A DNA stretch of 38,272 nucleotides. Origin: Pseudomonadales bacterium (GTDB taxonomy: Bacteria; Pseudomonadota; Gammaproteobacteria; Pseudomonadales; UBA7434). The stretch is from contig JABDNS010000116.1 of the NCBI GenBank assembly GCA_013043705.1, positions 1 through 38,272 of the forward strand, read 5' to 3'. This document shows, piece by piece, positions 1 through 38,272 of the stretch (positions are counted from its first letter, which is position 1; each line of letters begins with the position of its first letter). The translations under genes and the position numbers were made by a program. Under the pieces are notes generated by a model. It was not told the origin of the DNA, did not search any database, and saw only the letters and a program-made list of their open reading frames with translations.

Positions 1-741
1 GTGCGCGCGGCACTGGAGCAGAGCGGTTTTGAAAATAGCCAGGTCGTCAACTTTGGCTCCGAGAGCGAGGTACTGGTGCGCCTGGGGCAAGCCAATACTG
101 CAGATCTTGGTGACCGTGTACTGGCTACATTGCGCGAGGCCACGCAAGCGAACGTTAACCTTAAGCGCATTGAATATGTTGGGCCGCAGGTCGGCGAGGA
201 GTTGCGCGAACAAGGTGGCCTGGGTTTATTGGTCGCGATTCTGGGTGTCATGCTTTACGTGGCGGTGCAATTCCAGTTCAAGTTCTCGCTCGGCGCCGTG
301 GCAGCTTTGATCCACGATGTGATTTTAACGCTCGGTTTGTTTTCATTGTTGCAGCTCGATTTTGATCTAACCGTGTTGGCCGCGCTGCTGGCAGTTATTG
401 GCTACTCGCTAAACGATACTATCGTAGTGGCAGACCGGATTCGGGAAAATTTCCGCATGTTGCGGCGCGAAGAACCCGAAGCGGTAATCAATCGATCGCT
501 CAATCAAACCCTGGGTCGAACCGTGATGACATCGCTTACCACTTTATTGGTGCTGACCTCGTTGTTTGTTTTTGGTGGCGACATTATTCACGGCTTTGCG
601 ACCGCGCTGATTTTTGGCGTTATTGTCGGCACCTATTCATCTATCTTCGTAGCCTCTGGCATGCTGCTAACATTAAAGGTTACCAAGGAAGACCTGATCG
701 TTCCGGTTCCGGAAAACGCCGATGTCGACTCCATGCCCTAA
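1..741 (+). CDS. secF: SecF, protein translocase subunit (5' end cut by window)
   Basis: This is the C-terminal part of SecF, the inner-membrane partner of SecD that uses the proton gradient to help the Sec translocon move proteins into the periplasm. The 246 visible residues include the conserved IEYVGPQVGEELREQG stretch just before a membrane helix, and GYSLNDTIVVADRIREN, the SecF form of the motif between two helices. About five hydrophobic segments can be seen. SecF is usually 300-320 residues, so about 70 N-terminal residues lie upstream of the window; the GTG at base 1 is only the first visible codon and not a supported start. secD would be expected directly upstream. The next gene, ppnN, follows after 97 bases. 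Confidence 0.95.
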   Translation: MRAALEQSGFENSQVVNFGSESEVLVRLGQANTADLGDRVLATLREATQANVNLKRIEYVGPQVGEELREQGGLGLLVAILGVMLYVAVQFQFKFSLGAVAALIHDVILTLGLFSLLQLDFDLTVLAALLAVIGYSLNDTIVVADRIRENFRMLRREEPEAVINRSLNQTLGRTVMTSLTTLLVLTSLFVFGGDIIHGFATALIFGVIVGTYSSIFVASGMLLTLKVTKEDLIVPVPENADVDSMP

Positions 742-838
742 GGCGCGTAGCTGTCGCCTATACTAAAATCAACGATAGCGCGCATGCGTCGCCAGCATGT
801 TTTCACATCGCGCCTTTTCAAGCCATTGAGATTAGTGC

Positions 839-2239
839 ATGAGTGTTCCCAGCATAGCCAAGCGCAATGGTGCGACCGTTGTTTCAACATCGGTTACACC
901 TGCTTCCAGCTTACAAATTCTTTCTCACCGCGAGGTAGAGCAGCTCTACGATGCAAGCCAGACCGAGCTGTATAGTATTTTCCGGCAGTGTTCGCTTGCG
1001 GTAATTAACTGCGGCAGTGCCGAAGACGATACCAGCAAGGTATTGGAAGAGTACGCCGATTTCGACATTAGCATTATCCAGCGCGAGCGTGGCATCAAAC
1101 TCGAGATTGTGAATGCACCGGCCAAGGCCTTTGTCGACGGTGAAATGATCCAGGGTATTCGCGAGCATTTGTTTGCGGTGTTGCGCGATATCGTTTTCGT
1201 GCAGAATGAACTGTACGCCAATCCGCATTACGACCTTAGTACCTCGCAAGGCACCACCGACGCAATTTTCAACATTATGCGCAACGCCGATGCGCTAATC
1301 GCAGAAAAGGAACCCAACCTGGTGGTCTGCTGGGGCGGCCACTCCATTGGTCGTGAGGAATACGATTACACCAAGAAAGTCGGTTACGAGTTGGGGCTGC
1401 GTGGCCTGGATATCTGCACTGGCTGTGGGCCAGGTGCAATGAAAGGACCCATGAAAGGCGCGGCCGTTGCGCACCGTAAGCAGCGTAACAGTAGGGGCCG
1501 CTATTTGGGTATTACCGAGCCCGGCATAATCGCTGCAGAGTCGCCCAACCCGGTTGTTAACGAGTTGGTGATCATGCCCGATATTGAAAAGCGACTCGAA
1601 GCTTTCGTGCGCGTGGGTCATGGCATACTGGTGTTTCCGGGCGGTGTTGGCACCGCAGAAGAAATTTTTTATTTGCTCGGGCTGCTATTGCACGAGGACA
1701 ACCGCGGCAAGCGCATTCCTTTAATTTTCACTGCACCGATAGAGTCGGCAGATTATTTCACCAGTATTGATGAGTTCATTGGCCTGACACTCGGCCCGGA
1801 AGCGCAGTCGATGTATGAAATTATCATCGGCGGCGCAGAGGAAGTGGCGAAACGCATGTCTAGCGGTATGCAGGATGTAAGACGTATTCGCCGCGAAGCG
1901 AAAGATGCTTATTATTTTAATTGGTCGTTAGTGGTGCCCAGGCAAATGCAATCGCCTTTTGTTGCGTCGCACCAGAGCATGGCGGCGCTGAGGCTGGAGG
2001 CGGGCGACTCAAAATTTGATACCGCGGTAAACATGCGTGCGATGTTCTCGGGTATTGTGGCGGGAAATGTCAAAGCCGAAGGTATTGCAGATATAGCTGC
2101 GCACGGAAATTACCAGATATCCGGTGATGCCCGGTTTATGCAAGCTATCGACGCGCTGTTGCAATCTTTTGTCGCGCAGGGCCGCATGAAAATAAATGCC
2201 AGTGCCTATCAACCCTGCTATGACATCGTTACCAGCTAG
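839..2239 (+). CDS. ppnN: PpnN (YgdH), nucleotide 5'-monophosphate nucleosidase
   Basis: PpnN cleaves the N-glycosidic bond of purine and pyrimidine nucleoside monophosphates to give a base and ribose 5-phosphate, and in E. coli is controlled by (p)ppGpp. The 466-residue product aligns by eye with E. coli PpnN (454 residues) along its whole length. The LOG/lysine-decarboxylase-like core shows WGGHSI (from residue 165), the ICTGCGPGAM loop, NELVIMPDIEKRLEAF and the phosphate-binding PGGVGTAEE (267-275). The C-terminal domain ends in the family's AYQPCYDI. The ATG at 839 fits the family length; the N-terminus is about 12 residues longer than in E. coli. It is convergent with the next minus-strand gene, with a 15-base gap. 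Confidence 0.95.
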   Translation: MSVPSIAKRNGATVVSTSVTPASSLQILSHREVEQLYDASQTELYSIFRQCSLAVINCGSAEDDTSKVLEEYADFDISIIQRERGIKLEIVNAPAKAFVDGEMIQGIREHLFAVLRDIVFVQNELYANPHYDLSTSQGTTDAIFNIMRNADALIAEKEPNLVVCWGGHSIGREEYDYTKKVGYELGLRGLDICTGCGPGAMKGPMKGAAVAHRKQRNSRGRYLGITEPGIIAAESPNPVVNELVIMPDIEKRLEAFVRVGHGILVFPGGVGTAEEIFYLLGLLLHEDNRGKRIPLIFTAPIESADYFTSIDEFIGLTLGPEAQSMYEIIIGGAEEVAKRMSSGMQDVRRIRREAKDAYYFNWSLVVPRQMQSPFVASHQSMAALRLEAGDSKFDTAVNMRAMFSGIVAGNVKAEGIADIAAHGNYQISGDARFMQAIDALLQSFVAQGRMKINASAYQPCYDIVTS

Positions 2240-2254
2240 TGCTACTGTTTTAAT

Positions 2255-2602
2255 TCAATCGTCAACCCAGACCCAGCGTAAAGGCTCGCCAAAGTCATCG
2301 TATATTAATCGCTTGCGCGGTTTTTTCTTGCGCGCGGATGGTGCCGGTGTTTTCACTTTCTTCCGCTTTCGGTTTTCCAGTGAGTCGACTACGTCCGTCA
2401 GGTAGGTACGCTCGCTGGCGGGCTGGGACTTGCCCTGCCAGTTTTCCCGCCTGAACGGCGATTTGAATGGTCCGGAGGCTGCATCGCGACTGCTCACGCC
2501 TTTCGGGATTTGCTTTACCGCTTGCCCTTCGGTCAGGTATTCGCGGGTCTGGCGCTCAATTTCTTCGCGCAGCTTTTTTTTGCTATCCGGTTTTTTAATC
2601 AT
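2255..2602 (-). CDS. Small basic protein with SutA-like RNA-polymerase-binding segment
   Basis: This 115-residue, strongly basic protein begins MIKKPDSKKKLREEIERQTR and continues EYLTEGQAVKQIPKGVS. That N-terminal pattern (helix with Glu/Arg, then YLTEGQAVKQIP) resembles the segment by which Pseudomonas SutA, a small transcription modulator of slow growth, contacts RNA polymerase. Unlike SutA it lacks a long acidic N-terminal tail and instead has a Lys/Arg-rich C-terminal half (RKRKKVKTPAPSARKKKPRKR) ending in RWVWVDD. The ATG at 2602 is chosen because it starts the similar region; a TTG 12 codons upstream is also open. No strong Shine-Dalgarno sequence is visible. It may be transcribed with the DUF6316 and TlpA-like genes upstream. 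The family link is by eye; a role in transcription is inference. Confidence 0.6.
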   Translation of the reverse strand: MIKKPDSKKKLREEIERQTREYLTEGQAVKQIPKGVSSRDAASGPFKSPFRRENWQGKSQPASERTYLTDVVDSLENRKRKKVKTPAPSARKKKPRKRLIYDDFGEPLRWVWVDD

Positions 2603-2758
2603 TTCAGAGCTGTGTCTTAGCGCGCTGCAAAAAGGCAATGCAAACGACTAGTCTAACAAAAGCGCCGGAACAGCTAAATAAGCAGGCAGGAAAAGTGCAA
2701 GGCTACGCGTGTTGTAGCCCTGCAGGTCGAATTGGGTCTGTGAATTGACGTCTGGAAT

Positions 2759-3088
2759 TTAACCCAGCAGGTTGGCTTTGGCGCTATGCCAGTCGACCAC
2801 GTTGTTAATTGCTGGCTTTTCGCCGTCAGAAACCAGGTAGCTTCCAGCGGGGTAGAGTGGGCTTTCGGGTGCTTGCGTTTTAGGGCTATGCGCCTTCGCG
2901 CTGCTGGCGCTTTCTTGCAGGTAGATTTGCAGTGCCATTTCTGCGGCTGCACGTACAGCGAACGGGCCCTGCAGCTGGTGCTCGCGCGTCATGAAATACC
3001 ACTGGCCGCTGATGTCGACAAAACGGGATGTCTGCACGGGGTCGTTGAAAGGTGCATCGGTTTTTCGAATCGAGGGCGTATCGCTCAT
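2759..3088 (-). CDS. DUF6316-type small protein
   Basis: A 109-residue soluble protein starting MSDTPSIRKTDAPFNDPVQT. The centre, RFVDISGQWYFMTREHQLQG followed by PFAVRAAAEMALQIYL, has the pattern I associate with DUF6316 proteins of Pseudomonas and relatives: WYF.TRE....GPF.....A. The remaining C-terminal part is low in recognisable features. The ATG at 3088 is preferred over the longer reading (from 3202) because AGGAT lies about 8 bases upstream and the similarity begins after it. The extra upstream residues would form an isolated hydrophobic helix. Function is unknown. It sits between the TlpA-like lipoprotein and the SutA-like gene, all on the minus strand, but the 215-base gap upstream makes a shared transcript uncertain. 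Confidence 0.65.
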   Translation of the reverse strand: MSDTPSIRKTDAPFNDPVQTSRFVDISGQWYFMTREHQLQGPFAVRAAAEMALQIYLQESASSAKAHSPKTQAPESPLYPAGSYLVSDGEKPAINNVVDWHSAKANLLG

Positions 3089-3242
3089 GTGTTGATCCTG
3101 TTGCTTCGCTATCGAGGGGTGGTGCCAGTATTTAGCGAATTTCAGGCCGAATAGCTTCAAAATGAATAATATCAATAGCTTACGCGATTTTTCTAAAAAC
3201 ATACGTAGTTATGGTACAGGCTGGTTGTAAATAGATTCGACG

Positions 3243-3290
3243 CCTGGCCGGCTGCGCTGTAATCCGTTTTGCAAACCGGGCCCGGCCAGG
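3243..3290. repeat. Nine-base inverted repeat between tlpA-like and DUF6316 genes
   Basis: CCTGGCCGG at 3243-3251 is matched exactly by its complement CCGGCCAGG at 3282-3290, with 30 bases between. It lies just 3' of the TlpA-like gene on the minus strand. No run of T follows the minus-strand stem, so it is not a classic intrinsic terminator; it could slow or stabilise the transcript end. Confidence 0.4.
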
Positions 3291-3303
3291 TTCGGCGTTT
3301 TTA

Positions 3304-3822
3304 TCAGCGGGCGTCAGCGGGCGTGCTTTGTTGCAACCTTTGGATACGAGAGAGTAGCGAGTCGGTGGTTTGTGGGCCCACCAGCACCGCCGCGAGTTCG
3401 CCCGACGGGTTAAATAAGTAAGTCGCCGGCAATGCGCTGGGGCGGGACAGGCGTAACGCATCCCCCGGGTCTTGTTCAAGCTGCAAAAAACCAATGCCCA
3501 TTTGCTGCGCAAGCGTTTGCAGTTGCTGGCCTGCAACGCGATCAAAATTTACGCCAAGCACTTTTATCGTATCAGCGTGGTCTTGCTGCAGTGCGTTTAA
3601 CTCGGGTATTTCTTTAATACAGGGCACGCACCACTCAGCCCAGTAATTGATGAGCACCCATTTGCCGGCGAATTCGGCGATTGGTGAATCGCCCGCAACA
3701 TCGGGTTTTGGCCCACAGCCCTGTAATAGTAACAGCAAAATAAACGGTAACAGCACAGAGCGCAGCACGATCTGCGCCTGTTGCGATAATGGTGGTGATA
3801 CTAATGAACAAGAATACGTCAT
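3304..3822 (-). CDS. TlpA/ResA-like thioredoxin-fold lipoprotein
   Basis: A 172-residue exported thiol-disulfide protein. A hydrophobic stretch ends in a lipobox with Cys36 (LLLLLQGC), so it is probably a membrane-anchored lipoprotein of the periplasm. The thioredoxin active site is WCVPC with Cys65 and Cys68, in the TlpA-like context VLINYWAEWCVPCIKEIPEL. The cis-proline region reads ALPATYLFNPSGE. Such proteins reduce cysteines in periplasmic partners. The ATG at 3822 gives a rather long N-terminus before the hydrophobic core and has no obvious Shine-Dalgarno; an internal GTG (residue 19) would give a more normal lipoprotein signal. It diverges from arsC, whose start is only 50 bases away. 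A specific partner cannot be told from context. Confidence 0.85.
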   Translation of the reverse strand: MTYSCSLVSPPLSQQAQIVLRSVLLPFILLLLLQGCGPKPDVAGDSPIAEFAGKWVLINYWAEWCVPCIKEIPELNALQQDHADTIKVLGVNFDRVAGQQLQTLAQQMGIGFLQLEQDPGDALRLSRPSALPATYLFNPSGELAAVLVGPQTTDSLLSRIQRLQQSTPADAR

Positions 3823-3871
3823 GCTAATATGCTGCGCTGAAAAAAATCATACCCAGAGAGCCAAGCCGCCA

Positions 3872-4213
3872 GTGAAAATATACCACAATCCCAAATGTTC
3901 CAAATCGCGACAGACGCTGGCACTGATTGAAGCGGCGGGCATCGAGCCGGAAATTGTTTTGTATTTGCAAAGCCCACCTTCAAAAAGTGAACTTGCGGCG
4001 GTGCTTAAACAGCTTGGCATACCCGCACGCGGCTTACTGCGCAAGGGTGAAGACGAGTACAAGTCGCTCAATTTGGCCGACCCCGGCAAAAGCGAGGCTG
4101 AGATCATAGCGGCGATGTGTAGCCACCCCAGGCTTATCGAGCGCCCTATCGTGGTAGAAGGCGGCCGTGCGGTGCTGGGCAGGCCGCCTGAAAATGTGCA
4201 AGCGTTGTTGTAG
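3872..4213 (+). CDS. arsC: ArsC family reductase (glutaredoxin-linked arsenate reductase type)
   Basis: A 113-residue protein matching the ArsC/YffB family: VKIYHNPKCSKSRQTLALIE carries the active-site Cys9 in the PKCSKSR form typical of ArsC, and the C-terminal half has GEDEYKSLNL and IERPIVVEGGRAVLGRPPE. ArsC reduces arsenate to arsenite using glutathione and glutaredoxin. No arsenic efflux or arsR gene is nearby, so arsenate may not be its real substrate here. The reading frame is open further upstream to an ATG at 3821, but family similarity starts exactly at the GTG at 3872. Its stop codon overlaps the start of the DUF2069 gene, so the two are probably translated together. Confidence 0.85.
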   Translation: MKIYHNPKCSKSRQTLALIEAAGIEPEIVLYLQSPPSKSELAAVLKQLGIPARGLLRKGEDEYKSLNLADPGKSEAEIIAAMCSHPRLIERPIVVEGGRAVLGRPPENVQALL

Positions 4214-4626
4214 TGGTGCCGCAGATCGAAACTTCCTATTACCGTATTGCGCGCGGCACAACCCTGTTGAGCTACGTCGCGCTATTGGCAACGATTGGTT
4301 TTGGTGCCTGGTTTTATGGCCCCGCGGGCGTTGCCGCAAAATTGGCGTTGTGGCTGCTTGCCATAGCGGGTCTGCTACTGGTGCTGCCTGGCCTTATTCG
4401 CGGCAGCAAAAGAAGTTACCAGTGGCTGTGCTTTATTTTGCTGATGTATTTTATCTGGTACGTGCAGGCTGTGTTTTCCTTTGGCAGCGGTGATGTAATG
4501 CCAGAACAAGTGCAGTCGATGGCTGATGTGCTGCGGGTAAGCGCCACCGCCAACGAACTCACGGCGCTGGCGTTTACGATAATTTGTTTCTGCGCGGCAA
4601 TGTTTGCCGCCAGAGGCAAACAATAG
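4213..4626 (+). CDS. DUF2069 inner-membrane protein
   Basis: A 137-residue membrane protein with four hydrophobic segments (about residues 17-35, 42-60, 70-88 and 115-132). RGSKRSYQWLCFILLMYFIW is the hallmark stretch of DUF2069 proteins, in which a charged Tyr-containing loop precedes a helix with YFI. The start is a GTG whose first base is the last base of the arsC stop (or the GTG three bases on). In other gammaproteobacteria I recall DUF2069 near arsC and wrbA; no wrbA is present here. The function is unknown. Confidence 0.8.
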   Translation: MVPQIETSYYRIARGTTLLSYVALLATIGFGAWFYGPAGVAAKLALWLLAIAGLLLVLPGLIRGSKRSYQWLCFILLMYFIWYVQAVFSFGSGDVMPEQVQSMADVLRVSATANELTALAFTIICFCAAMFAARGKQ

Positions 4627-4684
4627 CGCCGGCCAGGATATTCAAGCTGCCAGCACGCCGCATGGCCAGGCGCGCTAAGCAGCT

Positions 4685-5044
4685 TTACAGTGGCGCTGCT
4701 TTGCCGCTAATTTTATAGGCCAGCGCAATAATCTGCGCAATGATCACATACAGTTCGTGCGGAATCTGTTCGCCCAGGTCGAGCGCGGCGAGCATTTCGG
4801 TGAGCTCGGCGTTTTCGTATAACGGCACACCGCTCGCGCGCGCCAGTGCAATAATCTCTTCGGCCAGTTGGCCACTGCCACTCGCGGTAACCTGCGGCGC
4901 TCGCTTGCCATCGTATTGCAGCGCAATGGCGCGCTGGTACTGCTCTATGGCTTGCTTTTGTTGTGCCGGTTTTTCCACAGCTTGCTGACGCTTGCCCGGC
5001 GGCGCGTCGGGCCTTTGAGGCTTGCCTTGATCGTCTTCACTCAT
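4685..5044 (-). CDS. Orphan FlhB C-terminal-domain protein (FlhB-like)
   Basis: A 119-residue soluble protein equal to the cytoplasmic C-terminal domain of FlhB/YscU, the substrate-specificity switch of flagellar and type III export. RAIALQYDGKRAPQVTASG aligns with the FlhB stretch YAVALKY..., and GVPLYENAELTEML, LGEQIPHELY and the closing helix AQIIALAY all match. The FlhB membrane domain is absent. The self-cleaving NPTH motif is also absent: the aligned positions read EQYQ, so autocleavage is not expected. The N-terminus is polar and Gln-rich. An AGGAG about 12 bases before the ATG at 5044 overlaps the end of the FliK-like gene, eight bases upstream, so the two are coupled. It probably works with that FliK-like protein, but the role is unproven. 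Confidence 0.85.
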   Translation of the reverse strand: MSEDDQGKPQRPDAPPGKRQQAVEKPAQQKQAIEQYQRAIALQYDGKRAPQVTASGSGQLAEEIIALARASGVPLYENAELTEMLAALDLGEQIPHELYVIIAQIIALAYKISGKAAPL

Positions 5045-5052
5045 GCGCTGGT

Positions 5053-7020
5053 TTAGCTCCTGGTATCGAGCAAATGGCTCTGCAACAGATTTACCGCGCT
5101 GCGATCGCTGCTTTGCGGTGGCTCACCGGTGCGACATTGCAAGCTTTGTACTTCCAAGCCCAGTTGCGAGAGTTGCTCGCCAACCTCAATCAGCTCTTTT
5201 TCCACTCGATCGGCGAGCGCCGTTTCACTGGCCCAAAGCACAGCGGCCATGCGCGCTTTGTGCAGGCTTGCCAGCGCGGTTAGTTCGCCGAGTTCTTCCA
5301 GGTCAAAGCGCAAGCGCACATTCCACGTTGTTTCTTGCGGCTTGGCAGAGTTCTTTTTCTGCTCTCTATCAACGTGCAAATCAATAATGGCCAGGCGTTG
5401 GTCCAGCCATAACGGTATTTCAAGATTAAGTGACTGGTTGATTGACGGGTCTGCCTGGTTGGCTATCTGGCTGCCAACCGCAATCAACTGCTGGGTTTGC
5501 AAGCGCGCTGAGGCACCGAGCGCGTGCCGCAGCAGCTGCATTAACGCATCTCCATCCGGGTTGCGCGTGTTGCCGCCTGGTTGGGCGACGGATTCGGCCA
5601 TCCGCGCGATTTCGCTTCCCTGCAGGAAATGTGGATCAAGTTCAGCCGCGGTAGCGGTGGCTTTGTTGCCAGCCAGCAGGCCTTTTTGCAGGTTACCTAG
5701 CAATTGCAACAATGCATGTTTGTAATCGCGTTGCTTGGCGGTGTCTACTTCCAGTTTTGCAATCGCGTCGAGCGTTAAACTGCCAGGTGGGTTGGCGATT
5801 GAGCTAGTGCTGCTTTTGCCGGCAGTCGCTGCGCCTTCTACGGTGTTGCGCGCACGCAATGCGCCCGCGACTAACGCAAGTTTTCGTTCGTAAAACGCGC
5901 CGCTATCTTGCAGTGCGCGTTTCAGCCCGACAGGATTTTGCAGCTCTTGCAGGGTAGGGATACTAGCGGCCAGTGTTTGTGCTGCGCTGCGAATGCCCGG
6001 CGCCAGCAGTGCTGAATTAGAGGCTGTATTGGATGCTGTGTTGGCTGTGGTGTTGGATGTCGTAGCGGGTGCGGCAGCAGCCGGAGCGCCGCCTGGGAGT
6101 GGGTTCGCTTGCGCAGTAGTGTTGGCGGATACAGCCGCCCCGGCGGCAAAGCCGGCTTGGGTGTTGATGTTCGCAGGCGAGGCGCTGCCGGCGCTGGGCT
6201 GCTTCGAGAGCTTGCTTCCGTTTTGTAACAACGCGGCCAGTGCTGAAGGTAAGTTGTCGCGCGGTGTTTGCCTGGGCAAGACGTCGCGCAGCGACGAGCC
6301 TATGAGTTCGCTAGCGTCGCCGCGCTGGCTCTGGGCTGTTAAGGGGCTCTGGGCAGTTAATCCGCTCCGGGCTGTTAAAGCACTCTGCGCGCCGGCCTGG
6401 TTGCTGGCAACGCTTGCTTGTATGTTTTGACTAGTGGCTGTGCCAGCTGCGCTACTGCTACCCGGTTGGGTATTTACAGCGAGGGCATTGCTACTGTTTG
6501 GCAAGCCCGCGCTCGCAGTTTGCCCCAACTGGCTAGCACCGAGAACCTGCACTTGCTGGCTATTGTTCACCACCAATTGGAGCAGCTGGCCTTTGCGCGG
6601 CGCCACGCTCGATACCAGCGCTAGCTGTTGCTTGCCTAGCGACAGCGTAATTAAATACTGCGCGGCCGCGGTCGCGGCGCTAGTCGTTTTTGACGTGCCT
6701 GCTGCAGTGGGTGTGTTACCTGGCGCTGTGGGTCTGGCGGTAGTCGAGTTGGCCGTGTTATCGGCTCCCGTTGCCGCTTGTTTGCCCGCGGGCTGGGCGT
6801 TGTCCGCAGCTACGGGCCTACCCGACGACGTGGCAGGCGTCGCGCTGGTTTCGCGAATCAGCACGTTGATAACGCGTGCCTGCAGCTGCTTGCCGGCGTT
6901 TTCGGCAAGGATTTGCACCGTATTGCTATTCGCAGCCTGCAAGCGCAGCCCATTGCCGGCATTGTTGGCTGAGGCGTTGTTCGACAGCTCGCCCGGCGGT
7001 GAGCCGGTGGGGTTGACCAT
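5053..7020 (-). CDS. FliK-like hook-length control family protein
   Basis: A 655-residue protein. Roughly the first 450 residues are low in order and rich in Ala, Thr, Ser, Asn and Gln, as in FliK rulers. The last ~110 residues match the FliK C-terminal domain (Flg_hook): LWLDQRLAIIDLHVDREQ, then TWNVRLRFDLEELGELTALA and a closing helix with LGLEVQSLQCRTGEPP. FliK measures hook length and switches the export gate by contacting FlhB, which suits the neighbouring FlhB-like gene. The ATG at 7020 has GAGG about 8 bases upstream; a GTG four codons earlier lacks this. No hook, basal body or motor gene is in the window. It diverges from ccmA. Confidence 0.85.
   Translation of the reverse strand: MVNPTGSPPGELSNNASANNAGNGLRLQAANSNTVQILAENAGKQLQARVINVLIRETSATPATSSGRPVAADNAQPAGKQAATGADNTANSTTARPTAPGNTPTAAGTSKTTSAATAAAQYLITLSLGKQQLALVSSVAPRKGQLLQLVVNNSQQVQVLGASQLGQTASAGLPNSSNALAVNTQPGSSSAAGTATSQNIQASVASNQAGAQSALTARSGLTAQSPLTAQSQRGDASELIGSSLRDVLPRQTPRDNLPSALAALLQNGSKLSKQPSAGSASPANINTQAGFAAGAAVSANTTAQANPLPGGAPAAAAPATTSNTTANTASNTASNSALLAPGIRSAAQTLAASIPTLQELQNPVGLKRALQDSGAFYERKLALVAGALRARNTVEGAATAGKSSTSSIANPPGSLTLDAIAKLEVDTAKQRDYKHALLQLLGNLQKGLLAGNKATATAAELDPHFLQGSEIARMAESVAQPGGNTRNPDGDALMQLLRHALGASARLQTQQLIAVGSQIANQADPSINQSLNLEIPLWLDQRLAIIDLHVDREQKKNSAKPQETTWNVRLRFDLEELGELTALASLHKARMAAVLWASETALADRVEKELIEVGEQLSQLGLEVQSLQCRTGEPPQSSDRSAVNLLQSHLLDTRS
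6328..6381. repeat. Three tandem 18-base repeats inside the FliK-like gene
   Basis: Units at 6328-6345, 6346-6363 and 6364-6381 differ at only a few bases (gctctgggctgttaaggg and variants). On the coding strand they give the six-residue repeat SxLTA(R/Q) three times, inside the disordered part of the FliK-like protein. This fits slippage-driven length change in a ruler region. Confidence 0.75.
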
Positions 7021-7125
7021 AGTGGGCCTCACAGGCCATTTGGGTAATCGGCTGCGGCGAACCGGGCTGCGGTTCGCTATTACTGCAGGTCAATGACAAC
7101 CGCTGTGCAATGGCACTGCTTCACA

Positions 7126-7152
7126 TTGATAGATAGAAGTTTACTATATAAT
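7126..7152 (+). promoter_or_regulatory. Probable sigma70-type promoter of the ccm operon
   Basis: TTGATA (7126-7131) and a perfect TATAAT (7147-7152) are separated by 15 bases, slightly short of the ideal 17. The predicted start point near 7159 lies about 80 bases before the chosen ccmA start codon. It also argues against the much earlier TTG at 7161 as the ccmA start. Confidence 0.5.
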
Positions 7153-7241
7153 TCCTGCACTTGGATCTGTTGTCCGATTCGTTTGCTGGCGTGTCGGTTG
7201 CAGCCAGCCAACTGCCAACCCGCCGATGGAGCACCGGATTT

Positions 7242-7910
7242 TTGTCTAATCAAGCGGCCACGCTCGAGCTGCACGCGCTGTCTTGCGAGCGCGACGGGCG
7301 TCTGCTGTTCGATAAACTCGAACAGCGCATCGACAGCGGTACCGCGCTGCGCGTACATGGCGCCAATGGCAGCGGCAAAACCACGCTGCTAAAAATCGTC
7401 GCGGGCTTGCGCAGCGAGTTTGAAGGCAGCGTGCTTTGGCGCGGCCAGCGCACCAGCGCCTTCGGCCAACGCTTCCGCAGTGAACTTTTTTTCCTCGGCC
7501 ATTGCGTAGGCATTAAAGCGGCGCTGACGCCACGCGAAAATCTGCAGTGGTGGTTGTCTTTGCAATCGAGCGGCAGCCAGGCTAGCGCAATAGCGGATGG
7601 CCACAGCGTTGAGCAGGCGTTAATCCAGTTCGGTTTAGGCGGCATGCTCGACACGCCGTGCACCAGGCTGTCGGCGGGGCAGCAGCGCCGCGCAGCGCTG
7701 GCCAGGCTCTGTTTGGCCAGGCAAGCACTGTGGGTGTTGGACGAGCCGGCAACTGCTGTCGATGCAGAGGGTATTGGTTTGCTAGAGCGTTTATGCGAAG
7801 CGCACCTGCAGCGTGGCGGTTTGCTGTTGTTAACCACCCATCAGCAATTGCAAATAAATGGCCTGCGCGAAATTGAACTGTCGGTACCAACAGCGGATTT
7901 GCGTCGATGA
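7242..7910 (+). CDS. ccmA: CcmA, ATPase of the haem-handling ABC transporter
   Basis: CcmA is the ATP-binding subunit of the CcmAB(CD) complex, which releases holo-CcmE during cytochrome c maturation. Walker A is GANGSGKTTL, the signature is LSAGQQRR, Walker B is LWVLDEPATAVD, and a switch histidine sits in LLTTHQQ. LELHALSCERDGRLLF matches the N-terminus of E. coli CcmA (ELLCERDERTLF). No in-frame ATG exists; the TTG at 7242 is chosen because GGAG lies 10 bases upstream and it gives 222 residues, near the usual 205-215. The frame is open upstream to a TTG at 7161. First gene of a nine-gene operon; ccmB follows after 25 bases. Confidence 0.92.
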   Translation: MSNQAATLELHALSCERDGRLLFDKLEQRIDSGTALRVHGANGSGKTTLLKIVAGLRSEFEGSVLWRGQRTSAFGQRFRSELFFLGHCVGIKAALTPRENLQWWLSLQSSGSQASAIADGHSVEQALIQFGLGGMLDTPCTRLSAGQQRRAALARLCLARQALWVLDEPATAVDAEGIGLLERLCEAHLQRGGLLLLTTHQQLQINGLREIELSVPTADLRR

Positions 7911-7935
7911 ACTTGTTGCAAGTGAGTGAACAACG

Positions 7936-8625
7936 GTGAATGCGCCGGTCAAAGCCCGCGGGCCACTGCTGGCAATCCTGCAGCGAGACTTGCGCGTATA
8001 TAGTCGTGGTCGCTCGGCATGGCTGAACCCGCTGTTATTTGCTTTGCTGGGCATCACTTTGTTTACGCTGGGCCTGGGGCCCGATCGCGAGCGCGTTGCG
8101 GCGGATGCGGCTGCGGTGATCTGGGTGGTGGTGTTGCTGGGCATGATGATGTCGCTGGATGGCTTGTTCAAAGAGGATTACGTCGACGGCTCGCTGGAGC
8201 AATTGCTGTTAATGGCAGGGCCTGTTTATTTCGCAGTGTTTGGCAAAGTTTTTGCGCATTGGCTGGTTAGTGCTGTGCCGCTGGTACTGGCTTCGCCTTT
8301 GTTCGCATTAATGCTTGGCGTGCCACTTGAACACATTCCGCTGCTGGCGTTCAGCTTACTTATTGGCAGTGGCATCTTGAGTTTTCTCGGTGCGGTTGGC
8401 GCTGCGGTTACGGTAAGCCTGCAAAGCAGCGGCTTGTTAATTGCGTTGCTCATTTTGCCCCTGTATGTGCCGGTGATTATTTATGGCGCTTCACTGTTAC
8501 AGGCGGCGGTGGAAGGCTGGCCTTACCTGGCGCCGCTACTGATGCTGTGTGGCTTGCTGAGTGCGGTAATTGTTCTGGCGCCGTTGGCGATTGGCGTCGC
8601 GCTTAAAATTAGTCTGGATAGTTAG
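7936..8625 (+). CDS. ccmB: CcmB, membrane subunit of the haem-handling ABC transporter
   Basis: A 229-residue protein with six hydrophobic segments. It is the permease that pairs with CcmA in System I cytochrome c biogenesis. The N-terminal ILQRDLRVYSRGRSAWLNPL and the FKEDYVDGSLEQLLL loop are typical of CcmB (E. coli has RELRLAFR... and L..D..DG.LEQL). The conserved LPLYVPVIIYGA stretch near the fifth helix is present. The start is a GTG at 7936; an overlapping ATG four bases later is out of frame. Its stop codon is followed directly by the ccmC ATG, with no spacer. Confidence 0.95.
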   Translation: MNAPVKARGPLLAILQRDLRVYSRGRSAWLNPLLFALLGITLFTLGLGPDRERVAADAAAVIWVVVLLGMMMSLDGLFKEDYVDGSLEQLLLMAGPVYFAVFGKVFAHWLVSAVPLVLASPLFALMLGVPLEHIPLLAFSLLIGSGILSFLGAVGAAVTVSLQSSGLLIALLILPLYVPVIIYGASLLQAAVEGWPYLAPLLMLCGLLSAVIVLAPLAIGVALKISLDS

Positions 8626-9378
8626 ATGGCGAATTGGCAATGGTTTCATCGGCTGGGATCGCCTAAGTGGTTATTGGGAAAACTGGACCGCTGGACGCCG
8701 TGGTTATTGTTTGCGGGTTTGTTGCTATTTGGTGCCGCCAGCGTTTGGGGTTTGGCTTTTGTGCCACCAGACTATAAGCAGGGCAACAGCTTTAGAATTA
8801 TTTATATCCACGTACCGTTCGCGGTTGTCTCGCTCGCCGCGTATTACGCGATGGCAATAGCGGGTGCGGTGGGTTTGATTTGGCGCATGAAGGTGGCTGA
8901 TATGGCTATGCGTTCGATTGCGCCGGTTGGTGCAGCCTTTACCGCGCTGGCATTAGTCACCGGCGCAATTTGGGGCAAGCCCACCTGGGGCGCCTATTGG
9001 GTTTGGCAAGACGCGCGACTGACTTCCATGCTGGTACTGTTTTTTTTGTATATGGGTGTGCTCGCATTGTACGACGCTTACCGCGAGCGTAGTTCGGGTA
9101 GCCGTGCGGCCGCACTGGTGGCATTGGTGGGCACCGTGAATGTACCCATCATATACAAGTCGGTCGATTGGTGGTCCAGCCTGCATCAACCCGCGTCGAT
9201 CAAATTTACCGAGGCATCGACCATAGACGCGCAAATGTTGCAGCCGTTGTTGTTGGCCATTGTTGGCTGTTACCTTTTGTTTGCCGCGCTGGTCATTGCG
9301 CAGTTGCGCGTGCAAATAGTGCTTGGGGAAAATCGCAGCCAGTGGCTGGGCGACCACGCGGTTAATCGAACAGCTTGA
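8626..9378 (+). CDS. ccmC: CcmC, haem-handling membrane protein
   Basis: CcmC loads haem onto CcmE at the periplasmic face of the inner membrane. The 250-residue product has six membrane helices and the tryptophan-rich motif KPTWGAYWVWQDARLTSML, which belongs to the haem-handling protein family shared with CcmF. Two conserved histidines, in IYIHVPFA before the motif and in WWSSLHQP after it, are the expected haem ligands. The length is normal (E. coli 245). The ATG at 8626 abuts the ccmB stop. The gap to ccmD is about 50 bases, the largest inside this operon. Confidence 0.96.
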   Translation: MANWQWFHRLGSPKWLLGKLDRWTPWLLFAGLLLFGAASVWGLAFVPPDYKQGNSFRIIYIHVPFAVVSLAAYYAMAIAGAVGLIWRMKVADMAMRSIAPVGAAFTALALVTGAIWGKPTWGAYWVWQDARLTSMLVLFFLYMGVLALYDAYRERSSGSRAAALVALVGTVNVPIIYKSVDWWSSLHQPASIKFTEASTIDAQMLQPLLLAIVGCYLLFAALVIAQLRVQIVLGENRSQWLGDHAVNRTA

Positions 9379-9429
9379 TTGGTCGCACATCATTAATTGC
9401 AAAACATTGCTAGGGTAGTATCCAAGAAT

Positions 9430-9642
9430 ATGTATTTTGATTCACTAACAGCTTTGCTGAACATGGACGGACATGGTGCTTATGTCTGGGGCGCTTACGC
9501 TATTTCCATGTTTGTGATAGCAGTTTGCATTGTGCAGCCGCTGCTGCGCTATCGTGCCGAATTAAAACGCCTGGCCGCTAGCAGGCAGCCTGCACACCAG
9601 CTGCATCCAGGTGATCCCGATGGTTTGAGGGAGCGAAACTAA
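9430..9642 (+). CDS. ccmD: CcmD, small haem exporter accessory protein
   Basis: A 70-residue single-helix membrane protein. CcmD holds holo-CcmE in the CcmABCD complex so that haem can be released. LLNMDGHGAYVWGAYAISM is the typical CcmD signature (MGxHGxYVWxAY), followed by a helix and a charged cytoplasmic tail RYRAELKRLA. The ATG at 9430 gives the family length; the frame is open 11 codons upstream to a codon at 9397. The stop TAA overlaps the ccmE ATG (TAATG), suggesting translational coupling. Confidence 0.9.
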   Translation: MYFDSLTALLNMDGHGAYVWGAYAISMFVIAVCIVQPLLRYRAELKRLAASRQPAHQLHPGDPDGLRERN

Positions 9643-10094
9643 TGCACCCTGTCAGGCGCCAGCGTTTAATGATTGTGGTGATGATCGTGGTGGGCGCCAG
9701 CCTGGCGGCCGTATTGATTGGTATGGCTTTAAAGGAAAACCTGAATTTATTTTACGAACCGGTGCGCGTTGCAGCAGGCGAGGCGCCGCTGGGACGAAAG
9801 ATTCGCGTGGGCGGCATGGTGGTAAAAGATAGTGTCGTGCGAGACACTGAAACCTTACAAGTAAGTTTCGTGCTAACCGACTACAGCGCGAATGTGCTGG
9901 TTACCTACCAGGGCATTCTTCCCGACCTGTTTGCCGAAGAGGCTGGTGCAGTGACCACAGGCGTACTCGGTGAGGATGGTGTGTTTCGCGCCGAACAGGT
10001 CCTGGCCAAGCACGACGAAAAATACATGCCGCCCGAAGTTGCCAAAGCGATCGAAGGCAAGCACCCGCCGGATGGTGCGGCCGGGTCTTATTAA
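9642..10094 (+). CDS. ccmE: CcmE, periplasmic haem chaperone
   Basis: CcmE binds haem covalently through a histidine and carries it from CcmC to the CcmF/H ligase. The 150-residue product has an N-terminal membrane anchor (about residues 9-29), an OB-fold domain with RKIRVGGMVVKDSV, and the haem-binding motif LAKHDEKYMPPEV with His124 as the attachment residue and Tyr128 nearby. The start and stop codons overlap both neighbours by one base (TAATG on each side), so translation through ccmD-ccmE-ccmF is coupled. Confidence 0.97.
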   Translation: MHPVRRQRLMIVVMIVVGASLAAVLIGMALKENLNLFYEPVRVAAGEAPLGRKIRVGGMVVKDSVVRDTETLQVSFVLTDYSANVLVTYQGILPDLFAEEAGAVTTGVLGEDGVFRAEQVLAKHDEKYMPPEVAKAIEGKHPPDGAAGSY

Positions 10095-12136
10095 TGGCTA
10101 ATGCGGTAGCAGACGCGGCGCAATATGCGCTTGCGATTCCAGAGCTCGGCCACTTTGCATTGCTTTTATGTTTACCCATTGCAGCGCTGCTCGCGCTGCT
10201 ACCAGCGATTGGCGTGCGGCTGCAGCTAGGGCAGCTGATGGCTAGCGCAAAACAGCTTGCGCTGGGCTTGTGGATTTGCCTGGTGGTGGCGTTTGCCTGT
10301 TTAGCCTACGCTTTCGCGCAAGACGATTTTAGTCTCGCATTGGTTGCCCAGCACTCGAATACCGCCTTGCCTATGCGCTACAAGCTGAGTGCTGTATGGG
10401 GCAACCATGAAGGCTCGTTGCTGCTGTGGGGCTTGATCTTATCTTGCTGGACCTTGGCGGTTGCCTATTCACCGCAGCAGCTGCCGCTGGCAACCCGCGC
10501 GCGCGTGCTGGCGGTGCTCGGCGGCGTGGCGCTGGGCTTCCTGATGTTTATTATTTTCACCTCTAACCCCTTTACCCGCGACTTGTTGGGCCCACCGCTG
10601 GAGGGGCGCGACCTCAACCCGCTACTCCAGGACATCGGCTTAATATTGCATCCGCCAATGCTTTACATTGGCTATGTTGGCTTTGCGGTTGCGTTTGCGT
10701 TCGCGATTGCCGCCTTGCTGGAAGGTCGGCTAGACGCACAGTGGGCGCGCTGGACCCGCCCGTGGACGGCAATAGCGTGGGCGTTCCTCACCGTTGGCAT
10801 CGCGCTGGGTAGTTGGTGGGCCTACTACGAACTCGGTTGGGGCGGCTGGTGGTTCTGGGATCCGGTTGAAAACGCATCGTTGATGCCATGGCTAGCAGGC
10901 ACCGCTTTATTACATTCGCTTATCGCCACCGAGCGCCAGGGTGTGTTTCGCAGTTGGACGGTGCTACTCGCCATTCTTGCTTTTTCACTTAGCTTACTCG
11001 GCACCTTCCTTGTCCGTTCAGGCATCCTGGTATCGGTGCACGCGTTCGCGGCTGACCCGGCGCGCGGTATGTTTATTCTTGCCTTTCTTGGCGTGGTAAC
11101 CGGTGGCTCGCTGCTGCTGTATGCGCTGCGCGCACCGGCACTTTCAAGCCCAAACCGGATTGCTTTTTTGTCGCGGGAAACCTGGCTGTTAATAAACAAC
11201 TGCATCCTTGCGCTGTCGCTTGCGGTGGTGCTGTTGGGCACGTTGTTTCCGCTGTTGATGAATGCATTGCAATTGGGCAGCTACTCGGTGGGGCCGCCGT
11301 ACTTCAACGCCTTGTTTACACCTTTAATGGTGCTGCTGCTGGTTTTTATGGGCATCGCGCCGTGGCTTAATTGGAAGCACAATCGCATTGCACCGATGAT
11401 TCTGCGGCGTTGGTTTATTGTTGCGTTGTGCAGCGCGCTCGTGGGGCTGGCCTGTGCTGGATGGATGAGCGCGCGCTACCAGCAGGCGTTTTCTGTGCCG
11501 GCCGCTATCGGCCTTGCGTTGGCAAGCTGGCTAGCTTTGATGAGCCTGGCCGATCTTGGCCGTCGCCTTGCACGTCGCGGTCACGGCCTGCAGGGCCTAC
11601 GTGAACTTGCACATAATTACTGGGCAATGCTGGTTGCGCATTTGGGTATAGCGGTGTGCGCGGTGGGCATTGTGCTCACCTCCGTTTACAGCCAACAGCA
11701 GGAACTGGCCATGTCGCCCGGACAAATTGCCTCGGTAGCCGGTTATGATTTTCGCCTGCAACAACTGCGCGCAGAGCGCGGGCCGAATTACAGCGCCACG
11801 CTCGGCGACTTCACGATTGCCAGAAACGGCGTATCGCGGCAGCAGCTTACGGCCGAGAAGCGCGTTTATCATGCGGGCAAAAATGTAATGACCGAGGCTG
11901 GTATTGTTGCCGGGCTTTGGCGAGACCTTTACGTGTCGCTGGGTGAGCCGCTTGATGACGATCGCAATCAGCAGCGTTGGGCGGTGCGTATCTATGTAAA
12001 ACCTTTTATTCGCTGGATTTGGCTGGGCGCGTTGATGATGGCTACGGGCGGGTTGATTAGCGCATTCGACAAGCGCGGCAGGACGCGTGGAGTTGTGTCC
12101 GCCACTGACTACGCCGGATCGGGTCAGGCGACGTGA
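10094..12136 (+). CDS. ccmF: CcmF, cytochrome c haem lyase subunit
   Basis: CcmF is the large membrane part of the ligase that joins haem to the CXXCH motif of apocytochrome c. The 680-residue protein (E. coli 647) has many membrane helices. It shows the tryptophan-rich signature WGGWWFWDPVENASLMPWL at about residues 249-267 and histidine-bearing conserved stretches such as VWGNHEGSLLLW and LILHPPMLYIGYVGF. A long periplasmic segment lies near the C-terminus before the last helix. The GTG of ccmG overlaps its stop codon by four bases. Confidence 0.97.
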   Translation: MANAVADAAQYALAIPELGHFALLLCLPIAALLALLPAIGVRLQLGQLMASAKQLALGLWICLVVAFACLAYAFAQDDFSLALVAQHSNTALPMRYKLSAVWGNHEGSLLLWGLILSCWTLAVAYSPQQLPLATRARVLAVLGGVALGFLMFIIFTSNPFTRDLLGPPLEGRDLNPLLQDIGLILHPPMLYIGYVGFAVAFAFAIAALLEGRLDAQWARWTRPWTAIAWAFLTVGIALGSWWAYYELGWGGWWFWDPVENASLMPWLAGTALLHSLIATERQGVFRSWTVLLAILAFSLSLLGTFLVRSGILVSVHAFAADPARGMFILAFLGVVTGGSLLLYALRAPALSSPNRIAFLSRETWLLINNCILALSLAVVLLGTLFPLLMNALQLGSYSVGPPYFNALFTPLMVLLLVFMGIAPWLNWKHNRIAPMILRRWFIVALCSALVGLACAGWMSARYQQAFSVPAAIGLALASWLALMSLADLGRRLARRGHGLQGLRELAHNYWAMLVAHLGIAVCAVGIVLTSVYSQQQELAMSPGQIASVAGYDFRLQQLRAERGPNYSATLGDFTIARNGVSRQQLTAEKRVYHAGKNVMTEAGIVAGLWRDLYVSLGEPLDDDRNQQRWAVRIYVKPFIRWIWLGALMMATGGLISAFDKRGRTRGVVSATDYAGSGQAT

Positions 12137-12702
12137 ACGCGCGTTTGAAATTGTTTCTGCCTTTACTGGTTTTCCTGTTAATGGCCGCTGTGTTTTTGGT
12201 GCTGGAAAAGCGCATGGGTGATGGCTCTTACAATCCATCCGATTTGCCTTCAGCACTACTGGATAAACCGTTACCCGAGTTTCAGTTAAGCCGCCTTGAA
12301 AACGCGCAAAGTCCTGTGCGCAAAGCCGATTTGCTGGGCGAGCCCGCTTTGCTGAACGTTTGGGCAACGTGGTGTATTGCCTGTCGCGCCGAGCATCCCT
12401 ACCTGAACCAATTGGCCGCTCAGGGTATAAAAATTTTTGGCGTGAACTACAAAGACCAGCGCCAGGATGCACTGGCCTGGCTCGACCGCCTGGGTAACCC
12501 CTATCGTTTTTCGATATTCGATGTAGACGGCAGGCTCGGGCTCGATTTAGGCGTTTACGGTGCGCCAGAGACCTTTGTGATAGACGCTGACGGTGTGGTC
12601 AGGTACCGGCACGTGGGGGTAATGAGTGAGCGTGTGTGGCAGCAAAAAATTGCCCCGTTGGGACTTTGGCCGAAGCTCGCGGGTAGAAAAAACGATGTAT
12701 AA
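12133..12702 (+). CDS. ccmG: CcmG (DsbE), periplasmic thiol-disulfide protein
   Basis: CcmG keeps the cysteines of apocytochrome c, or of CcmH, reduced so that haem can be attached. The 189-residue protein has an N-terminal membrane anchor (residues 7-23), the active site WCIAC with Cys81 and Cys84, followed by RAEHPYL, and the family-specific stretch GVYGAPETFVIDADGVVRYRHVG, whose GAPETF is the CcmG substrate groove. The length is normal (E. coli 185). It starts with GTG within the ccmF stop, and its last codons overlap the ccmH start. Confidence 0.95.
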   Translation: MNARLKLFLPLLVFLLMAAVFLVLEKRMGDGSYNPSDLPSALLDKPLPEFQLSRLENAQSPVRKADLLGEPALLNVWATWCIACRAEHPYLNQLAAQGIKIFGVNYKDQRQDALAWLDRLGNPYRFSIFDVDGRLGLDLGVYGAPETFVIDADGVVRYRHVGVMSERVWQQKIAPLGLWPKLAGRKNDV

Positions 12703-13312
12703 ATCCAAGTACCCTTCAACGGCCTGCACATTTTTACTTCGGTTTTTTTTACCCCACGTACTTTTGCCCCGCGTACTTTTGCATAAGTTGCTTTTATTCG
12801 CCGCGTTGATGTTTGCTGGCTTGTCGTTGTACACACCGTTTGCATTAGCGGTAGAAACCGGCACAACGCCGGCGGCGCTAACCGCACAAACAGCACAGGC
12901 AAATGAAAGCGCAGCCTCGGCGCAAACCTTGCGCCGCTTTGCTGCGCCGGTACTTGAAAAGCGTTACTACGCACTGCTCGACGAATTGCGTTGCCCTAAA
13001 TGCCAGAACCAGAACCTGGCCGATTCGGATGCGCCGATTGCCGCGGATTTGCGCGATGAATTGTTTCGCCTGCTGCATGAAAATTACAACGATGGCCAAA
13101 TCAAGGAATACATGGTGGCCCGCTTTGGCAGCTTCGTGCTTTATTCGCCACCGGCAAGCGGCTACACCGCAGTGCTATGGGTGTTGCCTGGCTTGCTTTT
13201 TATTGGCGCGGCAGTGTTGATTTGGCGCGTAACCGGTAGCCACGGGCAGCGCAGCCTAAATAGCCAAGCCAGCCACCGCGAGCATAAACCAGCTGGTTCG
13301 CGCGATGCTTGA
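12695..13312 (+). CDS. ccmH: CcmH, cytochrome c maturation thiol protein
   Basis: CcmH (Ccl2/NrfF family) is the thiol-reducing part of the haem ligase. The signature LRCPKCQNQNLADSDAPIA gives the redox pair Cys-Pro-Lys-Cys; the amphipathic helices after it and one C-terminal membrane helix are as expected. The 205-residue reading starts at the ATG at 12695, which overlaps ccmG by eight bases. The N-terminus is longer and more hydrophobic than usual. It contains a 15-base tandem duplication in its signal region (see the repeat entry), so the true signal sequence may start at a later codon. The C-terminus lacks the TPR domain of the longer E. coli CcmH; that part is supplied by ccmI. Confidence 0.93.
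   Translation: MYKSKYPSTACTFLLRFFLPHVLLPRVLLHKLLLFAALMFAGLSLYTPFALAVETGTTPAALTAQTAQANESAASAQTLRRFAAPVLEKRYYALLDELRCPKCQNQNLADSDAPIAADLRDELFRLLHENYNDGQIKEYMVARFGSFVLYSPPASGYTAVLWVLPGLLFIGAAVLIWRVTGSHGQRSLNSQASHREHKPAGSRDA
12753..12782. repeat. 15-base tandem duplication in the ccmH signal region
   Basis: CCCACGTACTTTTGC (12753-12767) is followed at once by CCCGCGTACTTTTGC (12768-12782), one mismatch in 15. The repeat adds five hydrophobic/basic residues to the ccmH N-terminus and keeps the frame. A weaker third copy may follow (ATAAGTTGCTTTTAT). Confidence 0.8.
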
Positions 13313-14411
13313 ACTACTTGCAAATGCCAAGCTGTTTTTTGTTGGCGCCACTTTATTGGCCTTGCTTTGCAGCGCGTTGCTGCTTAAAGGTTTCGTACCT
13401 GGTACTGCCTCGCGCATGGAAAAGACCTTGCTTTGCATGTCGGCGCTGATTATTCCAGGCCTTGCGTTTATGTTTTATTTACCCGCTGGCGGTGCATTCG
13501 GTGCGCTGGACCAGCACGCAGTACTCGGAAAACTGAATGCGCTACAGCAGGCACCGGGTGACGCAGAACGGCGCGAGGCATTTGCAACGCTGCTGCACTC
13601 GCTCGAACAACAAACCGATTCACTCGCGCCAGATCCTGCTTTGCTTGAACTACAGGCCGGCGTGCTGGCCAGCTCGGGCCGCTACGATGCGGCACTGGAT
13701 AGTTATAAGATTTTACTCAACAAGCGTCCCGATGATGCCGCATTGCTGGCAGTGATAGCCGAAACCGAATACCTGCGCGGCATGGCCAGCGATACCGAGG
13801 CCGGCGCCAGCCCGAAATTTGCCAACGCGGCTGTGCCCTGGCTGGAGCGCGCACTGGCGCAGGACCCGATGCAACCGCGTGCGCTCGGCCTGGCCGGTAT
13901 TCGAGCCTACTCGGAGGGCCGCTGGCAGGCGGCGCTCGACGCCTGGCGGCGCGCAGCGGCGGTTTATCCGGTGGGTAGTTCCGAGCGTCGCGTGGTGGAG
14001 CAGGGTATCGCAGCAGCCCGGCAGAAACTTGGGCAAAGCGCGGAGCCCGGGGCGGTGCTTAGTTTGTCGTTGCAAATCGGCGAGCAGGTCGACACAGAGG
14101 CACTAGCGGCGAACACGCCGGTGTTCGTGTTCGCCAGAAAGGTAAATGCAGGCGGTCCGCCGCTGGCTGCGAAGCGCCTGGTGCTTGCTGATTTACCCAA
14201 ATCACTGTTGTTAACCGAGCACGATGTAATGGCGCGTCAGGGCCTGGAGCCGGGCATGCAGGTGGAAGTGGTAGCCAGGTTGTCGCTTTCGGGCCAGCCT
14301 GTGGCCAGCGCGGGCGACTTTGAAAGTGCCGCGCAGCAGCTAACCGTGGCCGCCAGCAAGGCCGAGGCAGCGCAGCTGACGCTGCTTATCGATCGCCAGG
14401 TACCGGAATAA
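13305..14411 (+). CDS. ccmI: CcmI, TPR chaperone for apocytochrome c
   Basis: CcmI holds apocytochrome c and hands it to the CcmF/H ligase. The 368-residue protein has two N-terminal membrane helices (about residues 9-29 and 41-60) and a periplasmic TPR region with repeats such as LQAGVLASSGRYDAALDSYK and GIRAYSEGRWQAALDAWRRA. The C-terminal domain begins around LSLSLQIGEQV and contains TPVFVFARKVNAGGPPLAAK, the pattern expected of the apocytochrome-binding part (related to NrfG/CycH). It overlaps the end of ccmH by eight bases and is the last gene of the ccm operon. Confidence 0.92.
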   Translation: MLELLANAKLFFVGATLLALLCSALLLKGFVPGTASRMEKTLLCMSALIIPGLAFMFYLPAGGAFGALDQHAVLGKLNALQQAPGDAERREAFATLLHSLEQQTDSLAPDPALLELQAGVLASSGRYDAALDSYKILLNKRPDDAALLAVIAETEYLRGMASDTEAGASPKFANAAVPWLERALAQDPMQPRALGLAGIRAYSEGRWQAALDAWRRAAAVYPVGSSERRVVEQGIAAARQKLGQSAEPGAVLSLSLQIGEQVDTEALAANTPVFVFARKVNAGGPPLAAKRLVLADLPKSLLLTEHDVMARQGLEPGMQVEVVARLSLSGQPVASAGDFESAAQQLTVAASKAEAAQLTLLIDRQVPE

Positions 14412-14701
14412 TAAAGGTGCCGGAAGTAGCGTTTTCTGCCGTTGCAACGCTGGGCCAATCTTCAGCGCCCAGCCTGTGGATAAACTGCGGGCAACTTTTG
14501 CATTAATCCACAACCTGTAGCGCAAGAGTGCGCTTATTACCACAATATGTAGTTTTAGCATTGTCATTATTTGCCCATCAGGGCATCATTAGCGCGCGCT
14601 GGAATCAGTCAGAAACTGAGCAAATAAGCCGGTTTCTATCCAGCCAAGCTAGGCCACCAGCGCCAGGCCACTTACGCCAGACCACTGCCGAAACAGAGAC
14701 G
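14412..14701. other. Non-coding stretch between ccmI and smc
   Basis: No supported gene lies here. It holds a seven-base hairpin GCTGGGC / GCCCAGC (14449-14455 and 14467-14473) that could mark the 3' end of the ccm transcript, although no T-run follows. It also holds the DnaA-box-like dyad listed separately, and a small TGCCC-ATCA-GGGCA hairpin near 14572-14585. The smc frame is open upstream to 14528, but that part does not resemble SMC. Confidence 0.6.
14475..14512. promoter_or_regulatory. Inverted pair of DnaA-box-like sequences upstream of smc
   Basis: TGTGGATAA at 14475-14483 is the exact complement of the consensus DnaA box TTATCCACA. TAATCCACA at 14504-14512 has one difference and the opposite orientation. 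The two share the perfect inverted core TGTGGAT / ATCCACA with 24 bases between the cores. They lie about 190-230 bases before the smc start. DnaA binding is inference. Confidence 0.45.
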
Positions 14702-17700
14702 ATGCGCCTAAAAAATATCAAGCTCGCTGGCTTTAAATCATTTGTCGATCCCACCAACGTCCAGTTCAACCGCAATATGGTGGCGGTTGTCGGGCCGAAT
14801 GGTTGCGGTAAATCCAACATTATTGACGCGGTGCGCTGGGTGATGGGCGAATCGTCTGCCAAGAACCTGCGCGGCGAATCCATGGCCGACGTCATCTTCA
14901 ACGGCTCCACCGGGCGCAAGCCAGTGGGCCAGGCGTCTATCGAGTTGGTGTTCGATAACAGCGCCGGCACGTTGCAGGGCGAATACGGCGGCTTCAGCGA
15001 AATTTCTATCAAGCGCAAAGTGGTGCGCGACGGTCAATCGCAGTACTTCCTGAACGGTGCCAAGTGCCGCCGCCGGGATATCACCGACATTTTCCTTGGC
15101 ACAGGGCTTGGCCCGCGCAGTTACGCGATTATCGAACAGGGTATGATTTCCAGGCTGATCGAGTCCAAGCCTGAAGAGCTGCGCGTGTTTATTGAAGAAG
15201 CCGCTGGCATTTCAAAATACAAGGATCGTCGCCGCGAAACGGAAACCAGGATTCGCCACACCCGCGAAAACCTCGAGCGCTTAACCGACTTGCGCGACGA
15301 GTTAGAGCGCCAGCTGCAAAAGCTCAAGCGGCAAGCTTCAGCGGCCGAAAAATATAAAACCTTCAAAGCCGAAGAGCGCGAGCTGCGCGCGCAAACGCTT
15401 AGCCTGCAATGGCAGTCGTTGCGCGACCGCTCAAGCGGCCAGCGCGAGCGCATTTCTACGCTGGAAATTAGTGTTGAGGAATCGGTTGCAGAGCAGCGAG
15501 GCATCGATGCCCGGGTTGAAGCATTGCGTGAAGAGCAGGTTGAAAAAACCGAAGCCTTTAACAAGGTACAGGGCAGCTACTACGGCGTAGGCGCGGAAAT
15601 TGCCAGGCTGGAACAGTCGATTGAACATTGCGAGCAGCGTGCCAAACAGCTGGCCGAAGACATCGCCGAGACCGAACGCAACACCGCTGAAAGCCGGCAG
15701 CACTTGGAAGACGACCGTAAAAAGCTTGCCCAGTGGCGCGAGGAGCTCGAGGTTATCGAGCCCGAACACGAGCAACTTGCGGCTTCGGAATCGAAGTCCA
15801 GCGAAGCGCTCAGTAGCGCCGAACAAAATATGCAGGACTGGCAACAGTGCTGGGACGACTTTAACGAGCGTGCTGCCGAGCCGCAAAAAAATGCCGAAAT
15901 CCAGCGCACTCGCATCGACCAGATAGAGGAGTCGCTGACCGGGCTGGCCAGCCGCATGGAGCGCCTTTCGAATGAGCGCGTTGAGCTCGAATCTGTCGAC
16001 AACGCCGCGGCGTTGTCAGTGCTGGCTGCTACTGTTGCGCAATCCAGTGCGTCAATAGCGAGCAAACAGCAAGCGCTTGAACAAGGTAGCAGTGCTTTGC
16101 GTGAGGCGCGCGAGCAACAACGCCGCTGCGGCGATGAGCTTGACAGTGAACGTGGGCAACTGCAGCAGCTACGCGGTAAATTGGCCTCGCTGGATGCACT
16201 CCAGGAAGCGGCCAGGGAATCCGAGGGCGGCGCCAGGCGCTGGCTTGCACAGAACCATTTAGACAGCGCGCCCAGGCTGTTACAGCAATTGCGTGTCGAT
16301 AGCGGTTGGGAAACGGCTGTTGAGACGGTACTCGGTGCAAGCTTGCAAGCGGTGACGGTCGATTCTATCGACCGGCTCAGCGACAGGCTCGGCTCGCTGG
16401 GTGACGCCAATGTCGACTTTGTCGAAACCGCACAAAACGCCCCGCCGGCTAACAATCCAGCCGTTGGCCTGCCTGCGCTGAGCGAGAAAGTTAGCGGCGC
16501 GGTACCCGCGCAATTGACCAGTATTTTTGTGGCTAGCGATCTGCAGCAAGCGCTGCAAGCCAGGTCGCGATTGGCGGCTGGGGAATCGGTGGTTACGCGC
16601 GAAGGCATTTGGCTTGGCAGTAACTGGTTGCGCGTTTATAAATCCCGCGACGCAGCCAGCGGCGCGCTGGCGCGCGAGCAGGAAATTGCCAGCTTGCGCG
16701 AGCAGGTAGTGGCCGGCGAAGCGCGTATCGAGGCAGCGCAGCAACGCCGCGAGCAGGCCGAGGCCAAAGTTGCTGGTGCGGAGCAGGCCAAAGATCGCCT
16801 GTTGCAGGAAAAGTCACAGCTTGAAGCAGAGCTTGGCCGCGCACGAGCCGAACACAGCGCGCTGCAGTCCACCATTGAGCAGGTAGCAGTGCGGCTTAAG
16901 CGCAGCGCTGAAGAGTTCAGCCTGGCCGAGAGCAACCAACAGCAGCAACGCGCAGCATTGACTAACGCGCGCGAGCAGCTCGATACCGCGATTGAGGCGA
17001 TGCAGCAGGTTGAAGAGCAGCGCGAATCCTTGTTGCTGGAGCGCGACAAAGTACGCGATGCGCTGAGCGTTAGCCGCGAATCTGCGCGCACCGACCGCGA
17101 CGCGCTGCAGGCTGTGGCGGTTCGCGCCGAAGGTTTAAAAGCGCAGGTTGAATCGGTGGCCAGCAGTGTGGCGCGCCTCGACAAGCAGGTAGAGCAGCTC
17201 ACCGCAAGGCAAGCCAGTTTGCGCGAGACACAAAAAGAAAACGATGCGCCGGTGCAAGGTTATCGTGATACTTTGGCCAGCCAGCTACAGGCGCGGATGT
17301 TGGTAGAAACCGAGCTGGCCACCGCGCGCAAAGCGGTTGAGGGCGTCGACCACGCAATGCGCGAGGCCGACCAGCAGCGCCACAAAATTGAAGAGCAGCT
17401 CACGCAAACGCGTAGCCAGCTTGAAAAAGCGCGCATTGAAAGCCAGGAAATGGAAGTGCGCAGCAAAACTATTGTTGAGCAGCTGCAAGAGAGCGGCTTC
17501 GAGCTCGAGCAAGTACTCGCCGCAATGCCGGCGGAAGCAGAACTTTCCAGCTGGCAAGAGCGCTTGGCCGAGGTCGAACAGCGCATTGAAAGGCTTGGCG
17601 CAATTAACCTCGCGGCTATTGAAGAGTTTCAAACAGAGTCCGAGCGCAAGCGACACCTGGACGCACAGAATGACGAGCTTGAAACTGCGCTGGCAACGCT

Positions 17701-18208
17701 GGAAAATGCGATTCACAAGATCGACAAGGAAACGCGTAACCTGTTCAAGGAAACCTTTGATGCGTTGAACGAGAGTGTGGGTAAGCTGTTTCCGAAAGTA
17801 TTCGGTGGTGGTGCGGCCTATCTTGAAATGACGGGCGATGATTTGCTGAGTACCGGAATCACCATCATGGCGCAGCCGCCGGGCAAGAAAAACAGCACCA
17901 TTCACCTGTTGTCGGGCGGAGAGAAGGCACTTACAGCTATTGCGTTGGTGTTTTCAATATTCCAGCTCAACCCTGCGCCGTTCTGTATGCTCGATGAGGT
18001 TGATGCGCCACTGGACGATGCCAACACTGCGCGCTATGCACGATTGATTAACGAAATGTCCGACAAGGTGCAGTTTATTTTTATCACGCACAACAAGATA
18101 ACGATGGAAATGGCCGAACACCTTATGGGTGTAACCATGCACGAACCGGGTGTGTCGCGCCTGGTTAGCGTCGATATCGATGAAGCCGTGGCGCTGGCAA
18201 CGGCCTAA
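14702..18208 (+). CDS. smc: SMC, chromosome condensation ATPase
   Basis: The bacterial condensin core protein that organises and helps separate chromosomes, normally with ScpA and ScpB. The 1168-residue product has the full SMC plan. The N-terminal head has Walker A GPNGCGKSN (residues 31-39). A long Gln/Glu/Arg-rich coiled coil follows, with a hinge at roughly 505-650 around SGWETAVETVLGASLQAV, then a second coiled coil. The C-terminal head has the signature LLSGGEKAL (from 1069) and Walker B FCMLDEVDAPLDDAN. The ATG at 14702 starts MRLKNIKLAGFKSF, the exact family N-terminus. scpA and scpB are not in the window. zipA follows after 32 bases, so smc-zipA-ligA look like one transcript. Confidence 0.98.
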   Translation: MRLKNIKLAGFKSFVDPTNVQFNRNMVAVVGPNGCGKSNIIDAVRWVMGESSAKNLRGESMADVIFNGSTGRKPVGQASIELVFDNSAGTLQGEYGGFSEISIKRKVVRDGQSQYFLNGAKCRRRDITDIFLGTGLGPRSYAIIEQGMISRLIESKPEELRVFIEEAAGISKYKDRRRETETRIRHTRENLERLTDLRDELERQLQKLKRQASAAEKYKTFKAEERELRAQTLSLQWQSLRDRSSGQRERISTLEISVEESVAEQRGIDARVEALREEQVEKTEAFNKVQGSYYGVGAEIARLEQSIEHCEQRAKQLAEDIAETERNTAESRQHLEDDRKKLAQWREELEVIEPEHEQLAASESKSSEALSSAEQNMQDWQQCWDDFNERAAEPQKNAEIQRTRIDQIEESLTGLASRMERLSNERVELESVDNAAALSVLAATVAQSSASIASKQQALEQGSSALREAREQQRRCGDELDSERGQLQQLRGKLASLDALQEAARESEGGARRWLAQNHLDSAPRLLQQLRVDSGWETAVETVLGASLQAVTVDSIDRLSDRLGSLGDANVDFVETAQNAPPANNPAVGLPALSEKVSGAVPAQLTSIFVASDLQQALQARSRLAAGESVVTREGIWLGSNWLRVYKSRDAASGALAREQEIASLREQVVAGEARIEAAQQRREQAEAKVAGAEQAKDRLLQEKSQLEAELGRARAEHSALQSTIEQVAVRLKRSAEEFSLAESNQQQQRAALTNAREQLDTAIEAMQQVEEQRESLLLERDKVRDALSVSRESARTDRDALQAVAVRAEGLKAQVESVASSVARLDKQVEQLTARQASLRETQKENDAPVQGYRDTLASQLQARMLVETELATARKAVEGVDHAMREADQQRHKIEEQLTQTRSQLEKARIESQEMEVRSKTIVEQLQESGFELEQVLAAMPAEAELSSWQERLAEVEQRIERLGAINLAAIEEFQTESERKRHLDAQNDELETALATLENAIHKIDKETRNLFKETFDALNESVGKLFPKVFGGGAAYLEMTGDDLLSTGITIMAQPPGKKNSTIHLLSGGEKALTAIALVFSIFQLNPAPFCMLDEVDAPLDDANTARYARLINEMSDKVQFIFITHNKITMEMAEHLMGVTMHEPGVSRLVSVDIDEAVALATA

Positions 18209-18240
18209 GTACCCCTAGCCGGGATGTTAAGAGAAAGCCT

Positions 18241-21148
<2,908 letters not shown>

Positions 21149-21166
21149 AAATTCTATGCCTGATTT

Positions 21167-21637
21167 TTATTCGGGCAGAGGGATAAAGCTGTCGCCCTGC
21201 TTGATATGTAAAACGCCGTCGAGATAGACCACATTTTCTCGCTGCTCGGGGCTCAGTGCATGAATTCTTGCATGGTCGGCTTCCGACTGTCCGCTATTGG
21301 TATGCGAGTGATGCTGGCTAGTAACCGTTGCAGCTGCGCTGGCCTTGCCCCTGGCACGAACAAACGCATCGTCGTAGCCTTCGCGACGCAGTTCATCGCG
21401 CAACAACTCCGCATCACCACGCTCGTTGAACTGGCCAACTAAAAAGCGCGACAAGCCACCATGGCGATCTATGCTCACCGTTCCAAACTGGCTTAGCGAT
21501 TCCTGCAAGCCAGCAGCTGGCGAGGCGAATGCGCCAATTTGTACGCTGTAGCCAGCGTTTTCCTCGGCAAAGGTATTAGCGTGAACACAAAACACGCAGC
21601 TGCAAAGCAACAAAATTCTGGAGAGCCTGGGTAGCAT
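21167..21637 (-). CDS. Small secreted SPOR-domain protein
   Basis: A 156-residue exported protein. A signal peptide occupies residues 1-24 (ending in ANTFA). A SPOR domain follows directly at about 29-95, with GYSVQIGAFASPAAGLQESL and SRFLVGQFNERGDAELLRDE. SPOR domains bind glycan strands stripped of stem peptides, usually at the septum. The remaining C-terminal tail has a His-rich stretch (SQHHSHTNSG) and ends with VVYLDGVLHIKQGDSFIPL. The ATG at 21637 is preferred over the longer reading from 21721 because it directly precedes the signal peptide and AGGT lies 9 bases upstream. SPOR domains more often sit at the C-terminus. It is convergent with ligA. Confidence 0.85.
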   Translation of the reverse strand: MLPRLSRILLLCSCVFCVHANTFAEENAGYSVQIGAFASPAAGLQESLSQFGTVSIDRHGGLSRFLVGQFNERGDAELLRDELRREGYDDAFVRARGKASAAATVTSQHHSHTNSGQSEADHARIHALSPEQRENVVYLDGVLHIKQGDSFIPLPE

Positions 21638-21777
21638 AGTGATTAACCTCGTAGTCGTTACAACGAAAATCGGACGGGGGCGAGTATAACGCCTTGCGCG
21701 TATTCCGCTCCCGATCGCCATGGGCTTGGTAGTATTTGCACAAATTTCGCATATTGCCTATGCGGACCGCAAAAAAA

Positions 21778-21806
21778 AACGGCGACACCGAAGTGTCGCC
21801 GTTTTT
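21778..21806 (-). terminator. Intrinsic terminator of the repeat-lipoprotein gene
   Basis: A perfect nine-base stem (21780-21788 with 21793-21801) closes a four-base loop that reads TTCG on the minus strand, an extra-stable tetraloop, and is followed by nine T on that strand (plus-strand A-run ending at 21779). The plus strand also has five T after the stem, so it could work weakly in both directions. It lies about 30 bases after the lipoprotein stop. A second, weaker hairpin (TTACCGC / GCGGTAA, 21810-21827) lies between. Confidence 0.9.
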
Positions 21807-21832
21807 GCTTTACCGCCTAAGCGGTAAGACTT

Positions 21833-23425
21833 TTACTTCGCTGAAACACCAAGCTTTCTGAGCGTTTGGATATTCAGGTACTTGTCGACCGGCAGAGAGT
21901 TAGCGCGCTGGAAAGCGTTAACTGCCTGGATAGTCTGCTTGCCAATGATGCCATCGATAGGGCCTGGATCGTAGCCGGCTTTATCGAGTGCACGTTGAAT
22001 CGAGGTGATTCTGTTGGCAGTCATGTTGGTTTCGCAAAGAATTGAGCGCCACTGCATGTGTCCATCCTTAACCAGCTTCTGTGAAGTCACAGACGTGTAC
22101 TTGGCAGGAATTTCAATGCGCTCTTCGCGAGCCGGCTCAACCATCTGGCGAACTTTAACCGTTTCGTACTTGGCTGGGATCGCAACTTCTTTCACGGAAG
22201 CAGGCTGCTTAACAACCTTACGCGTAACCTTGCTGTACTTGGCAGGTGTTTTCGACAAGCAGATTTGCGAACCAGTGCGAGACTCTTTGGTCATCGTATT
22301 GTCGCGCGTATCGTGCCAAACAAAGCTGGCATCCCGGGCCAATTCCTTGCGCGTTACCGTTTTGTACTGCGCAGGAATATCGATTGAACGCTGTTGAGCA
22401 TCGTTAACCAGTTTGCGAACCTTAACGGTTTCGTACTTGGCAGGAATTTCAACGCGACGGGTAGACGCAGGCGATTTCAAGATGCGCTTGGTAATGGTTT
22501 TGTAAGTCGCGGGGACTTCAACCAGGCACATGATTTCGCCAGTGGCTTCGTCGATACGCTGGATAGGGCCTGTGCCTTTTTTCCAGACCGTATGCGCAGG
22601 TTTGTCGATAACTGTTTCCGACTGGGTTTCAAACGCCGCGGGTACTTCTTCAATTGTGTAAGAAGCTTCAGAAACTAATACGCGCTCTTCGACCCACTCG
22701 TATTTTGCAGGAATGGTTTCAATGCGATTAGAAGCTTCGCTTGCCACTACTTGTTCGCTTACCGTTTTGTATTCAGGTGGCATGTAGTGCTCGTGGAAGC
22801 ACTGGCCAGGCTGGGCGCCGTCTAGGTTAATGCCGGACGCTTGTGCCGCTGCAAGCAGCTTGTCGCTGGCTGGAATGCCGCTGCCGCTGAGAGAAGTTAA
22901 CCATGAAGTTTGCTCAGGGCTAACCAGCACAGTTTCAGTCTCGGTGCCATAAACCGCAGGAACCGGTGTTAGCTGCGTGCTTGGCGGCGAAACCATGACT
23001 TTCTTCTCAACCATTTGGTACTTGGCAGGAATCAGTTTGATTTTTTCGCTACTGTCGTGAACCAAAACCTGGCTGGTTTCGGTTGAGTAAACTGGCTCGA
23101 CCCAAACGCGCGCGTAGCATTCGCCAGGCTGTGCGTTAGGCGGCAGCAGTGGCTCTGCACCACCTGCGCTTGAAGAAGCTGCACTGGCGCTGCTCGCCAG
23201 GCGTGCTTCGCGCTGTGCCAGGTTGCGCTCGCGCGCGTCCAGTTCGTTGGCGCGTGCACGTGCCTGCGCTTCCATTTGTGAGACGCTGGCTGAAGCATCG
23301 CTGCTGGCGCTGTCGATGCTTGCATCGCCGCTGCCGTTACTGGCACAGCCAGTAATTGCCAGTGCCAATACCGAAGCCGATGCGACTTTCAATAATTGGG
23401 CTTGTTTATGAACGCTACGTTTCAT
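21833..23425 (-). CDS. Modular repeat lipoprotein with C-terminal peptidoglycan-binding domain
   Basis: A 530-residue outer-envelope protein of unrecognised family. Signal and lipobox end at Cys27 (ALAITGC). Residues 30-90 are Ser/Ala-rich with a short helical stretch (QARARANELDARERNLAQRE). Residues 103-464 hold twelve copies of a ~23-residue unit whose core is (I/V)PAKYxTV....V, with prolines at 111, 133, 155, 216, 239, 262, 305, 328, 351, 394, 417 and 440. They form four groups of three. Each group starts after a Cys (103, 209, 300, 389) and ends with a Trp 19-20 residues after the third proline (175, 281, 370, 459). A last Cys is at 464. Residues 470-527 are a PG_binding_1-type domain (IQRALDKAGYDPGPIDGIIG). 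AGGGGA six bases before the ATG at 23425 fixes the start. It probably links outer membrane and cell wall; function unknown. Confidence 0.88.
   Translation of the reverse strand: MKRSVHKQAQLLKVASASVLALAITGCASNGSGDASIDSASSDASASVSQMEAQARARANELDARERNLAQREARLASSASAASSSAGGAEPLLPPNAQPGECYARVWVEPVYSTETSQVLVHDSSEKIKLIPAKYQMVEKKVMVSPPSTQLTPVPAVYGTETETVLVSPEQTSWLTSLSGSGIPASDKLLAAAQASGINLDGAQPGQCFHEHYMPPEYKTVSEQVVASEASNRIETIPAKYEWVEERVLVSEASYTIEEVPAAFETQSETVIDKPAHTVWKKGTGPIQRIDEATGEIMCLVEVPATYKTITKRILKSPASTRRVEIPAKYETVKVRKLVNDAQQRSIDIPAQYKTVTRKELARDASFVWHDTRDNTMTKESRTGSQICLSKTPAKYSKVTRKVVKQPASVKEVAIPAKYETVKVRQMVEPAREERIEIPAKYTSVTSQKLVKDGHMQWRSILCETNMTANRITSIQRALDKAGYDPGPIDGIIGKQTIQAVNAFQRANSLPVDKYLNIQTLRKLGVSAK
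22034..23119 (-). repeat. Protein-coding repeat region: four modules of three 23-residue units
   Basis: This codes for residues 103-464 of the lipoprotein. Modules 2, 3 and 4 start 89 residues apart (prolines 216, 305, 394). Module 1 has a longer linker (61 instead of 43 residues after its third unit). The DNA shows the same element many times, for example GTACTTGGCAGGAAT near 22096, 22433 and 23019, but the copies have diverged enough that the repeat looks old rather than freshly amplified. Confidence 0.85.
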
Positions 23426-23787
23426 CTGGTTTCCCCTGAGGATGAAGATTGATATGTTAATCGTGCATGGTCTCGAGCCAGGTTCCGCCACAGCGGCTTG
23501 TTGCTCGAATATTAAACAAAAATGCTCTGCACGCCCTTCGTAAGCCTTACTTTGACAAATAGTGCGGTGCTGCTGGGCCTGCAACAACATGAACAATTTT
23601 TGTGCGCTTTGTGGGCTGGAGCCTGGTTAAAAAGGTCTGCCTGGGCGGTCGCGCATCAGCTGCATTTCCGCTCCTTGTGGCGCGAGCGCAATATACCACC
23701 TGAGGCGAAAGCCTCTAGTGAAGTGACGGGGAATTTTACATTGTTTTATTGCTTTTACAGGCCCCGAGGGTATAGGAGGGTGTTTTT
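23426..23787. other. Non-coding stretch upstream of the repeat-lipoprotein gene
   Basis: These 362 bases hold no supported gene; an 89-codon plus-strand frame has no recognisable features. The lipoprotein's ribosome-binding site (TCCCCT on the plus strand, 23432-23437) is here, and a long 5' leader or regulatory region is likely. A weak minus-strand promoter candidate, TTGCAG then 17 bases then TATTTG, lies near 23560-23590, too poor to call. The 107-residue gene ends at its upstream edge without a clear terminator. Confidence 0.5.
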
Positions 23788-24111
23788 CTAGGTCTTGCCT
23801 GAGCGGGCGCGTGCAGGCCGATGTTTGAGTACTGCGTGGACGACGTGATTGTATTCAAAGTAAACAAAAAAATCAGCGTATTCCCAACGTGTGATTGGCG
23901 GATCGCCAACCGGCGCAAGCGCGCGCAGGGGTTCACCGAATCTTGCCAGTACCCGGTCGCCGGTCATACCGGCCGTCGGCCTGGCAATATCGCTGGCGTT
24001 GCCACCCTGGCTGGCAATCGGCACGCGCACGGACTCTGCATTCGCCATTAACGGTTGCAGCAACATAAGCGTGGCCAGCATTAGGCCGCAGAGGGATTTG
24101 AGAATTGACAT
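23788..24111 (-). CDS. Conserved small periplasmic protein, function unknown
   Basis: A 107-residue exported protein with a signal peptide (about residues 1-25, ending MANAES). The mature part has GMTGDRVLARFGEPLRALAP followed by VGDPPITRWEYADFFVYFEY. This layout (GM...V..RFG.P, then PPI.RW.Y..F.VYFE...V.H) recurs in uncharacterised gammaproteobacterial proteins. It is reminiscent of the BamE/SmpA fold, where a G-M-....V...G.P helix is followed by a W-x-Y strand, but the link is by pattern only. GGAG nine bases before the ATG at 24111 supports the start over the longer reading from 24150. It lies 51 bases after the PilZ gene on the same strand and may share its transcript. Confidence 0.75.
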   Translation of the reverse strand: MSILKSLCGLMLATLMLLQPLMANAESVRVPIASQGGNASDIARPTAGMTGDRVLARFGEPLRALAPVGDPPITRWEYADFFVYFEYNHVVHAVLKHRPARARSGKT

Positions 24112-24162
24112 GATGGGCGACTCCAGGTTGAAAGCAAAAGCTATGCGCAATTATAGTCGAGG

Positions 24163-24774
24163 CTAATCCTGGCTGTCTTCGCTTAGTTGACGCTTTGCGC
24201 GCTGTGCCTCAGCCTGTACTTGCATAATGTGCTTTGCAATGATTTGTGACTCAGCTTCCGGCAGCGCATGGAAGGAAGCCGAAATATGATAACCGCCGTC
24301 TATTGCCCTGCTTGAAGCCACCACCTTGATGTAGGCGGCAAAGCCGATCAGTGCGCGGTGGAACCAGATTTTGATTGCATAGTAGCCATCGCGGCTCAGC
24401 TCTGCATCGTGGGTAAAGCCAATGCCGCCCTCGCTCAAATCTATCGACTGCAGCTTTTGATCTTCGCCCAGCGTGGCCTCCGCGACCGCGCTGCCAATGG
24501 CTTCAATTTTTTTGTTCATTGCACCCAGGTAAGCCGCCAGTTCGCTATTTTGCTCAGCGATTGCGCGCATTAGCCCGTGGTGATCACCCTCAATGGCCTG
24601 CAGTTCGCGCACAAGTTTGAAAGGAGCTGACGGGCTGAAAAAATCGTCGGCGGGGCTCTTTTCTGCGGCGTCTACCTCAATTGGCGAGACTTCCAAAATA
24701 GCGGTGTCGTCGATGCGAAACCGCTGGCGGCGATCTGCCACGTCGCTATGGACCGAATCATTAGAAGCGTTCAT
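24163..24774 (-). CDS. PilZ-family protein with widely split ligand motifs
   Basis: A 203-residue cytoplasmic protein. It has both c-di-GMP-binding PilZ motifs: RxxxR at Arg16-Arg20 (DRRQRFRID) and DxSxxG at Asp112-Gly117 (IDLSEGGIGF), followed by the PilZ beta-barrel pattern YYAIKIWFHRALIGFAAYIK and GGYHISASFHAL. In most PilZ domains these motifs are some 20-35 residues apart; here about 90 residues lie between, mostly a predicted long helix (LVRELQAIEGDHHGLMRAIA and following). A long helix inside a PilZ protein recalls the tetrameric PilZ group of Xanthomonas, but this is not tested. GGGGG before the ATG at 24774 supports the start. It diverges from lolC. Confidence 0.85.
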   Translation of the reverse strand: MNASNDSVHSDVADRRQRFRIDDTAILEVSPIEVDAAEKSPADDFFSPSAPFKLVRELQAIEGDHHGLMRAIAEQNSELAAYLGAMNKKIEAIGSAVAEATLGEDQKLQSIDLSEGGIGFTHDAELSRDGYYAIKIWFHRALIGFAAYIKVVASSRAIDGGYHISASFHALPEAESQIIAKHIMQVQAEAQRAKRQLSEDSQD

Positions 24775-24927
24775 GTTTCCCCCGGATGCCCCGCGCACTG
24801 GCGACAGGCGCGTGTACTCCGATTGAGTTTAGTATACTTGCGGCTACTTTCTTGTCGGCTTTAGCGCTGTGCGACTCGCGCGGGGCTGCTGTATCGGTGA
24901 ATTAATAACCTCCGGATCCTGCCAGCC

Positions 24928-26193
24928 TTGTCAAACCTGCCTTTTGTTCCCGCTGTTGCGTTGCGCTACAGCGCACCTTATCTGAATCGCGGCCTTACCG
25001 GATTCCTGAGTTTTGTGTCGCTGGCCGGGCTGGCGCTGGCAGTATTTGCGTTGGTGGTTGTCACCAGCGTGATGAACGGGTTTGAGCGCGAACTGCAAAA
25101 CAGGATGCTGTCTTTGCTGCCCCACGCCACGCTATCTCCGCAGGGCGGTCACGCCCGGGCGGCCGCCCTGCGAGAGCCGTTGCTGGCACAGCCTGGCATC
25201 GTTGCAGTAACACCGCATGTTGAAGGCATGGCGATGTTTAGTGCCAATGGGCGGTTCCAGGCGGCCGCACTTGCGGGCGTTGAGATGCAAGGCGAGCACG
25301 CGTTGCCGGGCATTGCAGAGCACCTTGTAATGGGCGATGCCAGCGGCCTGGGCGAGCAGCGCTACGGCCTGGTGTTGGGCTATCACCTGGCCAGGCAGTT
25401 GGGCGTGTTTCCCGGCGATCGCGTACAACTGGTTTTACCTGGCGTGCGCATTACGCCGATGGGCCCGCTGCTGCGGCAGCGCAACTTTTATGTGCAGGCA
25501 ATTTTCCAGGTGGGCGCCGAGCTTGATCAATCAACCGCATTCACCGATGTCGATAGCGCCGCACGGCTATTCGCGAATAACGCCACAGTGGATGGTGTAC
25601 GCATCACAGTTGACCAGCAGTTTCGCGCCAACGCCATTGTTAGCGACGCAATCCAGGCGCTAACTACTCAAGGTATTTTGTCATTAGATCTAAGCTGGCA
25701 AGACTGGCGCTCCGAGCACGCCAGCCTGTATCGTGCTGTGGTGATGGAAAAAGTAATGATTTTTGTGTTGTTGCTGGCGGTGGTCGCGGTGGCATCGTTC
25801 AACGTAATATCGATTATATTGATGACCGTGAATGACAAGCGCGTAGACATCGCAGTATTGCGCACCATGGGCGCCAGCGCTGAGCAGATTAACCGTTTGT
25901 TTATTTTCCAGGGCGCAACAATTGCAGCGGCAGGTACTTTTTGCGGTGCGTTGCTCGGCGTGCTGGTGGCGCCAAACATTGGTAAATTGTTACAAGCATT
26001 CGAGCGCGCCAGTGGCTGGCAGTTGTTCGACCCCGAAGTTTACTTTATTCCTTATTTGCCCTCGCTGTTGCGCTGGCAGGATGTGGTGATTGTGGTGTTT
26101 GCTGCACTGGCTATCAGTGTAATGGTAACTTTGCTGCCAGCCAGGCGCGCGGCGCGCATAGACCCGGTGGTGGCGCTGGCGGGCGCGCACTGA
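24928..26193 (+). CDS. lolC: LolC/LolE-type permease, first copy
   Basis: Inner-membrane subunit of the LolCDE transporter, which extracts outer-membrane lipoproteins from the inner membrane and passes them to LolA. The 421-residue protein has the four-helix plan: one helix near residues 27-48 with VVVTSVMNGFERELQNRMLS directly after, a large periplasmic domain, and three helices from about residue 271 (KVMIFVLLLAVVAVASFNVI). NGFERELQ matches E. coli LolC. The start is TTG at 24928, the only reasonable one; its ribosome site (GGAT, 13 bases upstream) is weak. A second permease (lolE) follows lolD, so a LolC/LolE pair is expected, and the C/E naming is by order. Confidence 0.92.
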   Translation: MSNLPFVPAVALRYSAPYLNRGLTGFLSFVSLAGLALAVFALVVVTSVMNGFERELQNRMLSLLPHATLSPQGGHARAAALREPLLAQPGIVAVTPHVEGMAMFSANGRFQAAALAGVEMQGEHALPGIAEHLVMGDASGLGEQRYGLVLGYHLARQLGVFPGDRVQLVLPGVRITPMGPLLRQRNFYVQAIFQVGAELDQSTAFTDVDSAARLFANNATVDGVRITVDQQFRANAIVSDAIQALTTQGILSLDLSWQDWRSEHASLYRAVVMEKVMIFVLLLAVVAVASFNVISIILMTVNDKRVDIAVLRTMGASAEQINRLFIFQGATIAAAGTFCGALLGVLVAPNIGKLLQAFERASGWQLFDPEVYFIPYLPSLLRWQDVVIVVFAALAISVMVTLLPARRAARIDPVVALAGAH

Positions 26194-26217
26194 ATTATTC
26201 AGGCGCCGCGTAACTTT

Positions 26218-27006
26218 ATGCGGTGCAGTTTGCGGAAAGTAAATCTATTGAAAAACCAAAACACAAATGAACTGGCGCTAAGCTGTACGGGTATCGCGAA
26301 GTCGTATTGGCAGGGCGATGTAGAGTTGCGCGTGCTACAGGAGATCAATTTGCAGTTGGCGCGCGGCGAGCGCATTGCAATTATTGGCGCCTCCGGATCG
26401 GGTAAAAGCACGCTATTGGGTGTACTGGGACTGCTTGATGCGGCCGATAAGGGCGAATTAATATTGTGTGGGCAAACCACCAGCGGCCTGGACGACAGCG
26501 CCTTAAGCGCGCTGAGAAACAGAACCTTGGGTTTTGTTTACCAGTTCCATCATCTTCTTGGCGAGTTCGACGCTGCCGAAAATGTGGCAATGCCCTTGTT
26601 AATTGCCGGTGAAGCACCCGATAAGGCCACTGCCACAGCCAAGCAATGGTTGCAAAAAGTGGGTCTTGCAGAGCGCGCTACTCACAGGCCGTCGGAGTTA
26701 TCCGGCGGCGAGCGCCAACGTGTCGCAGTTGCCAGGGCGCTGGCGAATCGGCCAGCCTGCGTGTTAATGGATGAGCCCACTGGTAACCTCGACCGGGCTG
26801 CCGCGCAAAATGTGTTATCGCTTATCGACACTTTGTCGGCCAGCGGTGACAGCGCTTTTATTGTGGTTACCCATGATCCCAGCGTTGCGTCGGTGATGGA
26901 TCGCAGTTACGAACTGCGAGACGGCGTTTTACATGCGTGTAAGCCCAGTGATTTAGTTGGCGCGGCTGCACAGCAATTACCGATCCAGGATCCGCATGCC
27001 GGTTGA
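26218..27006 (+). CDS. lolD: LolD, ATPase of the lipoprotein-releasing transporter
   Basis: ATP-binding subunit of LolCDE. Walker A is GASGSGKSTL, the Q-loop stretch is LGFVYQFHHLL (the LolD/MacB-type form), the signature is LSGGERQRVAVARAL, Walker B is VLMDEPTGNLD, and the switch histidine is in VVTHDP. The ATG at 26218 gives 262 residues and has no clear ribosome site; the in-frame TTG at 26248 has GGAAA nine bases upstream and gives 252 residues, nearer to the E. coli 233, so it may be the true start. The C-terminus runs about 20 residues past the usual end and overlaps lolE by 11 bases. Confidence 0.94.
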   Translation: MRCSLRKVNLLKNQNTNELALSCTGIAKSYWQGDVELRVLQEINLQLARGERIAIIGASGSGKSTLLGVLGLLDAADKGELILCGQTTSGLDDSALSALRNRTLGFVYQFHHLLGEFDAAENVAMPLLIAGEAPDKATATAKQWLQKVGLAERATHRPSELSGGERQRVAVARALANRPACVLMDEPTGNLDRAAAQNVLSLIDTLSASGDSAFIVVTHDPSVASVMDRSYELRDGVLHACKPSDLVGAAAQQLPIQDPHAG

Positions 27007-28306
27007 CGCCAGACAAGCTGGAAAAAACTTGCCGCGCGCTTTGCAGCGGCAATTGGCTTGGCGTTTTTTTCGCGGCGGCCAGCGCAGCGCGCTGGTCTCG
27101 ATGATCTCGTCGGTTTCGTTGGCGGGCATGGTAGTTGCGGTTGCCTTGCTGGTATTGGTGCTGTCGGTGATGAATGGCTTTGAGCGGGAATTTCGAGAGC
27201 GCATTCTTGGCCTGGTACCGCACGCAACCATTCAATTAGACGGCTCGTCGGGTCTGCAACAAACACTAGCCGATGTAGCCAAGCAGCCATCGACACGGCG
27301 CGTATTGCCATACATTGAATTTAAGGCGCTGGCTATTCGCGGCACATCAGCACAGCCCGTTTTAGTGCAGGGCACCGACTACGATCGTTTTCGCGAGCTG
27401 GCAGGTGAATTTATTCATGGCATCGGCGGGCAAGCGCTGGCCGGCCTGGCGCCCGGTGAAGTAATTCTTGGCCAGAGGCTGGCTGACAAGCTGGGCGTTG
27501 AGCCAGGCGACAAACTTCGTTTAATGGTGATGGCGCAACGGCAAAAAGCTGCGCAGATCGATTCGTCGCTGAGCGCATCGGTGTTGTCGGGGCAGCGCGC
27601 CGCGGTGCATAGCGTTGCTTTGGTTGCAACTTTGCATACTGGCAGCGAACTCGACCAGCACATTGCGCTACTCGATCTAGCCAGTGCGGCGCAAATTACC
27701 GGCAATGAATTGGGTTACGATGGTATCCAGCTGCAATTCAACGAAGTTTTTGCTGCACCCTTGCACGCCAGGCGCATTGCCAGCGAGTTGCCGGATGCTG
27801 TGCAGGTGCAGGACTGGACCCGAACCTACGGTAATTTGTATACGGCAATCCAGTTGTCGCGGCAAATGGTGGTGCTACTGCTTGCGTCGATTATTGCGAT
27901 TGCCGCGTTTAATGTGTTCGTTACGCTTGGCATGGTGGTCAGGCACAAGCGTGCTGATATCGCCATTCTACGCTCAATGGGGCTGGCCAGGCGCCGCGTG
28001 CTCGGCGTGTTTATCTGGCAGGGCATGTGGGTTGCGTTTATCGGCGTTGGGCTGGGTTTGTTGCTTGGCTGTGGCTTGGCTTTATTGGCGCCGGCAGCGG
28101 TTAACAGCCTGCAGGGTTTATTGGGCAATGCGCTATTATCGACAGAAATATATCCAATTGATTACCTGCCGGCGCAGTTGCGTTTAACTGATCTGCTGTT
28201 GATCAGTGCTATCGCGCTGGCGATGAGTTTTGTAGCCAGTGTTATCCCCGCTTGGCAAGCCGCGCGCCTGCAGCCGGCTGCGGTTTTGAATGGCAAGGGG
28301 CGTTAA
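26996..28306 (+). CDS. lolE: LolC/LolE-type permease, second copy
   Basis: Second membrane subunit of LolCDE, 436 residues, with the same helix plan as the gene before lolD: VLVLSVMNGFEREFRERILG after the first helix, a periplasmic domain of about 220 residues, then QMVVLLLASIIAIAAFNVFV and two more helices. The C-terminal VIPAWQAARLQPAAVLNG is the FtsX-type ending. AGGA six bases before the ATG at 26996 supports this start over one 13 codons upstream. Two distinct permeases (about one-third alike by eye) argue for a LolC-LolE heterodimer rather than the single LolF found in some bacteria. Confidence 0.93.
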   Translation: MPVDARQAGKNLPRALQRQLAWRFFRGGQRSALVSMISSVSLAGMVVAVALLVLVLSVMNGFEREFRERILGLVPHATIQLDGSSGLQQTLADVAKQPSTRRVLPYIEFKALAIRGTSAQPVLVQGTDYDRFRELAGEFIHGIGGQALAGLAPGEVILGQRLADKLGVEPGDKLRLMVMAQRQKAAQIDSSLSASVLSGQRAAVHSVALVATLHTGSELDQHIALLDLASAAQITGNELGYDGIQLQFNEVFAAPLHARRIASELPDAVQVQDWTRTYGNLYTAIQLSRQMVVLLLASIIAIAAFNVFVTLGMVVRHKRADIAILRSMGLARRRVLGVFIWQGMWVAFIGVGLGLLLGCGLALLAPAAVNSLQGLLGNALLSTEIYPIDYLPAQLRLTDLLLISAIALAMSFVASVIPAWQAARLQPAAVLNGKGR

Positions 28307-28327
28307 AGTGCTAAATCGCTCACGTAT

Positions 28328-28837
28328 TCAAGCACTAAGACTTCGCGTGTTTCGCGCTTCCAGCAGCGTTTTTGAGCGGTTTCGCCAGCGACGCAGAACA
28401 CTGCTGCGCCAATAAAATTGTGTAATATGGTAGCCGGCCAGGCCCAGCACGGTGCCACAGCATAATGCGCCCAGGAACAACGGTCGCCAGGTTTGCTCCA
28501 GCAGCTCGCTAATTGATGTGAACTCCAGCGAAAATAAAAATGCGGGGTCCTGGTTTAACAAGCTACAGCCGAGCACGGTACAGAACCATGCAATAGGCAG
28601 GATGGTTAACGGGTTGGAAACCCAAACCAGCGAAACGGCCAGCGGCAAGTTTGCGCGCAGCAGCGAGGCAAGCAATGCGGCCAGCAGCATTTGCGAAGGA
28701 ATAGGCAGCGGTACGACGAACAACCCTATCAGCATCGCCCGGGATACCGAGTGGCGGTTCCAACGCAAAAGTTCTTTGGTTGTCATGCCTGCCGGCATGA
28801 TCTTTACTGCAGAGCGTGAGATCGCAAAAGCGCGCAT
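28328..28837 (-). CDS. DUF2062 membrane protein
   Basis: A 169-residue membrane protein. The family hallmark is present: LLRWNRHSVSRAMLIGLFVV, then PLPIPSQMLLAALLASLLRANLP and VWVSNPLTILPIAWF (the NPLT motif). There are three hydrophobic segments and a basic C-terminal tail (SVLRRWRNRSKTLLE). The usual basic N-terminus of DUF2062 (about 40 residues starting MPRK...) is shorter and different here. The ATG at 28837 is chosen because AGGAAG lies about 9 bases before it; the frame stays open to 28894. Function is unknown. It sits between lolE and comEC on the opposite strand, as I recall for Pseudomonas. Confidence 0.85.
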   Translation of the reverse strand: MRAFAISRSAVKIMPAGMTTKELLRWNRHSVSRAMLIGLFVVPLPIPSQMLLAALLASLLRANLPLAVSLVWVSNPLTILPIAWFCTVLGCSLLNQDPAFLFSLEFTSISELLEQTWRPLFLGALCCGTVLGLAGYHITQFYWRSSVLRRWRNRSKTLLEARNTRSLSA

Positions 28838-29034
28838 GGGGCCAACTTCCTGGGCCGCACAAGCATAATGCTGGCGCCCTGACCTTGGTGACAACCGCGC
28901 CAGTGGCGGTGTTGATTATAAAATCGTAGCTCATAAAGTAAGCATTGCTGTCGAGTGCGCGTGACGGAATTTTTATTTACTCGCTTTTCATAACAAAACC
29001 TGCATTGAAAACAGGTACTTGATCAACAGCTCGC

Positions 29035-29040
29035 AGGAGG
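29035..29040 (+). promoter_or_regulatory. Ribosome-binding site of comEC
   Basis: A perfect AGGAGG seven bases before the ATG at 29048, the strongest Shine-Dalgarno sequence in the window. It settles the comEC start. Confidence 0.85.
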
Positions 29041-29047
29041 CGACTGT

Positions 29048-31606
29048 ATGGCATGGAAGCTATCTTTTTGTGCGGGAGTTGGCAGTTTATTGCTGTTGCC
29101 CGCACTATTTGCCGCTAACACACTGGCCGCCATTGGCGTGGTTTCTGTTCTGCTTTACCTGTGGGCGTTCAGCCGTTCGCGCCGCTGGCCTTACAAAGCT
29201 TTGTTACTGTGTGCTTGCTTCGCTTTAGGCAGTGCCTACGCGCAGTGGCAGGCGCAGTTGCAACTCGAGCGGCGGCTGCCGGAAACACTAGACGGTTTCG
29301 AATATGTGATCGAGGGACGCGTACACGGAATTGTGGCGCGCAGCGAAGGCCAGCAGTTCGGCGCGCTGCGCCGTAAACAGCAGTTCGATTTTCATTTGCA
29401 TGCGCTGCGCTTGCTGAATCAAGCGGCGGGCTCAACGGCGGCTAGCAACGCGCCATCCAACGTGGTCGGCCTGAAGCGGCTGCGCTTGAGCTATTACGGT
29501 GTGCAGCGCTTCGAGAGTGGCCAGCAGTGGCGCATGGTAGTGCGCTTGCGCAGCCCCAGGGGTTGGGTAAACCCTGGTGGTTTTGACCTGGCCAAGCATG
29601 CGCTGGGCAGGCGCATTCACGCTTACGGTTACGTCCGCGAAAGTCATCCGGTGCTGCAGCTAGCCCCAGCCGATTCGATGTCGCTGCGGCTTGCGCGCCA
29701 TCGTGTACTCCAACCTTTGATAGCTTCGCTGCAATACGGGCCAATCCTGAATGCTTTGCTGTTGGGCGATAAATCTGCACTGAGCGATGCGCAGCGCACA
29801 CTTTTTATTGAAACCGGCACTGCACACCTGATGGCTATTTCCGGTTTGCATATCGCCACCGCTGCTACTGCGGGTGCGCTGCTCGCGAAGTCTTTGTTGT
29901 GGATGCTTCCGCGGCTGTTGCTTTTTGTGTCGGTGCCCACGGCTGTCGCTAGTGGCGCCGTACCGGCTGCAGTTTTCTATGCCGCACTATCGGGTTTTGC
30001 AATCTCTACGCAAAGAGCACTGGTGATGCTGCTATGCGCTGCGGCAGCGATGCTGCTGCACAGGCGCAGTTCGCCGTGGAGCGTACTTTGTACTGCTGCA
30101 ACCGGCTTATTGTTATTCGACCCGCTGGCGCTACTTGGCGGCGGCTTTTGGCTTTCTTTTTTTGCGGTTGCGGTGTTACTGCTTGCGGCCCACGGCGCTA
30201 ATAATCGGCCGATTACAGTGCAGAAAAAGCCGGTTTTTTTAACCTGGATAAAACTATTGTTCAGCGCGCAGTGCGCACTTTTGTTTGGCATGCCGTTGAT
30301 ACAGCTTGCGTTAGGGCTGCCACTGGCAATGGTTGCGCCACTGGCTAATTTACTGGCCGTGCCGATCGTCAGCTTTTGGGTCATCCCGGCCGGGCTTGCA
30401 GGTTTGCTGGCATCGTACCTGCACAACGGCATGGCGAGTGCACTGCTAGCGCTTGCCGATAAGGGCCTGTTGCTGGTGATGCACTGCTTGGCGTACTTGC
30501 AACAAACGCCACTTGCCAATTGGCGTATTGAAGGCGAGTTGGCGGGCGTTAGCATGCTGGTGGCTATGCTTGCGGCCGTTGTTTTGCTTGCTTGCAGAAA
30601 GGGGCCACTGGTGCCGCTTGCAGCGTTGCTTTGGATGGTTTTGTTTGCAATGCCGCTACTAAACTTACGCGGCGGCGGCCAATTAGCGCGTGGCGATATC
30701 TCGCTTTGGCAATTTGATGTGGGGCAGGGCACCGCGGTGCTGGTGCAGACTGCGCAGGGCAATTGGCTGTTCGATACCGGAGGCACATTTGGATTTGGCC
30801 GGGACGCCGGCAGTAGCACGCTTGTGCCCGCGCTGCGGCATATGGGTATTGCGGCGTTGGACGCTGTGATTCTCAGTCACGCCGACTCGGATCACACTGG
30901 CGGCGCTGAGTCACTCGGCAGCGCAATTGACGTAGGCCAGTGGTATACCGGTGGCAGTGCGGTTAGGGTTTTGCCCGCGGGCGTGCATGCAAAACCCTGT
31001 AAAGAGGGCGTTGCGTGGCGCCGGGATGGCGTAGCGTTTTATTTTCTTAATAACGGCGCGGGCGGGCAAAGCGAAAATAACGCATCCTGTGTGCTGATGA
31101 TACGTTCGATGTCACCGCCAGTGGCAAGTAGCCTGGATGCGACGAACGCGGCCCGGTTGCATAGGTCCGCAGGCAGCGTTTTGCTCACCGGCGATATCGA
31201 ATTGGACAGCGAAGTTGATTTGTTGCCGCTCGGCCGACGGGCGCTGGCAGCGACGGTATTGATGGCACCTCATCACGGCAGCAAGACCTCATCAACCGCG
31301 TCATTCCTTGATGTGGTTAAGCCTGGTGTCGCGTTGTTCTCCAACGGTTATCGCAACCGCTATGCGCATCCGCATGCGGCGGTGCTCGCGCGCTATCGCG
31401 CACGCGACATCCAAATCCTGCGTAGTGATTACCATGGCGCCATTCGCCTGGATTTTAAGGCCGGGCGCTGGCGTGCGCCGCACTGCGCCCGGCCTGCCAG
31501 GCGACATTTTTGGGTTTACCGGCAGCGGCCAATACGATGTGGTTGCCAGTTGTCCAAATTCCCGCCGTCCGGCTGCAATCCGCAGGCAGATGGCGGGGGT
31601 TTGTAA
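29048..31606 (+). CDS. comEC: ComEC/Rec2, DNA uptake channel
   Basis: ComEC takes single-stranded DNA across the inner membrane during natural transformation. The 852-residue protein has all three parts: an N-terminal DUF4131/OB-like region after two helices, the central Competence domain (from about residue 220, with ALLLGDKSALSDAQRTLFIE and GTAHLMAISGLHIA), and a C-terminal metallo-beta-lactamase domain with DVGQGTAVLV, the metal-binding HADSDH at residues 611-616, and LMAPHHGSKTSS. The last ~35 residues are basic and Cys-containing without family similarity. All key residues are present, so it looks functional. Whether the cell is competent depends on genes outside the window. Confidence 0.96.
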   Translation: MAWKLSFCAGVGSLLLLPALFAANTLAAIGVVSVLLYLWAFSRSRRWPYKALLLCACFALGSAYAQWQAQLQLERRLPETLDGFEYVIEGRVHGIVARSEGQQFGALRRKQQFDFHLHALRLLNQAAGSTAASNAPSNVVGLKRLRLSYYGVQRFESGQQWRMVVRLRSPRGWVNPGGFDLAKHALGRRIHAYGYVRESHPVLQLAPADSMSLRLARHRVLQPLIASLQYGPILNALLLGDKSALSDAQRTLFIETGTAHLMAISGLHIATAATAGALLAKSLLWMLPRLLLFVSVPTAVASGAVPAAVFYAALSGFAISTQRALVMLLCAAAAMLLHRRSSPWSVLCTAATGLLLFDPLALLGGGFWLSFFAVAVLLLAAHGANNRPITVQKKPVFLTWIKLLFSAQCALLFGMPLIQLALGLPLAMVAPLANLLAVPIVSFWVIPAGLAGLLASYLHNGMASALLALADKGLLLVMHCLAYLQQTPLANWRIEGELAGVSMLVAMLAAVVLLACRKGPLVPLAALLWMVLFAMPLLNLRGGGQLARGDISLWQFDVGQGTAVLVQTAQGNWLFDTGGTFGFGRDAGSSTLVPALRHMGIAALDAVILSHADSDHTGGAESLGSAIDVGQWYTGGSAVRVLPAGVHAKPCKEGVAWRRDGVAFYFLNNGAGGQSENNASCVLMIRSMSPPVASSLDATNAARLHRSAGSVLLTGDIELDSEVDLLPLGRRALAATVLMAPHHGSKTSSTASFLDVVKPGVALFSNGYRNRYAHPHAAVLARYRARDIQILRSDYHGAIRLDFKAGRWRAPHCARPARRHFWVYRQRPIRCGCQLSKFPPSGCNPQADGGGL

Positions 31607-31679
31607 AGGATGCCACTGTCTACCGGCTGCTTATTGCGCTACATTCTTTATCGCTTTGTTGATCAGGGGAGCTTGATTC

Positions 31680-32330
31680 GTGTTTGAATTTGTAAAAGCC
31701 GGTGGTTGGCTAATGATTCCAATCCTGGCCTTTTCTGTGGTTGCGGTTGCTATCTGCCTGGAGCGGTTGTGGGCGCTGAACAGCCGGCGACTGGTGCCCG
31801 AAGACTTGCTCGCCGATGTCTGGACCCGGCTAAAAGCGGGCAAGCTGGATAACGAGGCGCTCGCCCAGTTGCGCGGCGATTCGGCATTGGGTCTTATTCT
31901 TGCGGCAGGCTTGAACAACGCCAATGCTGGCAGGGACATCATGAAAGAGAGTATTGGTGAGGCCGCCAGCTACGTGATACACGACATGGAGCGTTACCTG
32001 AATACGCTCGGCACCATTGCGTCGGTGTCGCCTTTGATGGGTTTGCTCGGAACCGTCATCGGTATGATTACGGTTTTCTCGGAGCTAATGCTGCACGGCA
32101 CCGGCAACGTGGCCATTCTTGCCGGCGGTATTTCGCAAGCACTCATTACAACCGCATCGGGTATTACCGTTGCGATACCTGCATTGATGATGCATCGCTA
32201 TTTCCAGCGCAAGATCGACACGGTAGTGGTTACGCTGGAACAAGAGGCAATCAAGTTGGTCGATGCACTTTATAGCCAGCGCGACGTGCAGGTGGCCGGC
32301 GCACCGGCAACCCCTGCGGTTGCTGTTTGA
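31680..32330 (+). CDS. exbB: ExbB/TolQ-family proton channel subunit
   Basis: A 216-residue MotA/TolQ/ExbB family protein with three membrane helices (about residues 10-29, 110-135 and 150-175). LGTIASVSPLMGLLGTVIGM and GISQALITTASGITVAIPAL are the conserved channel helices. With ExbD it forms a proton-driven motor that powers TonB or a related partner. The GTG at 31680 has AGGGGAG eight bases upstream. No tonB or tolA is in the window, so its partner is not shown. The exbD gene follows after 37 bases. Confidence 0.92.
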   Translation: MFEFVKAGGWLMIPILAFSVVAVAICLERLWALNSRRLVPEDLLADVWTRLKAGKLDNEALAQLRGDSALGLILAAGLNNANAGRDIMKESIGEAASYVIHDMERYLNTLGTIASVSPLMGLLGTVIGMITVFSELMLHGTGNVAILAGGISQALITTASGITVAIPALMMHRYFQRKIDTVVVTLEQEAIKLVDALYSQRDVQVAGAPATPAVAV

Positions 32331-32367
32331 CCTTAGCTTAGAAACTTACTTAAAAAAGAGATTCGTC

Positions 32368-32790
32368 TTGCAGTTCAAGCGCCAGCGCCGCCAGGATATT
32401 GATGTCAACTTAACGCCATTGATCGATGTGGTGTTTTTGTTGCTGATTTTTTTCATGGTGTCTACCAGTTTCGTCAAAGAGTCGCACCTGACCTTGAATC
32501 TACCGCGCGCCACAAATTCGCAGTCCAGCGATGGGCGCACCGGTTCGCTGGAAGTGGTAATCGACCAGAATGGCTTTTACCGCATTGCCGATAAATCATT
32601 AATAGACGATAGTGTTGCTACATTGAGCAGCGCGCTGCGCAACCTTTCCGGAGAAAATTACCAGCAGCCGCTAACGATTACTGCCGATGCTGGTGCACCA
32701 TACCAAGCGGTGGTAAGGGTTATCGATATTGGTGGCAAGCTCGGTTTCTCGCAAGTCAATATTACTACCCAGGATGAAGACGCCGAATAG
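32368..32790 (+). CDS. exbD: ExbD/TolR-family proton channel subunit
   Basis: A 140-residue partner of the ExbB protein. The single membrane helix has the conserved proton-carrying aspartate Asp20 (VNLTPLIDVVFLLLIFFMVS); the periplasmic domain ends in the TolR/ExbD-type fold (QPLTITADAGAPYQAVVRVI). The start is taken as the TTG at 32368, which matches the family N-terminus and has AAGAG about 8 bases upstream; the frame is open upstream into exbB. It is followed closely by lpxK. Confidence 0.9.
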   Translation: MQFKRQRRQDIDVNLTPLIDVVFLLLIFFMVSTSFVKESHLTLNLPRATNSQSSDGRTGSLEVVIDQNGFYRIADKSLIDDSVATLSSALRNLSGENYQQPLTITADAGAPYQAVVRVIDIGGKLGFSQVNITTQDEDAE

Positions 32791-32803
32791 GCGACCTGGC
32801 GCA

Positions 32804-34096
32804 ATGCCTGCTGGTGCAGACAAACAGCAAGAAGCCAGCCCGGCAAACAGCAAGGTTTTAACGCGCCGTTCACTGCGCCATTCCCTGCGAGAATCGATCG
32901 AGTCCAGCCTGCAGGCCCTATGGTATCCGCGTACTGAGCGCGGCGGCCTATGCTCTACGCTGTTGCTGCCACTAAGTTATGTTTATGCACGCATAGTCAA
33001 GCGCAAACTGGTGCAGCGGCTCTCACCGGGCTTTGATGATGCGATGCGTCCCGATTGCCTGGTGGTGGTGGTAGGAAACATCACGGTGGGCGGCACCGGA
33101 AAAACCCCTTTTTTACTCAAGCTCGCTGAAACCCTGCACACGCGCGAATATTCATTTGCGGTATTAAGCCGCGGTTATGGCGGCTCGCATGTAGCCCACT
33201 CCGATCAGCCGCGCTGGGTTTCGGTAGATGACGATGCCGCTGTGGTGGGTGATGAGCCGCTGTTACTGGCTACCGAAATAGCCAGGTTCACCGATGATAC
33301 CCGGCCCGCTGTGATGATCGGTGCCAAACGCAAACAGGCAATGCAAAAGGTACTTGCTGAGCGCGCCGCACTTGGCGTTCGCACCGACGTGATCCTTAGT
33401 GATGATGGCCTGCAGCACTACGCGCTAGCGCGCGATGTAGAGTTTGCCGTTGTCGACGATGCGCGCCGCTTTGGCAATCGCCGCCTGCTACCGGCCGGCC
33501 CGCTGCGCGAGCCAGTGGCACGACTGCAACTTTGCGATACGATTATTTTGAATGGTGCGGCTGCGTCTGGCACCTTGGCGTTAGAGGGGCAGGCTGCACT
33601 GGGTATGCAGTTGCACCTTAGTGCGTTTCGCCCACTTGCTTTGCCCGCCGCTAATGATCCGCGCCAGCACAGCACAGAATCTTTTGCGCAAGCGCTTGAA
33701 CGCGCAGACACGGTTATTGCGGTGGCGGCGCTGGGCAACCCGCGCCGCTTTTTCGATGCTTTGCGCGAGCTATTGCAGAAAACCGCCCCCGGCAAGAAAC
33801 TGGCTTGCGCAGCCTTTGCAGACCATCACGCTTATTGTCTTGCGGACTTTGAACACCTGGCTGGCGAGCACAAAGGTGCGGGTGAGGCGGTTTTTATTAT
33901 GACCGGCAAAGACGCGGTAAAATGCAGGCAGTTCGCGGACAGCATGCCGCTGCCCAGTGGCGTCGCAGAAGTTGAAGTTGATGTGCATGGCTCGGCCTTT
34001 ACCGCGGTGTTTAGCGGCCTGCAGCAGTTATCGGCCTGGCGCGAAGCGCAAAATCGTAGCCTGCTTAGCACTGCTGCAGACGATGCCAGTGCGTGA
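32804..34096 (+). CDS. lpxK: LpxK, tetraacyldisaccharide 4'-kinase
   Basis: LpxK phosphorylates the lipid A precursor at the 4' position to give lipid IVA, on the inner face of the cytoplasmic membrane. The P-loop [12 protein letters not shown] is at residues 91-102. Also present are [18 protein letters not shown] and the [15 protein letters not shown] stretch with the catalytic DDGLQH. The membrane-associated N-terminal helix ([16 protein letters not shown]) is preceded by about 38 extra residues, and the total of 430 residues is long for LpxK (E. coli 328). The ATG at 32804 is preferred; ATGs at 32774 and 32729 would overlap exbD. There is no better start closer to the conserved part. Confidence 0.94.
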
Positions 34097-34177
34097 TACA
34101 GGTTCGCAGCGTGGCCGGGCTAAAGCTCGTGCGATTATGCAAGCTTGCGCCGTTACTTTTCATAATGGATCAAGATA

Positions 34178-34993
34178 TTGAGCAATAGAGCTAGCAACCC
34201 TTCACGTTACTGCATCGTTATTCCGGCGCGGTACGCGTCCACTCGTTTGCCTGGCAAGCCGCTTGCGGATATTGCCGGCAAGCCGATGATACAGCGCGTG
34301 TACGAGCGTGCCAGCAAGTCGGCCGCGGCCGAAATTATAGTGGCTACCGACGACCAGCGTGTATTTGATGTCGTTGAAGGATTTGGCGGGCGCGTGGTGA
34401 TGACCAGTAGCGAACACCCGTCGGGCACCGATCGCCTGTGCGAGGTGGCGCAATCCTGCAATTTCGCTGCGCAGGATATCGTGGTTAACCTGCAGGGCGA
34501 TGAGCCGGAAATGCCGGTTGCGGTACTCGAGCAGGTGGCAGCCAATTTAGAGCACAACCCGTTGGCTGATATCGCCACGATGTGTACACCGATTAACGAT
34601 ATCGACGAGCTGCTGGATACCAATGCGGTTAAGGTGGTGCGCGACGTGCAGGATTTCGCACTGTATTTTTCTCGCGCCGCCATACCGCACCTGCGCGGAG
34701 CCAATCCAGACGCGCTGGCTGCACTGCGCGAACAGTTTGAAAACACCGGGGGTGATGTTAACGCAGGCTATTATAGACACTTGGGTTTATATGCCTACCG
34801 GGTTCGCGCGCTGCAAGCCTTTGTCAGCTGGCCGGTATCGCCATTGGAAGCGAGCGAAAAGCTCGAACAGTTGCGCGCGCTTAGCAACGGTTTACGCATT
34901 CACTGCGCCGAGGCTGTAGCCCAAGTGCCACCCGGCATTGATTGTCCTGAAGACCTGGAGCGCGCCAGGAAAAATATTGCCGCTGCAAATTAA
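34178..34993 (+). CDS. kdsB: KdsB, CMP-KDO synthetase
   Basis: KdsB activates KDO with CTP for addition to lipid A. The 271-residue protein shows VIPARYASTRLPGKPLADIA (nucleotide-binding loop), ATDDQRVFDVVE, SGTDRLCEVA, VNLQGDEPEMP, and YYRHLGLYAYRV with the SPLEASEKLEQLRAL motif. The length is slightly over the E. coli 248. The start is TTG at 34178 with GGA about 8 bases before; the nearby ATG at 34165 is out of frame. In Pseudomonas a small Trm112-type gene sits between lpxK and kdsB; here the 81-base gap is too short for one. Confidence 0.96.
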   Translation: MSNRASNPSRYCIVIPARYASTRLPGKPLADIAGKPMIQRVYERASKSAAAEIIVATDDQRVFDVVEGFGGRVVMTSSEHPSGTDRLCEVAQSCNFAAQDIVVNLQGDEPEMPVAVLEQVAANLEHNPLADIATMCTPINDIDELLDTNAVKVVRDVQDFALYFSRAAIPHLRGANPDALAALREQFENTGGDVNAGYYRHLGLYAYRVRALQAFVSWPVSPLEASEKLEQLRALSNGLRIHCAEAVAQVPPGIDCPEDLERARKNIAAAN

Positions 34994-35019
34994 GCCGCCG
35001 CAAAAAAAGAGGCATAGTG

Positions 35020-35514
35020 ATGCCAGAGAAAACCCGCATATTGTTCGTCTGCCTTGGCAATATCTGCAGATCGCCAACCGCCCATGCAGTTGTCGACGCG
35101 TGGATTAGCCGACGCAAGCTTGGCGATTTAATCGAGGTGGACTCCTGTGGAACCGGAGACTGGCATATTGGCCACGCACCGGATGCCAGGGCCACCGACG
35201 CTGCAGCTCAGCGTGGCTATGACCTGGCGCCGCTGCGTGCCAGGCAAATCGAGCGCAAGGACTTCGACCGCTTCGATCTAATCCTTGCTATGGACAACGC
35301 TAATTTGCTGGATATTCGCGCCATGTCGCCGGCTTCCTACGCGGGTGAAATTGACCTGTTCTTGCGTTATACAGGCATTGAATTACCGCTTGAAGTGCCC
35401 GATCCGTATTACGGCGGCGAGGATGGATTTGCTGAGGTATTGCAACTGGTTGAGCGCGCCACCGCGCAATTGCTCGATAAACTGGCTGGCCCAGGCACAG
35501 GCGAAGATTTTTAA
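35020..35514 (+). CDS. Low-molecular-weight protein-tyrosine phosphatase
   Basis: A 164-residue phosphatase with the N-terminal loop FVCLGNICRSP: nucleophile Cys11 and Arg17 of the CX5R motif. The general acid is Asp128 in the DPYYGG stretch, a form typical of the family. Such enzymes remove phosphate from tyrosine, often acting on tyrosine kinases of polysaccharide export; no such kinase is in the window, so the substrate is unknown. The ATG at 35020 has AGAGG about 8 bases upstream; the GTG just before it is less likely. It sits between kdsB and murB and is probably cotranscribed with them. Confidence 0.93.
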   Translation: MPEKTRILFVCLGNICRSPTAHAVVDAWISRRKLGDLIEVDSCGTGDWHIGHAPDARATDAAAQRGYDLAPLRARQIERKDFDRFDLILAMDNANLLDIRAMSPASYAGEIDLFLRYTGIELPLEVPDPYYGGEDGFAEVLQLVERATAQLLDKLAGPGTGEDF

Positions 35515-35516
35515 TC

Positions 35517-36614
35517 GTGCCGGCGGAATATGTTTCCAACTGTAATTTGCAGCGCATGCATACGTTGCAATTAAAGAGCCGCGCACGGCTGTTTGCCAGC
35601 TTGGACAATGTCGAGGCACTGCCTTCGCTAATCGAGCATGCAGATTCAAAAGGGCTTGCCGTTGTGCCTATAGGGCAGGGCAGCAACATCGTACCGGCTC
35701 GCGAGGTAGACGCCCTTGTGGTTGGGCTGGCCTTGCAGGGGCAGCGCGTGCTTGACGACAGCGATGATTTTATCAGGTTACAGGTACAGGCTGGCGAGAA
35801 CTGGCACGCGCTGGTTGAGCGCTGTGTAGCCGAGCACTGGTACGGGCTGGAAAACCTTGCATTGATACCCGGCCTGGTAGGCGCCGCACCGATCCAGAAT
35901 ATTGGCGCCTACGGCGTGGAAGTAGCCTCCTGCGTAGAGAGCGTGCAAATCGCGCCGCTGGATCGGCGCGCAATTGCCGGGCTCGCCAGTGCGCGTGGCT
36001 GGCAATGTAACGCGCAGGGTATTTATTCACTGACTAAACAACAATGCGAGTTTGCCTATCGCGATAGCCTGTTCAAAGGCGCACTCAAAGGCCTGTGCAT
36101 AGTTGTGTCGCTGGTGTTGCGTTTAAGCAAGCGCTACCAGCCTGAGCTTGCCTATCCCGCTTTGGCTAATCACCTTGGCATAGCTGGCCGCAGCAATGCT
36201 GCATTACCTTGCGCGCGCCAGGTATTCGACGCAGTGGTTGCTATTCGCCGTGAGAAATTACCCGACCCGGCGCGTGTGCCCAATGCGGGCAGTTTTTTTC
36301 ACAACCCGGTGGTCAGCGCCGCGCTCGCCAATGAATTGCAGCAGCGCCACCCGGCATTGCCGATGTATGCGGTGCCCGGCGCTACCGACAAACGCAAACT
36401 GGCGGCCGCATGGCTAATTGAATACTGTGGTTTCAAAGGGCGCGAAGGCGCTGCGGTTGGCATGTATGCCAAGCAGGCGTTGGTGCTGGTGAACCACCAG
36501 CCTGGCCGGGCCAGCGCCGACGATGTATTGTCGCTCGCGGCCGAGATAGTGAAAGCAGTAGAGGCGGCGTTCGGTGTTCGCCTGCAGCGGGAGCCGGAGT
36601 TGATTGGTGCGTAG
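35517..36614 (+). CDS. murB: MurB, UDP-N-acetylenolpyruvoylglucosamine reductase
   Basis: MurB makes UDP-N-acetylmuramic acid, using FAD and NADPH, for peptidoglycan. The 365-residue product fits the longer MurB type of E. coli: the FAD-binding region has PIGQGSNIVPA and GLENLALIPGLVGAAPIQNIGAYG; catalytic residues are in YRDSLFKG (Arg182), NAGSFFHNP (Ser259) and the closing EPELIG (Glu). The start is a GTG two bases after the phosphatase stop, so translation is likely coupled. It is convergent with ppsR. Confidence 0.96.
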   Translation: MPAEYVSNCNLQRMHTLQLKSRARLFASLDNVEALPSLIEHADSKGLAVVPIGQGSNIVPAREVDALVVGLALQGQRVLDDSDDFIRLQVQAGENWHALVERCVAEHWYGLENLALIPGLVGAAPIQNIGAYGVEVASCVESVQIAPLDRRAIAGLASARGWQCNAQGIYSLTKQQCEFAYRDSLFKGALKGLCIVVSLVLRLSKRYQPELAYPALANHLGIAGRSNAALPCARQVFDAVVAIRREKLPDPARVPNAGSFFHNPVVSAALANELQQRHPALPMYAVPGATDKRKLAAAWLIEYCGFKGREGAAVGMYAKQALVLVNHQPGRASADDVLSLAAEIVKAVEAAFGVRLQREPELIGA

Positions 36615-36664
36615 TGCTATTTGCAGCAAAGTTGCAAAGTAGTGGCGGTCGTGCAAAACAGCGG

Positions 36665-37483
36665 CTAGCGAAAGTGCCGCTCAATGCCGGTAGTGGCCAA
36701 TATGCGGGTAGAAATTTCTTCAATCGAGACATCGGTGGTATCGATGTACGGAATATCATACTGCTCAAACAAGCGCTCAACCTCGGCCACTTCACGCCGG
36801 CATTGATCCACCGACGCATAGCGGCTGTTGGCGCGGCGCTCTTTGCGAATTGCGGTGAGTCGCTCCGCTGAAATGGTAAGCCCGAACAGCTTGCCGCGAT
36901 ACTCACGCAGTGGTTTGGGCAAGTCGAACACTTCCATATCTTCTTCAGTAATCGGGTAGTTAGCCGGGTAGATGCCGAACTGCAAGGCAAGATACAGGCT
37001 GGTGGGTGTTTTGCCCGAGCGTGAAACCCCGGTCAGGATTATGTCGGCCTGGGGGTAGCGGTTCAGGCGCGCGCCATCGTCGTTGTCGAGCGCAAAATTG
37101 ATTGCCTCGATGCGGCGAATATAATTGGTGTCTTTACTGGCGACTCTAGGGCGGCCTACATCAGAGGTGCTGTGCGCACCAAGCTCCTGCTCCAGTGGCT
37201 TTAGAAAGGTGTTGATCACGTCAAAACTAAAGCCGTTGGCGCTGGTAATAATGCGCCGCAGATTTTTGCTGATCAGCGTTTCGAAGATAATTGGTCTGTT
37301 GCCGTCGCGCTCGGCAGCCAGGTTGATGGTGGCTACCGCTTCATTGGCCTTGGCTTCACTATCGACGTAGGGCAGCACTTGCTTGTCAAACTCGATGCCG
37401 GGAAAGTGCGACAGCAGGCTTTCGCCCATCACCTCAGCGGTGATGCCGGTGCTGTCCGAGATGAAAAATGCAGTGCGTTTCAT
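36665..37483 (-). CDS. ppsR: PpsR, PEP synthase regulatory kinase/phosphorylase
   Basis: PpsR (DUF299, YdiA) switches phosphoenolpyruvate synthase off by ADP-dependent threonine phosphorylation and on again by phosphate-dependent dephosphorylation. The 272-residue protein begins MKRTAFFISDSTGITAEVMG, the family start. Its P-loop-like motif is GVSRSGKTPTSLYLA with Lys158 and Thr159. The C-terminal part keeps LTISAERLTAIRKERR. The ATG at 37483 lacks an obvious ribosome site but matches the family N-terminus. It diverges from ppsA, its target, 125 bases away. Confidence 0.96.
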   Translation of the reverse strand: MKRTAFFISDSTGITAEVMGESLLSHFPGIEFDKQVLPYVDSEAKANEAVATINLAAERDGNRPIIFETLISKNLRRIITSANGFSFDVINTFLKPLEQELGAHSTSDVGRPRVASKDTNYIRRIEAINFALDNDDGARLNRYPQADIILTGVSRSGKTPTSLYLALQFGIYPANYPITEEDMEVFDLPKPLREYRGKLFGLTISAERLTAIRKERRANSRYASVDQCRREVAEVERLFEQYDIPYIDTTDVSIEEISTRILATTGIERHFR

Positions 37484-37553
37484 CTGTGTTTTTCGCGTCT
37501 AATCGATTATCCTGCGGGCGGAGCGCCAGCGACTATGCGCAGTAAACCACACT

Positions 37554-37567
37554 GCTTGCCCGCAAGC
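37554..37567. promoter_or_regulatory. Palindrome in the ppsR-ppsA intergenic region
   Basis: GCTTGC (37554-37559) and GCAAGC (37562-37567) form a perfect dyad with a two-base centre (CC). It lies in the 125-base divergent region, 42 bases before the ppsA start and 71 bases from the ppsR start. It could be an operator or a small hairpin in the ppsA leader. Confidence 0.35.
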
Positions 37568-37608
37568 CAAATATCGTACTGGCTCCATCATATTCTTCGG
37601 AGGTTTCC

Positions 37609-38272
37609 TTGCATTCTCATGTAGTCTGGTTTAGCAAATTGGGTATGGGTGACGTCGACTCGGTCGGCGGCAAAAATGCGTCGCTGGGTGAAATGATCAG
37701 CGGTTTGCACAATAAAGGCGTATCGGTGCCCGATGGCTTCGCCACCACTGCACACGCCTACCGCGAATTCATCAAGCACGAGGGCCTGGACGAGCGCATT
37801 CGCAAGGCGCTGGATTCACTCGACGTAGAAGACGTTAAGCAGCTTGCCAAGGTTGGCGCCGAGATTCGCGAGGCTGTTGTGGCAACGCCTTTCCCGGAAA
37901 CGTTAGACCGCGCGATGGAGCAGGCATTTAGTGAATTGCAACAAGGTAATGCGCAGCTAAGCGTTGCCGTGCGATCTTCGGCCACCGCCGAAGACCTACC
38001 CGATGCCTCATTTGCCGGGCAGCAGGAAACCTTCCTGAACATCAAGGGCATCGACAACGTTAAAGTGGCGGTGAAAGAAGTTTTCGCTTCGCTGTTTAAC
38101 GACCGCGCCATTGCCTATCGCGTGCACAAGGGCTTTGACCATGAAGGCGTGGCGCTAAGCGCCGGCATTCAACGCATGGTGCGCTCCGAAACGGGCAGCG
38201 CGGGGGTTATGTTTACCATTGATACCGAATCGGGCTTCGACGGCGTGGTATTTGTTACTGGCTCCTATGGTC
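37609..38272 (+). CDS. ppsA: PpsA, phosphoenolpyruvate synthase (3' end cut by window)
   Basis: PpsA turns pyruvate and ATP into phosphoenolpyruvate, AMP and phosphate, the first step of gluconeogenesis from pyruvate. About 221 N-terminal residues are visible, out of roughly 790 in the family. The N-terminal ATP-binding domain shows [56 protein letters not shown] and [20 protein letters not shown]. The start is TTG at 37609 with GGAGG five bases upstream. The phosphohistidine and substrate domains lie beyond the window. Confidence 0.96.

Follow-up and report, generated by a model that had tools for sequence, protein, structure and literature searches.

Among bacterial envelope lipoproteins, Pal, Lpp and LpoA/LpoB combine a lipid anchor with a contact to the peptidoglycan. 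The same combination is found in the protein described here, but with different domains: it carries a PG_binding_1 domain and no OmpA-type domain, and its proposed repeat hairpin has no counterpart in Pal, Lpp or LpoA/LpoB. The OmpA-like profile PF00691 is absent from the protein up to an E value of 1, which places it outside the Pal/OmpA family, and the Ala_zip_lipo profile reaches 10.5 bits against a cut-off of 43, short of membership in the Lpp/alanine-zipper lipoprotein family.

With respect to beta architecture, the lipoprotein OspA of Borrelia has a polar, solvent-exposed and coreless single-layer beta-sheet with hairpin units of about 23 residues, and the G5-E repeats of SasG/Aap form long thin wall-anchored beta rods of tandem repeats, each folding in sequence order. 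We found no sequence relation to OspA when a profile of the repeat domain was compared with PDB sequences. Unlike the repeats of SasG/Aap, a repeat in the first arm of our protein would need a partner in the second. The stems of pore-forming toxins (lysenin, aerolysin, epsilon toxin and LukGH) are likewise long two-stranded antiparallel hairpins and are the best Foldseek and VIA matches of our structure model, with matched model ranges that are symmetric about its tip. However, each of these stems is a lone hairpin that is stable within a ring and a membrane, whereas the family described here is built of 23-residue repeats with arms of 95 to about 280 residues each, does not show the membrane-type alternating hydrophobic face and has no sequence relation to the toxins.

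Our analysis concerns one lipoprotein gene in a 38,272-nucleotide stretch of DNA from a Pseudomonadales bacterium (the window). We conclude that its repeat region is very probably one giant two-stranded antiparallel beta-hairpin, a protein shape that is not yet listed in family and structure libraries.

Layout and regularity of the lipoprotein

The gene is preceded by a Shine-Dalgarno-like AGGGGA at 23437-23432 (minus strand), while promoter and terminator scans at the gene stayed at chance level. The domains and repeat modules of its 530-residue product are listed in Table 1.

Table 1. Features of the lipoprotein gene, with positions in the window
Feature	Positions	Strand	Basis
Whole gene, 530 aa (ATG at 23425, stop at 21833)	21833..23425	-	ORF and translation
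Signal peptide with lipobox ITGC, Cys27 predicted lipidated, +2 Ala	23345..23425	-	Sequence
Long helix, residues 41-80	23186..23305	-	AlphaFold2 helix, mid-helix pLDDT about 90
Arm A module A1, C103-W175, 3 units	22901..23119	-	Spacing 72 in 27/27 long relatives; coevolution with B2
Arm A linker 176-208, 33 aa, short helix 188-196, faces arm B linker	22802..22900	-	
Arm A module A2, C209-W281, 3 units	22583..22801	-	Spacing 72 in 27/27; coevolution with B1
Hairpin tip W281-V302, WKKGTGPIQRIDEATGEIMCLV, contains Cys300	22520..22585	-	Invariant alignment columns; symmetry center of coevolution band
Arm B module B1, C300-W370, 3 units	22316..22528	-	Spacing 70 in 27/27 long relatives
Arm B linker 371-388, 18 aa	22262..22315	-	
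Arm B module B2, C389-W459, 3 units	22049..22261	-	Spacing 70 in 26/27 long relatives
Hairpin base WRSILCETN with Cys464, across hairpin from Cys103	22025..22051	-	Invariance; coevolution register
PG_binding_1 domain, residues 471-525	21851..22015	-	Pfam PF01471

Of 27 long relatives, 26 retain the lipobox cysteine (LALAITGC27A), and the predicted lipid anchor of the original prediction is thereby supported at the level of sequence motifs. An alanine at +2 fits outer-membrane sorting under the E. coli rule, and the protein is best explained as a predicted outer-membrane lipoprotein. The helix that follows has a heptad pattern (V48-A55-L62-L69-L76) and is probably a coiled coil; the length of this N-terminal helix region varies freely among relatives. 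At the other end, the expected peptidoglycan-binding domain was recovered as a match to PF01471 (E = 3.3e-15, 56.5 bits versus a cut-off of 23), and this part of the model aligns with a SltB3 domain (VIA-align, Z = 8.4, rmsd 2.0, 64 residues). The protein ends in Lys as Lpp does (GVSAK; codon 21836-21838, minus strand), and relatives end in SPR, SAR and others. Since the C-terminal residue is not conserved, attachment to the peptidoglycan through it is unlikely.

The original prediction had described four groups of three repeat units, twelve in all, and we find the same arrangement and gene coordinates, with unit prolines at 111, 133, 156, 216/217, 239, 262, 305, 328, 351, 394, 417 and 440. 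The module cysteines (103, 209, 300 and 389) and tryptophans (175, 281, 370 and 459) are also where it had placed them, each Trp lying 19 residues past the last unit proline. A fifth cysteine of the repeat region, C464, follows the last Trp and had been missed; W459, R460 and C464 are invariant in the alignment of the family. The 89-residue period holds for modules 2 to 4 (W281-W370-W459) and differs from the first to the second module (W175-W281, 106 residues). Self-identity of the sequence peaks at lag 89 (25%) and lag 23 (21%), compared with a maximum over all lags of 15.6% in 1,000 shuffles.

Relatives come in a long form, with four Cys-Trp modules of spacings 72, 72, 70 and 70, and a short form, with two modules of spacings 95 and 93. 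In both, the Cys-Trp spacing equals 23n+3 in the first half and 23n+1 in the second, practically free of indels (27 long and 28 short sequences). The spacings of the 27 long relatives show no indels apart from one 2-residue exception, which indicates that the regularity is conserved and not due to chance.

The original prediction had not recognized the repeat family, and the profile searches of Pfam, NCBIfam and PDB sequences agree. No Pfam or NCBIfam profile exceeded its cut-off over the repeat region of the window protein and eight diverse relatives, and a profile of 29 repeat domains found none among PDB chain sequences up to an E value of 1. Six 7-mers of the unit sequence did not occur in any of 5.39 million open-access papers, among which we also found nothing relevant on long beta-hairpin repeat proteins, and a Foldseek comparison of the model with viral models gave no meaningful match.

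Probable pairing of the two arms

Coevolution was computed on 58 gap-free short two-arm domains of 220 residues (about 37 effective sequences), and the strongest covarying pairs (among them 63-160, 64-155, 44-181, 33-189, 21-202, 51-169, 94-127, 76-144 and 86-137) lie on one antidiagonal. The band with i+j from 218 to 226 holds 20 of the top 50 pairs, where 2.1 are expected, and the antidiagonals at i+j 219-223 score 4.9 to 7.0 against a background with a standard deviation of 1.05 and a maximum of 2.1. When arms were re-paired at random, the score fell to -3.7 +/- 0.4, compared with 6.2 observed. The non-alphaproteobacterial half of the set alone scores 7.2 at i+j 222; the alphaproteobacterial subset alone is weak, with its best sum at 220 (score 3.1). 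Charge covariance is strongly negative at i+j 221-223 only, reaching -6.9 standard deviations at 222, which is the signal that cross-strand salt bridges give. In the window protein, arm A carries a net charge of -11 and arm B of +16.

The long form (36 sequences, linkers cut out) agrees approximately with the predicted registers: A2-B1 has its best sum at 304, exactly as predicted, and A1-B2 at 300 against a predicted 302, which itself scores 2.7. The long-form coevolution is weaker than that of the short form, and one off-register score (A2-B2 at 358) is comparable. Local hairpin pairs are almost signal-free in the short family, with a mean Z of 0.03-0.11 versus 0.71 for cross-arm pairs. This differs from the OspA sheet, a meander in which neighboring strands pair, and a beta-meander within one arm was rejected on these grounds.

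In line with this register, the outer ladder would be formed by A1 (103-175) with B2 (389-459) and the inner ladder by A2 (209-281) with B1 (300-370), so that each arm residue would face a fixed partner in the other arm. Arm A, with six units, would run outward from the base and turn at the tip, and the six units of arm B would return. The 33- and 18-residue linkers sit opposite one another, as a hairpin would require.

Furthermore, the two arms have equal unit numbers across the family, with three exceptions. A unit-chain parser run on 194 loci (150 proteins) gave directly equal halves in 122 of 150 proteins (67 with 4|4 units, 41 with 3+3|3+3, eight with 3|3, four with 2|2 and two with 6|6), and the remaining parsed relatives were mostly truncated, frameshifted or equal after inspection. 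Hand counts of rhizobial proteins add 11|11 (L217, L221), 9|9 (L223, L227, L228), 7|7 (L218, L231) and 6|6 (L212), and three mini forms (L106, L107, L110) have one unit on either side of an NG or DG turn (1|1). An 880-residue protein of Neomegalonema perideroedes (L138) has 12|12, although two insertions split arm B as 2+6+4. Equal-arm relatives thus have 1, 2, 3, 4, 6, 7, 9, 11 or 12 units per arm. Unequal arms occur in three rhizobial proteins, with 10|6 (L101/L195), 12|9 (L220) and 9|11 (L229), whose runs of near-identical units suggest recent expansion or loss. At every size the arm type is constant, with Cys 7 (arm A) or 5 (arm B) residues before the first unit proline. Because the arms are distinct in type (23n+3 versus 23n+1), length changed in both together, and copying one arm onto the other does not explain their equality, each arm keeping its own type at every size.

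AlphaFold2 models, computed with alignments of 55 sequences for the window protein and 33 for the 4|4 short relative L034, support the beta-strand units of the original prediction, with 7- and 12-residue strands alternating and Pro-Ala between them (window protein, pLDDT about 80, pTM 0.38; L034, pLDDT 87, pTM 0.34). The strands of the L034 model are mirrored about i+j = 222 (for example 6-12/210-216, 15-26/196-207 and 29-35/187-193). Arm pairing in the model was read off its secondary structure and structural matches: short contiguous toxin hairpins map by VIA-align onto model ranges such as 29..192, 31..192 and 52..171 and thus span mirror ranges of both arms, which suggests that the arms are paired in the model itself. 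These are local hairpin matches only, the best (lysenin pore) having a VIA Z of 2.8 with an rmsd of 9.2 over 74 residues. The Pro-Ala kinks of both arms face each other, two facing kinks per 23-residue period, so ladders of 12 and 7 residues alternate. The low pTM values mean that the overall shape is not fixed; together with the high pLDDT they would fit a long bendable rod, which is no proof of one.

These results bear on several other ways of folding the repeats. The original prediction had viewed the modules as small domains pinned by Cys or Trp, and four independent domains of about 89 residues in a row, forming a spacer from the lipid anchor to the peptidoglycan, would accommodate the exact module spacing, the Cys and Trp at the module borders and the position of anchor and peptidoglycan domain at opposite ends of the sequence. 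Yet coevolution ties module 1 to 4 and module 2 to 3, local pairs carry almost no signal, and there are relatives with a single uninterrupted arm of 4, 6 or 12 units, so that coevolution, equal arms and structure models together contradict such domains, which we regard as highly improbable. The 89-residue period does have structural meaning as three 23-residue units plus a linker, but not as a separate domain. By bending at the Pro-Ala kinks, the paired ribbon could also become a compact double-stranded coil, i.e., a two-arm beta-solenoid, as the two facing kinks per period and the 23-residue period itself, which is typical of beta-helix coils, might suggest. In the short family, however, the parallel diagonal at an offset of 23 scores only 2.0 versus 7.0 for the cross-arm band, no other diagonal is prominent and other antidiagonals are at background, and hairpin stems, not beta-helices, make up the best structural matches; such a coil seems improbable. 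Arm A might instead find its arm B in a second chain, or hairpins might lie side by side as a sheet, tube or fiber. Coevolution is blind to the difference between intra- and interchain contacts, the N-terminal helix resembles a coiled-coil oligomerizer, two-stranded ribbons have open edges and the best PDB matches are stems formed only in rings. Against this, the two units of the 1|1 forms flank a classical NG, DG or TG turn, as an intramolecular hairpin predicts, and regular prolines and charged residues disfavor side-by-side beta growth, a principle of negative design. Pairing between chains or side-by-side assembly is unlikely in our view, and the intramolecular hairpin is the reading we follow below.

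Tip, base and a possible mast in the envelope

The most conserved stretch of the protein, residues 281-302, carries WKKGxGPIQ(K/R)IDEATGEIMC, and of the 24 columns that are invariant in the alignment (A5), 13 fall in this region. On the best reading, this conserved segment between modules is the free far tip of the hairpin. The base is probably closed by Cys103 at its start and Cys464 at its end through a putative disulfide. With five cysteines in the repeat region, two disulfides would be possible and the tip Cys300 would be left free, which fits two relatives (L090 and L092) that keep both base cysteines while the tip Cys is absent. In one rhizobial subgroup, on the other hand, the tip Cys is retained, the end Cys is missing and there is an additional Cys close to the start.

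Antiparallel pairing of the arms brings the lipid anchor (via the coiled-coil helix) and the peptidoglycan domain together at the base. The original prediction of a spacer with anchor and peptidoglycan domain at opposite ends is thus not supported, as both termini then lie at the base of the hairpin and the repeat does not separate them. The protein could act as a peptidoglycan-clamped mast, from whose base the hairpin would project, offering its invariant tip to a putative partner, with a tip-to-base distance that depends on how many units there are. We consider this envelope-anchored mast, with the hairpin showing its conserved tip to a partner, the best explanation of the whole and moderately probable; the tip-presenting function taken by itself is put forward tentatively. 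LpoA/LpoB, outer-membrane lipoproteins that reach inner-membrane partners through the sacculus (PMC8824477), may serve as a working analogy for the mast, not as homologs.

Straight-rod lengths were estimated by us at 0.33 nm per residue and are upper bounds: about 31 nm for 4 units per arm, 48 nm for 6 and 92 nm for 12. The distance between inner and outer membranes of E. coli is 30-32 nm (PMC8824477), which the 6- and 12-unit lengths exceed, so an upright rod cannot be the whole story: either kinks shorten the rod or long forms lie along the sacculus, and an in-plane tether or a side-by-side assembly is possible. These lengths also bear on a passive tether between outer membrane and peptidoglycan of the Pal/Lpp type, in which anchor, coiled coil and peptidoglycan domain would do the work and the hairpin would be a flat strut along the sacculus with no specific partner. 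Such a tether is suggested by the meeting of anchor and peptidoglycan domain at the base and by the very long forms (L138, 12 units per arm), which do not fit upright into a periplasm of about 30 nm. Nevertheless, conservation is highest at the tip, a feature not required of a strut, and the hairpin is retained in some relatives that lack the anchor or both anchor and peptidoglycan domain, so we deem a purely passive role fairly unlikely, and the mast with a presented tip is retained as our working explanation.

Repeat proteins usually pack each unit on the next. The family may represent a new repeat-protein architecture, an intramolecular giant hairpin in which mirror repeats are paired and the arms gain or lose units together, along with a peptidoglycan-anchored mast of adjustable length in several phyla that would offer a conserved tip to a partner; we advance this combination with some reserve. 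The pairing of units across the two arms, with arms kept equal at 1 to 12 units, would provide a clean natural test of paired-repeat evolution, and for protein design it offers an unusually long polar beta-hairpin from a simple 23-residue code. If the mast is real, about one in seven of the sampled gammaproteobacterial genomes would encode a rod that is anchored to the wall, tunable in length and conserved at its tip. The determinant of the distance between inner membrane and peptidoglycan has been called unknown (PMC5771553), and a natural series of mast lengths could be a tool for that question.

Distribution of relatives and genomic neighborhood

Relatives are encoded at 74 loci in reference genomes. 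A whole-genome search of gammaproteobacteria recovered them in 38 of 274 genomes, and they are patchy within the window's own genus (2/12). Elsewhere they were found in 9 of the 289 genomes from G127's class (same phylum as the window), 38 of 249 genomes of the order of G293 (called rhizobial), 3 of 150 in the phylum of a Gemmatimonadales MAG and 2 of 148 in the phylum of a Desulfuromonadales MAG. The labels "rhizobial" and "Rhodobacterales" for relatives were inferred from their sequences. In alphaproteobacterial forms the lipobox is often missing, and some rhizobial forms also lack the peptidoglycan domain. Seven probably rhizobial proteins (L217, L221, L223, L227, L229, L220 and L101) have Arg-rich, near-identical units, up to 12 per arm, with no lipobox or peptidoglycan domain seen.

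Several relatives show further peculiarities. Two full-length short-form paralogs lie in tandem (L128 and L129), and two 6|6 proteins (L186 and L192) have an extra Cys-containing N-terminal stretch of more than 100 residues as well as a YCDC motif in arm B. L138 has a strongly acidic arm A (-31) and a basic arm B (+26), the latter with two copies of an insert of about 60 residues (VVVDVNGNVIPGAVGVSPEGFALAADGQVFRD).

A conserved operon was rejected, as neighboring genes are not common to different clades, and so was a phage or plasmid origin, with no phage match and one weak plasmid match. The gene for the large mechanosensitive channel, mscL (Pfam MscL), directly follows downstream, on the same strand, in the related loci L034, L036 and L042 and lies nearby in L038 and L040, a neighborhood confined to two lineages. 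In the window, a SPOR-domain protein is encoded 112 bases downstream on the same strand (21167-21721, minus) and was not seen beside the gene in relatives, and a PilZ-like protein at 24163-24798 (minus) scores 18.5 bits, below the Pfam cut-off of 22.5. The genes smc, zipA and ligA follow one another at 14528-21148 (plus), with ccmF at 10094-12136 and a ComEC-type competence protein at 29048-31606.
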